DNA of 64,000 bases from Streptosporangiales bacterium (GTDB lineage: Bacteria; Actinomycetota; Actinomycetes; Streptosporangiales; WHSR01), in contig WHSR01000018.1 in assembly GCA_009379995.1 (NCBI GenBank), forward strand, positions 1 to 64,000, in the 5' to 3' direction. Made by a program: the position numbers and the translations under genes. Under the pieces are notes generated by a model. It worked only from the letters and a program-made list of their open reading frames with translations. It was not told where the DNA came from and did not search any database. Shown here one piece after another: positions 1 to 64,000 of this stretch; within the stretch, counting starts at the first letter, position 1; each line of letters starts with the position of its first letter.

Positions 1-184
1 CAGCTCAGCCCAGCGAGCCACTGACCAAAGCGAACCCCAACCCCTAGATACACGCCGTCACAACAGCCAACGGCACGTTCCCGCACGTCAACCCGCGAAC
101 TCGCGGACTATCCCACTACATCAGCTGCGGAACCCCGGTCTTACGGGGAAAGACAAAGCGGAGCCGATTTGAATTTCTGCAAGA
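1..184. other. left-edge non-coding stretch
   Basis: No convincing gene is visible here. The plus strand is unusually C/A-rich up to about base 138, and the rest is taken up by a copy of an interspersed repeat (separate entry). It may be the 3' flank of a gene lying outside the window. Confidence 0.4.
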
Positions 185-200
185 TCACGACCGAGGGGGG
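139..200 (-). repeat. interspersed palindrome family A, asymmetric variant
   Basis: Read on the minus strand it contains GATCTTGCAGAAATTCAAA followed by GCTTTGTCTTTC and CCGTAAGA. The same arrangement recurs at 40212-40289, so this is a distinct subtype of the 23081-23160 palindrome. The stop codon of the adenosyltransferase gene (TGA at 187-185) is the TGA of the repeat's GTGATC. Confidence 0.7.
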
Positions 201-796
201 CCGCCGGGCTTCCAGAGCACCTCGCCGCGTTCGGCGTTCGCGATCCGGGCCAGGATGAACAGCAGATCCGAGAGCCGGTTCAGGTACCGGGCCGGCAGCG
301 GGCTCATCAGCTCGCCGTGCTCCTCGAGGGCCGCCCAGGCGGAACGCTCCGCGCGACGCGCCACCGTGCGGGCCACGTGCAGGAGGGCCGCGCCGGGTGC
401 CCCGCCGGGCAGCACGAAGCTCCGCAGGGTTTCCAGGGACTCGTTGTAGCGGTCGCAGGCCTCCTCCAGCCGCTCGACGTAGCCCTCGTCGATACGCAGC
501 GCTTGCCCGGCCGTCTCCGGATTCTCGGTCAGCGGCACGCACAGATCGGCCCCGGCGTCGAACAGGTCGTTCTGCACCTGCGCGAGCACGGCCACGAGGT
601 CGTCGGGCAGCTCACCGAGGGCCACGGCCACGCCGATGGCCGCGTTCGCCTCCTCGACGTCGGCGTAGGCGGCGAGCCGGAGGTCGGTCTTGCGGGTGCG
701 GCTCATGTCGCCGAGCGCCGTGCTGCCGTCGTCGCCGGTCCTGGTGTAGATCCGGGACAGGACGACCGGCCGTTCCGGGTCGCGCTTCCTCGCCAT
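185..796 (-). CDS. PduO-type cob(I)alamin adenosyltransferase
   Basis: Transfers the 5'-deoxyadenosyl group of ATP to cob(I)alamin in the cytoplasm, making adenosylcobalamin. The 203-residue product has the family N-terminal signature RIYTRTGDDGSTALGD (about residues 16-31), then the all-helical bundle ending in RLSDLLFILAR. Length is normal for PduO/MMAB proteins (about 190-210). It lies just downstream of a CbiX-like chelatase on the same strand. The user of the cofactor may be the acyl-CoA mutase at 42.7 kb. The last few residues (GGPPRS) and the stop lie at or in an interspersed repeat, so the natural C-terminus may have been altered. The family call is firm. Confidence 0.93.
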   Translation of the reverse strand: MARKRDPERPVVLSRIYTRTGDDGSTALGDMSRTRKTDLRLAAYADVEEANAAIGVAVALGELPDDLVAVLAQVQNDLFDAGADLCVPLTENPETAGQALRIDEGYVERLEEACDRYNESLETLRSFVLPGGAPGAALLHVARTVARRAERSAWAALEEHGELMSPLPARYLNRLSDLLFILARIANAERGEVLWKPGGPPRS

Positions 797-812
797 GGAG
801 CCACCCTAGGTC

Positions 813-834
813 CTTGGCGGTGATCACCACCAAG
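813..834. repeat. short palindrome CTTGG(C/T)GGTGA / TCACC(A/G)CCAAG
   Basis: A 22-bp inverted repeat with one mismatch lies between the adenosyltransferase start and the chelatase stop. It resembles the outer arms (CTTGG...GTGATC) of the family A palindromes and may be a decayed end of that family or a small terminator for the chelatase gene. Confidence 0.4.
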
Positions 835-1695
835 TCATAGGTCCGTCGCCTCCAGCGCCACCTCGTACCGGAGGCCCACCAGACGGACGACCGCCGGATG
901 GGTGCCCAGCGGCGCGGCGGAGTCGGCGCCGATCTCCTCCGCCAAGCCGGCCAGGAGCCCCTGGTCGACCTCGGGCCCGACGATGCAGGGGGCGATCGCC
1001 GCCCGGGTCACGCCGGTCTTCCGGAGCCGTTCCGCGACGTCCGGGAGGCCCGGGGCGCCGTCGAGCGAGGCGGGTACGACCGGTACGGCGAGTCGGGACG
1101 CCAGCAGCACGGCGGTCATGTCGGCGGCCCGTACGGCCCCCTCGCCACCGACCGTCGCGACGATCACGCCGTCGGCGGCGGTGACGAGACCGAGCCGGCG
1201 AACCCGGTCGGCCCGGGCGAGCCCGCTCTCCGCCAGCCGGACGTGCAGCGCCTGGGCGAGCAGCGGGTGCGGGCCGAGCGGTTCGGTGATGGGCGCGCGG
1301 ACACCCGCCGTCTCCCGGGCCCCCCGCAGCACGTCGTACACCCGCGGGTACGGACCCGTCACCAGCGGGACGATCACCGCCCCGGGCGGTCCCTCCTCCG
1401 GGTCCTCACCCAGCTCGGCGAGGAGTTCGTCGATGCCGCCATCGTCCAGGTAGGCGGCATGCACCCGAAGCCCTGGGTACAAGGCGGCGACGGAACCCCG
1501 GATCTCGGCTGGGATGTCCGTCGCGGACGCGTCGTCGGTGCCGGGCACGGCCACCACGAGCGCCGGGGCGTGCGGCGGCAGTTCACGGAGGTCCGTTCGC
1601 CGGTGGCGTCCACCGGACGGCGAAGGGTTCGAGGACGCGGTACGCGGTTCAGCCGTCGGGGTCTCCTCGTTCACGCGGCGTGATTGTACGATCAC
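835..1695 (-). CDS. CbiX/sirohydrochlorin chelatase-like protein
   Basis: Probably a class II chelatase-like protein (sirohydrochlorin cobalto/ferrochelatase family), acting on tetrapyrroles in the cytoplasm. The 286-residue product opens the family fold with ALVVAVPGTDD, then repeats the alpha/beta half-unit (VIVPLVTGPYPRVYDVL; AIAPCIVGPEVDQGLL), which fits a two-domain CbiX. The first domain lacks the usual first HGS-type histidine (PGTDD instead), so catalytic competence is uncertain. The first 40 residues are Pro/Thr/Ser-rich and disordered; a later start is possible. Its neighbour is a cobalamin adenosyltransferase, consistent with a role in corrinoid or siroheme metabolism. Confidence 0.7.
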   Translation of the reverse strand: MIVQSRRVNEETPTAEPRTASSNPSPSGGRHRRTDLRELPPHAPALVVAVPGTDDASATDIPAEIRGSVAALYPGLRVHAAYLDDGGIDELLAELGEDPEEGPPGAVIVPLVTGPYPRVYDVLRGARETAGVRAPITEPLGPHPLLAQALHVRLAESGLARADRVRRLGLVTAADGVIVATVGGEGAVRAADMTAVLLASRLAVPVVPASLDGAPGLPDVAERLRKTGVTRAAIAPCIVGPEVDQGLLAGLAEEIGADSAAPLGTHPAVVRLVGLRYEVALEATDL

Positions 1696-1884
1696 CCCCG
1701 CCGGGCGGGCACCGGATCAACCGAAACCCCTGGCGTAGATCACCCAAATCTTTATGAGATATGCCGTCCGGGGTGTCTGCCGCCCGGTCGCTTAGTACGC
1801 TCGCGATCGTCACACATTGCAGTGTTCCGTACACAGAGCCGGACCTGCCCGAGGTGCAACCTATGTCCAGCGGACCGAGGTGTG

Positions 1885-4335
1885 ATGAGCAAGCGAAGCC
1901 GCAGGCGTAGCCGGCCGATCAGGACCAAGATCGTCGCCCTGCTGTTGGTACCTCTCACGTCGCTGATCGCGCTGTGGGCGTTCGCGGCCGGTACCACGTT
2001 CGGTGACGTCCGTACCCTGCTCAACGGCCAGGTCCTTGGCGACTACGCCTTTTCCGGAGAAGAACTCATCGTCGCCCTGCAGCAGGAGCGCGAAGCCTCG
2101 CTGATCTATCTCGGCGAGGGAGAAGCGGGGGACCGCGGAGGCATCGATTCCCTGCGCGCGCAGACCGACGAGGCGGTGGCGGAGTACCGGCGGCAGGCCG
2201 CCGACGAGAGCATCCAGCGGAAGACCAACCAGGTCACGAAGCAGTGGACCGCGGAGGCGCTGCGTCGACTGGACGCGCTGTCCGGCGTCCGCGCCGCGAT
2301 CGACTCCCACCAAACCGACGTCGTGCAGAGCACGAATGCCTACGCCGAGATGATCTTGCCCCTCGCCCGGCTGCCCGACGCGATGGCTCTCACCCTGGGT
2401 GCGCCGCAGATCGTCGAGGAGGCCGACACGCTCGGCGCCATGCTGATGGCCCGTGAGGTGCTCGCCCAGGAGTACTCGCTGCTGTCCGGGGCCCTCGCGG
2501 ACGGGTACCTGACGTCGGCCGAGTACGGCAGGGCCGTCGAGCTCGTGGGGACGTCGCGGTACGTCTACGCGCAGGTCCTGCCGGACATGCGGCCGGAGGA
2601 CCAGAGGAGGTACCGGGAGGTCACTTCCTCGCCCGCGGCCGTCCGGGTGCGGCAGATGGAGGACAAGCTGGTCGCCGAGGGCCAGCCCGGGGCGCGGTCG
2701 CCGGTGGACGCCGGCGAGTGGCAGGCGTGGTCAACCGAGGTCATGAACGGTCTCGTCGCCATGGGTAAGGCGGCGGGGAACGCGACGATCGAGCGTACGC
2801 TCCCGGCGGCACTGCAGATCGTCGCCCGGTTCGGGCTGGCTGGGCTGCTGGGCCTGATCGCGGTGGTGGTTTCGGTCATCGTGTCGATCCGGATCGGCCG
2901 CTTCATCGTGCGCGAGTTGACCGTGCTGAGGCGGGCCGCCCAGGAACTCGCCGACGAGCGACTGCCACGGGTCGTGGAGCGGCTACACCAGGGTCAAAGC
3001 ATCTGCATGGAAGCCGAGATGAAGCTGCCGTCGTTCGGCACCCTGGAGATCGCCCAGGTCGGCGAGGCGTTTTCCGCCGTACAGCGGACCGCCATAACCG
3101 AGGCCGAGAACGAGACCAAGATGCGGTCCGGCATCCGGCAGGTCTTCGTCAACATCGCGCGGCGCAGCCAGGCGCTGCTCCACCGCCAGCTGAAGATGCT
3201 CGACTCGATGGAACGGCGGACCGACGACCCGGATGCGCTGGAGGACCTGTTCCGCCTGGACCATCTCGCCACCCGCATGCAGCGCCACGCGGAGGGTCTG
3301 ATCATTCTCTCCGGCAGTGCTCCCGGCCGCGGCTGGCGCAACCCCGTCCCGATGATCGACGTCGTCCGGGCCGCCGCCGCCGAGGTGGAGGACTACGCCA
3401 GGGTCAAGGTGCTGCCGGTGGCCCCGCACCATGTCGCTCTCGTCGGGCCGGTCGTCGCCGACGTGGTCCACCTGCTCGCCGAACTCATCGAGAACGCCGC
3501 CCTGTACTCGCCCCCGCACACAGAGGTGCGGGTGTTCCCGCAGCTCGTGGCGAACGGGTTCGTCGTTGAGATCGAGGACCGCGGGCTGGGTATGAGCGAG
3601 GAGGAGCTGGCTTCCGTCAACGAAATGCTGGCGAATCCGCCGGAGTTCGACCTCTTCGAGAGCGAGCGGCTGGGTCTCTTCGTCGTCGCGCAGCTCGCCC
3701 GGCGGCACCAGATCAGGATCTCGATGCGCGGCTCGCCGTACGGCGGGACCACCACCATCGTCCTGCTGCCGCCCGACATCATCGTCGTCAGCAAGGATGG
3801 CCGCCGGGCGGTGGCGGGCGCGGATCGCGCCGGGCATCCCACGGATGGCGAGCGTCGCGGTACGGAAACGGATGTTCCCGCGCCGTCGCGGCTGCGGGTT
3901 GAGTCGGGGACCGCTGCGGACGCCTCGCCCCGCGCGCTGTCCGGCGGCCTCGAGAGCGTGCCGGGCGACGGTGCGCACGGTCGGGGTGTTTCCAGGATCG
4001 GCGCTGACAACGGCGGTGCCGACTACGGCGGCGGGGCCGAAGGGGCCCAGCCGGAGCGGGAACCGGAACCGGCCGGCGTGGCCGGCCAGTCCGGGGCGGC
4101 GGGGGGCCGGCCGCCCCTGCCGCGCCGGGTACGCCAGGCGAGCCTCAAACCCGAGCTCCGGACCGCGTACCTGCCGGAGGAGGAGCCCGATCCCGACGAC
4201 GGGGACCGGTCCCCAGAAGAGGTACGGGACCTGTTGAACTCTATGCAGAAAGGATGGATGCGCGGGCGTTCTGAGGTGGACGCGACCGACGCCGAGGCCC
4301 GCTCCGCGGGACCGGTCGAAGGAGAGGACACCTGA
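1885..4335 (+). CDS. conservon sensor histidine kinase-like membrane protein (CvnA type)
   Basis: First gene of a four-gene conservon; the membrane sensor that controls the GTPase encoded downstream. ATG 1885 is preferred over an upstream in-frame start at 1684 because the Arg-rich MSKRSRRRSRP leads straight into the first membrane helix. The 816-residue product has TM1 at about 13-35, an extracytoplasmic nitrate-sensor-like helical domain, TM2 at about 312-335, a degenerate dimerisation region (RLDHLATRMQRHAEG) and a HATPase domain with N-box ELIENAALYSPP (about 530), G1 EDRGLGMS and a G2-like YGGTTT. The last about 180 residues are Gly/Pro-rich and probably disordered. The conventional phospho-acceptor H-box is not obvious. 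The next gene starts on this gene's stop codon, so the set is translationally coupled. Confidence 0.9.
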   Translation: MSKRSRRRSRPIRTKIVALLLVPLTSLIALWAFAAGTTFGDVRTLLNGQVLGDYAFSGEELIVALQQEREASLIYLGEGEAGDRGGIDSLRAQTDEAVAEYRRQAADESIQRKTNQVTKQWTAEALRRLDALSGVRAAIDSHQTDVVQSTNAYAEMILPLARLPDAMALTLGAPQIVEEADTLGAMLMAREVLAQEYSLLSGALADGYLTSAEYGRAVELVGTSRYVYAQVLPDMRPEDQRRYREVTSSPAAVRVRQMEDKLVAEGQPGARSPVDAGEWQAWSTEVMNGLVAMGKAAGNATIERTLPAALQIVARFGLAGLLGLIAVVVSVIVSIRIGRFIVRELTVLRRAAQELADERLPRVVERLHQGQSICMEAEMKLPSFGTLEIAQVGEAFSAVQRTAITEAENETKMRSGIRQVFVNIARRSQALLHRQLKMLDSMERRTDDPDALEDLFRLDHLATRMQRHAEGLIILSGSAPGRGWRNPVPMIDVVRAAAAEVEDYARVKVLPVAPHHVALVGPVVADVVHLLAELIENAALYSPPHTEVRVFPQLVANGFVVEIEDRGLGMSEEELASVNEMLANPPEFDLFESERLGLFVVAQLARRHQIRISMRGSPYGGTTTIVLLPPDIIVVSKDGRRAVAGADRAGHPTDGERRGTETDVPAPSRLRVESGTAADASPRALSGGLESVPGDGAHGRGVSRIGADNGGADYGGGAEGAQPEREPEPAGVAGQSGAAGGRPPLPRRVRQASLKPELRTAYLPEEEPDPDDGDRSPEEVRDLLNSMQKGWMRGRSEVDATDAEARSAGPVEGEDT

Positions 4336-4757
4336 TGACACAGACCACAAGCCCGTCCGGCGAGCTCGACTGGCTGCTCGACAGCCTGGTCGAGCGGATA
4401 CCTCAAGTGAAGCAGGCTGTGGTGCTCTCCAGCGACGGCCTGCTGATCGGCTCGTCCGCAGGGCTCACCCGTGAGGACGGCGATCACCTGTCGGCCCTGG
4501 CGGCCGGCTTCCAAAGCCTCGCCCGGGGCGCCGGCCGTCACTTCGGCGGTGGAGCGGTCCGGCAGACCATCATCGAGATGGACTCGGCGTTCCTCTTCGT
4601 GACCGCGGCGGGGCGCGGAGCCTGCCTGGCCGTGCTGAGCGAGGCCAAGGCCGACGTCGGCCTCATCGCCTACGAAATGGCGATGCTGGTCAAGCGCGTC
4701 GGTCAACATCTGTCCGCGAACCCACGGATGGCCATGAGCCAAACCGGCGGCGAGTGA
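4335..4757 (+). CDS. roadblock/LC7 domain protein (CvnB type)
   Basis: Second conservon gene, 140 residues. The fold is the roadblock/LC7 type found in regulators of small GTPases: SGELDWLLDSLVERIPQVKQ, then AVVLSSDGLLIGSS and a C-terminal helix. In conservons this protein partners the membrane kinase and the GTPase, probably as a dimeric scaffold at the inner face of the membrane. Its ATG overlaps the TGA of the kinase gene and its own stop overlaps the next start, so the four genes form one tightly coupled operon. Confidence 0.93.
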   Translation: MTQTTSPSGELDWLLDSLVERIPQVKQAVVLSSDGLLIGSSAGLTREDGDHLSALAAGFQSLARGAGRHFGGGAVRQTIIEMDSAFLFVTAAGRGACLAVLSEAKADVGLIAYEMAMLVKRVGQHLSANPRMAMSQTGGE

Positions 4758-5140
4758 CACGTGCCATGGGTCCCTCGGACGAGAGATGGCTTGACGAGGA
4801 GGCCGGTCCCCTCGTCCGTCCGTACGCGATGACCAGAGGTCGGACGCGGCACACCCGAGCCGACTTCGACCTGATCGCGATCATCGCGTGCACGGACGCG
4901 ACGCCGGACGAGCGGGCCGCGCTCGGCCCGGAGCATGAGGCGATCCTCGAGGTCACTCGTCAGCCGCTCTCGGTTGCGGAGATCTCCTCGTACGTCGATC
5001 TTCCACTTGGCGTTGTCCGGGTTTTGCTCGGCGACCTACTCGATCAAGAACTGATCACCGTGCGCAAGCCGGCGCCGGTGACTGACCTGCCAGGCGAGCG
5101 CGTGCTGAAGGAAGTCATCGATGGTATCCAAGGTCTCTAA
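4754..5140 (+). CDS. DUF742 protein (CvnC type)
   Basis: Third conservon gene, 128 residues. It matches DUF742: an N-terminal WLDEEAGPLVRPYAMTRGRT segment and a winged-helix-like C-terminal part with PLSVAEISSYVDLPLGVVRVL. The GTG start at 4754 overlaps the preceding TGA (GTGA). The winged-helix resemblance suggests DNA or protein binding, but the biochemical role in conservons is not settled. The next gene begins 20 bp before its stop codon. Confidence 0.92.
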   Translation: MTRAMGPSDERWLDEEAGPLVRPYAMTRGRTRHTRADFDLIAIIACTDATPDERAALGPEHEAILEVTRQPLSVAEISSYVDLPLGVVRVLLGDLLDQELITVRKPAPVTDLPGERVLKEVIDGIQGL

Positions 5141-5741
5141 CCCGAGCGACCCGCATGGTGGGCCGCCGCTCGCGATCAAGATCCTCATCGCAGGCGGCTT
5201 CGGAGTGGGCAAGACGACGCTGGTGGGCGCGGTGAGTGAGATTCGCCCGCTGCGTACCGAGGAGATGCTCACCCAGGAGAGCGTGGGCGTCGACGACATG
5301 GTCGGCGTGGAGCAGAAGACCACCACGACTGTCGCCATGGATTTCGGCCGGATCACCATCCGCGACGGTCTGGTGCTCTACCTCTTCGGTACCCCCGGCC
5401 AGGACCGGTTCTGGTACATGTGGGACGAGCTGGCGACGGGGGCGCTCGGTGCCGTCGTGTTGGCCGACACGCGCCGGCTGGACGCCTGCTTCCCCTCCGT
5501 CGACTATTTCGAACGGCGTAACCTGCCCTTCGTCATCGGCGTGAACTGCTTCGACGGCGCCGACCGGTACGCGCCGGAAGAGGTCAGCGCCGCCCTGGAT
5601 CTGGATGCCGGCGTCCCGGTGATCCTCGGCGACGCCCGGAAGAAGGAGTCCGGCAAGAGGGTGCTCATCGCCCTCGTCGAGCACGTGCTCGACTCCATGC
5701 TCAGACAGCGCGGCACAGACCTGTCCATGGCGACCTACTGA
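5121..5741 (+). CDS. conservon Ras-like GTPase (CvnD type)
   Basis: Fourth conservon gene, 206 residues, the GTP-binding output of the system. Visible motifs are the P-loop GGFGVGKTTLVG (about 21-32), the G3 region LFGTPGQDRFW and a G4 variant VNCFDG instead of NKxD. This set is typical of the actinobacterial MglA/CvnD-type GTPases. It is the last gene of the operon; a family B palindrome follows within 8 bp and sits between this gene and a convergent gene, likely serving as terminator for both. Confidence 0.93.
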   Translation: MVSKVSNPSDPHGGPPLAIKILIAGGFGVGKTTLVGAVSEIRPLRTEEMLTQESVGVDDMVGVEQKTTTTVAMDFGRITIRDGLVLYLFGTPGQDRFWYMWDELATGALGAVVLADTRRLDACFPSVDYFERRNLPFVIGVNCFDGADRYAPEEVSAALDLDAGVPVILGDARKKESGKRVLIALVEHVLDSMLRQRGTDLSMATY

Positions 5742-5748
5742 GACCCCG

Positions 5749-5817
5749 CCCGCCGAGATCTATGTTGTGGGGCACCGAAACGGACAAAACGACCCCCACA
5801 ACATAGATCTCGGCGGG
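5749..5817. terminator. family B palindrome between convergent genes
   Basis: Inverted repeat with arms containing GAGATCTATGTTGTGG, a central loop of about 20 bases and near-perfect complementarity. The same arms recur at 13359-13422. Both copies sit between the ends of convergent genes, which fits a bidirectional terminator that is also a dispersed repeat. Confidence 0.7.
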
Positions 5818-5827
5818 TGCGGGGCGG

Positions 5828-6745
5828 CTAGCCGCGGTCGAGCGTCCAGCCCCGAACCACGGCGCCCCGGCGGGCGTACTCGACCGCTCGCTCGTCGCGC
5901 GGCGTCAGCAGGCGGCCGCTGGGGTCGCGGAGCTGGAACAGCTCGGCCGAGCCGCGCTGCACCGGATCGAAAACGGCAGCCCCGTCGACCAGGGGGAGCT
6001 TGCGCACCGTGCGCCCGTCGAGGGTGAGCGACGCCTGTTTACTCTCCGGGGAGCCGATGATCAGGACGAAGTCGGCGAAGCCGAAGCCGTACCCCGAGAT
6101 CCGGGCCACCTGGGTGTTCGTGAGCGACGCCGGCTCACCGGGCCGCTGGTGGTTGAACGTGGTCACCCCCTGGTACGCCGAGCGCACCCCGCGGCCGTCC
6201 TGGCGGCCCACCAGGAGCACGGTGTTCCACAGACCGGTTCCGTGCCCGGGGGTCCAGAATTGCTCGAGCATCGCCCACTGGGAGTCGGGCAGCGGGCCGG
6301 ACCATAGCGTGTGCCGGCGCAGGCCGGTGTCGTCGCCCTTCTGCACGTTGCGCATGTACCAGGCCGCCGCCGCGTGCCGGAACGGGTCGGGTGGGCGATA
6401 ACCGCGCGTCGGCCACCGCAGTTGATTGTTCGGTGCGCTGGCAACCCTAGGTGCCGGGCTCGGGGGAGCCGGCGTCAGGGTCGGCCTCGCGCCGGGAATG
6501 GCCGCGGCGATGCGAGGCGGCTCCCGGCGCTCCTCCGGATCGTGGTCCAACGTGGACACCGTGTACGGCACACCCGTGGCGAGGAGGCCGACCGCCAGGA
6601 CGGCGCCGGTGCCGGCCGTGGCGAGACGACGCCGACGCATCCGCCGTGCGCGCCGTTCGATCTGCGGGAGCGGATCGGCAGGCGGCGAGACCCGCGCGGC
6701 CCGATCACGCAGCGTGGCGCGCAGTTCGTCGTCAAGGCCGCCCAT
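5828..6745 (-). CDS. single-pass membrane protein of unknown function
   Basis: I do not recognise the family. The 305-residue product has a cytoplasmic Arg-rich segment (RRARRMRRRRLA, about 30-41), one membrane helix (about 42-60) and an external domain of about 240 residues beginning after a Pro-rich linker. The external part has TRGYRPPDPFRHAAAAWYMR and a C-terminal domain with repeated beta-type stretches. ATG 6745 is chosen because it has a good ribosome site (AGGGAG, 8 bases upstream); an in-frame extension to 6931 exists but its composition is not coding-like. The topology resembles that of membrane anti-sigma factors, but no sigma gene is adjacent. Confidence 0.65.
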   Translation of the reverse strand: MGGLDDELRATLRDRAARVSPPADPLPQIERRARRMRRRRLATAGTGAVLAVGLLATGVPYTVSTLDHDPEERREPPRIAAAIPGARPTLTPAPPSPAPRVASAPNNQLRWPTRGYRPPDPFRHAAAAWYMRNVQKGDDTGLRRHTLWSGPLPDSQWAMLEQFWTPGHGTGLWNTVLLVGRQDGRGVRSAYQGVTTFNHQRPGEPASLTNTQVARISGYGFGFADFVLIIGSPESKQASLTLDGRTVRKLPLVDGAAVFDPVQRGSAELFQLRDPSGRLLTPRDERAVEYARRGAVVRGWTLDRG

Positions 6746-7174
6746 CCACTCGGCTCCCTCATCAGGCCACTGCGACACGGGGACCGATTCTGATCCCCCG
6801 GGGGAAAGACGCGGAGAAATGACCAGTGGTTGCCCTACGAGGCCACTTTGTCCCCGAATCCGGAGAACGCGGCGGGAAGACATCCGGAGAAGTCCGTAAT
6901 AGATGATTCGGACCAAGTTGTGGACACCCAATTGTCACTGTACGAATCCGAGTCACTACACTTCGTTGTGTTCGGCATTGGTGTCGGCGCAGTCGACGGG
7001 CAAGGGATGGTTCGCAGCATTGGGTGACAAGGCTGGTTGGGGTAGTTGGCCGGCAGAGTCGGCAGGGCCGACTGGCCGGTGCTGGTCAGCACGGTCCCCC
7101 GGCCGAAAAGCAACGGAATCGGCTTCTTTTGCGTCTTTGCAGTCAAAGGGTAGAAAGGGAAACCCGGAGGCGGG
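6746..7174. other. intergenic region between divergent genes
   Basis: This 429-bp stretch separates the minus-strand membrane protein gene from the plus-strand STAS gene and should hold promoters for both. It is lower in GC than its neighbours around 6880-7010. I could not place convincing -35/-10 boxes. No small gene is supported. Confidence 0.4.
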
Positions 7175-7492
7175 ATGCGTGTACGGGGAAACCTCGCGGG
7201 CGAAGTGGTTCGCGTCGCCGGAAGGCTCGACGCGAGCACGGCCGCGGAGGTCAGGCCCAGGCTGCACGGAGCGTTGGAGCGCGGTTCCGGAGACCTCATC
7301 CTCGATCTCTCGGAGCTCGAGGTGATCGATGTCACCGGGCTCGGGCTGCTGGTCGGCCTGCACCGTCGGGCCATGCGAACCGACCGGCGGCTCGTGCTTC
7401 GAGATGTGCCGCCGCGGGTGATGCGGGTGCTCGCCGTGACCCGCCTGCATCGCGTGCTCTCGGTGGAATGGACACCGGCCGCGGTGGCCTGA
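7175..7492 (+). CDS. STAS-domain anti-anti-sigma factor-like protein
   Basis: 105-residue single STAS domain, the fold of SpoIIAA/RsbV/BldG-type proteins that bind anti-sigma factor kinases. Visible core: VVRVAGRLDASTAAEVRP, DLILDLSELEVIDVTGLGLL. The position normally occupied by the phosphorylatable Ser (DSxGL) is Thr in IDVTGLG, which can still be phosphorylated in this family. ATG 7175 has a GGAGG ribosome site. No kinase or sigma gene is adjacent, so the partner is elsewhere. A strong hairpin follows the stop. Confidence 0.88.
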   Translation: MRVRGNLAGEVVRVAGRLDASTAAEVRPRLHGALERGSGDLILDLSELEVIDVTGLGLLVGLHRRAMRTDRRLVLRDVPPRVMRVLAVTRLHRVLSVEWTPAAVA

Positions 7493-7517
7493 GAGAAGGT
7501 CACGGCCCCGAGGGGGG

Positions 7518-7557
7518 GCCTTCGGCCGTCGTACGCGATGCGTCGGCGGCCGAAGGC
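7518..7557 (+). terminator. hairpin terminator after the STAS gene
   Basis: A 14-bp stem (GCCTTCGGCCGTCG at 7518-7531 paired with CGGCGGCCGAAGGC at 7544-7557, one U-G wobble) with a 12-base loop lies 26 bases after the STAS stop codon. There is no clear T run, as is common in high-GC actinobacteria. Confidence 0.7.
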
Positions 7558-7677
7558 GGACCTCGACGTGATCTATCGCCCACCGAAGTAATCATTTTGT
7601 CGGGTCGGCGCTGAACCCGCTGTGGTCCGGATGCGTGGTGGTTCCCGGGGGGACGGTCAACCGCCATGGAGGCCACC

Positions 7678-8157
7678 ATGACCAGAATGCTCGCCCTCGC
7701 CGTCCTGCCGCTCTTCGCCACGGCAACCATGCCCGCGGCCGGCGTACCGGGCCACGGCGATCGGCCTACTTCAGGGTTCGCGCGCCTGACGGGCGAGGCG
7801 GAGGTTCCGGGACCCGGCGATCCCGACGGTAGGGGCGTCTTCGTCTTCAAGATCCGAGGCGACCGGCTCTGCTACATCCTCACCGCCAAGAAGATCGCCA
7901 CGCCGACCGCCGCCCACATACACCAGGCGCCACGCGACCAGGCCGGGCCGGTCGTGGTCGGGCTCGAGCCGCCGGTGCGCGGCGTGTCCTTCGACTGCAT
8001 CGAGGCGGTACCCGACAAGGAGCAGACCGACGAGAACGCGGCGATGGTCCTCACCGAGAGCGAGCTCGCCGAGATCGTCGCCGACCGCGGCATGTTCTAC
8101 GTGAACGTACACAACGCCGACTTCCCGGACGGCGCCATCCGCGGCCAGCTCCGCTGA
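7678..8157 (+). CDS. secreted CHRD-domain protein
   Basis: A 159-residue exported protein with a signal peptide (MTRMLALAVLPLFATATMPAAG) followed by one CHRD domain: FARLTGEAEVPGPGDPDGRG, AAHIHQAP and a C-terminal YVNVHNADFPDGAIRGQL. CHRD was named from chordin; in bacteria these are small extracytoplasmic proteins of unknown function. ATG 7678 is preferred to 7666 because GGAGG lies 6 bases upstream. It appears monocistronic. Confidence 0.9.
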   Translation: MTRMLALAVLPLFATATMPAAGVPGHGDRPTSGFARLTGEAEVPGPGDPDGRGVFVFKIRGDRLCYILTAKKIATPTAAHIHQAPRDQAGPVVVGLEPPVRGVSFDCIEAVPDKEQTDENAAMVLTESELAEIVADRGMFYVNVHNADFPDGAIRGQLR

Positions 8158-8273
8158 ACCACCGCGGCGCGTCCCGCGCCGATCGAGGGTGCCACCACAT
8201 CTAGTACGCGACCCGTGGGTGCGTCATTCTGACGTCGAGAGTGCGGAGGCATGCATACGTTTGTGGAGTCCCC

Positions 8274-10829
8274 ATGTTGCGGTCACCCTCGAGACTCGGT
8301 CCCGTCCTCGGCGCGTTACTTGCCGGAACGCTGGTATCCGTGCCCATCCCGGCGTCGGGCGCACCCGCGAGCACCGCGACCGACTACTCGCTGCGCATCG
8401 AACCGAGTCGCAGCGGTCCGCCAATCGCCGACACCATGTACGGCGTCTTCTTCGAAGACATCAACCGTGCCGCCGACGGCGGGCTCTACGCCGAGCTGGT
8501 ACAGAACCGGTCGTTCGAGTACGACCGCGTCGACAACCCGTCGTACACACCCTTGACGGCCTGGACGCCCAGGTCCGTCGCCGGGGCGACCGGCACGGCC
8601 GAGGTCGTGGACGACGCCGAGCGGTTGAACGAGCGGAACCGTCGGTACCTGCGCCTGGATCTCGACGGCAACGGCGGTGCTTCGGCGGCGTACGGCGTCA
8701 CCAACGCCGGCTACAACTCCGGCATCACGGTGACTGCCGGTAAGGCGTACGACTTCTCGGTCTGGGCCCGCACCGACCGGGCGCGGGGAACCCCGCTCGC
8801 GGTGACCCTGACGGATCCGTCCGGGGCCGCGCTCGCCGAGCCGTCGCGGATCGAGGTTCGCGGCGACCGCTGGACCAGGTACACCGCGACGTTCGTCGCG
8901 CGCACCTCCAGCACGGCCGGCCGGCTGACCGTGGCCGCCGGCGGTGCGGGCGTTGTCCGCCTCGACATGGTCTCGCTGTTCCCCCGCGACACCTTCATGG
9001 GCCGGCCTAACGGCATGCGTAAGGACCTGGCCGACAAGATCGCCGCACTCGAGCCGGGCTTTCTTCGGTTCCCCGGCGGCTGCCTGGTCAACACCGGCAG
9101 CCACGAGGCGTACGAGGCGCCGAACTGGGAGCGGCGCCGCTCGTACCAGTGGAAGGACACGATCGGCCCGGTCGAGCGGCGGGCGACCAACGCCAACTTC
9201 TGGGGCTACAACCAGTCCTACGGACTCGGGTACTACGAGTACTTCCAGTTCGCCGAGGACATCGGCGCGATGCCGCTGCCGGTCGTGCCCGCGCTGGTCA
9301 CCGGCTGCGGTGAGAACCGCGCCACCGACGATCCGGAGCTGCTGCGGCGGCACATCCAGGACACCCTCGACCTGATCGAGTTCGCCAACGGGCCTGCCAC
9401 CTCGACCTGGGGCCGGGTGCGCGCCGAGATGGGCCACCCGGCCCCGTTCGGCCTCACCCATATCGCGGTCGGCAACGAGGAGAACCTGCCGGACGAGTTC
9501 TTCGAGCGCTTCACGAAGTTCCGGGAGGCCATCGAGGCGCGGTATCCCGAGATGACCGTGATCAGCAACTCGGGACCGGACGACAGCGGCCCGACCTTCG
9601 ACCGCGCGTGGGAGCTCAACCGCGCCGGAGGCGTCGACATGGTCGACGAGCACTACTACAACAGCCCGCAGTGGTTCCTGGAGAACAACGAACGCTACGA
9701 CTCCTACGACCGCGACGGGCCGGAGGTCTTCCTCGGCGAATACGCCTCGCAGGACAACCGTTTCTTCAACGCGCTCGCCGAGGCTGCGTACATGACGGGT
9801 CTGGAGCGCAACGCCGACCTCGTCAAGCTGGCGTCGTACGCCCCGCTGCTCGCCAACGAGGGCTACGTGCAGTGGCGACCCGACATGATCTGGTTCGACA
9901 ACGCGAAGTCCTGGGGTTCGACGAGCTACGAGGTGCAGAAGCTGTTCATGACCAACGTCGGCGACGAGATGGTGCCCAGCGAGGCGTCCTCGACGCCCGT
10001 AACGCTGGAGCCGATCACCGGCGCGATCGGGCTGTCCACCTGGGCCACCAGCGCGGCCTACGACGACGTCAAGGTGGTCTCCGCGGACGGGGACACGCTG
10101 CTGAGCGACGACTTCTCCGGCGACGATTCGCAGTGGACACACGCCACAGGGCGCGGATCGTGGGCGATCGAGGACGGCGCCTACGTCCAGTACGACACCG
10201 GTGCCGAGGACACCATGGTCACCGCGGGTGATCCCTCGTGGCGCAACTACGACCTGCACGTGAAGGCGACCAAGCGGTCCGGCAGCGAGGGGTTCCTCGT
10301 GGCGTTCGGTGTCAGGGACACCGGCAACTACTACTGGTGGAACCTCGGTGGCTGGGGCAACACCCGCTCGGCCGTCGAGGAGGCCACCGACGGCGGCAAG
10401 CAGACGCTGATCGAGGACGAGACCCGGATCGAGACCGGCCGGGAGTACGACGTGCGGATCGAGGTGCGCGGACGGCAGGTCACGTTGTTCCTCGATGGAC
10501 AGCAATGGGGTAGCTTCACCGACGACAAGGTCGCGGAGCCGTTCCGGCAGGTGGTCACCCGCGATCAGGCGACCGGTGAGCTCGTCGTCAAGGTGGTCAA
10601 CGCGCAGGACGCGCCGGCAAGCACCCGGATCGATCTCGGTCGGCGGGTGAGGGTCGCGCCGGTCGCGCGCCTGACGGCGCTCCAGGGCGACCCGGACGCC
10701 GTCAACACCGCCGAGTCGCGGCCGATCCAGCCCCAGGAGTCGAGGCTGGAGGGCGTCAGCAACTCCTTCACCCACACGTTCCCGGCCAACTCGGTGACGT
10801 TCATGCGCATCAGGGCCGTATCGCGGTAA
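8274..10829 (+). CDS. secreted GH51 alpha-L-arabinofuranosidase
   Basis: Hydrolyses terminal alpha-L-arabinofuranosyl groups of plant arabinoxylan/arabinan outside the cell. The 851-residue protein has a signal peptide (about 1-30), an N-terminal beta-sandwich/carbohydrate-binding region (to about 245), a GH51 TIM barrel with acid/base Glu402 in VGNEEN and nucleophile Glu489 in FLGEYAS, then a concanavalin-like insert (about 600-750, DDFSGDDSQW to FLDGQQWGSF) and a C-terminal beta domain. ATG 8274 is chosen over 8241 because GGAG lies 5 bases upstream and the signal peptide starts there. It seems to be a single-gene unit. Confidence 0.93.
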   Translation: MLRSPSRLGPVLGALLAGTLVSVPIPASGAPASTATDYSLRIEPSRSGPPIADTMYGVFFEDINRAADGGLYAELVQNRSFEYDRVDNPSYTPLTAWTPRSVAGATGTAEVVDDAERLNERNRRYLRLDLDGNGGASAAYGVTNAGYNSGITVTAGKAYDFSVWARTDRARGTPLAVTLTDPSGAALAEPSRIEVRGDRWTRYTATFVARTSSTAGRLTVAAGGAGVVRLDMVSLFPRDTFMGRPNGMRKDLADKIAALEPGFLRFPGGCLVNTGSHEAYEAPNWERRRSYQWKDTIGPVERRATNANFWGYNQSYGLGYYEYFQFAEDIGAMPLPVVPALVTGCGENRATDDPELLRRHIQDTLDLIEFANGPATSTWGRVRAEMGHPAPFGLTHIAVGNEENLPDEFFERFTKFREAIEARYPEMTVISNSGPDDSGPTFDRAWELNRAGGVDMVDEHYYNSPQWFLENNERYDSYDRDGPEVFLGEYASQDNRFFNALAEAAYMTGLERNADLVKLASYAPLLANEGYVQWRPDMIWFDNAKSWGSTSYEVQKLFMTNVGDEMVPSEASSTPVTLEPITGAIGLSTWATSAAYDDVKVVSADGDTLLSDDFSGDDSQWTHATGRGSWAIEDGAYVQYDTGAEDTMVTAGDPSWRNYDLHVKATKRSGSEGFLVAFGVRDTGNYYWWNLGGWGNTRSAVEEATDGGKQTLIEDETRIETGREYDVRIEVRGRQVTLFLDGQQWGSFTDDKVAEPFRQVVTRDQATGELVVKVVNAQDAPASTRIDLGRRVRVAPVARLTALQGDPDAVNTAESRPIQPQESRLEGVSNSFTHTFPANSVTFMRIRAVSR

Positions 10830-10856
10830 CCGCCCCTCGCGTCGTACGGTGGGGGC

Positions 10857-11627
10857 ATGGCGTACGAGCATGTCCTGGTCGACCGCGAAGGCCCCTACGT
10901 CACGATCACCATGAACCGCCCGGAGCGGCGCAACGCCCTGTCGCTCGCCCACATGCGGGAGCTTCTCGCCGCGTTCCGGGAGGTCGGGGAGACCGATGCG
11001 CGGGGGGTGGTGCTCGCCGGCAACGGTCCCGTCTTCTCGGCGGGACACGACTTCGCCGACATGGCCGGCGCCGAGTACGACTCCGTGCGCACCCTGCTGC
11101 AGGCCTGTACCGAAATGATGCAGACCATGCAGGCGGTGCCGCAGGTGGTGGTCGCGCGGGTGCACAGCCTGGCCACCGCCGCCGGCTGCCAGCTCGTGGC
11201 GAGCTGCGACCTGGCGGTCGCCGCGGAGAGCGCCGGGTTCGCGACGCCGGGGGGCAAGGGTGGCTGGTTCTGCCATACCCCGATGGTCCCGGTCGCACGG
11301 GCCGTCGGCCGCAAGCGGGCGATGGAGTTGGCGCTCACCGGCGACGTCATCGACGCCCGGACCGCGTACGAGTGGGGGCTGGTCAACCGGGTGGTGCCGG
11401 ACGACGAGCTGGAGAAGGCCACGCTGGACCTGTTGGAGCGGGCGACCCGCGGCAGCGCCCGCAGCAAGGCGCTGGGCAAGCAGGCCCTGTACGCCCACCT
11501 GGACCGCCCGGAGCGTGACGCGTACACCTACGCCGTCGAGGTGATGGCCGCCTCCAGCCAGACCCCGGAGGCTCAGGAGGGCATGCACGCGTTCCTGGAG
11601 AAGCGTCCGCCGGTCTGGCCCGCCTGA
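10857..11627 (+). CDS. enoyl-CoA hydratase/isomerase family protein (ECHDC3-like)
   Basis: 256-residue crotonase-fold protein. It shows NRPERRNALSLAHM near the N-terminus, the oxyanion-hole segment SAGHDFADM and the second hole segment with the distinctive GGKGGWFCHTPMVPVAR of the ECHDC3-like subgroup. The two glutamates of classical hydratases are not evident in their usual places, so hydration of enoyl-CoA should not be assumed. ATG 10857 is 27 bp after the arabinofuranosidase stop. Its substrate is unknown. Confidence 0.85.
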   Translation: MAYEHVLVDREGPYVTITMNRPERRNALSLAHMRELLAAFREVGETDARGVVLAGNGPVFSAGHDFADMAGAEYDSVRTLLQACTEMMQTMQAVPQVVVARVHSLATAAGCQLVASCDLAVAAESAGFATPGGKGGWFCHTPMVPVARAVGRKRAMELALTGDVIDARTAYEWGLVNRVVPDDELEKATLDLLERATRGSARSKALGKQALYAHLDRPERDAYTYAVEVMAASSQTPEAQEGMHAFLEKRPPVWPA

Positions 11628-11713
11628 CTCGGATCGGTCCCACCGCCGCTGAACCTCGGGCACACTGGTGCCTTGCCCGCGATCACGAGCGTGCGAGAGC
11701 GGAGGAGGCGGCC

Positions 11714-13351
11714 GTGTACGACTACGTCATCGTGGGTGCCGGCAGCGCAGGGTGTGTCCTTGCCTCCCGGCTCAGCGAGGATCCCGACGCCCGGGTGCTG
11801 CTGCTGGAGGCGGGCGGTCCCGACGACGCCGACGAGATCCACATCCCGGCGGCCTTCTACAAGCTGTTCAAGGGGCCGCACGACTGGGACTTTACCACCG
11901 CCGGCCAGCGGCACCTGAACGGACGCCAGGTGTACTGGCCGCGGGGCCGGGTGCTCGGCGGCAGCTCGTCGATCAACGCCATGATCTACATCCGCGGCAA
12001 CCGGGCGGACTACGACGGCTGGCGGGACGACCACGGCTGCGTCGGCTGGGGCTACCCGGAGCTGCTCCCGTACTTCCGGCGGTCCGAGCACCAGGCCCGG
12101 GGCGAGTCCCGGTACCACAGCGTCGGCGGTCCGCTGCGGGTCGGCGACCTGCGGTACCGCCACCGGCTGTCCCGGATGTTCGTCGAGGCCGCGGCGGCGT
12201 ACGGACTGCGGCGCAACCCCGACTTCAACGGCGCCCAGCAGGACGGCGTCGGCTTCTACCAGGTCACCCAGCACAAGGGGCGGCGCTGGTCGGCCGTTGA
12301 CGCCTACCTGCGCCCGGCGATGGCCCGGCCGAACCTCACCGTGCGAACCGACGCGCTGGCCACCAAGGTCATCGTCGAGAAGGGGCGCGCCATCGGGGTG
12401 CGCTACGTGCACCACGGCGAGGAGCACCAGGCGCTCGCCCAGGCCGAGGTGATCCTGTGCGGCGGCGCGGTGAACAGCCCGCAGCTGTTGCTGCTGTCCG
12501 GCATCGGGCCGGCCGAGCACCTCCGCGGGCACGGCATCGACGTCGTCGTCGACCAGCCGCGCGTCGGGCTGAACCTGCAGGACCATCCGGTCGTCGGGCC
12601 CATGTGGCTGACGCCGCGGGTCTCCAACTTCTTCGACGCCGAGAAGCTCCGGTACTTCCTGTGGTACCTGCTCACGCACCGCGGGCCGCTCGCGTCCAAC
12701 GTCGCCGAGGCCGGCGCGTTCGTCCGCACCCGGACCGGCCTGTCCGCACCGGACGTGCAGTTCCACGTGCTCGCGACGCCCTTCCTGGAGCAGGGGCTGG
12801 TCGAGCCGCCGACGCGGGGGGTCACGGTCCTGGTAGGTGCCGTCTCGGTCGCCAGCCGGGGCCAGGTGAGGCTCCGTTCGCCCGATCCCCGGTGGCGGCC
12901 GGTGATCGACCCGAGCTACCTGTCGGCCGACTCGGACCTCGACGCCCTCGTCGAGGGCGTGCGGATGGCCCGGGCCATCGCACACCAGCCGCCGCTGGCC
13001 CGCCTGACAACCGGCGAGTATGCGCCGGGGGCGCACGCCCGGACCGAGGACGACCTCCGGGAGTACGTACGCGCGAACACGGTGACCCTCTACCATCCAG
13101 CCGGCACCTGCGCGATGGGCGGCGGCGAGGCGGTATGCGACCCCGAGCTGCGGGTCCGTGGGGTCGAGGGACTGCGCGTGGTCGACGCCTCGGTGATGCC
13201 GACCGTGCCGCGCGGCAACACGAACGCGCCGGCCATCGCGATCGCCGAGAAGGCCGCCGACCTTGTCGCCGGCCGATCGCTGCTGCCCCCGGTAGCGCTC
13301 GACTCCCACGGTGACCCGGCGCCGCAGCAGCTAACCGCCACGCCGGGCTAG
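11714..13351 (+). CDS. GMC-family FAD oxidoreductase (choline dehydrogenase-like)
   Basis: 545-residue glucose-methanol-choline oxidoreductase that oxidises an alcohol with FAD. N-terminal Rossmann motif VGAGSAGCVLASRL (about 6-19), GMC signatures GRVLGGSSSINAM and GGAVNSPQLLLLSGIGP, and C-terminal active-site His in LYHPAGTCAMG and Asn in RGNTNAPA. The start is GTG. A convergent aldehyde dehydrogenase gene lies just beyond a palindrome, so an alcohol-to-acid pair is possible but they are not co-transcribed. The exact substrate (choline, polyethylene glycol or other alcohol) cannot be read from the sequence. Confidence 0.9.
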   Translation: MYDYVIVGAGSAGCVLASRLSEDPDARVLLLEAGGPDDADEIHIPAAFYKLFKGPHDWDFTTAGQRHLNGRQVYWPRGRVLGGSSSINAMIYIRGNRADYDGWRDDHGCVGWGYPELLPYFRRSEHQARGESRYHSVGGPLRVGDLRYRHRLSRMFVEAAAAYGLRRNPDFNGAQQDGVGFYQVTQHKGRRWSAVDAYLRPAMARPNLTVRTDALATKVIVEKGRAIGVRYVHHGEEHQALAQAEVILCGGAVNSPQLLLLSGIGPAEHLRGHGIDVVVDQPRVGLNLQDHPVVGPMWLTPRVSNFFDAEKLRYFLWYLLTHRGPLASNVAEAGAFVRTRTGLSAPDVQFHVLATPFLEQGLVEPPTRGVTVLVGAVSVASRGQVRLRSPDPRWRPVIDPSYLSADSDLDALVEGVRMARAIAHQPPLARLTTGEYAPGAHARTEDDLREYVRANTVTLYHPAGTCAMGGGEAVCDPELRVRGVEGLRVVDASVMPTVPRGNTNAPAIAIAEKAADLVAGRSLLPPVALDSHGDPAPQQLTATPG

Positions 13352-13358
13352 CGCTTTC

Positions 13359-13422
13359 GCCGAGATCTATGTTGTGGGGGTCGTCTTGTCCGATTCGGGC
13401 CCCCACAACATAGATCTCGGCG
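13359..13422. terminator. family B palindrome between convergent genes
   Basis: Second copy of the palindrome at 5749-5817, with arms sharing GAGATCTATGTTGTGG and a different loop. It begins 8 bp after the oxidoreductase stop and ends 16 bp before the aldehyde dehydrogenase stop, so it can terminate both transcripts. Confidence 0.7.
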
Positions 13423-13437
13423 GGAGTCCGGGGCGGG

Positions 13438-14952
13438 TCAGCGTCGTTTTCCGTGGAGGATGCCGACCAGGGTTACCAGCTGCCTGACGTCCTTCCCGCT
13501 GCGGTGGAACGACGTCACGTTCAGCGGCAGCGGGAACCGCTGCCGGGTGACGGCCTTGGCCCGGGCGAACTCCCGCAGCCCGTCCGGCCCGTGGATCCGC
13601 CCGAACCCGGAGCCGCCCACCCCGCCGAACGGCAGCGCCGGCACGCTGGCGTAGGCCAGCACCGCGTTGATGGACGTCGCGCCGGTACGCAGCCGACGCG
13701 CCGCCGCCCTGCCGCGACGGCGGTTGCGTGCGAACACCGTGGCCGCGAGCCCGTAGCGACTCGCGTTCGACCTCTCCACCGCCTCGTCCATGTCCCGGAC
13801 CCTGGACACGACTACGGTGGGGCCGAACGTCTCCTCCGTCTGGGCCAGGGCGTCGTCGGGCACGTCGACCAGCACCGTCGGATCGACGTACGGCGGCCGT
13901 ACCGCTTGGGCGCCGCCCACCACGGCGCGGGCGCCGCGCCGCAGCGCCTCGTCGATGTGCCGCTGGATGATCTCGAGCTGGCCCGGCATCGTGATCGGCC
14001 CCAGATGCGCCTCGCGGTCGTCACCTGGCCGCAGCTTGGCCGCCTGCTCGGTCAGCCGGCGTACGAACTCGTCGTGCACGCTGTCCACCACGTACACCCG
14101 CTCCACCCCGACGCAGGTCTGCCCGGCGTTGGACATCGCACCCCACACCGCGGCGTCCGCCGCCGCATCCAGGTCCGCGTCGCGGTCGACGATCAACGCA
14201 TCCTTCCCGCCGCACTCGCACAGCACGGGGGTTAGCGTCTCGGCGCAGGCGGCCATCACCTGCTTGGCGGTGGCCGTCGATCCGGTGAAGGCGAGCTTGT
14301 CGACACCGCTCCGGCACAGCGCGGCGCCGGTCTCGCCGAAGCCGGTCAGCGTCTGGAATACCGGGCGGTCCGGCACGATCTCCGCGAACGTGTTCGCCAG
14401 CCACGCGCCTACCCCGGGGGTGTACTCGCTCGGCTTGTACACCACGGCGTTGCCGGCCGCGAGGGCGTAGGCGATCGACCCCATCGGGGTGAACACCGGG
14501 TAGTTCCACGGTCCGATGACGCCCACCACGCCCAGCGGCTGGTACTCGACGGTGGCGGTGTGGTTGATCGCCAACAGGCCGGAGCGCACCCGGCGGGCCC
14601 GGAGCACCGGGCGGGCGTTCTTGGCTGCCCAGTCGAGGTGGGCGACGGCGAGGACCGCCTCGAGCGTCGCGTCGTCCACCGGCTTGCCGGTCTCGGCGTG
14701 GACGAGCTGGGCGAGTTGGCCGAGCCGGCGGGCCAGCACGCCCTTCCAGGCGAGCAGCAGCCGCCGTCGCTCCTTCCAGCCGAGCTCGGCCCACCATGCC
14801 GCCGCGGCCCTCGCCGAGTCCACAGCGGCCCGTACGACCGCCTCGTTGTAGATCTTGTGCTCGCCGACGACCTCGCCGGTGGCGGGGTTGACGGAGGGGA
14901 AGGTACGCAGTCCGTCTGTCGGTTTCGCCGCTACCGCTGCGTCTACCGCCAT
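13438..14952 (-). CDS. NAD(P)-dependent aldehyde dehydrogenase (succinate-semialdehyde dehydrogenase-like)
   Basis: Oxidises an aldehyde to the carboxylate in the cytoplasm. The 504-residue protein has GVVGVIGPWNYPVFTP, KPSEYTP, FTGSTATAKQV, the general-base Glu246 in CECGGKDA and the catalytic Cys280 in NAGQTCVGVERVYV. It resembles the actinobacterial succinic-semialdehyde/long-chain group rather than betaine aldehyde dehydrogenases. The C-terminal part is Arg-rich (KAVTRQRFPLPL). ATG 14952 has a GAGGTGA-type ribosome site. Confidence 0.92.
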   Translation of the reverse strand: MAVDAAVAAKPTDGLRTFPSVNPATGEVVGEHKIYNEAVVRAAVDSARAAAAWWAELGWKERRRLLLAWKGVLARRLGQLAQLVHAETGKPVDDATLEAVLAVAHLDWAAKNARPVLRARRVRSGLLAINHTATVEYQPLGVVGVIGPWNYPVFTPMGSIAYALAAGNAVVYKPSEYTPGVGAWLANTFAEIVPDRPVFQTLTGFGETGAALCRSGVDKLAFTGSTATAKQVMAACAETLTPVLCECGGKDALIVDRDADLDAAADAAVWGAMSNAGQTCVGVERVYVVDSVHDEFVRRLTEQAAKLRPGDDREAHLGPITMPGQLEIIQRHIDEALRRGARAVVGGAQAVRPPYVDPTVLVDVPDDALAQTEETFGPTVVVSRVRDMDEAVERSNASRYGLAATVFARNRRRGRAAARRLRTGATSINAVLAYASVPALPFGGVGGSGFGRIHGPDGLREFARAKAVTRQRFPLPLNVTSFHRSGKDVRQLVTLVGILHGKRR

Positions 14953-15033
14953 CGGTCACCTCCTGGTCGCTCTCCATAAAGTATCGAGAGCCACCCTGGG
15001 GTGCGACCGGACTGTTTGCTCCGGCACCCCTCT

Positions 15034-15051
15034 CCTTGGTCACGACCAAGG
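15034..15051. repeat. short perfect inverted repeat CCTTGGTC-AC-GACCAAGG
   Basis: Arms CCTTGGTC and GACCAAGG are perfect around a 2-base loop. The stop codon of the response regulator remnant lies inside it. Related half-sites occur at about 19928 (CCTTGGTCAC) and 44447 (ACGACCAAGG), both just after genes. This may be a short member or the ends of the family A repeat. Confidence 0.5.
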
Positions 15052-15665
15052 GGGTTCGGGGAGCATGCCGTGCCGGATCGCGGCGGTGACGGCAGCGGTG
15101 CGGTCCTCGACGCCGAGCTTGCCGAAGACCCGCAGCAGATGGGTCTTCACGGTGGCCTCGCTGATGAACAGCTCCCGGCCGATCTCGGCATTGGTGAACC
15201 CGCGCGCGACCAGCCGTAGCACGTCCACCTCACGCGGGCTCAGCGAGTCCGGCTGGGGCGCGCGCATCCGGGTGACGAGCCGGGCCGCCACCGAGGGCGT
15301 CAGCACGGTCTCACCCCGGGTCGCGGCGCGGATGGCGCCGGCGAGGTCGGTACGGGACGCGTCCTTGAGCAGGTAGCCGGAGGCGCCGGCCTCCACGGCC
15401 CCAGGATGTCGGTGTCGGTCTCGTACGTCGTGAGCACGACGACGCGGCTGTCCGGCCGTTCGGCCAGTATCCGCGAGTTGGCCTCGGCGCCGTCCACGCC
15501 GGGCATCCGCAGGTCCATGAGCACGACGTCGGGGGCGTGCCGGCGGACGGCCGCGACCGCTTCGTCTCCCGATCCGGCATCCGCGACGACCTCGATGTCC
15601 GGCTCGGCGGCAAGCATGCCGCGCAGGCCTTCCCGTACCACTGGATGGTCGTCGACGAGAAGTCC
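15040..15665 (-). pseudogene. NarL/LuxR-type response regulator, start lost and frameshifted
   Basis: Two adjacent frames together encode almost a complete response regulator. The receiver part (LLVDDHPVVREGL, phospho-Asp in VVLMDLRMPGVDG, VVVLTTYETDTDI) is in one frame down to about 15400. The remainder (VEAGASGYLLKDAS, then HTH DSLSPREVDVLRLVARGFTNAE) is in another, from 15396 to 15040. One missing base near 15400 explains the shift. No start codon precedes LLVDDHP because the gene is joined directly to an ABC ATPase remnant. It would have controlled the lost transporter with a sensor kinase. A sequencing error could explain the frameshift but not the missing start. Confidence 0.85.
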
Positions 15666-16180
15666 CGCCGTGCCTCGGGCGCGAATCCGGTGGTCGGCTC
15701 GTCGAGGAAGAGCAGCTCCGGGCCGCCGACGATGCCGAGTGCGACGTCGAGCCGGCGTCGCTGGCCTCCGGAGAGCTGTCGAACCCGCGCCCCGGCCTTC
15801 TCCCGCAAACCGACGAGATCGATCACGGCTCGGGGGTCGCGGGGGTTCGGGTAGTAGCTGGCGAAGTGGGCCACGATCTCCTCGACCGTGAGCTCCGGAG
15901 TGTCGGTGGCCGACTGCGCGACCATCCCGACGCGCGACCGCCAAGGGCGGTCCGCGGCCGCGGGATCCCGGTCGAGGACCCGCACCTCGCCGGCGTCTCG
16001 GCGACGCCAGCCCTCCAGGATCTCCACGGTTGTCGTCTTGCCGGCGCCGTTCGGCCCGAGCAGGGCGAAGACCTCGCCGCGGGCGACGTCGAGGTCGACA
16101 CCGTCGACAGCGGCCGTCGTGCCGTAGCGCTTGCGCAGCCCGCGCACCCTTACGGCGGGCTCGGTCGTTTCGGTGGACAT
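15660..16180 (-). pseudogene. ABC transporter ATP-binding subunit, 3' part deleted
   Basis: The first about 175 residues of a drug/ABC-2-type ATPase are intact: VRVRGLRKRYGTTAAVDGV, Walker A GPNGAGKTTT, signature QLSGGQRRRLDVAL and Walker B ELLFLDEPTT. After GFAPEARRDF the sequence passes straight into response-regulator DNA in another frame. The H-loop and the C-terminal third are missing, and so are the permease and sensor kinase expected between these two genes. Reading on in the ATPase frame would give a nonsense tail ending at 15311. The protein is unlikely to work. Confidence 0.85.
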
Positions 16181-16298
16181 GCGTTAACGATTGCCGCTGG
16201 CCCGGCGCCGCACTGCCAACCGGCCGATCAGTTCCGTGTCCACCGATCGATGGACAGACCCGGTGATCTCGCCCGCCAACCCGCGTCACACCCGCGTC

Positions 16299-16586
16299 AT
16301 GACTGTGCCGGCCGACCGTCTGCAGAGAGAAGCACCAAGAGGAACGTCCCGGGAGGAACGTCTCAAATTGTGCGCAGACGCCGCGCCGAGCTCCGGGAGC
16401 AACCGGGGGCGGGCGACCGAGGAACCGCAGCAGCCCGTGCGCAACGACCAGGGAGCCGCGCGGGCGGCCCGGACCTCCCTCGCTCGGTGGCACCGTGACC
16501 GCGCCGAGGGGCTCAGCGGCAGATACCCCGCCCCCGCGGAGCGCGAGCGGCTAGTTGCGAGCCTGCTGGACTTTCCTCACGGCTAG
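16299..16586 (+). CDS. possible small hypothetical protein
   Basis: A 95-residue reading frame starting at ATG 16299 is rich in Arg, Ala and Glu (REERLKLCADAAPSSGS; RWHRDRAEGLSGRYPAPAER). It resembles no family I know, has no strong ribosome site and lies in the 430-bp gap between the ABC remnant and nucS. Codon composition is compatible with coding but not decisive. It may be a real orphan or non-coding. Confidence 0.25.
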   Translation: MTVPADRLQREAPRGTSREERLKLCADAAPSSGSNRGRATEEPQQPVRNDQGAARAARTSLARWHRDRAEGLSGRYPAPAERERLVASLLDFPHG

Positions 16587-16609
16587 ACCGGAGCCCTACG
16601 TCAAACGGA

Positions 16610-17272
16610 TCAGAACAGGCGCGGCGTGTCGGGCTCGATACCGCGCAGGTCGTCGTAGTCGAGCGTGACGCAATCGATGCCGCGGTCGCGGGCGAGCACC
16701 CGGGCCTGCGGTTTGATCTCCTGCGCCGCGAAGACGCCGCGTACGGGCGCGAGGTGGGGATCGCGGTTGAGCAGCGTCAGGTAGCGGGTTAGCTGCTCAA
16801 CGCCGTCGATTTCGCCGCGCCGTTTGATCTCCACGGCGACCGTACGTCCCTCGGCGTCCCGGCAGAGGATGTCTACCGGCCCGATGGCGGTGGGGTATTC
16901 ACGCCGGACCAGGGACCAGCCGGCGCCGAGCGTGCCGACGCGCTCGGCCAGCAGCTCCTGCAGGTGCAGCTCCACGCCGTCCTTGCGCAGGCCCGGATCG
17001 ACCCCGAGCTCGTGGGTGAAGTCGTGCAGGATCTCCTCGATCGTCACGATGAGCTGCTCGCCGGACCGTTCGTGGGTGACCGTCCAGACGCCGTCGCCCT
17101 CGTGTACGGCGCAGGGCGGATTCATCCAGTTGAGCGGCTTGTAGGCGCGGTCGTCGGCATGTATGGACACCGAGCCGTCGGCCTTCATGAGGATGAGCCG
17201 CGGCGCCATGGGCAGGTGGGCGGTGAGCCGGCCTACGTAGTCGACGCTGCATCGGGCGATAACCAGTCGCAC
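16610..17272 (-). CDS. nucS: mismatch-specific endonuclease NucS/EndoMS
   Basis: Cuts both strands at mismatched bases and provides the MutS/MutL-independent mismatch repair of actinobacteria. The 220-residue product begins [16 protein letters not shown], has an N-terminal DNA-binding/dimerisation domain and a C-terminal RecB-like nuclease domain with GPVDILCRD and [14 protein letters not shown], which carry the acidic residues and Lys of the active site. GTG 17272 gives the family's usual length and N-terminus; the upstream extension to 17359 is rejected. It is divergent from the conserved gene at 17444, as commonly seen in actinomycetes. Confidence 0.95.
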
Positions 17273-17362
17273 AGGCGCCACCGTAGCGGGGATCGAGGCC
17301 GGCGACGTAACTCGTGGGCGATGCGCGCGAGCGCCGGAGAGTACGGTGGCCCTAGACAAGAG

Positions 17363-17383
17363 CGAAAACGATAACTATTTTCG
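17363..17383. promoter_or_regulatory. AT-rich palindrome, possible operator
   Basis: CGAAAA(N9)TTTTCG is an AT-rich island in very GC-rich DNA, 61 bp upstream of the GTG at 17444 and 91 bp upstream of nucS, in the divergent promoter region. Such GAAAA/TTTTC symmetry is seen in metalloregulator boxes of actinobacteria, but the assignment is only a guess. Confidence 0.3.
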
Positions 17384-17443
17384 TTACTACGCTCCGGAGT
17401 AGTCCGAGCACAGAGAGCAAACCCGATCCGGAAGGAGCAGACC

Positions 17444-17836
17444 GTGTCCCTCGATGTGTCCCCGTCCCTGCTGGAGCAGGCGCAGCAGGGACCGGTCGAC
17501 GACGACGCCTTTGTCGACTGCATCCGCACCTCCCTGCCGTACGCCTGGCAGACCATCACCGGCCTGATCGAGCGGCTGCACGGCAACGGAAAGGAGTTCG
17601 TGGACAATCAGGTGCCTCCACCCGACGAGGCGGCGCGCGGTGAGCTGCTGCGCGTGCTCGCCAGCGACGCGATGCGCGGTACGCTGGAGCGTCGCTTCGG
17701 CGTGCGTCTGGCGTTTCAGAACTGCCACCGCGTCGCCGTGTTCCCCGCCGACGCGGAGGACCGGCCGGCGTACCGGGAGTTCATCTCCGCGCGCGGGCAG
17801 CTTCTCAACCAGTCACCCGCACTTCGCAACTGCTGA
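17444..17836 (+). CDS. conserved actinobacterial protein of unknown function (nucS neighbour)
   Basis: A 130-residue soluble protein. It belongs to a family conserved beside nucS in Streptomyces and relatives (SCO5389-like, recalled from memory). Features: acidic N-terminus, DDDAFVDCIRTSLPYAWQ, NQVPPPDEAARGELLR, LASDAMRGTLERRFGVRLAFQNCHRVAVF. No catalytic motif is recognisable. The GTG start has a GGAAGGAG ribosome site 6 bases upstream. A terminator-like hairpin follows. Confidence 0.8.
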   Translation: MSLDVSPSLLEQAQQGPVDDDAFVDCIRTSLPYAWQTITGLIERLHGNGKEFVDNQVPPPDEAARGELLRVLASDAMRGTLERRFGVRLAFQNCHRVAVFPADAEDRPAYREFISARGQLLNQSPALRNC

Positions 17837-17859
17837 TCGTCTAGGCGTCCGATAGTTCC

Positions 17860-17890
17860 CCGGGGGTGGGGGCACGTCGCCCACCCCCGG
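17860..17890 (+). terminator. GC-rich hairpin terminator
   Basis: CCGGGGGTGGG and CCCACCCCCGG form an 11-bp perfect stem around a 9-base loop, 24 bases after the stop of the upstream gene. The following 240 bp to the dehydrogenase gene contain no supported gene. Confidence 0.75.
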
Positions 17891-18131
17891 TCCACTCTCC
17901 GTCTCTTCGCCCGTCTCCGGTAGCCACGGCGCGGCGGTGTTCGTTTGCAGTAGCGTAGGAACATAGGTTCCGTCGCAGGATGCTGTGACGTGATTGGGCC
18001 GCGACAGACGGCCCATCGGTTCGGGAATGCGCAGCCGGCATCGGGGGGTACGGGCGTCGCGGGACGAGCCAGGCAGTCGCCCATCGCTTCGCGACCCTGT
18101 CCGGGGATGAAGGCGATCAGAGCGGAGAGAG

Positions 18132-19910
18132 ATGGCCCGTGAGTTCCGCAAGGTCGGGGTGGTTGGCCTGGGCACCATGGGGGCGGGGATTGCGGAGGTT
18201 CTCGCCAGCCACGGCGTCGAGGTCGTAGCGATCGACCTGAGCGACGAGGCGCTCGCGCGGGGGCGGACGCAGGTCAGGAATTCGACGGATCGCGCGGTGG
18301 CGCGCGGCAAGCTCACCGCCGACGACAGGGCCGCGATCTTCGATCGTGTCGTCTTCAGCGCCTGCCTGGACGACGTCAAGGACGCCGATCTCGTCATCGA
18401 GTCGGTCCCGGAGAACCTCGACCTGAAGCGGGAGATCTTCGCCGAGCTCGACAGGATCTGCAACGCCGAGGCGATCCTGGCGACCAACACCTCTTCGCTG
18501 TCGGTCACCGAGATCTCCGCGGCCACCCAGCGTCCCGCCCAGGTAGTCGGGACGCACTTCTTCAATCCCGCTCCGGTGATGCGCTCGGTCGAGGTGATCC
18601 GTACCGTGCTCACCGACGCCGAGGTGGTCGCCGACGTCGAGAGACTCCTGGAGCGGCTCGACAAGATCAGCATCACCGTGGGTGACAAGGCAGGCTTCAT
18701 CGCCAACGCGCTGCTCTTCGGCTACCTCAACCAGGCGGTGGCCATGTACGAGTCCGGCTACGCCACCCGTGAGGACATCGACACCGCGATGCGGGTCGGA
18801 TGCGGCCTGCCGATGGGGCCGTTGACCCTGCTCGACCTGATCGGCCTCGACGTCGCCCACGACATCCTGGAGGCCCTCTTCAACGAGTCGCGGGTGCGCC
18901 GGCACGCCCCGGTGCCTCTGCTGCGACACATGATCACCGCTGGGCTGCTCGGCCGTAAGACCGGGCGCGGTTTCTATACCTATGAGACCCCCGACTCCTC
19001 GGTGGCGGTGGCCGACGCACACACCTCCACCGAGGAACAGCAGGTCGCGGGTGCGCGAAGGGTCGACCAGGTGGGTGTGGTCGGCGCCGATTCGGTGGCC
19101 CAGTCGGTGCTCGTCACCTGCGCACGGGCCGGCTACCCGGTGGTGCTCCTGCCGTACGGTGCGGACACCGCCGACGTCGTGCTCGACGCGATCGAGGAGG
19201 ACCTCGACCGGTCCGTGGCCAGCGGTCGGATCGACGAGCTGAGCAAGAAGGCCGCGCTGCAGCGGATCACCGTGGCGGCCGGGTACGCCGACCTGGCCGA
19301 CTGCGACATGGTGATCGAGGCCGTCCAGGGGAGCGTGGACGACAAGCGGGCGGTGTTCGCCGGCCTCGACGGCGCCGTCAAGCCGGGTGCCGTGTTCGCC
19401 ACGGTGACGTCGGCGGTCCCGATCATCGACCTGGCGATGGCCACGAGTCGGCCGGCCGACGTCGTCGGCGCGCATTTCTGCATGCCCGTGCCGGGTGGGC
19501 AGCTGGTCGAGATCGTGCAGACCATCGCCACCGCGCCGGACGTGGTCAGCACCGCGCACGCGTTCTGCCGCCGGCTCGGCAAGCAGGCGATCCGGTGTCG
19601 CGACCGGGCGGGCTTCCTCGTCCAGGCGTTGCTCTTCCCCCACCTGGGCGACGCGGTGAAGATGCTGCAGGCACGCTACGCGACAGTGGACGACATCGAC
19701 GCCGCCATGAAGTACGGATGCGGCTACCCGATGGGCCCGTTCGAGATGCTCGACCAGAACGGCCTGGACAACGCGCTCGCCGTACAGACGCGGCTGTACG
19801 AGGAGTACCGCGATCCGAGCTTCGCGCCTGCACCGCTGCTGGAGCAGCTCGTCAAGGCCGGCTATCTCGGGCGCAAGAGCGGCCGGGGCTTCCGCGACTA
19901 CGACGACTAG
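18132..19910 (+). CDS. tandem-domain 3-hydroxyacyl-CoA dehydrogenase
   Basis: Oxidises 3-hydroxyacyl-CoA with NAD. The 592-residue protein is two HAD units in tandem. Unit 1 (about 1-285) has the Rossmann motif GLGTMGAGIAEVLASHG, catalytic His in VVGTHFFNPAPVM, Glu in VIESVPE and Asn in GFIANALL. Unit 2 (about 310-592) has a weak nucleotide motif (GVVGADSVAQSVL), VIEAVQGS, HFCMPVPGG and GFLVQALLF. Unit 2 lacks GxGxxG and the Asn of the second motif, so it may be structural. The family is conserved near nucS in actinomycetes and probably acts in fatty acid or butanoyl-CoA metabolism. Confidence 0.92.
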   Translation: MAREFRKVGVVGLGTMGAGIAEVLASHGVEVVAIDLSDEALARGRTQVRNSTDRAVARGKLTADDRAAIFDRVVFSACLDDVKDADLVIESVPENLDLKREIFAELDRICNAEAILATNTSSLSVTEISAATQRPAQVVGTHFFNPAPVMRSVEVIRTVLTDAEVVADVERLLERLDKISITVGDKAGFIANALLFGYLNQAVAMYESGYATREDIDTAMRVGCGLPMGPLTLLDLIGLDVAHDILEALFNESRVRRHAPVPLLRHMITAGLLGRKTGRGFYTYETPDSSVAVADAHTSTEEQQVAGARRVDQVGVVGADSVAQSVLVTCARAGYPVVLLPYGADTADVVLDAIEEDLDRSVASGRIDELSKKAALQRITVAAGYADLADCDMVIEAVQGSVDDKRAVFAGLDGAVKPGAVFATVTSAVPIIDLAMATSRPADVVGAHFCMPVPGGQLVEIVQTIATAPDVVSTAHAFCRRLGKQAIRCRDRAGFLVQALLFPHLGDAVKMLQARYATVDDIDAAMKYGCGYPMGPFEMLDQNGLDNALAVQTRLYEEYRDPSFAPAPLLEQLVKAGYLGRKSGRGFRDYDD

Positions 19911-20085
19911 GGGGTGTCCCGCTGCCCCTCCTTGGTCACTGCGTTCGCGACGTAGTCGTTATGTGATATTTGTACGCCTTCGATCTGGCGTAGGGTGGCT
20001 CGCCTAGACTCTCCCGCAAGGGAGCATTTTGGTGTGGGGACCATGTCCAGCCTCTGCTCGGGCGGCTGGGCGTTCAGGGGAGCGC

Positions 20086-23079
20086 ATGGGGAACGCCGAC
20101 CGTATTTCTGAGCTGTACAAGGCCGAGATCTGGGATGAGCAGGCGCAGCGGATAGCGCGCCATCGCATCGGATGGCTCGTCGACCAGGCCCGGGGTGCCG
20201 TATTAGACGTGGGCTGTTCGCAGGGGATCACCTCGATCCTCTGCGCCCGGCGCGGGCTGCGGACGTTGGGCGTTGACGTCGAGCCGGATCGGATCGAATA
20301 CGCGCTTGCGGATCGGATCCGCGAGCCGGAGGTGGTGCGGGAGCTGCTGGAGTTCCGGGTCGGCGACGCCCGCCGGCTGGATCTTCCGGACGCCTCGTTC
20401 GACACAGTGCTGTTGGGTGAGGTCGTCGAGCACCACGTGGACGCCTCGCCGATCCTGGCCGAAGTCGTACGGCTGTTGCGCCCCGCCGGTGTGTTCGCGT
20501 TGACCACGCCCTTCGGGTACCTGCCGCATCACGACCATCGGGCGACGTTCTACGTCAGTTCGTTGTTGAGCCTGCTCACGCCGTTCGTCACGGTCGAGAC
20601 CCTCGACGTCGTCGACGGCTATTTCCGCGCGCTCTGCCGTCCGGGATCGATGCCGCTGGCGGAGCAGCGTGAGTTGCTCGCCGGTCTCCAGCCGGTCGTG
20701 GAGGACGAGTTCCACCGGGCACAGCGGGAGCTGCGGGAGACCCGCGCACGGACGCGTTCCCTGGACTCCCAGCTGGCCGCGGCGACCTCCCGGGCCGGCG
20801 AGCTGGAGGCGCGGCTGGAGAGCGCGCAGCACCAGAACGCCCAGCTCGCCGTGGTGGCGGACCGGCTCGCCGAGGTGGAGCGGCACACGGCCAGGCTGGC
20901 CGGGATAGAGCGGGAGCTGCACGAGACGCGGCAGAGCACCGGCCGGGTCATCGAGCGTCAGGAAGCCACGATCGGGCAGCTCACCGAGGAGCTCAGGACC
21001 ACCAAGAGCCGGTTGGCCGAGGCGCAGGCGCGCGCCACGAAGCTCGACGCCGTCGCAGCGGAGCTGCGGCGTACCCAGGAGCGGCTTCGCTGGCAGTCCT
21101 ACCGGACCCAGTACGTGACTTGGCAGCTCAGTTCGTCCTTCGCCAGGCGTTGGTGGCGGATCGGGCAGGCGTTCTGGAAGGTTCAGAAGGAGCCCTCCCG
21201 GTTCCTGGAGTTTCCCGCCGACATGCTGCGGGCGATACGTAAGAACTCTCGCCCGCAGCCGCCGACCCGGCCCCGGCCCGCGGCGTCCGACCCTCGCGTT
21301 GAGTCCCGGGGCGCGTCAGCGGTCACCTCCCTCCGGGGAGCGCCCGGGGACTCGGCCACCGTCCCGGACATCCCGGAGCTCGTCCTCCCGGACGGCCCGG
21401 TGGTGCGCCAGGACATGACGGTGGCCGTGATCCTGGACGAATTCTCCGCAACGGCCCTGAGGTACGAGTGGCGGCAGGTGGAGCCCGGGCGCGCCGACTG
21501 GCGGGAGGTCCTTGAGCGGGAGCAGCCCTGGCTGCTTTTCGTCGAGTCGACCTGGCAGGGCAACGGCGGGCGCTGGACGGGGCAGCTGGAGGGGCCGAAG
21601 GCCCCCGGTCGTGAGCTGCGCGAGCTCGTCTCCTGGTGCCGCGGCCGCGGGATCCCGACGGTCTTCTGGAACAAGGAGGACCCGTCGAACTTCGACCGCT
21701 TCCTGGAGGCGGCGAAGCTGTTCGACTGGGTCTTCACCGTCGACGGCGACTGCATTCCGCGCTACCGGGAGGCCTTGGGCCACGACCGGATCCGTGTCCT
21801 GCCGTTCGCCGCCCAGCCTCGCCTGCACAACCCGATCTCGCTGCCGGGCGGGCGCCGCTACGGCGTCGCGTTCGGCGGCATGTACTTCAGCCATCGACAC
21901 CCGGAACGGGCCGAGCAGATGCGGACGCTCCTGGAGCCCGCGCGGGAGTTCGGACTGCACATCTTCAGCCGGCATCTCGGGGGAGACTCCAGGTACCAGT
22001 TCCCGTCCGAGTACGACGGGCACGTCGTCGGCTCCCTGCCGTACCGGCGGATGCTCGCCGCGTACCGGTCCTACCGGGTCTTCCTCAATGTGAACTCGGT
22101 GACCGAATCGCCGACCATGTGCGCCCGGCGCATCTTCGAGCTGTCCGCCTGCGGCACGCCCATCCTGTCCGGGCACTCGCGCGCGATCGAGGAGATGTTC
22201 GGGGATCTCGTCGCGACCGCCCGAACCCAGGAGGAGGCCCGCGCCCTGCTGGGCATGCTGCTCGCCAGCCCGCATCTGCGGGACCGGCAGACGCATCTGG
22301 CGATGCGCGAGGTCTTCGCCCGGCACACCTACACCCACCGGGTGGGCACGGTGCTGGAGACCCTGGGCATGCCGACGGCGCACCGGACTCCTTCGGCGTC
22401 GGTCATCATGGCGACGAACCGTCCGGAACAGCTCACCCACGCGATCGAGCAGGTGGCCCGGCAGCGGTGGCGCCCGCTGCAGTTGGTGCTGGTGCGGCAC
22501 GGCGACGGCGCTGACCCGGAGGTGGTTCGCGACAAGGCGATCGCGCACGGCGTCGAGGACGTGGTGGTGCGCTCCGCGGAGGCGTCGTCGACCCTGGGCG
22601 CGTGTCTCAACATGGCTCTCGAGGCCACCGACGGTGAGCTTGTCGCGAAGATGGACGACGACGACGTCTACGGAGAGCACTACCTCTCCGACCTCATACC
22701 GGCCTTCTCCTATACCGACGCCGGCATCGTGGGGAAACGGGCCTTCCACGTCCACCTGGGTTCGACGGGCGCGACGGTGCTGCGCAGCCCCCACCTGGAG
22801 CACAGCTACGTCGACATGGTGATGGGGGCCACCATGGTCGCCCGCGCGGACATCCTCCGGGAGCTGGGTTTCACCGACGTCTCCCGGGGAGAGGACACCC
22901 GGCTGCAGCAGCGGGCCGCCGAGGCGGGTGTGCGGATCTACTCCGGCGACAGGTACTCCTACGTCTGCGTTCGTCAGCCGAGCCCGGAGGCCCACACCTG
23001 GCAGGTGGGCGACGGCGAGTTCTTGCGCAACGCTCGGGTGGAGTTCTACGGCGCGCCGGAGCAGCACGTGCTCATCTGA
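20086..23079 (+). CDS. methyltransferase / coiled-coil / double glycosyltransferase fusion
   Basis: A 997-residue multidomain protein. Residues about 1-195 are a class I SAM methyltransferase (VLDVGCSQG, FDTVLLGEVVEHH). About 210-350 is an Arg/Glu-rich coiled coil. About 420-755 is a CgeB/DUF3880-like glycosyltransferase (PTVFWNKEDPSNFDRF, FELSACGTPILSGHS). About 760-997 is a GT-A glycosyltransferase with PSASVIMATNRPEQLT and the DxD-type segment AKMDDDDVYGEHYL. No membrane segment is seen. This architecture points to assembly and modification of a surface glycan. ATG 20086 follows an AGGGGAG ribosome site; an in-frame GTG at 20029 is less likely. Confidence 0.85.
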   Translation: MGNADRISELYKAEIWDEQAQRIARHRIGWLVDQARGAVLDVGCSQGITSILCARRGLRTLGVDVEPDRIEYALADRIREPEVVRELLEFRVGDARRLDLPDASFDTVLLGEVVEHHVDASPILAEVVRLLRPAGVFALTTPFGYLPHHDHRATFYVSSLLSLLTPFVTVETLDVVDGYFRALCRPGSMPLAEQRELLAGLQPVVEDEFHRAQRELRETRARTRSLDSQLAAATSRAGELEARLESAQHQNAQLAVVADRLAEVERHTARLAGIERELHETRQSTGRVIERQEATIGQLTEELRTTKSRLAEAQARATKLDAVAAELRRTQERLRWQSYRTQYVTWQLSSSFARRWWRIGQAFWKVQKEPSRFLEFPADMLRAIRKNSRPQPPTRPRPAASDPRVESRGASAVTSLRGAPGDSATVPDIPELVLPDGPVVRQDMTVAVILDEFSATALRYEWRQVEPGRADWREVLEREQPWLLFVESTWQGNGGRWTGQLEGPKAPGRELRELVSWCRGRGIPTVFWNKEDPSNFDRFLEAAKLFDWVFTVDGDCIPRYREALGHDRIRVLPFAAQPRLHNPISLPGGRRYGVAFGGMYFSHRHPERAEQMRTLLEPAREFGLHIFSRHLGGDSRYQFPSEYDGHVVGSLPYRRMLAAYRSYRVFLNVNSVTESPTMCARRIFELSACGTPILSGHSRAIEEMFGDLVATARTQEEARALLGMLLASPHLRDRQTHLAMREVFARHTYTHRVGTVLETLGMPTAHRTPSASVIMATNRPEQLTHAIEQVARQRWRPLQLVLVRHGDGADPEVVRDKAIAHGVEDVVVRSAEASSTLGACLNMALEATDGELVAKMDDDDVYGEHYLSDLIPAFSYTDAGIVGKRAFHVHLGSTGATVLRSPHLEHSYVDMVMGATMVARADILRELGFTDVSRGEDTRLQQRAAEAGVRIYSGDRYSYVCVRQPSPEAHTWQVGDGEFLRNARVEFYGAPEQHVLI

Positions 23080-23080
23080 C

Positions 23081-23160
23081 GCTCCTCCCTTGGCCGTGAT
23101 CTTGCAGAAATTTCAAGATATATCTTGAAATTTCTGCAAGATCACGGCCAAGGGAGGAGC
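23081..23160. terminator. 80-bp perfect palindrome, family A
   Basis: Positions 23081-23120 are the exact reverse complement of 23121-23160, with the core GATCTTGCAGAAATTTCAAG. It starts directly after the fusion gene's stop and overlaps the end of the convergent gene, whose stop TGA comes from the repeat's GTGATC. It should act as a bidirectional terminator and is a member of a dispersed repeat family. Confidence 0.8.
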
Positions 23161-24983
23161 AGGGGATAGGGGCGGAGGGTCCTCTTGCCCGAGCCGTTGG
23201 TGAGGTCGATCCGGACCTGCCGGGCGTCGCGGAGCCGATCCTTGGGGAGGGGCACCCACAGCTCCTCCATCCGCTCCGGCTGCTTCGGGTTCCGCCGCCC
23301 GGCGGCGGGATCGTACCGGCCGCCTCCCGGGACCGTGAGCCGTCGCGTTCCTGAGCCCTGCCAGGTCAGTGTGACCGTGCCGGCGTCGAGCCGATAGCCG
23401 CGGACGATCAAGCCGTCGCGTCCGCTTCGCGTGGACAGGAATGCCTGGGTCACGATCGGCCGGTCCCAGTCGCCGGCGATCTCCTCGGCGAGCGACGCCG
23501 GCCTTCCCGCCCGGCAGGTGTACAGCCCGTCCCACATGAACGAAATGACCTTGCTGGGATAGGGCCCGGCGGCGGTGAGCGCTCCGTCCAGCCGGGCCTT
23601 GTCGGTACGGCCCCGCGAGGTGAAGGGGGCACAGCGGGGCTGCCCGGTCGGTTCGAAGGCCTCCAGCGTCGCCCACAGCTCCACGTGTTGGCCGCGCTCG
23701 GCCAGCCGGTCCCGGGCTTGCGCGGCGGCGCGGTAGTAGTCTCTGACCGGCGCGTAGTACGCCTTGTCGTACGTGGTGTCTCCCACCCCGAACACCGGAT
23801 GCAGCCGGCGATCCACCGGTTGCGCGGCCTCGTGGTCCCAGAACGGCGCCGCCTTGCCGGTGCCCCTGCTGTCCTGGGGAGCGATGATGTCCACCCCGGT
23901 GGCGGCGGCGTTCATGAAGCCGGCCCGAACCTGGTCCGGCGGGGTGCCGGAGCCGACCAGGCGGCGGGCATCCCAGTACGGACTGATCAGGATGTCCTTG
24001 GCCGGCAGCACGTCGTCCACCACCGCGTGCTGCGCGGCGTACACCTGCAGGGTCGTCGCCCGGGCCGGATTCCGCCACCGCCGGAGCTGGATCTCGAAGG
24101 TCTGGTAGAAGCCCCGGAACGAGGCGTGGCCGCCGTACCGCTCCGCGTAGCTCCGCAGCACCCGGCGGGTGAAGGCGACCAGGGTGTCGGAGTGGGCGAG
24201 CGACGCGGTCCACTTGTGCACCGGATCGCTCGGTGAGGTGGGCAGGCCGACGAACGCGCTCATGCCGAACCTGTCGGCCTCGTCCAGCATCATCCCCACC
24301 GAGTCGTTCGTCGACCCGGCGACCAGGATCAGCCGGTACTGTCTTCCCTTGCCGAAGTCGCAGGTCTCGTCGCCCGGCGCGTCGGCCGGCAGCAGCAGCC
24401 GGTAGTACACCCGGGAGCCGACCACGAGCCGGCCGTCCATCTCGGGGCAGACCGCCAGCGCCCCGCCGAACGGCTCGGTCGAACGGTAGGCGTAGGTCTG
24501 GACTATCGCGTTGGCCGGGTGGGCGGCGCGCAACGCGTCCCGAGCCGCCTGGTAGCAGGTCTTGCCGCCGTCCACGCAGTCGGTGAACGCCGGATCGACG
24601 GCGCCGGAGTCGTCGAGAACCTGACCGGTCCGCCCGATCCGTCGGGGTTCCAGCCGCGGGCCGAACTGGATCAGCGTGTCGCCCCCGACCCGGTGGATCG
24701 CCTCCAGCGCCGTTCGCCACCCGCAACGGTCCTTCCGCGGGAACACCCAGTAGCCGGAGATCGGATAGGGGTTCGGCACCGACATGTCGGGATCGGCGCA
24801 CCGTACGTTCCCCGGAGACGGTGAGTTCCTGGTGGACATGCCGAACGTCAGTGCGGCCACGCCGAGCATGGTGAGGATGACCACCGCCGACACCAACGGG
24901 GCGCGGCGAACCACCCGCGGCACGTCGGGCCCGGAGGTGCCCGGGGGCCGCGGTGGAGGTGGCGGGCGCGACGGATAGCTCAC
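23142..24983 (-). CDS. membrane-anchored DUF4434-like extracytoplasmic protein
   Basis: 613-residue protein: Pro-rich cytoplasmic leader, one membrane anchor (about 31-50), then an external region opening with ISGYWVFPRKDRCGWRTALE and GGDTLIQFGPRLEP, which resembles the TIM-barrel DUF4434 family related to glycoside hydrolases. Paired acidic/aromatic stretches such as FRGFYQTFEIQ and WATLEAFEP fit a barrel, and a small C-terminal beta domain follows. GTG 24983 overlaps the upstream TGA (GTGA), which sets the start; the long upstream frame to 25787 is a shadow of that gene. Its last residues LLLPWP and stop lie in the palindrome. The family call is moderate. Confidence 0.65.
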   Translation of the reverse strand: MSYPSRPPPPPRPPGTSGPDVPRVVRRAPLVSAVVILTMLGVAALTFGMSTRNSPSPGNVRCADPDMSVPNPYPISGYWVFPRKDRCGWRTALEAIHRVGGDTLIQFGPRLEPRRIGRTGQVLDDSGAVDPAFTDCVDGGKTCYQAARDALRAAHPANAIVQTYAYRSTEPFGGALAVCPEMDGRLVVGSRVYYRLLLPADAPGDETCDFGKGRQYRLILVAGSTNDSVGMMLDEADRFGMSAFVGLPTSPSDPVHKWTASLAHSDTLVAFTRRVLRSYAERYGGHASFRGFYQTFEIQLRRWRNPARATTLQVYAAQHAVVDDVLPAKDILISPYWDARRLVGSGTPPDQVRAGFMNAAATGVDIIAPQDSRGTGKAAPFWDHEAAQPVDRRLHPVFGVGDTTYDKAYYAPVRDYYRAAAQARDRLAERGQHVELWATLEAFEPTGQPRCAPFTSRGRTDKARLDGALTAAGPYPSKVISFMWDGLYTCRAGRPASLAEEIAGDWDRPIVTQAFLSTRSGRDGLIVRGYRLDAGTVTLTWQGSGTRRLTVPGGGRYDPAAGRRNPKQPERMEELWVPLPKDRLRDARQVRIDLTNGSGKRTLRPYPLLLPWP

Positions 24984-27900
24984 GGCGGCGGGGTCCGCCA
25001 CAGGGTTACGTGCTCGCCTTCGAAGTCGGCGCTGGTGCCGACGCCCACGAGCCGTCCGCCGAGCATGGTGAGCCCGTGAACGCGCTGCGTCCCCCCGCCG
25101 GACAGACCTGTACCGCGTGGTGTGATGGGCCGCCACGACGCGCCGTCCGTCGAGGTCCACAGCACGACGTCGTAGGTTGCGGGCGCACCCGAGGTGCTCA
25201 CCGCGGCGAACCCCTCCGCCGTTGGGGTCATCGCGATGGCGCCGGTCTCCAGCTCCGCCGCCCGTGATTCGTCGGGTAGCCGGACCGATCGCCAGGTCTT
25301 GCCTCCGTCGTTGGAGACGACGGAGAAGAGGAAGGCTCCGTTCGCGGACTGCCCAACGCCGAGCGCCGCCACGGTCGAGCCCTTGATCGCCGCCCGGCTG
25401 AGGTAGCCATAGGACGCCTCGGCCGGCAGCGTCGGCTGGTGGACATCCCAGCTCATGCCGTCCTGCGACATCCAGATCGCCGGGCGTTCCTTGCGCGGCC
25501 CCGGGGCGTCGGGGTCGCCGATGGCGCCGACGGCCACGTACCGGGCGGAGTCGGCAGTGACGTCGCCCGTCCAGCGCCACCCGCCGCCCTCGCTGTTCTC
25601 CAGGTCCGGATCGTCGGCCCGCTCCCAGCTCTCCAGGTCGGTCGAGCGCCACGCGGCCGCCTCGACGAGCGAGCCTTCCCGGCGCTCGGCGCCGACGACC
25701 ACGTAGCCCGCCGGGCCGTACGCCGCCGCTGCCGCGCGCCGGTACCACGAGCCCTCTTCGAAGAGCTCGTCGTCGACGCGGCTCCACGACAGCGCGTCCT
25801 CTGACGTGGCGACGAGCGGGTCGGTCTCGTCCGTGCCCACAGCGAGCCAGCCGGCCTCGCCGTAAGCGACGCCGCTGAGCCGCTGCTGACCGTAGCCGTC
25901 CAGGGAATCCTTGCGGGCGGGGGTCCAGGAGTTCTCCCCGGCCGATCCACCTGCCGAGATCCAGGCGGCCGCGTCGCCGTTGGCGCTTCCCACCGCTACC
26001 GTGTTTCCGTCCCCCGCCGCGATCGCGCGGAGGGTCCGTTCCTGGTGTACGGCGCCGGGGACCGTCTGCGGTTCGATCTCGGTCGCCCTCGTGGTGCCCC
26101 GTGCCAGGGCGAGGTACGGGTCCTGGTCCGAGTCCAGCCGGGTGCCCACCACTATCGTGCTACCTCCGGGCGCCGGCGTGAGGCTGCTGAGCGCCCGGAA
26201 GCTGTTCTCGCCGAGGTCGGCCGGTGCCTCCCACCTGCGCCCGTCGCCGCTGCGGTACACCACCGACCGGTCGCTCTCGGTGTTGGCGAGCACCGCGAGG
26301 CCCTCGTCGTTGCCGGCGATGCGCTGGAGGTCCGCGATCTCCACACCGGAGGGCTCGAGGGTGCCGACCGGCTTCCACGCCGCGCCGTCCTGGGAGGTCA
26401 GGACGACGCCGTGGTTGTCCTTTCCGCCCTGCCGGAGGGCGAAGAAGCCGAACCGGTTCGCAGTGATGCCCCGGACCCTCCCGGTGGAGCCGTCGGCCTG
26501 GGGAACGTCGATGGGCTCCCAGGTACGGCCGGCATCCGTGGAACGCCACAGGCCGTCGGCCACCTCGTCGCCCTTGACGACGTCGCCGCCGACGACAATC
26601 ACGTTGCCGCGGGCCGCCGCGAAGCGGAGTTGTCCCACGGTGTCGCCGTCGGTCGGAAGCCGGACCTCATCCGGACCGATGCGTTGCCAGGACGTGCCGT
26701 TCGGGGAGCGCCACAGCACCGGGAGGTCGGCCCGCTGATCGCCGCCCGCGGCGTGGTACCCGGCCGCGACGTACCCACTCGAGGTCCGCGCGATCTGGGC
26801 GACCTCGTCCCGTACGCCGAAGGCGTCGGACCCGCCGCCGAGCTGGCTCCAGGAGCGCCCGTCGCTGCTGGTCCACACGGTCCTGCGGTCGGAAGGGCCG
26901 CCGAACGCCAGCCATCCACCGGAGGTGCCGAAGACCTTGCTCGGGGCGCTGCCGTCGAGCTGGCCGCCCTCGGCCACGGTGACCGGCGCGACGCGCCAGG
27001 TGCTTCCACCGTCGTTGGACACGAGGAACTGAGCCCGCCCGATCGAGCCGCCGTACTCCGACCCCGCTGCCACGACCGTGTTGCCCACCGCCGCGACGTC
27101 CCCGATGACCTGGTGGAGGCCGTCCACGTCCCCTCCCGGAACTGCTTCGAGGACGGTGTCGGCGATGCGTGCGGGAGGGAGCTGGGGGTCTCCGGGTGTA
27201 TGGCCGCTGAGCACGTAGTACAGGCCAGCTCCGCCGCCCAGGACCACGGCGAGGATGCCCACCAGCGCGAGCACCAGTGCCGTGCCGGGAAAGCGGCGCC
27301 GCCTCCTCGCCGGCACGAGCCAGTCCTCCGGTGCTCCCCAGCCGGGCGGGTGCGGCGGCCGGCCGGGCTCGTGGACCCCGGGTGGACGGGGCACCGGCGG
27401 ATGTGGCGCTGGCGGATGGGTTGCCGCGGGCGGGGATTCCCGGAAGCTCGGCGTTCGCCCGGGGGGCGGTCCCTGGGGCGGTCCCGGCGGCGCGGAAGCC
27501 GGGGGAGCCGGGGGAGGGGGTGGAGGGGAAGGCGCAGCCGGCGGGGGGGCATGCGGTACTGGACCCTGCGGTGCCGGAGCTTGCGGCCAGCCGGCCCGCC
27601 AGGCGCGCTCGCTTCCCGGCCAGGGCGACGGACCGCCCGCGGCGTCGCCCCCGCCTCCCTCGGCGGGCTCGCTGGGCAGCCCTGCCCCCCAGCCGTGGTA
27701 CTCGGGGCCCTCGCTCGCCGGCTCCGGCGTTGACCCGTCCGGGTTGGGCGCCAGCCCTCCGGGCGCGTGCTGCTCGGGTGGGTGCCCCTGCCGCGGGTCC
27801 GGCGGTATCCCGTACGGAGGTGTGGGCACCTGCCAGCCGCGGGTCTCGTAGTCAGTTAACGGATCGTCGGGGGACGGCGGAGGGGACCCCGCCTCCCCGC

Positions 27901-27997
27901 GGCGCCATGAACTGGCCGCATCGTCCGGACGCGGCGGCTGCCCAGCCTCCTCGTCGTCTCGCTGGGGACGGGGCTCGGGTGTGCCGTTCGTGCTCAC
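24980..27997 (-). CDS. membrane-anchored beta-propeller protein with BNR/sialidase-like repeats
   Basis: 1005-residue single-pass protein. Residues about 1-225 are a very Pro-rich cytoplasmic tail, about 235-258 are the membrane helix (LVLALVGILAVVLGGGAGLYYV), and the rest is extracellular. It consists of repeated beta-propeller blades with BNR/Asp-box-like elements such as SNDGGSTWR, STDAGRTW and SNDGGKTWRS. No sialidase catalytic residues (RIP motif, nucleophile Tyr) can be identified, so it is probably a binding or scaffold propeller. It overlaps the DUF4434-like gene by 4 bp, so the two are translationally coupled and probably act together at the cell surface. Confidence 0.75.
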   Translation of the reverse strand: MSTNGTPEPRPQRDDEEAGQPPRPDDAASSWRRGEAGSPPPSPDDPLTDYETRGWQVPTPPYGIPPDPRQGHPPEQHAPGGLAPNPDGSTPEPASEGPEYHGWGAGLPSEPAEGGGGDAAGGPSPWPGSERAWRAGWPQAPAPQGPVPHAPPPAAPSPPPPPPAPPASAPPGPPQGPPPGRTPSFRESPPAATHPPAPHPPVPRPPGVHEPGRPPHPPGWGAPEDWLVPARRRRRFPGTALVLALVGILAVVLGGGAGLYYVLSGHTPGDPQLPPARIADTVLEAVPGGDVDGLHQVIGDVAAVGNTVVAAGSEYGGSIGRAQFLVSNDGGSTWRVAPVTVAEGGQLDGSAPSKVFGTSGGWLAFGGPSDRRTVWTSSDGRSWSQLGGGSDAFGVRDEVAQIARTSSGYVAAGYHAAGGDQRADLPVLWRSPNGTSWQRIGPDEVRLPTDGDTVGQLRFAAARGNVIVVGGDVVKGDEVADGLWRSTDAGRTWEPIDVPQADGSTGRVRGITANRFGFFALRQGGKDNHGVVLTSQDGAAWKPVGTLEPSGVEIADLQRIAGNDEGLAVLANTESDRSVVYRSGDGRRWEAPADLGENSFRALSSLTPAPGGSTIVVGTRLDSDQDPYLALARGTTRATEIEPQTVPGAVHQERTLRAIAAGDGNTVAVGSANGDAAAWISAGGSAGENSWTPARKDSLDGYGQQRLSGVAYGEAGWLAVGTDETDPLVATSEDALSWSRVDDELFEEGSWYRRAAAAAYGPAGYVVVGAERREGSLVEAAAWRSTDLESWERADDPDLENSEGGGWRWTGDVTADSARYVAVGAIGDPDAPGPRKERPAIWMSQDGMSWDVHQPTLPAEASYGYLSRAAIKGSTVAALGVGQSANGAFLFSVVSNDGGKTWRSVRLPDESRAAELETGAIAMTPTAEGFAAVSTSGAPATYDVVLWTSTDGASWRPITPRGTGLSGGGTQRVHGLTMLGGRLVGVGTSADFEGEHVTLWRTPPP

Positions 27998-28146
27998 AAT
28001 GCTTTGTCTCCCGCCGCTCAGGTGCCCCCGGTCAAAACGCCGGAATAGCCTGCTTTATACCGGACATCACGCTCGTACCGCTCCATAGGTTCGTCTCCGA
28101 ACGTATAGGTGCGGTTGTCACGGGCAGGACACGTAAATTGGCCGAC

Positions 28147-28386
28147 ATGGGTACGCGTCGAGGCACCGGGCGGATCGAGCAGTGGCCCGACGGCGACTGG
28201 GTGGTGCGCCAGGTCGCGGGCCATGCGGCCAGGAAGACCTATCGTTGCCCAGGCTGCGACCACGAGGTACGGCCAGGTACCCCGCACCTGGTGGCGTGGC
28301 CGGTCTGGGGGCCAACCTGGAACCCCTCCTCCGGGGTCGAGGAGCGGCGGCACTGGCACCCGGCCTGCTGGCGCGCCCGCCGCTGA
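28147..28386 (+). CDS. small putative zinc-binding protein
   Basis: 79-residue conserved actinobacterial type, starting at ATG 28147. It has a CPGC pair (KTYRCPGCDHEVRPGTPH) and a distal HWHPACW, which together give a plausible zinc site. Such proteins are often annotated loosely as ATP/GTP-binding, but no nucleotide motif is present. It is followed by an alpha/beta hydrolase gene 26 bp downstream and may be co-transcribed with it. Confidence 0.75.
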   Translation: MGTRRGTGRIEQWPDGDWVVRQVAGHAARKTYRCPGCDHEVRPGTPHLVAWPVWGPTWNPSSGVEERRHWHPACWRARR

Positions 28387-28411
28387 GAGCTGACCCAATA
28401 GATTCGGGATC

Positions 28412-29119
28412 ATGCAGATACGCCCGAGCACAGTGCTGCCGGCGCACCGTACCCCCATCACCCTGCACACCGCTGACGGGCTGCGGCTCGTCGGCGAGCT
28501 GGCCATGCCACAGGAGCAGGAGCCGGTCGCGACGCTGGTCTGCCTGCATCCGCTGCCCACGCACGGCGGGATGATGGACAGCCACGTGCTCCGCAAGGCC
28601 GCGGCCCGACTCCCGGCGATGGCGAGTCTCGCGATGCTCCGCTTCAACACCCGCGGAACCTCGTCCGAGCAGGGCAGCAGCGAGGGCGAGTTCGCCGGCG
28701 GTGAGGGCGAGCGGTACGACGTGGCGGCCGCGCTCGAGTACGCCGATTTCGAAGAGCTGCCGCGGCCGTGGCTGCTCGGCTGGTCGTTCGGCACCGAACT
28801 GGCCCTGCGGTGGGGATGCGACCCGGTGGTCGAGGGCGCGGTCCTGCTGTCGCCGCCGCTGCGCCGCGCGACCGAGGCCGACATGGACGTGTGGGCGAAG
28901 TCCGGGGTGCCGGTCGTCGCCCTGGTGCCGGAGCTCGATGACTATCTGCGCCCCGACGAGGCGCGCGCCCGCTTCTCCCGCATACCGCAGGCCGAGGTGA
29001 TCGGGGTGGAAGGGGCGCGGCACCTGTGGGTGGGTGAGCCGTACGTACGGATCGTGCTGAACGAGATCGTGAAGCGGGTCGCCCCGCAGGCGTACCCCCT
29101 CCCCGAGGGGTGGCCGTAG
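28412..29119 (+). CDS. alpha/beta hydrolase
   Basis: 235-residue cytoplasmic alpha/beta hydrolase. Visible: LVCLHPLPTHGGMMDSHV (oxyanion region), RFNTRGTSSEQG and the nucleophile elbow GWSFGTE with Ser125; the catalytic Asp is probably in LVPELDDYLRPDE and the His in GARHLW. It resembles the small KANL3/Tex30-like or dienelactone-like hydrolases. It lies 9 bp upstream of a short-chain dehydrogenase gene, so an operon is likely. The substrate is unknown. Confidence 0.88.
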   Translation: MQIRPSTVLPAHRTPITLHTADGLRLVGELAMPQEQEPVATLVCLHPLPTHGGMMDSHVLRKAAARLPAMASLAMLRFNTRGTSSEQGSSEGEFAGGEGERYDVAAALEYADFEELPRPWLLGWSFGTELALRWGCDPVVEGAVLLSPPLRRATEADMDVWAKSGVPVVALVPELDDYLRPDEARARFSRIPQAEVIGVEGARHLWVGEPYVRIVLNEIVKRVAPQAYPLPEGWP

Positions 29120-29128
29120 GATCCGAAG

Positions 29129-29893
29129 ATGGTGACCGGTGCCGAGCTGAGCGGCAAGAGTGCCTTCGTCACGGGGGCTTCGCGCGGGATCGGGCGGGCC
29201 ATCGCGGTCGGGTTCGCCGCCGCGGGTGCTGATGTCGCGCTCGTCGCCCGTACCGAGGACGCCCTGAACGAGGTCGCCGCCGAGATCGAGACCCACGGCC
29301 GCAAGGCCCTGGTGCTGCCCAGCGACGTCACCGACCGGGACGCCGTGTACGCCGCCGTGGCTCGGACGGCCGAGGCGTTCGGAGGGATCGACGTCGTGGT
29401 CAACAACGCGGGCGGTACCCGGTTCGCCGTGCCGTTCACCGAGATGCGCTTCTCCGGCTGGGAGAAGGTGATGCGGCTCAACGTCGACGCGGCCGTGCAC
29501 GTCTGCGGTGCGGTTGGACCACACCTGCTGGAGCGCGGATCCGGGGCGGTCATCAACGTCGCCTCGGTGGCGGGGCTGGTCGGCTCGCCGGGCGTCGCGC
29601 CGTACGGTGCCTCGAAGTCCGCGCTGATCTCACTCACCAAGACGCTCGCCGTGGAGTGGGCACCACACGGCGTGCGGGTAAACGCGCTGTGCCCGGGATG
29701 GGTGGCCACCGAGCTGAACCGCAACCTGTGGGGCGACGAGGGGGCCTCGGCGATGCTGATGTCCCGGGTGCCGATGGACCGCTGGGCGCGCGTCGAGGAG
29801 ATGATCGCCCCGGCGGTGTTCCTGGCCAGCGACGCCTCGTCGTACATGACCGGGCACGTCCTCGTCATCGACGGCGGCCAGTCCGCGACGTAG
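29129..29893 (+). CDS. short-chain dehydrogenase/reductase
   Basis: 254-residue classical SDR that uses NAD(P)H. It has the cofactor motif TGASRGIGRAIAVGF (about 17-31), NNAGG, the catalytic Ser in INVASVAGLVG, YGASKSAL (Tyr-x-x-x-Lys) and a C-terminal MTGHVLVIDGGQSAT typical of FabG-like members. The substrate cannot be told from sequence. It is the middle gene of a small cluster of two hydrolases and this reductase. Confidence 0.93.
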   Translation: MVTGAELSGKSAFVTGASRGIGRAIAVGFAAAGADVALVARTEDALNEVAAEIETHGRKALVLPSDVTDRDAVYAAVARTAEAFGGIDVVVNNAGGTRFAVPFTEMRFSGWEKVMRLNVDAAVHVCGAVGPHLLERGSGAVINVASVAGLVGSPGVAPYGASKSALISLTKTLAVEWAPHGVRVNALCPGWVATELNRNLWGDEGASAMLMSRVPMDRWARVEEMIAPAVFLASDASSYMTGHVLVIDGGQSAT

Positions 29894-29978
29894 CCGGGGA
29901 GCCGATCCGAGTCCGCAACCGGGCCAGCAACGCGGAACCCGACGAAAGCCCGCAGGCCTACCCGGTACCGTTTCGCCT

Positions 29979-30770
29979 ATGCCGGTTGAGCTCTACTCCC
30001 GCGAGGCCGGGACCGGCCTGCCCTTGGTGTTACTGCACGCCTTTCCGCTGTCGTCGGCGATGTGGCTCGCGCAGCGGGAAGGGCTGTCCGGTGTGTGCCG
30101 GGTGATCACGCCAGACCTGCGCGGCTGGGGTGGCTCGCCGCTCGGCGGCGAGGACCCGTCGATCGATCTCATGGCCGACGACGTGGCCGCGCTGCTGGAC
30201 TCGAAGAACATCGATCGGGCGGTCGTCGGCGGCCAGTCCATGGGCGGGTACGTGGCCATGGCGTTCCTGCGCCGCCATCCCGACCGGGTTCTGGGCCTGA
30301 TCCTCGCCGACACCAAGGCCGGCGCCGACCCGGAGGCGGCCCGGGCGAACCGGGAACGCAGCGCCGCCCGGGTGCTCGCCGACGAGCGGCCCGACGTGCT
30401 GCTGGAGGAGGTCCTTCCGGGCTTGGTGGGCTCTACCACGAAGGAGCGGCGAGCCCTGGTGTACGGACGGGTCCGCGGGCTCGTCCAGTCGGCGCCGCCG
30501 CCGGCGGCGGCCTGGTCGCTGCGGGCCATGGCGAGCCGTCCCGACTCCTTCGAGATGTTGCGCAAGGCCCGGGTGCCCGCCCTGGTCCTGGTGGGCGAGG
30601 AGGACCAACTGTCGCCCGTGGCCGATGCCGAGGCGACGGCGGACGCGCTTCCGGAGGCCCGGATGGTGACGATCCCCGATGCTGGTCACCTCACCGCCGT
30701 GGAACAGCCCGAGGCGTTCAACGAGGCCGTCCGCGAGTTCGTCGCGGGCCTGCCCCGTACTGCGGCCTGA
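29979..30770 (+). CDS. alpha/beta hydrolase (3-oxoadipate enol-lactonase-like)
   Basis: 263-residue hydrolase: PLVLLHAFPLSSAMW (oxyanion His-Ala), nucleophile elbow GGQSMGGY with Ser87, Asp in LVGEEDQLSPVADAE and His in PDAGHLTAVEQPE. The sequence fits the general fold-peroxidase/lactonase group; 'enol-lactonase' is only the closest familiar label. An in-frame shift of the same DNA reads on into the palindrome downstream but is not coding. Confidence 0.88.
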   Translation: MPVELYSREAGTGLPLVLLHAFPLSSAMWLAQREGLSGVCRVITPDLRGWGGSPLGGEDPSIDLMADDVAALLDSKNIDRAVVGGQSMGGYVAMAFLRRHPDRVLGLILADTKAGADPEAARANRERSAARVLADERPDVLLEEVLPGLVGSTTKERRALVYGRVRGLVQSAPPPAAAWSLRAMASRPDSFEMLRKARVPALVLVGEEDQLSPVADAEATADALPEARMVTIPDAGHLTAVEQPEAFNEAVREFVAGLPRTAA

Positions 30771-30788
30771 GGACCTGTTGTCGTCTCC

Positions 30789-30854
30789 CCCTGGCCGTGA
30801 TCTTGCAGAAATTTCAAGACCGGTCTTGAAATTTCTGCAAGATCACGGCCAGGG
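30789..30854. terminator. 66-bp perfect palindrome, family A
   Basis: Perfect about a centre between 30821 and 30822 (core ACCGGT), sharing GATCTTGCAGAAATTTCAAG with the 23081 copy but with a different centre. It sits between convergent genes ending at 30770 and 30878. A short tandem duplication (GGCCAGGGTCGCA twice) follows on its right side. Confidence 0.8.
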
Positions 30855-30877
30855 TCGCACGGCCAGGGTCGCAGCTC

Positions 30878-32074
30878 TCAGAACACGGCGGACTCCATCA
30901 CCAGGTCGTTCTCGGCGAACCTGGTGGGGCGCAGCGGGCGCAGGTCGAACGTCGAGCACTCACCACTGGTCACGATCTCGGCGACCGCCCGCCCCGCGGC
31001 CGGCGCGTGCATGAGCCCGTGCCCACCGAAACCCGCGCACTGCACGAAGCGCGGCAGCGGCGGCGGTGCGCCGAGCACCGCGTGGTGGTCCGGCGTCTCC
31101 GGGTAGAGGCCTGCCCAGCAGTGGCGCGGGTTGATGGGTACGTTCTCCAGGAACGGGAAACGCCGCCCGATGCGGCCCGCGAGCTGGGGGAGGAAGTCAG
31201 GGTCGACGGTGGTCTCCCGACCGGGCGGGTCGTCCGGGTTGGAGTACGCGAGCACGTACCCTCCGCTCTTCTCACGCCGGACCAGGACTCCGGTGTCCAG
31301 GTCGACGCACATCGGGATGAGCCCTCCGTCCGGCCCATGGGCGGGCGGCCCCTCGACGTAGGCGAGGTTGCGGCGAACCGGCTGGATGGGGAGATCCAGC
31401 GACAGCATGGCGGCAACTGATGCGGCATCCGGCCCGGCCGCGTTCACCACCCATTCGCAGCCGAAGTCGCCCGCGTCGGAGGAGATCCGGAACCCGGACC
31501 GGCCCTCCGACCGGCCCTCCGACCGGATCGACCGCACCGCGGCGTCGGTCACGACCGTGGCGCCGTACCCCCGTGCCTGTGCGGCCAGGAACGCGACAAC
31601 TCCGTGCGGGTCGACGATGCCGTCCCGGGCGTGGAACGTCCCGGCGAGCAGCCCGTCCGGCCGGAGGAACGGGGCGCGATCGAGTACCTCGTCGGTGGAC
31701 AGCCACTCGGTGTCCACGCCCATCGCGCGTTGCAGGTCGTGGGCGGCGCGCAAGCCACACAGGCCGTCGGCGGTCCCTGTGAAGAGCAGATAGCCGACCT
31801 GGTGGAAGCCGAGTTCGCCGCCGCTTTCCGCGTGCATCCGCTCGAACTCGGTCAGCGAGTACCGGGAGAACTCGATGTTCGGCCGGGTGGAGAACTGGGC
31901 CCGCACCCCGCCGTTCGCCCGGGACGAGGAGCCCTGGCCAACGCCGCCGCGACCCTCCAACACCACAACCGAGTCGACCCCGGCCCGACGCAGCTCGCCG
32001 GCGGCCGCCAGCCCAATCACGCCGGCACCTATCACTACGACGTCCGCTCCGCGCACGGGACCGATTGTGCCCAC
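30878..32074 (-). CDS. FAD-dependent amino-acid/sarcosine oxidase-like oxidoreductase (DAO family)
   Basis: 398-residue D-amino-acid oxidase/sarcosine oxidase family flavoprotein. N-terminal FAD motif VVVIGAGVIGLAAAGELRRAG, then GQGSSSRANGGVRAQ, VNAAGPDA and C-terminal CAGFGGHGLMHAPAAG, which binds the flavin. It probably oxidises a secondary or cyclic amine. GTG 32074 or 32056 are both possible starts; the Rossmann motif follows in either case. A tandem 12-bp repeat encodes GRSEGRSEGRSG in the middle of the protein. Confidence 0.88.
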   Translation of the reverse strand: MGTIGPVRGADVVVIGAGVIGLAAAGELRRAGVDSVVVLEGRGGVGQGSSSRANGGVRAQFSTRPNIEFSRYSLTEFERMHAESGGELGFHQVGYLLFTGTADGLCGLRAAHDLQRAMGVDTEWLSTDEVLDRAPFLRPDGLLAGTFHARDGIVDPHGVVAFLAAQARGYGATVVTDAAVRSIRSEGRSEGRSGFRISSDAGDFGCEWVVNAAGPDAASVAAMLSLDLPIQPVRRNLAYVEGPPAHGPDGGLIPMCVDLDTGVLVRREKSGGYVLAYSNPDDPPGRETTVDPDFLPQLAGRIGRRFPFLENVPINPRHCWAGLYPETPDHHAVLGAPPPLPRFVQCAGFGGHGLMHAPAAGRAVAEIVTSGECSTFDLRPLRPTRFAENDLVMESAVF

Positions 32075-32258
32075 CTCCGTGTCCGACCCGCCATCACACA
32101 GCGAGGCGTACCTCGGGTGTAACGAACTGCTGACCAACCCGACCGCGGGGTATCACCCGCGTCGATGCCGGGCTCGTACCTGCTGGGGAATCCACCCACG
32201 GCCCAGAGAAATGGCCGCAAGTTGCGTGACGACCGCTGATAGGGGATCGGGGAGAGCC

Positions 32259-32546
32259 GTGGCTGATCCGACCGAGGCGACGGAGGCGACGCGCCGGCTG
32301 CGCGACGAACTCGCCGCGCTCGGCATCACGTGGGCCGGACTGTCGTTCGAGGCGGCGGGAATGGCCGCGCTGTCGGTGACGTACAACCTCGTGGTCTGGT
32401 GCGCGAACAACGTGTTCTTCTGGCGCGCCGGGCATGACTTCGCGGACTTCGACGTCCACCCGGCCACGGACCCGACTGGCGCCGCGCGGCGGATCAAGGA
32501 GCGCCGCGACGAGTTGCGCCAGCGTCACGACCTCTACCAGGGCTGA
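32259..32546 (+). CDS. small hypothetical protein
   Basis: 95-residue protein from GTG 32259 with a GGGGAGAG ribosome site. An Arg/Ala-rich N-terminal helix (ATRRLRDELAALGITW) is followed by LSFEAAGMAALSVTYNLVVW, a hydrophobic stretch that is not clearly a membrane helix, and a charged C-terminus (RIKERRDELRQRHDLYQG). I do not recognise a family. Confidence 0.6.
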   Translation: MADPTEATEATRRLRDELAALGITWAGLSFEAAGMAALSVTYNLVVWCANNVFFWRAGHDFADFDVHPATDPTGAARRIKERRDELRQRHDLYQG

Positions 32547-32763
32547 GCACCGACGGGGGAGAGACGTCCCGTACGCGAAGTCGGGGACATCCCCTACGCG
32601 CGGCGCAGCAGCGCCCGAGGGGTCCGTACGTCAGGTTGGCTACCTGCGAAGACGCCCTCCGGACGACGACTCGACGGGCATCGGCGACCCAGTATCGAGG
32701 TCTGACCGAACGGCCGGTGTGCAACGAAGCCGGCCACTCCTCACCATCCACAAGGAGCGAGGC

Positions 32764-33255
32764 ATGGCGTCAGCCGTCCACGAACTGCGGGTCCGGTACG
32801 ACCGGGCCATCCACCTGCTGGGCCGGGTCAGCGTGCCGACGCTGCGTATCGCGCTCGGCGTGATCTTCGTTTGGTTCGGTGCTCTGAAGGTCTTCGATGT
32901 CACCCCCGTCGCGCGGCTCGTCCTCGACACGGTGCCGTTCGTCGAGGCGCCGGCCTGGATAGTGCCCGCCATGGGCACGTTCGAGGTGGCCGTGGGCCTG
33001 TGGCTGGTCGCAGGCATCGGGTTGCGGCTGCTGTTGCCGGTCTACGTCGCGCACATGCTGGCGACGTTCGGGGTCCTCGTCGTCCAGCCCGAGGTCGCCT
33101 TCCAGGGCGGCAACCCGCTGCTGCTCACCGCCGAGGGGGAGTTCGTGGTGAAGAACCTGGTGTTGCTCACCGCGGGCGTCGTCGTCTGCGCGTGGTCGCG
33201 CGCGCACCGGGCGGCCGGATCGCCGGCCAAGGGTAACCACGCGCTGGCCGCATGA
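32764..33255 (+). CDS. DoxX-family membrane protein
   Basis: 163-residue integral membrane protein with about four helices: LRIALGVIFVWFGALKVF (the DoxX hallmark), IVPAMGTFEVAVGLWLVAG, LLLPVYVAHMLATFGVLVV and NLVLLTAGVVVCAW. DoxX-like proteins take part in redox or quinone-linked processes in several bacteria, but the role here is unknown. ATG 32764 has an AAGGAGCGAGG ribosome site. It is monocistronic. Confidence 0.85.
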   Translation: MASAVHELRVRYDRAIHLLGRVSVPTLRIALGVIFVWFGALKVFDVTPVARLVLDTVPFVEAPAWIVPAMGTFEVAVGLWLVAGIGLRLLLPVYVAHMLATFGVLVVQPEVAFQGGNPLLLTAEGEFVVKNLVLLTAGVVVCAWSRAHRAAGSPAKGNHALAA

Positions 33256-33290
33256 CGCGGACAGCGCAGGGGACGGGGCCCCCGCGCCGG

Positions 33291-33926
33291 TTACTCCTCG
33301 CCCAGGTGCAGCGGGCCCAGCCGCTGGAGGAAGCCCATCATCGCCTCGATGACCGCATGGGCTTCCTCCTTGCTGTCGCAGGAGACGACCTCACGCGCCG
33401 TCTCGCCGATGACAGTGGTGAGCACGATGACGATCACCCGGTTGACACGGCTGTCCTCGGCCCGCAGCAGCACCCTGTTCTGCCGGACCCACTCCCGGTT
33501 GCGCCGCCGCCGCAGCAGCTCGAAACCGGGCGGGCCGTCCCCGTCGTAGAACAGGCGCACCAGGTCCCGGTTGGCCCAGCTCCGCTCGAGGAAGGCCCGG
33601 GCGCCGTGGATGAAGAGCGCGAGGGGATCGAGTTCCCCGGCCTTGCGGGCGCGGGCGACCGCGGCGGCCGCACGTTCCTCCTGGGCCTGCTGGTGGTCCT
33701 CCCATAGGGCGAGGAACAGCTCGCTCTTACCGCCGAAATGGTGGTAGAGGCTGCCGACGCTGGAGTTCGCCCGTTCCACCACCTCCGCGACGCTCGCCCC
33801 GGCGAAGCCGCGCGTGGTGAAGACCTCCTTCGCGGCGTTCAAGAAGACACGGCGGGTCTCCGCCGTACGGCTCCACTGCCGGCCACCGCCACCGGCCCGG
33901 CCACCGCTTCGCGTTACCGTAACCAC
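33291..33926 (-). CDS. TetR-family transcriptional regulator
   Basis: 211-residue regulator with an N-terminal TetR helix-turn-helix: RRVFLNAAKEVFTTRGFAG, ASVAEVVERANSSVGSLYHHF. The C-terminal ligand/dimer domain is helical with FLERSWANRDLVRLFYDGDG. GTG 33926 is chosen on a GAGGTGG ribosome site. It may control its own gene or the convergent DoxX gene's promoter; no operator is visible. Confidence 0.92.
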   Translation of the reverse strand: MVTVTRSGGRAGGGGRQWSRTAETRRVFLNAAKEVFTTRGFAGASVAEVVERANSSVGSLYHHFGGKSELFLALWEDHQQAQEERAAAAVARARKAGELDPLALFIHGARAFLERSWANRDLVRLFYDGDGPPGFELLRRRRNREWVRQNRVLLRAEDSRVNRVIVIVLTTVIGETAREVVSCDSKEEAHAVIEAMMGFLQRLGPLHLGEE

Positions 33927-33985
33927 AATCCACCTCGCACGGTCTGTCGCTACTAACAGTAGGCCCCCGCGGGGAGACATCCACG

Positions 33986-34291
33986 TCATTCCGCGCGTGC
34001 GGTCAGGATGGGCTGGAGGAAACCACTGTCGTGCGGCTCGTGCCAGCGCAGGTGGGTGAACCCGCCCGCGGAGATCAGCTCGGCGAGCTGGCTGCGGGTG
34101 ATCGCCCAATAGGTGGCGCGCCGGGTACGGACCGAAAGGGAGCCCTCCGCGGTGGGCAGGAGCTGGAAGCGGTCCAGCGCGCGTCCCTGGTCGGTGATCG
34201 CGGCGTCCCAGTCCGGGTAGAGCAGGTGGTAGCTCTCCGCCAGGCTGTCGTGGAACCGCCGTGCGGACTCCCCACCTATGTGACCGGACAT
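33986..34291 (-). pseudogene. class I SAM methyltransferase with internal in-frame deletion
   Basis: The 101-residue frame joins the N-terminal end of a methyltransferase (ARRFHDSLAESYHLLYPDWD, GRALDRF) directly to its C-terminal end (FQLLPTAEG, RRATYWAITRSQLAEL, DSGFLQPILTARAE). The whole SAM-binding core, expected between these parts (about 130-150 residues including DxGxGxG-type motif I), is absent. The deletion kept the frame, so a short protein could be made, but it cannot bind SAM. It lies 20 bp downstream of the penicillin-binding protein gene on the same strand. Confidence 0.75.
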
Positions 34292-34311
34292 TAGGGGTGT
34301 CCCGGGAAACC

Positions 34312-35964
34312 CTAGAGACCGCGCAGGAAGTCGGCGGCGATCGGGGCGGCGACCTCCCCGCCGACGCCCCCGCCCTCGACCACCACGGCGAAGGCGAGGT
34401 CGTCGCGGTAGCCGATGAACCATGCGTGGGTGGGCGGGTCCTTGCCGCCCTCGGCGGAACCGTACTCCGCGGTGCCGGTCTTGCCCGCGACGTTCGACGG
34501 GAAGTCCGCCCCGGCCGCGGTCCCTTCGCTGACCACCGTCGGCATCAGGGATCGCAGCGCCTTCACCACCTCGGGCTCCAGGTCACGGGCCTTCGTCCGA
34601 TCGCCGGAGCGCCCGTCGGCGGCCGGGGCATCGGGCACCAGGACCGGCGGCCGCCAGGTGCCCTCGGCGATCGCGCCGGCGACGGTGGCCATGTGCAGCG
34701 GGCTGGCCAGGACCCGGCCCTGGCCGAAGGCGGCCGCGGCCAGCTCGGTGTCGTCCCGCGGCGCGGGGAACTGCCCGGCCGACACCGGCAACCCCGGCTT
34801 CAGCGGCGCGCCGAACCCGAAGCTCCGGACCACGTCCTCGAGTCGTCCCCCGCCGAGCCGTTCGGCGGCTAGCCGGGCGAAGGTCGTGTTGCAGGACTTG
34901 GCGAAGGCGGTATGGAACGACACCTTGCCGAAGTCCTCGTCCTCGTAGTTGCGAAACGTACGTCCGCCGATCTCCGTGGTCTTGGGGCAGTCGACCCGGT
35001 CGTCCGGGGACACGCCGTCGGCGACGAGCGCGGATGCGGTGATCACCTTGAACGTCGAGCCGGGCGGATAGCGGCCGAGCAGGGCACGGTCGAAGCCGCC
35101 GGGCTTGTTGGCGACGGCCACGACCTCCCCGGTGGAGGGGCGCACCGCCACCAGCGCGGTCGGCTTCTCCTGATCCTGGAGCGCACCGCTGGCGGCGGCC
35201 TGGACGCCGGGGTCGAGGGTGGTACGCAGCTGCCTGCCCGGCTTGCCCTCGAGCCTTCCGACGGTACGGACCGGCCTGTCGTCCTCACCCACGGTTCGGA
35301 TGACCGCCGACGGCCGGCCGGCGAGCTGCCGCTCGTAGACCTGCTGCAGACCGGTGCGCCCGACCTGGTCACCGTCCCGATACGGGGCCTTCAGCCTGTC
35401 GAGATCCTCGGCGCTGGCCGGCCCAACGATCCCGACGAGCTGTTGCACCGAGCCCGGCTGGCCCGGGGCGTCCAGCCGACTGCCGTCCGCGGCAAGCACC
35501 GGTGCCCGCTCCGGCCAGCTGAGTTCCAGGTCGAGCCGCCGCCCCTTGGCCAGCGCCGGGTGCAGGGCCGCCGGGGACCAGTCGACCCGCCATTGCCGCT
35601 CGTGCGGGATGAGGCGCAGCCGTCCCTGGTACGTCCAGTCGCCGACGCCGCGCAGGGTCAGCGTTGCGGTGAACGCGACGACCCTCGCGTTGTCGCGCTC
35701 GGCTACCGCACCGGGGCGAAAGCGCGCCCGGGCGACACCAAGGTCCTTGTACGTATCGGAGTGCCAGTCGTTGAAGCCGGGGGGCGGCGCCGCCACGAGC
35801 GCACGCATGGCCGCGTAATCGCCGCGTTCCCAGGCGGCCAGGTACTGTGCCGCCGCCTTCTCGGGCGAGCCGCGGGTACGGGTGAACAGCACGACGCCGC
35901 CCGTGACGAGTACGGCGAACGCGACCAACCCGGCGAGAACGATCAGCGCCTTGGACCTACGCAT
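34312..35964 (-). CDS. MecA-like penicillin-binding protein (transpeptidase)
   Basis: Crosslinks peptidoglycan outside the membrane. The 550-residue protein has an N-terminal anchor (about 6-26), an NTF2-like MecA N domain (KAAAQYLAAWERGDYAAM), a PBP dimer-type domain and a transpeptidase domain with Ser303 in PPGSTFKVI, SxN in KSCNTTF and Lys495 in AGKTGTAEYGS. NTF2-plus-transpeptidase is the MecA/PBP A-type class B layout. ATG 35964 is used because AGAGGGGGC precedes it. The DUF523 gene ends 30 bp upstream. Loss of the neighbouring methyltransferase core does not touch this gene. Confidence 0.92.
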   Translation of the reverse strand: MRRSKALIVLAGLVAFAVLVTGGVVLFTRTRGSPEKAAAQYLAAWERGDYAAMRALVAAPPPGFNDWHSDTYKDLGVARARFRPGAVAERDNARVVAFTATLTLRGVGDWTYQGRLRLIPHERQWRVDWSPAALHPALAKGRRLDLELSWPERAPVLAADGSRLDAPGQPGSVQQLVGIVGPASAEDLDRLKAPYRDGDQVGRTGLQQVYERQLAGRPSAVIRTVGEDDRPVRTVGRLEGKPGRQLRTTLDPGVQAAASGALQDQEKPTALVAVRPSTGEVVAVANKPGGFDRALLGRYPPGSTFKVITASALVADGVSPDDRVDCPKTTEIGGRTFRNYEDEDFGKVSFHTAFAKSCNTTFARLAAERLGGGRLEDVVRSFGFGAPLKPGLPVSAGQFPAPRDDTELAAAAFGQGRVLASPLHMATVAGAIAEGTWRPPVLVPDAPAADGRSGDRTKARDLEPEVVKALRSLMPTVVSEGTAAGADFPSNVAGKTGTAEYGSAEGGKDPPTHAWFIGYRDDLAFAVVVEGGGVGGEVAAPIAADFLRGL

Positions 35965-35994
35965 GCGCCCCCTCTGTTGCGATGAGTGGTCCAT

Positions 35995-36441
35995 TCATCC
36001 GGAGTCGGACCGCACCTCGATGCCGTGTCGGGCGAGGAGGGCGGCGGTGACGCCGATGCCCGGCCTGCGGGTGCCGCCGAAGGTTCCGTCGTAGATCTCC
36101 CGGGAGCCGCAGGACGGACTGCGGTCGGTCAGCACAGCGGTCTTCGCCCCGGCGCGCCTGGCCAGGTCCAGAGCCCGCTCCGCGCCGGACAGGAACGCGT
36201 CGGTCACGTCGTTTCCGCAGTCGTCGACGACACGTGCCCTTCCGTCCAGCACGTCGTCGCCGTCCCCGCCAACGATCTCCGCCGGGCGCCGAGGCACGCC
36301 GAGGCCGCCGACGACCTCCGGGCACACGGCGACCGCGCCGCCCCGGCGTACCAGGTCGGTGACCTCGTCAGAGGCCTTGCTTCGGGCGTTGTAGCGGCAG
36401 GGCGCGCCGGCCAGGCAGGCGCTCACCAGCACGGGTTCCAC
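35995..36441 (-). CDS. DUF523 family protein
   Basis: 148-residue protein: VLVSACLAGAPCRYNARSK at the N-terminus, CPEVVGGLGVPRRPAEI and PSCGSREIYDGTFGG, the three conserved Cys-containing segments of DUF523. Stand-alone DUF523 proteins have no settled function; the conserved cysteines suggest metal or cluster binding. The start is GTG 36441 and the next gene starts just downstream, so the two may be co-transcribed. Confidence 0.9.
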   Translation of the reverse strand: MEPVLVSACLAGAPCRYNARSKASDEVTDLVRRGGAVAVCPEVVGGLGVPRRPAEIVGGDGDDVLDGRARVVDDCGNDVTDAFLSGAERALDLARRAGAKTAVLTDRSPSCGSREIYDGTFGGTRRPGIGVTAALLARHGIEVRSDSG

Positions 36442-36469
36442 CCAGACAGGGTACGTCGCGGGACACCCC

Positions 36470-37696
36470 CTACGAGCGTTCCTGGCGCGGCACGACGACC
36501 TCCCGCAGGATCAGGGCGATGGCCGCCGCGGTGGGGATCGCCAACAGCGCACCCACGACGCCCATCAGCGCGCCGCCGACGAGTGCCGCGATAATGGTCG
36601 CGGTGGGGGGTACGTTGACGGAGCTCTTCATCACCCGCGGATAGATGATGTAGTTCTCGACCTGCTGGTACACCACGTAATAGACGACGACAGCGATGCC
36701 GATCGGGATAGAGGTGAGGAACCCCACCACGGTGACGACGACGGCACCGAGCGTCGCCCCGATCATCGGGATGATGCCGAAGAGCGCGACGACCATGGCG
36801 AGCGGCAGCGCGTACCGGACCCCGAGGATCTGCAGGAAGATAAATGTGGCGGTGCCGTTCATCCCGGCGATGACTATGACGCCGCCGACGTAGCCGCCGA
36901 TGCGGGCGAGGATCTCGTCGCCGAGCAGGGTCACCCGGTTGCGCCGGGTGCGGGGGACGAGCCCGTATGCCATCCTCTTGATGGCCGGCAACGAGGCCAA
37001 GAAGTAGAGGGTCAAGATGAGCACGGTGACGGTGCTGAAGACGGCACTCAGCACCACCACGCCGGCGCCGACGACGCCGCCGAAGGCCTGCTGGCCGAGC
37101 TCCCCGCTGGTGAGGTAGCTCTCCGCCCGTTCGAGGATCTGGTACTGCTGGTCGAGCCGGTTGATCATGTCGTTGTTCTGCAGATCCCGGACGTAGTCAG
37201 GTAGAGCCGAGACGAACGCCGTCGTCTGCGCGGTGAGCGGCGGGACGACGGCGTACCCAAACCCGGCGAAGAAGGCGATGACCGCGAGGAAGACGATGCT
37301 GACCGCCCAGCGTCGGGCGAGCCCCCACCGCCGCAGCGCCTCCACCGCCGGGCTGAGCCCGACCGCAAGGAACATCGACACCACGATCAGCACGAGCACC
37401 TGGCGGGCACCGGTAATCGACTGGACGAGCGCCCACGCGACGAAGACCCCGAGCGCGCCGGTGAAGCCCATGAGGAACGGCGAGGTACGGCGCAGCGGAC
37501 GGCCGGGCCGCCCGAACGGGAACGCGCCCTGTTCTTCCTCTTCGTCGGCGCGTTCGGCGCGTTCGGCGGCGCGGCGACGCTCCTCTCCTTCTTGGGGTCG
37601 TCGCTCACGCTCCTCGGCGTCGTCCGGCGGCGCGTCCTCCGGTCCCGAGACCGGCGCGCGCTCTCCTTCCCGGCCCGGCTCCTCTTCCTTGGCCAC
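36470..37696 (-). CDS. AI-2E family membrane transporter
   Basis: 408-residue permease of the AI-2E (PerM) family with about eight helices. After a 60-residue charged cytoplasmic tail (many Glu/Arg) come FLMGFTGALGVFVAWALV, LVLIVVSMFLAVGLSPAVEALRR and the family motif region ALPLAMVVALFGIIPMIG. The family includes exporters of small signals and ion antiporters, so the name does not prove AI-2 transport. The acidic tail is longer than usual. Confidence 0.88.
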   Translation of the reverse strand: MAKEEEPGREGERAPVSGPEDAPPDDAEERERRPQEGEERRRAAERAERADEEEEQGAFPFGRPGRPLRRTSPFLMGFTGALGVFVAWALVQSITGARQVLVLIVVSMFLAVGLSPAVEALRRWGLARRWAVSIVFLAVIAFFAGFGYAVVPPLTAQTTAFVSALPDYVRDLQNNDMINRLDQQYQILERAESYLTSGELGQQAFGGVVGAGVVVLSAVFSTVTVLILTLYFLASLPAIKRMAYGLVPRTRRNRVTLLGDEILARIGGYVGGVIVIAGMNGTATFIFLQILGVRYALPLAMVVALFGIIPMIGATLGAVVVTVVGFLTSIPIGIAVVVYYVVYQQVENYIIYPRVMKSSVNVPPTATIIAALVGGALMGVVGALLAIPTAAAIALILREVVVPRQERS

Positions 37697-37868
37697 GACT
37701 GCTCCCCGTCATGTTCCGTGCCACCAGTGTCAACCGCGAGGGCCCTGACAGTGTCCCTGGCCCTAACAGCGGCAAGGAGCCTAGTGCCCACCCAAATGCT
37801 GGGGACACCAGACTCCTTGCGAAAAGGCCGAAGGTAGGGGACGAAGGCGACGAAGGTGTCGCCGTCTC

Positions 37869-39239
37869 CTACTCCTGCCACCACTCCTGGGCGCCCGCGG
37901 GCTGCTGCTCCTTGGCGCCCTCGTTCTGGCTGGCGCCTTGGTTCTGGGGCTGGGGCTGCTTCTGCTTGCTGTCGCCCTTGGCGGCGTTGTTCTTGTTCCG
38001 GTTGCCGTCCTCCGACGACTCGGGCTGCTCGCCGGAACCGATCGCTGGTTGCTCGGACACAGCCTGCAGGGCCGCCTCCCCGCCGGGAACCGGCATCCCG
38101 CCCAGCAGCTGGCGCAGCTGAGCCAGGTGGCCGGTGATGCTGTCGCGCTGCCGGGTGAGCTCGTCGACCTCGCGCTGAGCGGCCGAACGGGTGCGCTCGG
38201 CCTCGGCCTTGGTCTCCGCCAGCAGGGCTTCGGCCTGCGACTTGGCCTCCGAGACCACCTGGTCGGCGTTCTTCCGGGCGTTGGCGATGAGCTGCTTGGC
38301 GTGCGCGTCGGCCTCGCGGCGAACCTGCTCGGCCTGGGTGTTGGCCTTGGTGGCCCGCTGCTCGGCGGTCGCGGCCCGCTGCTCGGCCTCGGCCACCAGC
38401 TTCTGGGTCGCGGCCTGTGCCGCGGCGTGACGTTCGGCCTCCTGCCGCTCGGCCTCCTCGCGCCGGGCGGCGAGCTGGATCTCGAACTCGGCCTCGGCCT
38501 GTGCCCGCTGGGCCTCGCTCTCCTCGAGGATCCGCTGCGCCTGGGCCCGCATTTCGTCGGCCTGCCGCTTGGCGGTGGTGAGGATCTCGTCGCGCTCCCG
38601 CTTGGTGGAGGCGCGCAGCTGGGCCACCTCACGCTCGGTAGTGGTGCGCAGCTTCGCGATCTCCCGCTCGACCTGGGCGCGCTTCTCCGCGATCTCGTGG
38701 TCGGCGGTGGCGCGGAGCTTGGACACCTCGCGCTCGGTGGTGGAGGTCAGCTCCTCGGCTTCCCGCCGGGCGGAGTTCCGGATCTCCTCGGCCTCGCGCT
38801 CGGCCGCGTTGCGCATGTCGTCCGCCTCGCGCTGCGCGGTGGCGCGGAGTTCGGCGGCCTCGTTCTCGGCCGCGGCTCGCATCTCCGCGGCGTCGACCTT
38901 GGCGCCGGCCTTGATCTCGTTGGCCTCCGACTTGGCGGCCTGAAGCAGCTCGGTTGCCTGCTCCTCGGCGAGACGCAGCAACTGTTCGATGCGCGCGCCA
39001 AGCCCCGAGTAGCTGGGCCGTTCCTGCTCCTGGAGCTGACGGTGCGCCTCGTTGAGGTCGCGCTGCATCGCCTGGGCCTGCTCCTTGGCCCGGCGCGCCT
39101 CATCATCGATCTGCTTGATGTGCTCGTCGACCTGGTGCCGGTCGTAGCCGCGAAGCACCACGTCGAACTCACGGGGGGACGAGGTTTCCTCAAAGAAGTT
39201 ACTGAGCTGGGCGTCGATGTCGGGCTGCATGGGGCTCAA
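37869..39239 (-). CDS. FilP/DivIVA-like coiled-coil cytoskeletal protein
   Basis: 456-residue protein almost entirely coiled coil. The N-terminus has a DivIVA-like segment EFDVVLRGYDRHQVDEHIKQ, then about 330 residues of heptad-like Ala/Glu/Arg repeats (AEREAEEIRNSARREAEEL and similar), and a Gln/Pro-rich C-terminal tail. It resembles Streptomyces FilP/Scy proteins, which organise polar growth, and the neighbourhood with nucS matches that region from memory. The opposite strand carries a long false frame (37938-39245) caused by the repeats. It probably acts at hyphal tips. Confidence 0.82.
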   Translation of the reverse strand: MSPMQPDIDAQLSNFFEETSSPREFDVVLRGYDRHQVDEHIKQIDDEARRAKEQAQAMQRDLNEAHRQLQEQERPSYSGLGARIEQLLRLAEEQATELLQAAKSEANEIKAGAKVDAAEMRAAAENEAAELRATAQREADDMRNAAEREAEEIRNSARREAEELTSTTEREVSKLRATADHEIAEKRAQVEREIAKLRTTTEREVAQLRASTKRERDEILTTAKRQADEMRAQAQRILEESEAQRAQAEAEFEIQLAARREEAERQEAERHAAAQAATQKLVAEAEQRAATAEQRATKANTQAEQVRREADAHAKQLIANARKNADQVVSEAKSQAEALLAETKAEAERTRSAAQREVDELTRQRDSITGHLAQLRQLLGGMPVPGGEAALQAVSEQPAIGSGEQPESSEDGNRNKNNAAKGDSKQKQPQPQNQGASQNEGAKEQQPAGAQEWWQE

Positions 39240-39691
39240 TCCTGACTGGTGGGACGGCTACGCGTCGGTGTGTCGGCTCGTGCACGCTGCGTACGCGGCA
39301 GATACCCGCGCACGCCGAGACCCTTTACGAGCAGGGCAGTGTGCCAGCGGCACATCAAAGGAAGAGTACTCCGAGCAGGGCCTTACTGGGGCGACAATGG
39401 CAGTCATACGTAGCTTGTCCGATTTATCCTATTGATTCGCCTTTACGAAGAACCAAATCTGAGGACCGTGCGAGGCGTGACCCCGGGCGTGCCTCCGGCC
39501 TCACGCTAGCTTGCGGACCAGCTCTCAACCATACGCTTCGACATCTTTCCGCCACAGCCAGTTGCCATAAAGCTGTATCAGGGCCGCCCTCATCTTGCTC
39601 TCCACGGAAGGACCGAGCGTGCCCGGCGGCGTACGGGGTGCCGTCGTCGGCCGCTCGGTCCGCGGAGTGATCCCGACCGGAAGCAGTTCAC
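39240..39691. other. intergenic region between divergent genes
   Basis: The 452 bp between the FilP-like gene and the YbaB-like gene include an AT-richer zone around 39400-39460 (GATTTATCCTATTGATTCGC), the likely promoter area. I could not define -35/-10 boxes with confidence and see no gene. Confidence 0.4.
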
Positions 39692-40099
39692 ATGGAGTCT
39701 CAGGGACAGTGGCTCGAGCGATTGCGACGGGAAACCGAGTCGCGGCTCGAGCGCATCGCGGAGATGCAGGAGGAACTGGCGGAGGTCGCGGGTGAGGCCC
39801 GTTCGCCGGATCGGATGGTGTGGGCCAAGGTCGGCCCCAACGGGGCGCCCAGCGATCTGAAGTTCGAGATCGGGGCGCTGCGGTACGAGCCCAACCAGCT
39901 GGCGCGCATCGTGCTGCAGACATTCCAGGAGGCGGCCGCCAAGGCCGCGGAGCAGCTGAACGACGTGGTCCGGCCCGCCTTGGGCGACGGCGTCGACCTC
40001 GACTCGTTGATGCAGGGGCGGACGCCGGACGACGTCCGCCAGCACGTCGAGGGCGCCCTTGCGGACTTTCGGAGAGACGCCAGAACCCGAGGCGGGTGA
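39692..40099 (+). CDS. YbaB/EbfC family DNA-binding-type protein
   Basis: 135-residue protein with a coiled N-terminus (QGQWLERLRRETESRLERIA), a YbaB-like beta core (VWAKVGPNGAPSDLKFEIGA) and RIVLQTFQEAAAKAAEQL helix. In actinobacteria such YbaB-like genes sit with type VII secretion substrates. Here it is followed after 3 bp by a truncated EspC-like gene. A second YbaB-like gene occurs at the end of the secretion locus (60487). Whether it binds DNA is untested. Confidence 0.8.
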   Translation: MESQGQWLERLRRETESRLERIAEMQEELAEVAGEARSPDRMVWAKVGPNGAPSDLKFEIGALRYEPNQLARIVLQTFQEAAAKAAEQLNDVVRPALGDGVDLDSLMQGRTPDDVRQHVEGALADFRRDARTRGG

Positions 40100-40102
40100 A
40101 CG

Positions 40103-40270
40103 GTGGAACGATTTCGGGTGGAACCCGCCGCCCTCGAGGCTTGCGCGGCGGCCCACGACGGTCTTGGGGATGAAACGGATCAGACCCGGCAGCGGCTCGT
40201 AACCCACGCCCCCCGATTTGGCCGTGATCTTGCAGAAATTCAAACCGGCCCGCTTTGTCTTTCTCCGTAA
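40103..40270 (+). pseudogene. truncated EspC-like (DUF2580) protein cut by a repeat
   Basis: GTG 40103 opens a 55-residue frame VERFRVEPAALEACAAAHDG..., which matches the N-terminus of ESX EspC-like/WXG100 proteins (about 100-130 residues). After RLVTHAPRFGRDLAE the frame runs into a family A repeat and stops at TAA 40268-40270 inside it. The C-terminal half is therefore missing. The start lies 3 bp after the YbaB stop, so the two once formed a pair. Confidence 0.65.
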
Positions 40271-40289
40271 GATCACGGCCAAGGGGGGA
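40212..40289. repeat. family A palindrome, asymmetric variant
   Basis: Outer arms TTGGCCGTGATCTT and AAGATCACGGCCAA are complementary, but the inside (GCAGAAATTCAAACCGGC, then GCTTTGTCTTTCTCCGT) is not palindromic. The inside matches the copy at 139-200. It carries the stop codon of the truncated EspC-like frame. Confidence 0.75.
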
Positions 40290-40542
40290 TCAGCAAGGCC
40301 GCCGCCGGCGACGCAGAGCGCGAACCAGGCCAGCACGATGCCGGCCTCCGCGAGCCCGTCGACGAAGCCCCGCGACATCCCGCTGAGCTCCTTCGGGCGG
40401 ACGCACCCAGTTCGCTCCGGAACGCCCCCCCAGGGGTCTCCTTGGTGAGGACGTTCGTTGTGTTCCGGCTCCACCACGATCAGCTCCCCATCTTCCGCTC
40501 GAGGCCTACGGTAATGGCCGGGGCGAGCCGAACTGGGCCGAA
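40290..40542. other. intergenic stretch, possible gene debris
   Basis: On the minus strand a short frame begins MSRGFVDGLAEAGIVLAWFALCVAG (from about 40380), one hydrophobic helix, then it runs into the repeat. No family is recognisable and no clean stop follows outside the repeat. It may be the remains of a small membrane protein gene. Nothing else is seen. Confidence 0.25.
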
Positions 40543-40959
40543 CTACGGTGCCTGGACGAGTTCGGTGAGAACGCCGCCGACGGCCTTGGGGTGCAGGAAC
40601 GCGATCGAGGCACCCATCGAACCGTGCCGTGGGCGGTCGTCGATGAGCCGTACACCGCTCGCGGCGAGGATCCCCAGCGCCGCCTCGACGTCGTCGACCC
40701 CGTACCCGACGTGGTGGATCCCCTCGCCGTGGCGGGCGAGGAACCGGCCCACCGCTGTGTCGTCGTGAATCGGCTGCAGGAGCTGTACGTACGACGACCC
40801 GGCCGGCGCGTCGGCGACGTGCAGCATCGCCTCGTGGACACCCTGCCCGGGCTGGGTCTCCCGAGCCGCCACCGTCAGGCCGAACGTCGAGGTGTAGAAC
40901 GCGATCTTCTCCTCCAGGTCGTGGCAGGCGATCCCGACGTGGTCGATCCGTGTGAACAC
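40543..40959 (-). CDS. mce: methylmalonyl-CoA epimerase (VOC family)
   Basis: Interconverts (R)- and (S)-methylmalonyl-CoA. The 138-residue vicinal-oxygen-chelate protein has FTRIDHVGIACHDLEEKIAF (metal His), LLQPI, GEGIHHVGYGVDDV (second His) and the FLHPK end with the conserved acidic ligand in VLTELVQ. GTG 40959 has a GGAGG ribosome site. It is divergent from meaB, so the shared 139-bp region holds both promoters. The context with a coenzyme B12 mutase supports the assignment. Confidence 0.92.
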   Translation of the reverse strand: MFTRIDHVGIACHDLEEKIAFYTSTFGLTVAARETQPGQGVHEAMLHVADAPAGSSYVQLLQPIHDDTAVGRFLARHGEGIHHVGYGVDDVEAALGILAASGVRLIDDRPRHGSMGASIAFLHPKAVGGVLTELVQAP

Positions 40960-41098
40960 TGTTCGGCCTCCGGTGCGACGTGTGTCTCTCGATATCGTGA
41001 CACCATGCCGGATTCCGTGGTCGTCGTCGGTGCCCCTCTCCTTTCTCGCGCGCCCCTGGCATGACCACCCCGGGAGCACTGACGTAGGGAGGCGGTCT

Positions 41099-42076
41099 GT
41101 GGCGCGGAGGGTCGACGTCGAGGATCTGGTCGACCGCACACGCAAGGGGGAGCGGCGTGCGGTCGCCCGGCTGATCTCGCTGGTCGAGGACGCGTCACCG
41201 CAGCTGCGTCCGATCATGGCCGCGCTGTGCCGAGGCGGGAGCTCCAGGTGGCGCGTCGGCGCCGCCCGGATCATCGGGCTCACCGGCTCGCCCGGCGTCG
41301 GCAAGTCGACCTGCACGAGCGCGTTGGTGAGCGGATACCGTGCCCGGGGCCGGCGGGTCGGGGTCCTTGCCGTCGATCCTTCGTCGCCGTTCACCGGTGG
41401 CGCGTTGCTCGGCGACCGGGTCCGGATGCAGGACCACGCGACCGACCCCGACGTCTTCATCCGCTCCATGGCCACCCGCGGTCACCTCGGTGGGCTCGCC
41501 TGGGCGACCCCGCAGGCGTTGCGGGTTCTCGACGCCGCGGGCTGCGAGGTGATTCTGGTGGAGACGGTGGGTGTCGGCCAGGCCGAGGTCGAGGTCGCAT
41601 CCCTCGCCGACTCGACGGTGGTGCTGGTCGCGCCCGGCATGGGCGACAGCATCCAGGCGGCGAAGGCCGGCATCCTCGAGGTCGCCGACCTGTTCGTGGT
41701 CAACAAGGCCGACCGCGAGGGCGCGCAGGCCACGGTGCGGGACCTCCGTACCATGCTGGCCCTGGCGGAGCGGGGCCCCGACGACTGGAAGCCGCCCATC
41801 GTCAGTACCGTCGCGCCCAAGGGTGAAGGCATCGTCGAGCTCGTGGACAAGCTCGACGCGCACGCCGACTGGCTGGACAGCACCGGCGAGCTGGAGCGGC
41901 GTCGGCGCGACCGGGCCCGCGACGAGGTCGAGGCGATAGCCATGACCGTTCTGCGCGAGCGCATGGTCGACTTGCACGGCGACCGGCGGCTCGTCGATCT
42001 CGCCGGCCTGGTCGTGGCCGGCGAGATCGACCCGTACGCCGCGGCCGACGAGTTGGTTAACGATCTGGCGAAGTGA
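41099..42076 (+). CDS. meaB: MeaB-type G-protein chaperone of acyl-CoA mutase
   Basis: Loads adenosylcobalamin into, and protects, B12-dependent acyl-CoA mutases, using GTP. The 325-residue P-loop GTPase has GLTGSPGVGKSTCTSALV, VDPSSPFTGGALLGDRVRM, ETVGVGQAEVEVA and the G4 motif NKADREG. GTG 41099 has AGGGAGG 7 bases upstream; the earlier in-frame start at 40952 overlaps mce and is rejected. It heads an apparent unit with marR, the mutase and thioredoxin. Confidence 0.95.
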   Translation: MARRVDVEDLVDRTRKGERRAVARLISLVEDASPQLRPIMAALCRGGSSRWRVGAARIIGLTGSPGVGKSTCTSALVSGYRARGRRVGVLAVDPSSPFTGGALLGDRVRMQDHATDPDVFIRSMATRGHLGGLAWATPQALRVLDAAGCEVILVETVGVGQAEVEVASLADSTVVLVAPGMGDSIQAAKAGILEVADLFVVNKADREGAQATVRDLRTMLALAERGPDDWKPPIVSTVAPKGEGIVELVDKLDAHADWLDSTGELERRRRDRARDEVEAIAMTVLRERMVDLHGDRRLVDLAGLVVAGEIDPYAAADELVNDLAK

Positions 42077-42114
42077 TGGGGACCGGGCCAACCGTCAGCA
42101 AATAAAGTGTCGGC

Positions 42115-42636
42115 GTGACCCGCCCGTTGAGCCTGCCGTTCGATCCGATCGAGCGGGCCGCTCACCTCTGGGAGGACAGGTGGGGCCCGTCGGCGGCGAT
42201 GGCCGCCGTCACCTCGATCATGCGGGTGCAGCAGGTCCTTATCGGTGAGCTGGACGGGATACTCCGTTCCTACGACCTGACCTTTGCCCGGTACGAGGCC
42301 CTCGTGCTGCTCACCTTCAGCCGGGCGGGCGCGTTGCCGCTCAACAAGATCGGCGAACGGCTCATGGTGCACCCGACGAGCGTGACCAACACGATCGATC
42401 GCCTGGAGGGCCAGGGCCTGGTGGAGCGGCGGCCCAATCCGGCCGACGGCCGCGGGACGCTCGCCGCCGTCACCGACAAGGGTCGGGAGGTCGTGGAGCT
42501 GGCCACCGGTGACCTGATCGCGGCCCGCTTCGGCATGCGCGCCTACGACGAGGAACAGCTCCGCCAACTCTTCACGCTGCTCCGGGTGCTGCGGGTGGAC
42601 GTGGGCGACTTCCTGCCGGAGCGCGACGACACCTGA
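42115..42636 (+). CDS. MarR-family transcriptional regulator
   Basis: 173-residue regulator with a winged helix-turn-helix: LNKIGERLMVHPTSVTNTID and a wing LVERRPNPADGRGTLAAVT. It starts at GTG 42115, 38 bp after meaB, and precedes the mutase gene by 107 bp, so it may regulate this acyl-CoA mutase module. Dimerisation helices flank the domain. Its ligand is unknown, possibly an acyl-CoA. Confidence 0.92.
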   Translation: MTRPLSLPFDPIERAAHLWEDRWGPSAAMAAVTSIMRVQQVLIGELDGILRSYDLTFARYEALVLLTFSRAGALPLNKIGERLMVHPTSVTNTIDRLEGQGLVERRPNPADGRGTLAAVTDKGREVVELATGDLIAARFGMRAYDEEQLRQLFTLLRVLRVDVGDFLPERDDT

Positions 42637-42743
42637 GGCGTCCCCTTTCCTGTTTCCCGTCCCGCTCTGTCGGGAAATACTTGGACGTCCTAGTATTTTG
42701 ACTGTAGAACCTGCTCGCCCGACGAAGCTGGAGGCGGGTCATC

Positions 42744-44438
42744 GTGAACGCGAAGGACATCGAGGCTGGTCAACGGCGCTGGCAGCAGCGGTACGACGCC
42801 GCACGCAAGCGCGACGTCGAATTCACCACCCTGTCCGGGCTCGACCTGGCCCCGGTCTACGGGCCACCCGCGGGCGTCGACTATCCCGGATTCGAGCGGA
42901 TCGGCTGGCCGGGGGAGTTTCCGTACACGCGCGGGCTGTATCACACCGGGTACCGCGGGCGTACCTGGACGATCCGCCAGTTCTCCGGGTTCGGCAACGC
43001 CCGGCAGACCAACGAGCGGTACAAGAAGCTGCTGCGGGCCGGCGGAGCCGGCCTGTCGGTCGCGTTCGACATGCCGACGCTCATGGGCCGCGACTCCGAC
43101 GACCCCAGGTCGCTCGGCGAGGTCGGGCACTGCGGTGTGGCCGTCGACTCCGGCGCCGACATGGACATCCTGTTTTCTGAGATACCGCTCGGCTCCGTTA
43201 CCACCTCGATGACGATCAGCGGCCCCGCGGTTCCGATCTTCTGCATGTACCTCGTGGCGGCGGAGAGACAGGGCGTCGACATCCACACCCTCGACGGCAC
43301 CCTGCAGACCGACATCTTCAAGGAGTACATCGCCCAGAAGGAGTGGCTCTTCCCGCCCGAGCCGCACCTGCGCCTGATCGGCGACCTCATGGAGTTCTGC
43401 GCGCGCGAGATCCCCGCGTACAAGCCGCTTTCGGTGTCGGGCTACCACATCCGGGAGGCCGGCTCGACCGCCGCCCAGGAGCTCGCCTTCACCCTGGCGG
43501 ACGGCTTCGGCTACGTCGAGCTGGGCCTGTCCCGCGGCCTGGATCTGGAGACGTTCGCGCCCGGGCTGTCCTTCTTCTTCGACTCGCACGTCGACTTCTT
43601 CGAAGAGATCGCGAAGTTCCGCGCCGCGCGGCGGATATGGGCCCGCTGGATGCGGGACGTGTACGGCGCCACCACCGAGCGCGCCCAGTGGCTGCGGTTC
43701 CACACCCAGACCGCCGGCGTTTCGCTGACCGCCCAACAGCCCGACAACAACGTCGTCCGCACCGCTATCGAGGCGCTCGCCGCGGTGCTGGGCGGTACGA
43801 ACTCGCTGCACACCAACGCGCTCGACGAGGTGCTCGCGCTGCCCAGCGAGAAGGCGGCGGAGATCGCGCTGCGTACCCAGCAGGTGATCATGGAGGAAAC
43901 CGAGGTCACCAACGTCACCGACCCGCTGGGCGGGTCATGGTACGTCGAGGCGCTGACCGACCGGCTCGAGGAGGAGGCGGAGCGGATCTTCGCCAAGATC
44001 AAGGAGATGGGTGGCGGCGACGAGGTCGAGCACCCGGTCGGCGCCATGACCTCCGGCATCCTGCGCGGCATCGAGGACGGCTGGTTCATGTCGCAGATCG
44101 CCGACGCGGCGTTCGCCTACCAGCAGAAGCTGGAGAAGGGCGAGAAGAAGATCGTCGGTGTCAACTGCCACACCGAGACCACCGAGGAGCCGCTGGAGAT
44201 CCTGCGGATCAGCCACGAGATCGAGCGGGAGCAGCGGAGGGCGCTCGGCGAACGGCGGGAGCAGCGCGACGGGAACGCCGTCGACGCGGCGCTTCGGCGC
44301 ATGGTCGAGGTCGCGCGCACCGAGGAGAACATGATCCCGGCGATGCTCGATGCCGCGCGTGCCGAGGCGACGCTCGGCGAGATCTGCGACGTGCTGCGCG
44401 AGGAGTGGGGCATGTATCAGGAGCCACCGAAGTTCTAG
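42744..44438 (+). CDS. icmA: isobutyryl-CoA mutase large subunit
   Basis: Interconverts isobutyryl-CoA and n-butyryl-CoA with adenosylcobalamin, linking valine and butyrate metabolism. The 564-residue substrate-binding subunit has [18 protein letters not shown], the loop [12 protein letters not shown] and C-terminal [12 protein letters not shown]. Phe80 (RQFSGFG) and Gln198 (EYIAQKEW) occupy the positions of Tyr89 and Arg207 of methylmalonyl-CoA mutase, the known isobutyryl-CoA mutase pair. It has no B12-binding domain, so a separate small subunit is needed; none is in the window. ATG 42744 follows a GGAGGCGGG site. Confidence 0.9.
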
Positions 44439-44514
44439 GCTTCGCACGACCAAGGGGGCGCTAGAAAGGGCGCCTGCTGTCGTACGCAGTGTTGACATCG
44501 GGCAGGATGGAACC

Positions 44515-45417
44515 ATGCAACCATCGGACTTCTCGCTGCATGGGGCGGTCGACCTGGGTGCTCGCAGGGCGGCCGCGGAACGGCGGACGGCAGGCGGCGG
44601 CTCACCGAACGTCATCGAGGTCACAGAGGAGACGTTCAACACCGAGGTCGTCGAGCGCTCCCGCTCGGTACCGGTGGTGATCGACTTCTGGGCCACCTGG
44701 TGTCAGCCCTGCAAGCAGCTCAGCCCGATCCTGGAGAAACTGGCCCAGGAGGCGGGCGGCCGGTGGATCCTCGCCAAGGTCGACGTGGACGCCAACCAAC
44801 AGCTGGCCGCCGCGATGCGGGTGCAGAGCCTCCCGACGGTGATCGCGGTCTTCGCCGGCCAGGCCGTGCACGGCTTCATGGGCGCACTGCCCGAGTCCCA
44901 GGTGCGGCAGTGGCTCGACCAGCTCCTCACGGCGGTCGAGCGCGCCCAGGCCGAGGGACAGCCGCCGGAGGTGGGCGAGGCGACCGAGGTGCCGGAGGAG
45001 CCGGCCGACCCCGAGCTCGTCGAGGCCAACGACGCCATCAACCGCGGCGATCTCGACGCGGCGGCGGTGGCGTTCCAGAAGATCCTCAGCCGCGCGCCGG
45101 CGGACGAGGCGGCGAAGGTCGGGCTCGCACAGGTAGAGCTGATGCGGCGGGGCCGCGATGTCGACGCCGACGCCGCCCGCCGCGAGGCCGCGGCCAACCC
45201 GAACGACGTCGAGGCCCAGTGCCGGGTCGCCGACATCGACATGCTCGCCGGGCGGATGGAGGAGGCGTTCGATCGCTTGGTTGGCACCGTCCGCCGTACC
45301 AAGGGCGAGGATCGGGAGAGGGCGCGGATCCACCTGCTGACGCTGTTCGACGTCATGCCGGCCGGCGATCCCCGCGTCAAGCGCGCCCGCGCCGCGCTCA
45401 CCAGCGCCCTGTACTAG
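44515..45417 (+). CDS. thioredoxin-TPR fusion (CnoX/YbbN-like)
   Basis: 300-residue cytoplasmic protein: an N-terminal thioredoxin domain with VIDFWATWCQPCKQLSPIL (Cys63 and Cys66), then a TPR-like C-terminal half (AFQKILSRAPADEAAKVGL, AEDIDMLAGRMEEAFDRLVG-type helices). The layout matches CnoX/YbbN, chaperones that protect against oxidative protein damage and hand clients to GroEL or DnaK. An intact CxxC active site suggests that it can also act on disulfides. It is the last gene of the mutase-side plus-strand block. Confidence 0.9.
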   Translation: MQPSDFSLHGAVDLGARRAAAERRTAGGGSPNVIEVTEETFNTEVVERSRSVPVVIDFWATWCQPCKQLSPILEKLAQEAGGRWILAKVDVDANQQLAAAMRVQSLPTVIAVFAGQAVHGFMGALPESQVRQWLDQLLTAVERAQAEGQPPEVGEATEVPEEPADPELVEANDAINRGDLDAAAVAFQKILSRAPADEAAKVGLAQVELMRRGRDVDADAARREAAANPNDVEAQCRVADIDMLAGRMEEAFDRLVGTVRRTKGEDRERARIHLLTLFDVMPAGDPRVKRARAALTSALY

Positions 45418-45463
45418 GGCGTGTGAGCGGGCACCGACCACCAAGCCGTCGGCGCATCGGCGG

Positions 45464-45952
45464 TCAGCGGCGCGTCGTGGCCTCGCGGGGGTCCATGTCG
45501 GCGAGTCGTTCCAGTGCGGGAAGGGCGATGGCGAGGGCGGCCCGTTGCTCCTCGCTGAGCCATTCCAGCCGTTTGGCCAGCAGAGCCGTCGTCTCGCCCC
45601 GGATGGTCGCGAGCAGCTTGCGGCCGTCCGAGCTCACCGCGACGACGCTCGACCGGGCATCGGCCGGATCGGTGCGCCGTTCCAGGTACCCGCCCTCCTC
45701 CAGCGCCGCCACCGGCCGGGTCAGCGTCGAGGGCGTGACGCCCTCGTGCGCCGCCAGGTCGCCGAGACGCAGGGGACCGCACCGCTCGATTGTGACCAGA
45801 GTGGACGCCTGGGTCGGCGTCAGGCCGGCGATGTCGTGACGCAGCAGTCGCGCGATCCGGACGATGGCAACACGAAGCCGGCCGGCATCGATTGCCCTCG
45901 GCTCGGCCTGCCCGGCCGGCTCGGCCGTTTCGGCGGCGGACGTCTCGCTCAT
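45464..45952 (-). CDS. MarR-family transcriptional regulator
   Basis: 162-residue MarR protein: LLRHDIAGLTPTQASTLVTI, LGDLAAHEGVTPSTLTRPVA (recognition helix) and wing LERRTDPADARSSVVAVS. Start ATG 45952 (MSETSAAETAEP) is chosen; another ATG lies 12 bp upstream. It is divergent from the cytidylate-kinase-like gene and may control it or itself. It differs from the MarR at 42115, so the two are not recent duplicates. Confidence 0.9.
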   Translation of the reverse strand: MSETSAAETAEPAGQAEPRAIDAGRLRVAIVRIARLLRHDIAGLTPTQASTLVTIERCGPLRLGDLAAHEGVTPSTLTRPVAALEEGGYLERRTDPADARSSVVAVSSDGRKLLATIRGETTALLAKRLEWLSEEQRAALAIALPALERLADMDPREATTRR

Positions 45953-46055
45953 CGCAGCAACCAACCATAGCCGGTGTCGCGTGCCTCCGAGAATGGACCA
46001 GGTGGTAGGCCGCAGCGCGGCGTGGGTACAAACTGATCGTCGAGGAGGCGGCCTT

Positions 46056-46718
46056 GTGTACGTGGTGACGGTATCGGCGACCTACGGGACCGGCGGGAGC
46101 GTGGTCGGACCGGCGGTGGCGGAGCGGCTGGGCGTGCCGTTCGTCGACCGGGCGATCCCCGCCACCGTCGCGACCGAGATCGGAGTGCCGCTGGAGGAGG
46201 CCCTGGCCCACGACGACCGCGCCGCACACGGGCTCGGCCGGCTGCTCGCCAGCGCCGCCCGTCTGCCGAGCGTCACCTTCGGTGGTGTGGACCCGGTCTT
46301 GCCGGACCAGGCACTCATCCCGGAGGAGGAGTTCGTCGCGCAGACCGAATCGGTCATCCGGCAGATCGTACGCGGCCAGGGAGGCGTCATCCTCGGCCGC
46401 GCGGGCGCGATGGTCCTCGCCGACCACCCAAGTGCCCTGCACGTACGCCTGGACGGCCGGCGGGACCGCAGGATCGCCCAGGCGGCGCGGCTCCGGGGGA
46501 TCGACGAGCAGACCGCGCGCGCCCTCCTGGACGAGAGCGACCGGGCGCGTGCGGCGTACGTCAAGCACTTCTACCGGGTCGACCCCGCGGATCCGACCCT
46601 GTACCACCTGGTTGTCAACACCAGCGTGCTGCCGCTGGAAAGCAGCGTCGACCTGATCGTGGCGGCGGCCCGCGTCCGGGCGGCGGAGCCGTCCTCCCCG
46701 CCCGAGGTGGCGCGATAG
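46056..46718 (+). CDS. cytidylate kinase-like family protein
   Basis: 220-residue P-loop-like protein of the cytidylate-kinase-like family. N-terminal VVTVSATYGTGGSVVGPAVA (a GxGG loop instead of a canonical GKS), VDRAIPATVATEIGV, GQGGVILGRAGAMVLAD and LDGRRDRRIAQAARLRGI. Family members are uncharacterised; nucleoside monophosphate phosphorylation is only suggested by the fold. GTG 46056 has a GAGGAGG ribosome site. It is divergent from the MarR gene. Confidence 0.82.
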   Translation: MYVVTVSATYGTGGSVVGPAVAERLGVPFVDRAIPATVATEIGVPLEEALAHDDRAAHGLGRLLASAARLPSVTFGGVDPVLPDQALIPEEEFVAQTESVIRQIVRGQGGVILGRAGAMVLADHPSALHVRLDGRRDRRIAQAARLRGIDEQTARALLDESDRARAAYVKHFYRVDPADPTLYHLVVNTSVLPLESSVDLIVAAARVRAAEPSSPPEVAR

Positions 46719-46828
46719 CCGGTGTGGCCGCATCCGGTCACGGGCAGGCGGGCATCGGTGTCACGGCGGACACGGCCGCAACAGAAAACGCTCACTGCCT
46801 CGTCGCCGCCTGAGACCATGGTGGCAGC

Positions 46829-47404
46829 ATGGATACGGCGATATCGGCGGGCAGCCTCCTGGTAGCGACGCCGCTGCTCGCGGACCCGAACTTTCGGCGG
46901 ACAGTGGTCTTGGTGGTCGAGCACGCGCCCGGGGAGGGGACGCTCGGCGTCGTCCTGAACCGGCCGACCGAGGTGCCGGTGTCACGCGTCCTCCCGCCGT
47001 GGGCGGAGCTGGCCAGCGGCCCGTCGGTGGTGTTCCAGGGCGGCCCCGTGGCGCTGGACAGCGCGCTCGCCCTCGCCTCGGTGTCCGGGGAGGGTGAGCC
47101 GCTCGGCTGGCGCGGGCTGGACGGTACGCCGGCGGTGGCCCGGCTCGGCCTGGTGGACCTCGACGCTCCTCCGGAGATCCTGGCCGCCGAGGTGGGGGAG
47201 TTGCGGGTATTCGCCGGGTACGCCGGATGGGGGGCCGACCAGCTGGAAGGCGAGATCGAGCAGGGCGCGTGGTACGTCATGTCGGCCGAGCCGGCCGACG
47301 CGTTCGCCGAGGATCCGGCGTATCTCTGGCGGGCGGTGCTGCGCCGGCAGGGCGGCGACCTCGCCCTCGTCGCGACGTTCCCGGACGACCCGACGATGAA
47401 CTGA
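46829..47404 (+). CDS. YqgE/AlgH family protein
   Basis: 191-residue protein: SLLVATPLLADPNFRRTVVL at the N-terminus, EGTLGVVLNRP, QGGPV and GYAGWGADQLEGEIEQGAW, all hallmark segments of YqgE/AlgH proteins. The biochemical role is not established. The next gene, DUF3039, starts 33 bp downstream and may be co-transcribed. Confidence 0.93.
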   Translation: MDTAISAGSLLVATPLLADPNFRRTVVLVVEHAPGEGTLGVVLNRPTEVPVSRVLPPWAELASGPSVVFQGGPVALDSALALASVSGEGEPLGWRGLDGTPAVARLGLVDLDAPPEILAAEVGELRVFAGYAGWGADQLEGEIEQGAWYVMSAEPADAFAEDPAYLWRAVLRRQGGDLALVATFPDDPTMN

Positions 47405-47437
47405 ACGGCCCGGCCGGCAGCCCTTACACTTGAGGGC

Positions 47438-47698
47438 GTGAGCACCAGGACTCTTCCCGAAAGCGAGACCAAGCCGCGGCTCTCCCACGGCGACGACGGC
47501 GACCACGAGCGGTTCTCGCACTACGTGGACAAGAACAAGATCGTGGAGAGTGCCGTCACCGGCACTGCGGTCGTCGCGCTGTGCGGCAAGGTCTGGGTGC
47601 CCAGTCGTGACCCGCAGCGCTACCCGATCTGCCCCGCGTGCAAGGAGATCTGGGAGTCTCTGCCGGAGGGATCGGACACCCCGAGCGGCGATGCCTAG
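47438..47698 (+). CDS. DUF3039 family protein
   Basis: 86-residue actinobacterial protein, GTG start. It matches DUF3039: HERFSHYVDKNKIVESAVTG, VALCGKVWVPSRDPQRYPIC and CPACKEIW. The cysteines (ALCG, PICPAC) could bind zinc. Its function is unknown; it is usually found beside YqgE or helicase/DEAD-box genes in actinobacteria. Confidence 0.92.
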   Translation: MSTRTLPESETKPRLSHGDDGDHERFSHYVDKNKIVESAVTGTAVVALCGKVWVPSRDPQRYPICPACKEIWESLPEGSDTPSGDA

Positions 47699-47735
47699 AG
47701 GCCGCTAGGCTGCCGGCGTGGAGAAGGGGGCCACG

Positions 47736-48998
47736 ATGCGCCACGCCGGACGTCTCGTCGCAGTCGTACTGCTAGCTGCCGCGGGGCTGGTAGCCGGCAC
47801 GGCGCAGGCTGGGTTCGCGCAGGACTGTCAAGAGAGCGGCCCGGGCAAGCCCGTCGCGGACCCACCGGCGCTGCTTCGGCTGCAGCCGAAGCGGGCCTGG
47901 CCGATAACCCAGGGCGAGGGCGTCACCGTGGCCGTCATCGACAGCGGCGTTGACACCAGCCACCCCAACCTGAGCGGCCAGGTGGTCGGCGGCAGCAACT
48001 TCCTGAACGACCCCCCCGGCTCGTTCGACACCGACTGCAGCGGCCACGGCACGGCGGTGGCCGGCATCATCGCCGCCAAGGAAATCTCGGGCGTCTCGTT
48101 CTACGGGGTGGCGCCGAGGGCGAAGCTGCTCTCCTTGCGGCAAAGCGACCCGATCGGCGCCAGCCAGGAGGGCGGTGGAGACGTCGTCGGGATGGCCGAG
48201 GCCATCCAGTACGCGGTCGCGCAGGGCGCGGACGTGATCAACATATCGGTGACCACTACCGACGACGACACGCGGCTGCAGGCGGCGGTGAACAACGCGG
48301 TCGCCAAGGACGTCGTCGTGGTGGCCGCCGCCGGCAACGAGAACGTGCAGAACCCCGAGCAAACCGCGAACGCGACCTTCTACCCGGCCGCCTACGAGAA
48401 CGTGCTGGCGGTCGCGGCGGTCGGCTCCGGTGACGAGCCCTCGCAAGTCTCGCACGAGGGCTCCTACGTGGACATCTCCGCGCCGGGTGAGAACGTCACG
48501 AGTACGTTTCCGATCCGCGGCCGAGGCGAGGGATACGCGGCCCAGGACGGCACGAGCTTCGCCGCGCCGTACGTGTCCGGTGTCGCGGCCCTGGTGCGGT
48601 CGCGCTACCCCGACCTTTCCGCCACGCAGGTGATGGAGCGTCTCACGACGACAGCGGACCCGCCGGTGCAGGGCGAGCAGAACATCGAGACCGGCGCCGG
48701 CGTGGTAAACCCGTACGCCGCCGTGGCGAGCGTGCTGCCCACAGCGACCGCCGGGACGCAGCCGCCCGAGCAGGCGCAGGCGCCGGGCGTGCCGCCGCCC
48801 CCCGACACCACGGCCCGCAACGTCGCCTTCGCGTCCGCCGGAACCGGGGTGTTGACGGTGGTCCTGGTAGTCGCGCTCGCGGTCGCGCTGCCGCGCGGTC
48901 GGGTACGCCGCTGGCGCCCGGGCCGCTGGCATCCGCCTCCTCCGGAAGACCCGTCGGCATCGGGGGAGGACGAGCCGACCAGGCCGGTTATCGGGTGA
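47736..48998 (+). CDS. mycP: mycosin subtilisin-type serine protease of type VII secretion
   Basis: Membrane-anchored protease outside the cell that stabilises the ESX channel and cuts substrates. The 420-residue S8 protein has a signal peptide (about 1-28), catalytic Asp69 in VAVIDSGVD, His104 in CSGHGTAVAG and Ser274 in DGTSFAAPYVSG, a C-terminal Pro-rich linker and a membrane helix (about 365-388) ending in Arg-rich sequence. ATG 47736 is chosen over GTG 47718 on its ribosome site. It opens the type VII secretion locus. Confidence 0.92.
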   Translation: MRHAGRLVAVVLLAAAGLVAGTAQAGFAQDCQESGPGKPVADPPALLRLQPKRAWPITQGEGVTVAVIDSGVDTSHPNLSGQVVGGSNFLNDPPGSFDTDCSGHGTAVAGIIAAKEISGVSFYGVAPRAKLLSLRQSDPIGASQEGGGDVVGMAEAIQYAVAQGADVINISVTTTDDDTRLQAAVNNAVAKDVVVVAAAGNENVQNPEQTANATFYPAAYENVLAVAAVGSGDEPSQVSHEGSYVDISAPGENVTSTFPIRGRGEGYAAQDGTSFAAPYVSGVAALVRSRYPDLSATQVMERLTTTADPPVQGEQNIETGAGVVNPYAAVASVLPTATAGTQPPEQAQAPGVPPPPDTTARNVAFASAGTGVLTVVLVVALAVALPRGRVRRWRPGRWHPPPPEDPSASGEDEPTRPVIG

Positions 48999-49037
48999 GA
49001 GGCCGCCTTTCGCGGTCTTTGTGGATTCTTCTTGCGG

Positions 49038-49590
49038 TCACTTCCGCAGTTCTACCTCGAGCGACAGCCGAGTTTCCCGGATCTCGAACGCGCGGAAATT
49101 CGTCTGTGCGATGAGGTCCTCGAACTGCGTCCTGGAATACGCTCGTCTGGGCAGCCAAGCACGCAGGGCCCAGGCGGTGAACACCCGGCTGAACGCGCCG
49201 AGGCCCATGCCTTGGACCTCTTCGTCGACCGCCCGCTTGGACACGTCGCGGCGCAGGTCGACAACCAGCGCCGTGCCGTCCGGCCGCAGCACCCGGCACA
49301 TCTCCTGCAGGGCCCGTGCCGGCCGGGAGAAGTTCTTGAACGCGGCCGAACAAACAATGAAGTCGAAGCTGTCGGCGTCGAACGGCATGGCCGAGGCATT
49401 TCCGTGGCGGAAATCAACTGAAACGCCGGCCCCGGCCGCGTTCCGCCGCGCGATCTCTACGAATGTCTTGCTGATGTCGAGGCCGGTGACGGCGTAGCTT
49501 CCGGTCTTGGCCAGCGCGATGGCAACGTATCCTGGGCCCGAAGCGATCTCGAGGATCCTGGCGCCGCCCCCGGTTAGGCCGGTCGTTAGC
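49038..49590 (-). pseudogene. class I SAM methyltransferase lacking its N-terminus
   Basis: From about 49590 down to 49038 the frame encodes a methyltransferase core: ARILEIASGPGYVAIALAKT, GLDISKTFVEIARRN, MPFDADSFDFIVCSAAFKNF and RVLRPDGTALVV. The usual 35-40 residues before ARILEIA are absent; upstream sequence is a different frame of the neighbouring gene. No start codon with a ribosome site leads into the core. Junction to the Pro-rich gene is at about 49580-49595. It is a probable deletion remnant. Confidence 0.7.
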
Positions 49591-50077
49591 CGTCCACGCG
49601 TGGCTGCGGGCCGGTCTGCGGCCAGGGTGCCTCGGGTTCCTCGAAACCCTGCACGGGGGAGAACCCTGTCGTGTCCGCGGCTGGACCGCCGGCGTTCCAG
49701 CCCGTAACTCCGGTGCCCTCCGGCCGCTGCGACCGCTTGGCCAGGTCGTTCGGCGGAACGAGCACATCGGTCTCCGGATCGATGTGCCACCCTTCCGGAA
49801 GCGAGGTGCCCGGGGCGATCCAGCTGTAGCCGGGCAGCAGCCCGCTCGGCGGTTCTCCGGACGGCTGCATCCCGGGCGCGAGCACCTGGCGCGTCTGTGG
49901 GTCGACCTGCCAGCCCGGCGGCAGCGGGGCCCGCGGCGGTGCCCAGCCGTAGCCGGCGGGCAACGGATCGTCCACGCCGCCTCCGTACCCGCCGCCGGTG
50001 AAGCCCTCCGGGGGCCGGGTGTCAAAGCCCGACGGTGTCGCCGGGGGCGTCACGTCCTCCCCGCCAGTACCGGCCAT
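49586..50077 (-). CDS. Pro/Gly-rich hypothetical protein with repeated unit
   Basis: 163-residue protein made of low-complexity Pro/Gly sequence with two related units: LPPGWQVDPQTRQVLAPG and LPEGWHIDPETDVLVPP, each preceded by an LPxGYxW stretch. No signal peptide or membrane helix is seen. ATG 50077 follows GAAGGAG. It lies between the mycosin and EccB genes, so a role with the secretion system is possible. Its C-terminus abuts the broken methyltransferase, so it may itself be shortened. Confidence 0.6.
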   Translation of the reverse strand: MAGTGGEDVTPPATPSGFDTRPPEGFTGGGYGGGVDDPLPAGYGWAPPRAPLPPGWQVDPQTRQVLAPGMQPSGEPPSGLLPGYSWIAPGTSLPEGWHIDPETDVLVPPNDLAKRSQRPEGTGVTGWNAGGPAADTTGFSPVQGFEEPEAPWPQTGPQPRVDG

Positions 50078-50250
50078 CGGTACGCTCCTTCCCCGCACGG
50101 CTCTTCGTCCACGAGTCTCGGACGAACCCGTTGCGGCAACGATGCCCTCGCCGCCGATTTCTCCGCAAGCCCGACACAGCAGCGATCATGGCGCAGTGAG
50201 GTAGAACACGGGCAAGCCTTCGTCACTGACAAGGCCCCTTTGCTGTCGAC

Positions 50251-51696
50251 CTATGGCGTCTGTGGCGCCTGCTCCGGCGAGGAGCTTCCCGTCGCCATCT
50301 GGCTCGCGGCCTGCCGGCTGAGCGTGGGTCCGGTGGGCAACATCTCCAGAAAGCCGGTCGGAAGCCGGGCGATGTCGCTGTCGCCGTAGCCGAGCGCCTC
50401 GAGCGAGTCGTCGTTGGCGATCGGGAACTTGAGCCCTCGGTCCGTGATCAGGAAAAACGCGTTGGTCCGTACGTTCGGATGGGGAACGGCCCCGACAACT
50501 GCGCCCTGACCCGGTTCGACGAAGAAGTTGTTGGCGGTCGGCGCCACGCTGCCTGGTGGCCGTTCGACCGTCTCGCCCTGCTCGGGCGCCCGGGAGACGG
50601 CGGACACGGTGGGTACCGCATTCGCCTCGGTGGTGTTGGACAGGCTCACGCACAGCACCCCGCGCCGGCTCCGGTCGAGGTTGGCCGCCTTGACCGTCGT
50701 CGTGGGGTACCTGTCGAGGTTGCCGGGTGGCCGGGTCCGGGGCGCCTGGGTGAGGTCGTCCCGCCCCAACGGGGACGCGTCCACCCCGCCGCCCAACACG
50801 GCCGCCACGTCGGGGTCGGAACTGATGATGTCCGCCGCGATCTTGGATATCTGCGCCAGCCCGTCCGGCATCACCAAGAAGTACTCCTGACGGTCCCCGA
50901 AGTCCACGAAGTAGATCTCGCCCACCGTCGTCTGGCCGTTCGGGAGGGACGGCCCGGGCTGGCCGAGCTGCGGGATCGAGGGGAACACCAGTTCCGGGCC
51001 CTCCGGCAGCGCGTTGAGCCAGGCCTCGCCGACCTCCTGCCTATCGTCGGGATTAAGCCCGATCGGGACCAGGACCCCGGGGTCCGGCACGAGGTAGCGG
51101 GCGTTGCGCCACACCAGGTAGGTCTGCCCGCCACCGGTGACGACCAGCCCCTCGTCGGGCGCGAGGCTTCCCCCTGGGGGGCTCGACCCGGCGAGCAGCG
51201 TCACCGTGGACGCGTCAGGGGTCATCGGCTGCGCGCAGACCGTCCACGGCTCGGTCACCAGCCCTCTTTTCGGGTCCGGCAGCGAGTGCGGTGCGTTCGG
51301 GATCCCTCGCGCCTCCGCGCGGGGGGTGCCCCGCAAGGACTGGCTGGACACTCGGCGCGGTTCTGCGTCCGGCTGGCCCAGGTACAGGCGGGCCGACGCG
51401 TAGTTCAACATCGGGTGCAGGTTGCCCTGCATGTAGACGTAGGCGGCGCCGGTGTCCTTTTCCACCACCAGGGAGCCCCGGTCGTCCTTCCAACCCGTGG
51501 CACCGCCGGGCCGGAACACTCCGTACAGGGCGAACGCCGCGATGATGATCGCGCCGACCATGAAACCGGCGAACGACGTACGGATCACCCGCCGCATGGG
51601 TGGGTCGAGGGTGTCCGGCTCTCCGGATAGTAGGGCGGCACCGATGCGGCGCCGAAGGAACTGGTACGCCTGTAGCTGTTCCTTTCGGGAACGCAT
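50251..51696 (-). CDS. eccB: type VII secretion protein EccB
   Basis: Part of the ESX membrane complex. The 481-residue protein starts with MRSRKEQLQAYQFLRRRI, has a single membrane helix (about 44-64) and a large periplasmic-side domain with the LVWRNARYLVPD and LITDRGLKFPI repeats of EccB. EccB anchors the complex in the cell envelope. It is divergent from eccE. It is intact and at the normal length of about 480-500. Confidence 0.93.
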   Translation of the reverse strand: MRSRKEQLQAYQFLRRRIGAALLSGEPDTLDPPMRRVIRTSFAGFMVGAIIIAAFALYGVFRPGGATGWKDDRGSLVVEKDTGAAYVYMQGNLHPMLNYASARLYLGQPDAEPRRVSSQSLRGTPRAEARGIPNAPHSLPDPKRGLVTEPWTVCAQPMTPDASTVTLLAGSSPPGGSLAPDEGLVVTGGGQTYLVWRNARYLVPDPGVLVPIGLNPDDRQEVGEAWLNALPEGPELVFPSIPQLGQPGPSLPNGQTTVGEIYFVDFGDRQEYFLVMPDGLAQISKIAADIISSDPDVAAVLGGGVDASPLGRDDLTQAPRTRPPGNLDRYPTTTVKAANLDRSRRGVLCVSLSNTTEANAVPTVSAVSRAPEQGETVERPPGSVAPTANNFFVEPGQGAVVGAVPHPNVRTNAFFLITDRGLKFPIANDDSLEALGYGDSDIARLPTGFLEMLPTGPTLSRQAASQMATGSSSPEQAPQTP

Positions 51697-51837
51697 CCGA
51701 CCTCCCCGCCTGCCTGTGCCAGAAGCGCGTGTGGGCCTAGCATAAGTCGCACCCCGTACCGATGGTGGCCGGCTTCTGTGCTCGGGCTCGAGAAGTCGGC
51801 ATTCGGGCCGGGGCGTTCAGGAAGGGGGTCAGGCGGG

Positions 51838-53106
51838 ATGAGTGCGACACAGGTTCCGGCGCCGGCCGCCCGCGTGGGGTCCCGCAGCGGGGGCCAGCGG
51901 CGGCAGGTCCGGCGACGTCCGTCGGTGCGTGGGCCGGCGGTCCCGACGCTGCGCCGCGGCCGGCGGCGTCTCTTCGGCCTGGGCGCCGGGCAGCTCGTGG
52001 CCTGCGAGCTCGCCGTCGCGGCGGTGCTGTTGTCGTACGTGACCTTTACGCCAGCGGTGGTGCTGACCGGCCCGCTGTGTCTCGGCATCCTGGTATTGAC
52101 CCTCGTCCGCCGGCGGCGCCGCTTCCTCTACGAGTGGATGGGTGTGCGCATGGCGTACCGGCGACGGCGTAAGTCCGTCCACCGGTACCGGGCCGAGGAT
52201 CCCAGGCTGGAGCTGCTCCGGGAGATCTCCCCGACCCTGGAGATTCAGGAGGTCACCAACCGTTCCGGCAACCAGCTCGGCGCGGTCGGGGACGGGCAGG
52301 CCTGGTGCGCGCTGCTCGAGCTGCAGCCCCCGGAGCCCGGTGGAATCGTGGATCCGGGCGACGGGCCGCAGATCCCGTTGCAGCTGCTCGTGGACTCGCT
52401 CGAGATGCGCGACATCCGGCTGGCGTCGATCCAGGCACTCACCCACACGGTTCCGGTGTTCGCTGGCGGGGGCGACGTACCGTTCGTCCGTTCGTACCAG
52501 CAGCTCGGGAACGGCTCGCCATCGCCTCGCCGGACGACCTGGGTGGTGCTCCGGCTCGACCCCGCGCTCTGTTCGGAGGCGGTCGCCCTGCGCGGCGGCG
52601 GTGACATCGGAGCCAGGCGGGCCCTGCTCACCAGCGCCTCCCGACTCGCGGTCGGGCTGGAGGCGGCCGGCGTACCGGTGCGGATGCTGGACGCGCACGA
52701 CGCGCTGACCGCGTTGATGGCCTGCACCGGCGCGAACCCCTGGCAACGCCAGGTCAGGGGGATGCGGACCGCCGAGCACTGGAAGACCTGGACCTGCGAC
52801 GGCGTGGAGAACACCACCTTCTGGGTGCGGCGCTGGCCGAGGCCGCCGCGCTCGTCGGGCCGTGACCTGTTCGCGCCGCTCGCCGCGGCGAGCGGCGTCA
52901 CCAGCACCATGTCGCTGGTGTTCACCGGCAACGCGGCCGGCGAGATCTCGTTTCGGGGGATGATCCGGGTGGCCGGAAGCTCCGCCGACCAGCTCACCGC
53001 ATGGATGACCAAGCTGGCGGATTCGGTGGGCGCCGACCTGGAGCGTCTCGACGGTCAGCATACGCCGGGCGTGCTTGCCACGCTCCCGCTGGGAGGAGGT
53101 GCCTGA
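51838..53106 (+). CDS. eccE: type VII secretion protein EccE
   Basis: Peripheral subunit of the ESX core complex. The 422-residue protein has an Arg/Pro-rich N-terminus, two membrane helices (about 45-90) and a soluble C-terminal domain (MGVRMAYRRRRKSVHRYRA, then mixed alpha/beta). ATG 51838 follows a GGCGGG site. The call rests on layout and locus position, because EccE is weakly conserved. The following gene overlaps its stop by one base (TGATG). Confidence 0.8.
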   Translation: MSATQVPAPAARVGSRSGGQRRQVRRRPSVRGPAVPTLRRGRRRLFGLGAGQLVACELAVAAVLLSYVTFTPAVVLTGPLCLGILVLTLVRRRRRFLYEWMGVRMAYRRRRKSVHRYRAEDPRLELLREISPTLEIQEVTNRSGNQLGAVGDGQAWCALLELQPPEPGGIVDPGDGPQIPLQLLVDSLEMRDIRLASIQALTHTVPVFAGGGDVPFVRSYQQLGNGSPSPRRTTWVVLRLDPALCSEAVALRGGGDIGARRALLTSASRLAVGLEAAGVPVRMLDAHDALTALMACTGANPWQRQVRGMRTAEHWKTWTCDGVENTTFWVRRWPRPPRSSGRDLFAPLAAASGVTSTMSLVFTGNAAGEISFRGMIRVAGSSADQLTAWMTKLADSVGADLERLDGQHTPGVLATLPLGGGA

Positions 53107-53846
53107 TGAGCGCCGTGAGTCCGGTGCAGGTGCGGCCGGCCGGTCGCCCGATGACCGTCGCGGTCGGCGGGCCCACCGGGCTGCCCGACCACCTGGTCGC
53201 CCGCGAGACCCTCGATCAGCTGACGATCTCGCAGCCATGCGATGGCACGATCCTGCTGGGGTTCGCCGCGCCGTGGCGGCCGGTGCCGGTTCGGCTGTTC
53301 CGTCCGGAGCCGACCCGCGTCACGCTTCTCGGGGGGACCTACATCGCCAGCCTCTTCGCGTTTCGGGCGCTCGCCCTGGGTGCGCTGGTACACGTGGCCA
53401 CGCCGCGGCCGCGGGCGTGGCGGCCGCTGGCCGGGCGGGAGACCGCCGGGCGGGTGGCCATTCAGCCGCCGGGCTCGCGGCCGCCGGTGCGAGGTTCGAT
53501 GCAGTGGCCGGTACTGATCGTCAACGACACCGGCCCGGAGCCGCCCGACCCCCGCGCTGGCGGCGCGCCGTGGCAAACCACGCTGACCGTGCTGCCGGAG
53601 CTGACGGATGCGGGGGAGACCGCGCTGTCCCATGCCGACCTGGTGGTGCTCCACCGCTGCCTGCCCGACGAGGCGGCCGTCGTCTGCCACGTACTCGACC
53701 TGGATCGCAAGCACACCCGATGGCTACCCGCCGGCCCCGAAGACGGGCTGGCGCTGGTGACCGGGCATCAGGTGCAGTACGTGTGCGTCGGGGTCACTCC
53801 CGAGGAGTATCGCATGTTCGGCAGCCCCACCCGCCAAGACCGCTAG
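53106..53846 (+). CDS. uncharacterised protein of the type VII secretion locus
   Basis: 246-residue protein coupled to eccE by a TGATG junction. It has VAVGGPTGLPDHLVARETL, ILLGFAAPWRPVPVRLFRPE, and VTLLGGTYIASLFAFRALALGALVHVATPRPRAW, then LADAVVLHRCLPDEAAV-type regulatory-looking strands. No membrane helix or ATPase motif is convincing. The tight coupling suggests it works with EccE. No family is known to me. Confidence 0.6.
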   Translation: MSAVSPVQVRPAGRPMTVAVGGPTGLPDHLVARETLDQLTISQPCDGTILLGFAAPWRPVPVRLFRPEPTRVTLLGGTYIASLFAFRALALGALVHVATPRPRAWRPLAGRETAGRVAIQPPGSRPPVRGSMQWPVLIVNDTGPEPPDPRAGGAPWQTTLTVLPELTDAGETALSHADLVVLHRCLPDEAAVVCHVLDLDRKHTRWLPAGPEDGLALVTGHQVQYVCVGVTPEEYRMFGSPTRQDR

Positions 53847-53864
53847 TCTGCAAGATCACGGCCA
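53847..53864. repeat. half-site of family A palindrome
   Basis: TCTGCAAGATCACGGCCA is one arm of the family A palindrome, directly after the stop of the unknown gene and before the convergent eccD stop. The other arm is not seen, so it is a decayed copy. Confidence 0.65.
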
Positions 53865-53874
53865 GAAACGGGAG

Positions 53875-55269
53875 CTAGCCGCCGGCCAGTGCCCGGAAGT
53901 ACTGGTACAGCTCGAGGGCTCCCAGGGCCAGCGGGATGATGCTCAGCAGCACCAGGATCTCGAGGATGTCCAGCGCCCGACCCCAGTAGGGTGACGGCCT
54001 CCGGTGGCTGTACACCAGGCCGAGGAGCAGGGCGATACCGGCGCCCGCCACCACCGCGGTCACGACCAACAGCAGCCGAAGCGCCGGGCTCATGACGAAG
54101 GCCAGGCCGACGATTACCGAGGCCCCGCCCAGCATCGAGCCCACGAGCAGCACGTACCGCTGCGTGCGGGCTGGGTAGACGCGCGAGCGCAGCAGCAGCG
54201 CGAGGGCGAGGACGGCGGCCAGCACTCCCGCGATGAGCGAGTGGCTGGACATCAGCGTCCATTGGCACACCACGAGCACCGCGGCGACCGCCCCCAACAG
54301 CGCGGCGAGGTACTCGTCGCCCAGCGCTGTCTGCTCCAGCGTCCCGGGCTCGGGGAGCGACTCCTCGTCGCGCCGGAAGTCGGTTGCGTCGGCCGGCAGC
54401 GCCGGCATGGTCAGCCCGGCCAGGCGCAGCGACAGCAACGGCAGCAGCGGCGTGAAGGCCATCACCACGGCCGCGGTCGCGGCGGCGATCCCTTGTGCCG
54501 GGGCCCCACTGATCATGGCGATGATCGCGGCGATGCCACCGATGCCTCCGGCCGTCGCGGCGGCGAGGAACAGCGGTAGGAAGTCTCCGATCGCCGCCGC
54601 GGCGATCACGGCGAACATCACCAGCGCGGCGCAGGCCACGACGAGCTGCGCGCGGCCGGCCGCCGCCATGCCCTCCTCGGGCGTCAGCAGGACGAGTCCT
54701 CCGGCGAACGCGTACCCGAGCGCGGCCCCGCCGAGCACCGTACCGGCGACCGCGTCGCCCCCCGCCCGGGCAAGCCCGCTCCCCACACCGATGAGCAGGA
54801 TGGCAAGGGTGAAGGCGAGGAGACTCCCGGCCCAGCCCGCACCGGAGCCGGCGACCACGCCGGCGCCGAGCAGCAGCATTATGAGGCCCGCGACCAGCCC
54901 CACCTTCCGGGTGGCGACCGGCTCCCAGCGCCCCTCCTTGCTCATCGCGACGTGCGCCACCGCCTCGGCGACGTCGTCGAACACCGGTGCGGGAGGCTGC
55001 TCCCCACGCGGGGTGAGGTACAGCATCTCCCCGTCCCGTACGCCCAGCGCCTCTACCGTTCGTCCGGTGTCGACGGCCGCGTCACCCACCCGGGTGAGCA
55101 CCCATTCGTTCGGCGCGGCGTCGCGGTCGGCGGGGTCTTCCCCCACCAGATGCAGCAGTTGTGGAAGTAGGTCGGCGATTGTGGCACTCTGCGGAAGTGA
55201 CACATCTACCCGGGCACGCGGGGCGACGACAGTCACCCGGGCGAAGCCGGTGTGCATGCTCGTTGTCAC
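53875..55269 (-). CDS. eccD: type VII secretion protein EccD
   Basis: Forms the membrane channel core of the ESX system. The 464-residue protein has an N-terminal ubiquitin-like domain (TVVAPRARVDVSLPQSATIA) and about 11 membrane helices, for example LVAGLIMLLLGAGVVAGSGA. GTG 55269 is chosen because AGGAGA lies upstream; an internal ATG at 55257 gives a slightly shorter protein. It is divergent from eccC. Confidence 0.92.
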   Translation of the reverse strand: MTTSMHTGFARVTVVAPRARVDVSLPQSATIADLLPQLLHLVGEDPADRDAAPNEWVLTRVGDAAVDTGRTVEALGVRDGEMLYLTPRGEQPPAPVFDDVAEAVAHVAMSKEGRWEPVATRKVGLVAGLIMLLLGAGVVAGSGAGWAGSLLAFTLAILLIGVGSGLARAGGDAVAGTVLGGAALGYAFAGGLVLLTPEEGMAAAGRAQLVVACAALVMFAVIAAAAIGDFLPLFLAAATAGGIGGIAAIIAMISGAPAQGIAAATAAVVMAFTPLLPLLSLRLAGLTMPALPADATDFRRDEESLPEPGTLEQTALGDEYLAALLGAVAAVLVVCQWTLMSSHSLIAGVLAAVLALALLLRSRVYPARTQRYVLLVGSMLGGASVIVGLAFVMSPALRLLLVVTAVVAGAGIALLLGLVYSHRRPSPYWGRALDILEILVLLSIIPLALGALELYQYFRALAGG

Positions 55270-55375
55270 GGGACTGTCTCCTGGGGTCGATGCGGCTGAC
55301 TCCCGTTTGTCGGCAGAGAATCTACCCGCAGCGGCCCGCAGAGGGCAGGATTGGTGCCAACGCGGAGGGGAGCGT

Positions 55376-58300
55376 ATGAGCACCGTAGTTTTTCGGCGCC
55401 CGCCACGGAAGGCGTCACCGGAATTGCCGCGCGGCGAGGTCGCCTTGGTCCCGCCGCCGGAGCTGCCGACGACGCGGCGCGACATGACGCAGGTGCTGTA
55501 CATGCTGCCGATGGTGGCGGGTGGCGGTGCCATGGCAATGCTGTACGCGGGCCGTGGCGGCGGACCGCTGACGTACGTCGTCGGGGGCCTGTTCGGGGTC
55601 TCCATGCTGGGCATGGCGGCCATGGCGTTTCTGCGTCCGACGCAGGGCAAGAAGTCCGAGGTGGACGAGGAGCGCCGAGATTACATGCGCTACCTCGGCC
55701 AGACCCGCAAGCAGGTACGGGACGTCGCCGAGCAGCAACGCAAGTCGTTGCTGTGGCGGCACCCGGACCCCGACGTGCTGTGGTCACTCGGCGCGAGCAA
55801 CCGGCTCTGGGAACGGCGTACGAGCGACGAGGACTTCGCGCTCATCCGTCTCGGCCTGGGCAACCAACATCTTGCGACGCCTTTGATCCCGCCACAGACC
55901 GTGCCGGTCGAGGATCTGGAGCCGATGGCGGCCAGCGGCCTGCGCCGGTTCGTGCGCACGTACTCGATCGTGCCCGACCTCCCCATCGCGGTGTCGCTGC
56001 GCAGCTTCACCCGGGTCAGCCTGATCGGCGACCGTCCGCTGACCGCCGGACTAGCGCGGGCGATGCTGGGTCAGCTCGCCACCTTCCACTCCCCAGATGA
56101 CCTGGAGATCTGGGTGTGCACGTCGCAGGACCGGCGCGCCGACTGGGAATGGGTGAAGTGGATGCCGCACGCCCAGCACCGGACCGCCACCGACGCCGCC
56201 GGCCCCGTGCGGATGGTCGCTAGCCGGCTCGAGGAGCTGGAGGCCCTCGCCGAGTCGGACCTGGCCGAGCGGCCGAGGTTCAGCCCGAACACCCCGCTGC
56301 CCGGTGACACCCCGCACATCGTGGTGATCGTCGATGGCGGGGGGATGTCGGTGGAGTCCCAGCTGGCGGACGCCGACGGCGTGCTCGGGGTGACGCTCAT
56401 CGAGCTCGCCGGCGCGCAGATACCCGCGTTCGACCCCGACGCGGACCGCAACGCCCTGCGTCTGGTGGTGGAGCGCGACCGGCTGGGCGTGGTCGGCGAG
56501 ACCGGTGTGGAGAAGCTCGGCGAGGCCGACACGCTGTCCCGGGCACAGGCCGAGGCGTTGGCCAGGCTGCTGTCGCCGATCCGGCTCAGCGGGGCCGAGG
56601 AGGACGAGGAGGAGCCCCTCGCGGCGCACATGGGTCTCACCGAGCTGTTGGGGCTCGGCGACCCGCACAGCATCGACCCGACCTACACCTGGCGCCCCCG
56701 GGCGCCCCGCGACCGGCTGCGGGTACCGATCGGCGTCGGTCCGGACGGCGCGACAGTGGACCTCGACATCAAGGAGTCCGCCGAGGGCGGGATGGGGCCG
56801 CATGGCCTGTGTATCGGCGCGACCGGATCCGGCAAGAGCGAGCTGCTTCGCACGCTGGTGGCCGGCCTGGCGGTCACGCATTCGTCCGAGACCCTGAACC
56901 TGGTGCTGGTCGACTTCAAGGGCGGTGCGACGTTCGCCGGCATGGCCGAGCTGCCGCACACCGCGGCGGTCATCACCAACCTCGCCGACGACCTGACCCT
57001 GGTCGACCGCATGCAAGACGCGCTGAACGGCGAGATGGTGCGCCGGCAGGAGCTGTTGAAGGCGGCCGGCAACTTCCAGTCGGTACGCGACTACGAGCGG
57101 GCCCGGCAGCGGGGCGCGGACCTGGAGCCGCTGCCCAGCCTCTTCATCGTCTGTGACGAGTTCAGCGAGCTGCTGTCGGCCAAGCCGGACTTCATCGACC
57201 TGTTCGTGGCGATCGGCCGGCTTGGCCGAAGCCTCGCCATGCACCTGATGCTGGCCTCGCAGCGCCTGGAGGAGGGCCGGCTGCGCGGCCTGGACTCCCA
57301 CCTGAGCTACCGGATCGCCCTGCGGACCTTCTCCGGCGCGGAGAGCCGCGTGGTCATCGGCGTCCCGGACGCCTACGAGCTGCCGCCGGTTCCCGGCTCC
57401 GGCTACCTGCGGCCGGATCCGGCCTCGCTGGTGCGGTTCAAGGGCGCGTACGTCTCCGGCGCGTACAAGCCCCGTGGCGGGGTCAGCCCACGCAAGGGGA
57501 TCGGCCGGACGGTGACCGCGAATGTCATTCCCTTCACCACCGCCTACCTACCCCCGGACACGCCGCTGGAGCCGCCGAAGGAGGACCGCGAGCAGGACAC
57601 GTCGTCCGACGACGAGCCGGCCGCCCCGGGGCAGACGGTGCTCGACGTCGTGGTCGACCAGCTGGAGAGCCACGGTCCCCCGGCACACCGGATCTGGCTG
57701 CCGCCGCTGACCGAGCCGTCCAGCCTGGACGAGCTGCTGCCCCGGCTCGGCCTCACCCCCGACCGAGGGCTGTGCCCGGTCGGCTGGGAGGGCAACGGAC
57801 GGCTCACGGTTCCGGTGGCCATCGTCGACAAGCCGTTCGAGCAGCGGCGTGACCTGCTGTGGGCCAACCTGGCGGGTGCCCAGGGGCACGCCGTCGTGGT
57901 CGGCCGGCCGCAGTCCGGCAAGAGCACGCTGGTCCGCGCGCTGATCAGCACGCTCGCGCTGAGCCACACGCCGGAGGAGGTTCAGGTCTACTGCCTCGAC
58001 TTCGGTGGCGGCACGCTGGCCTCGCTCGATGGCCTGCCGCACGTCGGGAGCGTCGCGAGCCGCCTCGAGCCCGACGTGGTGCGGCGCACCGTCGCCGAGA
58101 TGATCACCCTGCTGGACGAGCGCGAGCGGGACTTCCAGGCGCAGGGCATCGACTCGATGGCCACCTTCCGGGCCCGCCGCAGCCAGGGCAAGCTGGAGGA
58201 CCGGTTCGGCGACGTGTTCCTGATCGTCGACGGCTGGGGGCAGCTGCGGGAAAACTACGAGCCCCTCGAGCAGTCGATCACCAGCATCGCCCAGCGCGGG

Positions 58301-59380
58301 CTGAACTACGGAGTGCACGTCGTGATCACCGCGCAGCGGTGGGCGGAGATGCGACCGGCGCTGCGCGACCTTCTCGGCACCCGTTTCGAGCTGCGCCTCG
58401 GCGACCCGTCGGAGTCGGAGATCGATCGGCGTACCGCGATGAACGTGCCCGAGGGGATGCCCGGGCGTGGCGTGGGCCGGGACAAGCTGCACTTCCTGAC
58501 CGCGGTGCCGCGCATCGACGGTAAGCACTCGGACGAGGACCTGGTGGAAGGCGTGGCCGACATGGTCAAGCAGGTGGCCGAGGCGTGGACCCGGCCGCCG
58601 GCCCCACCGGTGCGGCTGCTGCCGTTCACCTTCCCGGCCGAGGACCTGCCGAAGCCGGAGCCCGGCAAGAGGCTCGTACCCATCGGGATTCAGGAGTCCG
58701 ACCTCGGGCCGGTGTACCTCGACTTCAGCACAGACCCGCACTTCCTGTGCTTCGGCGACGTGGAGTGCGGCAAGTCGGACCTGCTACGGGTCATCACCCG
58801 CGGGGTCATGTCGCGGTACACGTCCGAGGAGGCCCGCATCATCGTCGTCGACTACCGGCGGGCCCTGCTCGACGTCAGCGAGGGCGACCACATGCTGGGC
58901 TACGCGACGTCGAGCACCATGCTCAGCGGCATGATCAACGAGGTGCGGGGCTCCATGCAGCGTCGTCTCCCCGGGCCCGACGTCACGCGCGACCAGCTCA
59001 TCAGGCGCGACTGGTGGAGCGGCCCGGAACTGTTCCTCATCGTCGACGACTACGATCTGGTCGCCACCGCGTCGGGGAACCCGCTGGCTCCGCTGGCCGA
59101 CTTCCTGCCGCAGGCCCGCGACATCGGGCTGCACGTCATCATGGCCCGCAGCGTCAACGGGGTCTCCCGAGCCATGTTCGAGCCGGTCCTTGCCCGGATC
59201 AAGGAGGGCGGCTCGCCGGGTCTGGTGATGTCCGGCCGTCGAGAGGAAGGCCAGGTTCTCGGCGACGTCCGGCCGTCGGAGCAGCCGCCCGGGCGCGGCA
59301 CGTTGGTGAGCCGGCGCCGCGGCGCCCAGCTCGTCCAGGTGGCATGGCTGCCGGCCCAGGAGCTGCAGCACACGACGTGA
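55376..59380 (+). CDS. eccC: type VII secretion ATPase EccC (FtsK/SpoIIIE type)
   Basis: Motor of the ESX secretion system. The 1334-residue protein has an N-terminal membrane segment pair (about 45-85) and three FtsK/SpoIIIE ATPase domains. Walker A motifs are GATGSGKSELL (Lys487), GRPQSGKSTLV (Lys849) and GDVECGKSDLL (Lys1133). Domain 1 has the DFKGGATF and VCDEFSELL segments. Single-chain EccC is typical of this type of locus, unlike the split EccCa/EccCb of mycobacterial ESX-1. ATG 55376 follows GGAGGGGAG. The upstream in-frame extension over the eccD gene is rejected. Confidence 0.95.
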   Translation: MSTVVFRRPPRKASPELPRGEVALVPPPELPTTRRDMTQVLYMLPMVAGGGAMAMLYAGRGGGPLTYVVGGLFGVSMLGMAAMAFLRPTQGKKSEVDEERRDYMRYLGQTRKQVRDVAEQQRKSLLWRHPDPDVLWSLGASNRLWERRTSDEDFALIRLGLGNQHLATPLIPPQTVPVEDLEPMAASGLRRFVRTYSIVPDLPIAVSLRSFTRVSLIGDRPLTAGLARAMLGQLATFHSPDDLEIWVCTSQDRRADWEWVKWMPHAQHRTATDAAGPVRMVASRLEELEALAESDLAERPRFSPNTPLPGDTPHIVVIVDGGGMSVESQLADADGVLGVTLIELAGAQIPAFDPDADRNALRLVVERDRLGVVGETGVEKLGEADTLSRAQAEALARLLSPIRLSGAEEDEEEPLAAHMGLTELLGLGDPHSIDPTYTWRPRAPRDRLRVPIGVGPDGATVDLDIKESAEGGMGPHGLCIGATGSGKSELLRTLVAGLAVTHSSETLNLVLVDFKGGATFAGMAELPHTAAVITNLADDLTLVDRMQDALNGEMVRRQELLKAAGNFQSVRDYERARQRGADLEPLPSLFIVCDEFSELLSAKPDFIDLFVAIGRLGRSLAMHLMLASQRLEEGRLRGLDSHLSYRIALRTFSGAESRVVIGVPDAYELPPVPGSGYLRPDPASLVRFKGAYVSGAYKPRGGVSPRKGIGRTVTANVIPFTTAYLPPDTPLEPPKEDREQDTSSDDEPAAPGQTVLDVVVDQLESHGPPAHRIWLPPLTEPSSLDELLPRLGLTPDRGLCPVGWEGNGRLTVPVAIVDKPFEQRRDLLWANLAGAQGHAVVVGRPQSGKSTLVRALISTLALSHTPEEVQVYCLDFGGGTLASLDGLPHVGSVASRLEPDVVRRTVAEMITLLDERERDFQAQGIDSMATFRARRSQGKLEDRFGDVFLIVDGWGQLRENYEPLEQSITSIAQRGLNYGVHVVITAQRWAEMRPALRDLLGTRFELRLGDPSESEIDRRTAMNVPEGMPGRGVGRDKLHFLTAVPRIDGKHSDEDLVEGVADMVKQVAEAWTRPPAPPVRLLPFTFPAEDLPKPEPGKRLVPIGIQESDLGPVYLDFSTDPHFLCFGDVECGKSDLLRVITRGVMSRYTSEEARIIVVDYRRALLDVSEGDHMLGYATSSTMLSGMINEVRGSMQRRLPGPDVTRDQLIRRDWWSGPELFLIVDDYDLVATASGNPLAPLADFLPQARDIGLHVIMARSVNGVSRAMFEPVLARIKEGGSPGLVMSGRREEGQVLGDVRPSEQPPGRGTLVSRRRGAQLVQVAWLPAQELQHTT

Positions 59381-59476
59381 TGCCGTGCCCGCTGCCGGGC
59401 GCTTGACATCGCGGTGGGACCCTCGAAAGAGTGTCCCTCAGCTCATGGCTCCAGGTGCACGATGACGGGGGGCACG

Positions 59477-59788
59477 ATGGGGGCGATCGTGGGTGACGGC
59501 AGAGCGTGGACGCGAGACATCGACGAGCTCGAGTCGCTCGGCAGGACCGAGGTGGCAAACGTCGGGGACGACATGGCGCGCAGTGCCGACCTCGTCCGCA
59601 GGATCGACGTCGATCCGATCGCCCTTACCGAATTGGACCTCGCCCGCGATGTGGCGCAGTCCCATGATCAGGTGCGCTTCCGACTCGAGGAGGCGTTGCG
59701 GATGAGCTCGGAGCGCGTCGACGCCGTCGCCAGGGCCATCGCGGCCATCGCCGAGCATTACCGGGCCCTCGACGAGCATTACCGGTAG
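59477..59788 (+). CDS. candidate type VII secretion substrate with YxxxD motif
   Basis: 103-residue helical protein lying 96 bp after eccC. It has no WxG. Near the C-terminus, EHYRALDEHYR contains YRALD, a match to the YxxxD/E secretion signal placed after a long helix. The body (RTEVANVGDDMARSADLVRR) is Asp/Arg-rich and helical, as in PE- or EsxB-like proteins. ATG 59477 is chosen because GGGGGG lies 4 bases upstream. The next gene starts 9 bp after its stop. Confidence 0.65.
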   Translation: MGAIVGDGRAWTRDIDELESLGRTEVANVGDDMARSADLVRRIDVDPIALTELDLARDVAQSHDQVRFRLEEALRMSSERVDAVARAIAAIAEHYRALDEHYR

Positions 59789-59797
59789 GGGTTGTCG

Positions 59798-60490
59798 GTG
59801 GGCGCATCCCAGATGCCCCCGCTGCAGGGGATGAGCGGGTCGGCGCTCCTCGACGCCGCCGCGCGGATGGTCAACTTTCCCTGGGTGCCTTCCAAGGTCA
59901 CCGAGCCGATCGACGTGGCACAGCCCCAGCTCCTGGAGGCGGTGCGGGAGGACTGGGCCAGGGCGGCGGACGCCGTGGACCAGAACATCCTCGACCTCGA
60001 CCGCGCCTCGCTTCGGGTCCTCGACAACTGGGTGGGCGATTCCGCCAAGGCGTTCTACGACTACGTCACCGACCTGATCGACGTCGTGGAGGCACAGCAC
60101 ACGGCGCTGAGAAGGCTCTCCGAACCGCTGGAGCGGGTCCAGCGGGCGATCGAGGATGCCCAGCGCCGTGTCGACGAGGCGCGGAACGCTGCGGTCACCG
60201 CCCTGCTGCCCGCTGCCGCCGCCGGCGTCTCGGACGGCGTCGCCACGCCCGGCGGCGCCGCCGTCGCCCCGAGCGTCAGAGCCATCGTCGGTACGCTGAC
60301 CGCGTACGTGTCAGCCTGTTCCACGATCAGGAACGATCTAGAAAGGGTCATCGACGCCGCGGGCGAGGAGATGCAGGCGCTCGCCGCCGGGGTGTCGGAG
60401 GACAGGATCAGGGAGGTCACCGCGCCGCCGCCGCCACAGTTCAGCAACGACGGCTTCCGCTCCGTCAACGAACCAGACGAACTGCCATGA
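59798..60490 (+). CDS. WxG-containing ESX-like protein
   Basis: 230-residue protein, GTG start 9 bp after the preceding gene. The N-terminal half is helical and has WVG in DNWVGDSAKAFYDYV at about residue 78, the WxG turn of WXG100 proteins, in a longer helical-hairpin protein (about 40-130). The C-terminal half is Ala-rich with AGEEMQALAAGVSEDRI and a PPPPQF tail. It pairs naturally with the YxxxD protein upstream. Its stop overlaps the next start (ATGA). Confidence 0.72.
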   Translation: MGASQMPPLQGMSGSALLDAAARMVNFPWVPSKVTEPIDVAQPQLLEAVREDWARAADAVDQNILDLDRASLRVLDNWVGDSAKAFYDYVTDLIDVVEAQHTALRRLSEPLERVQRAIEDAQRRVDEARNAAVTALLPAAAAGVSDGVATPGGAAVAPSVRAIVGTLTAYVSACSTIRNDLERVIDAAGEEMQALAAGVSEDRIREVTAPPPPQFSNDGFRSVNEPDELP

Positions 60491-60879
60491 CCCAGCAAGG
60501 CGATTCGCTGTTCGACGGCTTCGCCGCGTTCAAGGAACTGTTCACCAGGCTCGGGGAGGAGATCCGAGAGGTGCGCGTGCAGGGCCAAGCCGGCAACGGC
60601 ATGGTGACCGCGACGGCGCTGGCGACGGGTCAGATCGTCGACATCGCGATAAGCGCACGGGCGGTCCGGGAGTACGGTCCGGAGGAGCTGAGCCGCATGG
60701 TGCTCGCTGCGGTCCAGGATGCAACGGCTCGGGCGCACCGGACGGCGCTGCACAGCCTGGAGGGGATCGTCGGCGGCCCGGCAAGCTACCAGGATCTGCT
60801 CGACTACGTTGACGGGATCAACGAGGAGTTGGGTTCCGGCAGCACAGCTATGCGGACCCCGCCTCCGTGGCGTCGCTAG
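60487..60879 (+). CDS. YbaB/EbfC family protein of the secretion locus
   Basis: 130-residue YbaB-like protein: FAAFKELFTRLGEEIREVRV helix, then NGMVTATALATGQIVDIAIS strands and ELSRMVLAAVQDATARAH helix. It overlaps the WxG gene by 4 bp and so is made with it. A similar YbaB-like gene precedes the broken EspC-like gene at 40103, so YbaB plus secreted partner is a repeated module. Its role may be in DNA binding, chaperoning or regulation. An IS element begins 28 bp downstream. Confidence 0.82.
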   Translation: MTQQGDSLFDGFAAFKELFTRLGEEIREVRVQGQAGNGMVTATALATGQIVDIAISARAVREYGPEELSRMVLAAVQDATARAHRTALHSLEGIVGGPASYQDLLDYVDGINEELGSGSTAMRTPPPWRR

Positions 60880-60906
60880 AGTCCTCTTCCCAATCGGAGT
60901 CGCTAG

Positions 60907-61340
60907 GGCCTGTTTCGGAAGTGATCAGGTGTCGAGCGGTAGCTCCAGCAGCCGGGCCAGGATTCGTGCCCAAGTGCCATCGCGTTGCCAGCGGCGAAAC
61001 AACCCATAGACCGTCTGCCACGGCCCGTACCGCTCGGGCACATCCCGCCAGGGCGAGCCGGTGCGGACCCGCCACCGGATCCCGTCGATGAGCTGCCGCT
61101 TGCTCCACTTCGGCGGACGCCCCCGGCTTCGCCGACGTGGGCGGCAGCGGCTCCAGCACCGCCCACTGCGCGTCAGTCAGGTAGAACCGCCCCGCCGGCG
61201 CTAGGGTGGCCACGAGGTCTCCGGATCAGTGGTCCCTTTTTGGTCGAAGAACCACCTACCGGAGACCTCACTGCTCATCGATCACCGACACGCCGACACC
61301 GACGATCCGACCCAGCCTCAATCTCCTTCTGAAACAGGCC
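60907..61340 (-). mobile_element. 434-bp non-autonomous IS5-type element
   Basis: Ends are imperfect terminal inverted repeats GGCCTGTTTCGGAAG (left) and GGCCTGTTTCAGAAG (right, minus strand), flanked on both sides by CTAG (60903-60906 and 61341-61344), a 4-bp target duplication of YTAR type seen in IS5 relatives. It contains only an N-terminal transposase remnant, so it cannot move by itself. A further inverted repeat (GAGGTCTCCGG ... CCGGAGACCTC) lies near its right end. Confidence 0.82.
60925..61213 (-). pseudogene. IS5-type transposase N-terminal remnant
   Basis: The minus strand encodes [20 protein letters not shown], then a +1 G in a G run shifts frame, after which [20 protein letters not shown] and [20 protein letters not shown] appear, ending with LLELPLDT and TGA 60927-60925. 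These are the N-terminal winged-helix parts of IS5 (IS427-like) transposases. The DDE catalytic domain is entirely absent. Confidence 0.8.
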
Positions 61341-62526
61341 CTAGGTGGCGTACGCTTGTGAAGGTCTGCGCCGGATCCTCCTGGAGGATGGACCGAAGAA
61401 GCGGCTCCTTGGGCAGCGGTAGCCGCCCGGCGAGCCGGATCGTAGTATCCCGGAGTTGCCGTAGACCAGGGCCGGTGAACCGTTCGCTCACCAGCGCATG
61501 CATGCGGGAGCCGTTCTGCACGCGAGTGGCGGCTGGCTTGCGCCGGGCGACGTAGCGGGCGATGGCCAGGTCGGACGGCTGCTCGCGGGACAATTCGGCG
61601 GCGAGTGCCGCAGCATCAAGGAGGGTGCTGCTGGCGCCCTGGCCCAAGTGAGGCGTCATCGCGTGCGCAGCATCGCCGAGCAACACCAGGTTGTCGGTGC
61701 TCCAGCGCGCACAGCGTACTTCCTGGACTGGGGTGATGAGCAGGTCGCGGTCGGCTGCGCCGAGCGCGCGATCCGCCCCGGGGAGCATTGTTCCGGCCAA
61801 GCGACGAAGCGCGGGGAGGTCACGACATTGCAGCGCAGTCTTCAGCGGTCCACGCGATGCCCCGAGCGCCAGATAGGAAGTCCCGTCGCCGAGCGGAGCC
61901 GCGATCGCGATCCCGAGTCGGCTCCAGTGTTCACCGATCGCGGTCTGCCCGAATCCCTCGCCGAGCACCAACGCACGCAGAGCAATGCTCGGGGAACCCA
62001 CGCGCCGGGCAGCGAAGCCTGCGGCCGCTCGCACTGTGGAGTGCACGCCGTCGGCGCCGACGACCAGGTCGTGCCGCAGCTGGTAGGCGACCCCGGTCGG
62101 TCCCCGTATATGGAGCCTGCCGTCAGCCATGCCGATCACTTCGTGGCCGAAGCGAGCGTCGATGTGCCGGGAGCGGCGGGTAGCATCGTAGAGCACCTGG
62201 TGCAGCGCGCTGCGGGTGAGCGCGAGGACGTGGTCGAGACCGTGCCCGAAGTCGGGAAACGCGATGTCCAGCACGACGCGGCCGTTCAAGGAGTACATTC
62301 CACGCCGCACGGCGAATGCACGTTCGTGAAGCCGCTCACGGAGACCAAGTCCGTAGAGAACTGCCAGCCCGTTCGGGTACAGCGCGATGGCCACCCCTGC
62401 GGCTCCCGGCTTGGGAACACGTTCGACCATGGTTACCTGGGCACCGATCCGGGAGAGCAGCAGCGCGGTCGATAGCCCCCCGATGCCGCCGCCCACGACG
62501 GTAACTCGAAGTCCGTTACGCAACAC
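61318..62526 (-). CDS. FAD-dependent monooxygenase (PHBH-type), C-terminus altered by IS
   Basis: 402-residue flavin monooxygenase with VTVVGGGIGGLSTALLLSRIG, VVGADGVHSTVRAA and LVLLGDAAHAMTPHLGQGAS, the hallmarks of p-hydroxybenzoate hydroxylase-type enzymes. It would hydroxylate an aromatic or similar substrate. GTG 62526 is chosen because AGGAG lies 6 bases upstream. The final residues GPVSEGD and the stop TGA (61320-61318) come from the right end of the IS element. Core motifs are complete, so activity may be kept. Confidence 0.88.
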   Translation of the reverse strand: MLRNGLRVTVVGGGIGGLSTALLLSRIGAQVTMVERVPKPGAAGVAIALYPNGLAVLYGLGLRERLHERAFAVRRGMYSLNGRVVLDIAFPDFGHGLDHVLALTRSALHQVLYDATRRSRHIDARFGHEVIGMADGRLHIRGPTGVAYQLRHDLVVGADGVHSTVRAAAGFAARRVGSPSIALRALVLGEGFGQTAIGEHWSRLGIAIAAPLGDGTSYLALGASRGPLKTALQCRDLPALRRLAGTMLPGADRALGAADRDLLITPVQEVRCARWSTDNLVLLGDAAHAMTPHLGQGASSTLLDAAALAAELSREQPSDLAIARYVARRKPAATRVQNGSRMHALVSERFTGPGLRQLRDTTIRLAGRLPLPKEPLLRSILQEDPAQTFTSVRHLGPVSEGD

Positions 62527-63192
62527 TCGTCGCTCCTGCGTGACTCCGTTCCCGAATATCCACCGAGTATCCAGCCTGGGGCCAAGGCTACGTGTCCGGC
62601 TCACAACCGACCGACGTTGCCTCTCGGCTCACGAGAAGCCAGGTCAGAGCGCTTTCGTTTGTCGGCGTGCTGTCCGGCGCCGTCCTTGCGGAGGCAAGAT
62701 AGAAGGTCGGTTGCTCTCGGCACGTCCAAGCAGGGGGTTGACGGAGGTACACAACGCCGGTATCAACGCTCATAGTCGAACGATCGCCGGCTAGTCGGGG
62801 CATCCAGGGGAATCGCGATGTTTGGTCTCACGCACTGCGCGACGCCGGTCCGCAGGCGTTCTGGTGCGGAGCTCGGGGTGAGCCTGCGAAGACGGTTTCC
62901 CGATGTGTGTATTAGAAAAGGCTGGCCACCCCAGCGGTCACCCACGTTACCGACCGCCTGGCCGCCACGTACCGCGGTTGTAGAAGCGACCGGCCTATCG
63001 AGGTCGGCGGTGCGGTCGTCGCCTCCCCTGCCGGGGTACTGCGTCGAGTTCGGCTTTGGGTATACGACCCAGCAAGCGACCTCCTCGTCGGCTGTACCCA
63101 TGAGCCCTGGGGTCCCATGTCGGTTCATTGTCGCCATCACGAGTCCTCTGGGCTCCTTCCAGCCGCAGGGCCGTGGCTTGCTGGAGGTATTT
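62527..63192. other. non-coding region of lower GC upstream of the acyl carrier protein gene
   Basis: About 666 bp between divergent genes. Reading frames that overlap it (for example one extending upstream from the acyl carrier protein) have no family features and poor codon composition. It is less GC-rich than the rest and has AT-rich patches (TGTGTATTAGAAAAG near 62910). It likely carries promoters for both genes and may contain gene remnants. Confidence 0.45.
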
Positions 63193-63438
63193 ATGCAGAT
63201 AGCGGAGATCGAGGAAGTCGTTCGCCAAGAGTTCGCTGCAGTACTCGGACTCCCGCCTGACGAGATCGGAACCGATCAACACTTCTACGATGACCTAAAA
63301 GGGGACTCACTGCAGAAGCTCGAGATAGTTGCCAGGCTAGAGGATCGACTAGGCGTCAAGATGAGCGATGACGACGAGCAGGCCTTAAATACGCTCGCGA
63401 ACCTGACTACCATGCTAGCGGCCAAATTGGCAGGATGA
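63193..63438 (+). CDS. acyl/peptidyl carrier protein
   Basis: 81-residue carrier with the phosphopantetheine attachment site Ser39 in LKGDSLQKLEIVARLED, after the helix QIAEIEEVVRQEFAAVLGL. Such stand-alone carriers serve secondary-metabolite pathways. ATG 63193 follows GGAGG. It overlaps the next gene by 4 bp (ATGA). Codon choice is less GC-biased than in the neighbours, as in transferred clusters. Confidence 0.9.
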   Translation: MQIAEIEEVVRQEFAAVLGLPPDEIGTDQHFYDDLKGDSLQKLEIVARLEDRLGVKMSDDDEQALNTLANLTTMLAAKLAG

Positions 63439-64000
63439 GGGAAGACCCTCGCATGCGAATCGCCGTGGTTGGCGGGGGTCCAGGCGGACTCTTCTTCGCC
63501 GTATTTGCCAGGCTTGCTCGGCCGGACTGGCAGGTCACCGTTTGGGAACGCGACTCCGCTCAAAGTTCCGGCTTTGGGCTTGTGCTCCCCCGGCGCGCGC
63601 TAGAGACACTCCGCCAACGGGATCCGGACCTCTCCCATAGGCTAGATTCGCGTATGGTCTGGTGGGAGAACGTCCTGATCCGGCACAATGGTGGGTCAGT
63701 CTCAATCGCTGGGCCGCCGTACTCATCGATCTCACGAGCGCTGCTGCTGAGCGAGCTGCGTGTCCGGTGTCAGGAGCTACAAGTACAGATTCGCACCGGT
63801 CAGGCCGCCCCGGACTCGCCGGAGCTCGCCCGAACCCACGAACTCGTCGTAGCGGCCGATGGGGCGAACTCGCTAGTGCGGTCGGCTCATCAGCGGTCCT
63901 TCGGATCGACACCCAAGGTCGGACGAAGCCGATACGCATGGCTTTGCATGGGCGAGCAGCTGGATGCATTTCAGTTCTATACTCTCGAGCGCAGTGGCAA
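63435..64000 (+). CDS. FAD-dependent monooxygenase, runs off the window (partial)
   Basis: At least 188 residues from ATG 63435 (alternative ATG 63453). MRIAVVGGGPGGLFFAVFAR gives the FAD-binding start, followed by VTVWERDSAQSSGFGLVLP, ISRALLLSELRVRCQEL and VVAADGANSLVRSAHQ (the DG motif). The pattern is closest to anthraniloyl-CoA/salicylyl-CoA monooxygenase-like flavoproteins. It is coupled to the carrier protein (ATGA) and so may act on a carrier-bound substrate. Confidence 0.85.
   Translation, partial: MREDPRMRIAVVGGGPGGLFFAVFARLARPDWQVTVWERDSAQSSGFGLVLPRRALETLRQRDPDLSHRLDSRMVWWENVLIRHNGGSVSIAGPPYSSISRALLLSELRVRCQELQVQIRTGQAAPDSPELARTHELVVAADGANSLVRSAHQRSFGSTPKVGRSRYAWLCMGEQLDAFQFYTLERSG

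Follow-up and report, generated by a model that had tools for sequence, protein, structure and literature searches.

The window, meaning the whole 64,000-nt stretch of DNA analysed here, contains two long perfect palindromes between convergent open reading frames (ORFs). The first, at 23081-23160, is exact over 80 bp, its 40-nt arms (23081-23120 and 23121-23160) being 100% complementary with no spacer. Upstream of it lies an ORF that by eye resembles methyltransferases or glycosyltransferases (20086-23079, + strand), with its stop 15 bp before the conserved core of the palindrome (CGTGATCTTG...CAAGATCACG, 23095-23146). The facing ORF (23142-24893, - strand) has as its called stop the TGA of a CGTGATC in the right arm. 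The second palindrome, at 30789-30854, is exact over 66 bp (33-nt arms 30789-30821 and 30822-30854, 100% complementary) and lies between an alpha/beta-hydrolase-like ORF (29979-30770, + strand) that ends before it and a FAD-dependent oxidoreductase-like ORF (30878-32056, - strand) that ends after it, both likenesses again by eye. The stops are at 23079 (+) and 23142 (-) for the first pair, and at 30770 (+) and 30878 (-) for the second. The two palindromes have GGCCGTGATCTTGCAGAAATTTCAAGA in common and differ in loop and outer arms. The first-pass annotation had described a perfect 80-bp palindrome with a related copy at 30789-30854, and it was right on both.

Within the window, GATCTTGCAGAAATTTCAAG has four exact matches and two with three mismatches, where 0.01 would be expected; we call this family F1. 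The copy at 40218-40282, form B, carries the same foot on either side, with inner arms that are unlike (AGAAATTCAAAC versus ACGGAGAAAGACAAAGCGG). A second form B copy, at about 136-197, has lost or damaged its outer left arm. Such copies had been taken for decayed ones; related forms are indeed present, but form B is a recurrent asymmetric subtype with at least five copies in the 1.19 Mb sampled, even though the copy at 136-197 also lacks its outer left arm. At 53850 on the - strand stands a single CGTGATCTTGCAG arm whose partner is absent.

The first-pass annotation had proposed a dispersed element and suggested a genome-wide count, which bears the proposal out. The source genome, a 5.8-Mb draft in 168 contigs and 94% complete, holds 126 CGTGATCTTG...CAAGATCACG pairs (the foot and its reverse complement, 12-42 bases apart), and the reversed-pattern control in the same genome gives none. 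The foot word is nearly confined to these pairs, with 109 of its 121 occurrences paired. The analysis of gene context covered 1.19 Mb, obtained region by region and mostly chosen around copies, with genes called by a home-made codon-usage gene caller. This sample contains 92 exact pairs and is enriched, since in 138 kb of fill-in DNA (two contigs) the element occupies only one of 13 convergent gene pairs.

Placement follows gene ends closely. Among the 92 copies, 45 lie between convergent genes, 30 between tandem genes and four between divergent genes, while 11 overlap ORFs and two are at contig edges; the same 1.19 Mb contains 168 convergent, 741 tandem and 163 divergent pairs of adjacent genes. 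Convergent regions hold 45 of the 79 intergenic copies against 13.5 expected from intergenic bases (p about 6e-21), a strong enrichment that upholds the core of the earlier claim that full copies sit between convergent genes, but not the claim that all do. Random placement, or intragenic and divergent copies as frequent as convergent ones, was also examined and is not the case. The median distance to a stop codon is 17 bp, with nearly all copies within 35 bp, compared with a median of 89 bp (range 28-826 bp) to a start codon, and for 19 copies the repeat itself provides the called stop, the TGA of CGTGATC. All 30 tandem copies are closer to the upstream gene's stop than to the downstream gene's start. 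The tightest placement rule is thus 'just after a stop codon', which describes the copies better than 'convergent'; F1 marks 3' ends, and a convergent pair is two 3' ends together. C makes up 52% of the 12 nt that separate stop and element, compared with 36% after other stops.

The F1 core spans about 62 bp and consists of TTGGCCGTGATCTTGCAG, a variable arm, a short loop and the mirror image. A check of arm identity, also suggested by the earlier annotation, finds full complementarity in both window palindromes and covariation of the arms across copies. Where the stem varies, matches between the arms are much commoner than with reshuffled partners (z 5-10). Outer variants (GC, CC, GT or TC before the foot) and inner variants occur in 16 fully complementary combinations, so double changes have recurred. 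In the 16-nt core only 20 of 1600 cells are non-complementary, mostly from form B, and excess complementarity stops about 16 bp outside GATC. Because the arms covary in so many combinations, arm pairing has evidently been kept or repaired; selection on RNA, or arm-to-arm correction of DNA, could either of them preserve it. Maintenance by transfer or gene conversion, as the first-pass annotation had suggested, is thereby supported as far as the upkeep or repair of pairing goes. As an 80-nt RNA, 23081-23160 folds at -74.2 kcal/mol (z = -16.9), and the palindrome at 30789-30854 likewise yields a very stable RNA hairpin.

Insertions can be traced by comparison with homologues, which also supports a dispersed element. 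At L204 the element lies in frame within a cbiG/cobJ ORF and is missing from all six relatives with homologues, in one of which (L242) the linker is shorter by exactly 21 codons. A second copy lies within malQ (L220), where 16 relatives have no copy and the net gain is 13 residues, so that some host bases must have been lost. Since both copies are absent from relatives' homologues, the element inserts. The cbiG copy is flanked by CTCCCGCCCCCG and GGGGCGGCGGTGGGG, where a C-run meets a G-run. The site is proline-rich in relatives too, which weakens the suggestion that the outer C-rich and G-rich arms belong to the mobile unit. Elsewhere, livM and livG form one 579-residue ORF fused in frame through an F1 copy (L195:5210-6949). 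At L198:5130-5954, an aldehyde dehydrogenase gene ends about midway, at an F1 copy, and the next gene, immediately after, encodes a zinc alcohol dehydrogenase.

The exact core of the source genome was not found in other GTDB genomes, nor in 60 relatives at one mismatch. The outer CGTGATCTTG foot, with other inner arms, is present in Nocardiopsis, Microbispora, Sphaerimonospora, Kineococcus, Actinomadura and Streptosporangiaceae MAGs, and distant sampled families also carry foot pairs (67 copies in G332, 32 in G630). Here we rely on exact-pair counts, because covariance-model matches in relatives may include generic hairpins. Occurrence is patchy, with carriers among 23 of 299 genomes of the order and six of 395 drawn across the class. 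At one orthologous convergent site in Nocardiopsis, G064 has some 550 bp of additional DNA that includes the hairpin and a repeated block of 160 bp, and most relatives have other, shorter hairpins; some hairpin is retained there while the sequence is replaced. About 50 bp separate this block (about 160 bp; L089:1288-1445) from the hairpin, and the block turns up in several Nocardiopsis genomes, often in two inverted copies that enclose the hairpin. In Sphaerimonospora and Microbispora, a central hairpin is flanked on each side by feet at 53-bp intervals, and the resulting array regions of 219-335 nt fold largely as long rods. Mirror-nested 53-bp arrays lie at gene 3' ends at L118, L124, L131, L132 and L143, the arrays of two Microbispora species (L124, L131) sharing a locus, as apparently do those of two Sphaerimonospora species (L118, L132).

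We consider it probable that F1 is a REP-like dispersed hairpin kept directly after stop codons, where it would act, as we infer, as a two-way 3'-end hairpin. The hairpin would have spread through the genome, presumably by means of a mobilising enzyme, and have been retained just after stops. Because the element is its own reverse complement, transcripts arriving from either side would contain the same 25-40 bp hairpin, which most likely sets the 3' ends of both convergent mRNAs and protects them. It might do so by terminating transcription as a U-less (I-shaped) hairpin, or by blocking 3'-to-5' exonucleases once Rho-dependent release has taken place. Several factors support this reading: the 126 copies, their placement at stops, the covariation, the stable RNA hairpins and the cbiG and malQ insertions, together with two other hairpin families found after stops and the retained Nocardiopsis site hairpin. 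So do the like placement of REPs in other phyla (PMC3733652) and the U-poor structured 3' ends of Streptomyces (PMC8269248). The bidirectional-terminator role proposed earlier is compatible with a symmetric hairpin and with the stop-side position of all tandem copies. On the other side, the hairpin has no U-tract, a strong terminator fits awkwardly with the copy at the livM-livG junction and with copies in ORFs, and the conservation of the foot across genera exceeds what a hairpin alone would need.

Since coding sequence takes up about 86% of the genome and insertions are best tolerated in 3' flanks, a REP-like repeat that is selfish and serves no host function could insert widely and still survive mainly after stops. 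Insertions inside genes are what such a repeat would produce, as are patchy bursts such as that of G332, which has its 67 copies where two genomes of the same genus have none, and the scarcity of divergent copies could reflect purifying selection at promoters. Even so, we judge it rather unlikely: copies keep closer to the stop than tolerance would demand, the tandem copies are all stop-side despite room downstream, and complementarity has been held through recurrent double changes.

A role in supercoiling or nucleoid organisation where convergent transcription collides has been proposed for BIME elements, and F1 could similarly be a DNA-level site whose CGTGATCTTG pairs are recognised by a protein. 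The foot is conserved across families while the inner arms vary, the word occurs almost only in pairs, and the exact 53-bp spacing of the Sphaerimonospora and Microbispora arrays corresponds to about five helical turns. Against this, tandem copies are as bound to stops as convergent ones, foot-to-foot distance differs between genomes, from 36 to 61 bp, and a protein candidate is absent, making this explanation quite improbable.

A degraded ISL3-family insertion sequence lies inside one F1 copy (L066:7632-8640), with the inner hairpin on both sides; ISL3 was rejected as the parent element because this is the one nested case found and has ends of its own. It is highly improbable that F1 is a MITE derived by deletion from a DDE-type insertion sequence with CGTGATCTTG as terminal inverted repeat: symmetric conserved ends, a variable interior, high copy number and the copy with an ISL3 transposase gene between its halves would fit, but tested boundaries show no target-site duplication or flanking direct repeat (best 6 of 92, for 3 nt), the nested element has its own GGCTCTTCG ends, and foot-adjacent positions covary as inverted rather than direct repeats. 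The Y1/RAYT transposase (PF01797) is absent from the source genome, a 94%-complete draft whose missing part may hold the gene, and also from seven of 12 other carrier genomes.

REP repeats, with which we compare this dispersed 3'-end hairpin, are known chiefly from proteobacteria. F1 shares with them a high copy number, a position mostly within about 20 bp of ORF 3' ends in both convergent and unidirectional settings, and intragenic copies and stop codons provided by the repeat. GTAG and CGTC REPs are palindromic, high in copy number and located mostly downstream of ORFs (Di Nocera et al., PMC3733652). Fewer than 20 bp separate a convergent REP from either 3' end, intragenic REP copies encode 20-30 residues, REPs supply stop codons, CGTC REPs have no dedicated transposase, and REPs of other phyla show the same stop-side placement (PMC3733652). 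The host of F1, however, is an actinobacterium, a group that this survey leaves unmentioned (PMC3733652). Unlike GTAG and CGTC REPs, with stems of about 8-20 bp, F1 has fully symmetric stems of 25-40 bp. CGTC REPs are defined by an unpaired CGTC tag, an 8-9 bp stem and a CCA tail, and F1 stems are far longer. A search for unpaired tags in 184 24-nt flanks found GTAG in eight and GTGG in seven, the F1 structure being symmetric, and CGTC in 24, close to the composition prediction (a hand estimate of 25). F1 is therefore REP-like, lying outside both REP superfamilies because the tags are absent, the stems are far longer and no Y1 transposase was found. BIMEs and REPINs resemble F1 in the inverted, regularly spaced short motif at 3' ends in Sphaerimonospora and Microbispora only; units in the source genome are instead single hairpins, and arrays elsewhere are mirror-nested in 53-bp steps.

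In Streptomyces clavuligerus, U-poor structured 3' ends have been reported, with C enriched upstream and G downstream at structured ends (PMC8269248). F1 resembles these I-shaped or HS-U-lack ends in its stable post-stop hairpin, C-rich on the 5' side and G-rich on the 3' side with no U-tract (PMC8269248), but the Streptomyces hairpins are gene-specific, whereas F1 is a dispersed repeat with a putative terminator role. A search for U-tracts or classical intrinsic terminators found no terminator-like site in 22000-32000, where G-rich sequence follows the stem. DNA uptake sequences, which occur in inverted pairs at terminators, share with F1 a conserved short word paired after genes; an uptake word was rejected, as the foot is nearly absent outside pairs. 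Rickettsia palindromic elements also insert palindromes that stay in frame within genes, but most F1 copies are intergenic at 3' ends, and to our knowledge the sequences are unrelated. Rfam gave no match above the gathering threshold in the window, only sub-threshold hairpin matches, and in the CC-licensed literature we found no description of the core words or of actinobacterial palindromes at convergent ends.

More broadly, F1 may belong to an undescribed actinobacterial superfamily of mobile hairpins with a paired CGTGATCTTG foot, moved by a non-RAYT enzyme into the centres of C-rich/G-rich palindromes, chiefly pre-existing terminator hairpins; this idea is tentative and on balance doubtful. 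If correct, it would account for placement at stop codons and for outer arms that are unique yet complementary, as well as for the CCCCC|GGGG site of the cbiG insertion and the mirror-nested Sphaerimonospora layers. REP elements without RAYT raise the question of how they spread, and F1 is a high-copy, symmetric, RAYT-less actinobacterial hairpin with traceable insertions and a foot shared across families, and so would lend itself to tests of both mobilisation and 3'-end function. It also suggests that exchangeable repeats, rather than terminators specific to each gene, make up part of the 3' ends of genes in such genomes.

Two other hairpin families occur at gene ends in the source genome. 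The second family, CGCCGAGATCTATGTTGTGGGGG and CCCCCACAACATAGATCTCGGCG separated by about 20 nt, has 13 copies with exact arms in the 1.19 Mb, 7-34 bp after stops; examples are at 5744-5822 and 13358-13422 in the window and at L033:909-973, L199:9156-9220, L230:14354-14420 and L070:4633-4715. The third family, CGATGAATGGGCCATTCA...TGAATGGCCCATTCATCG, likewise lies near stops, with copies at L069:4503-4555, L066:15674-15728, L050:9128-9182, L060:4554-4606 and L034:972-1023.
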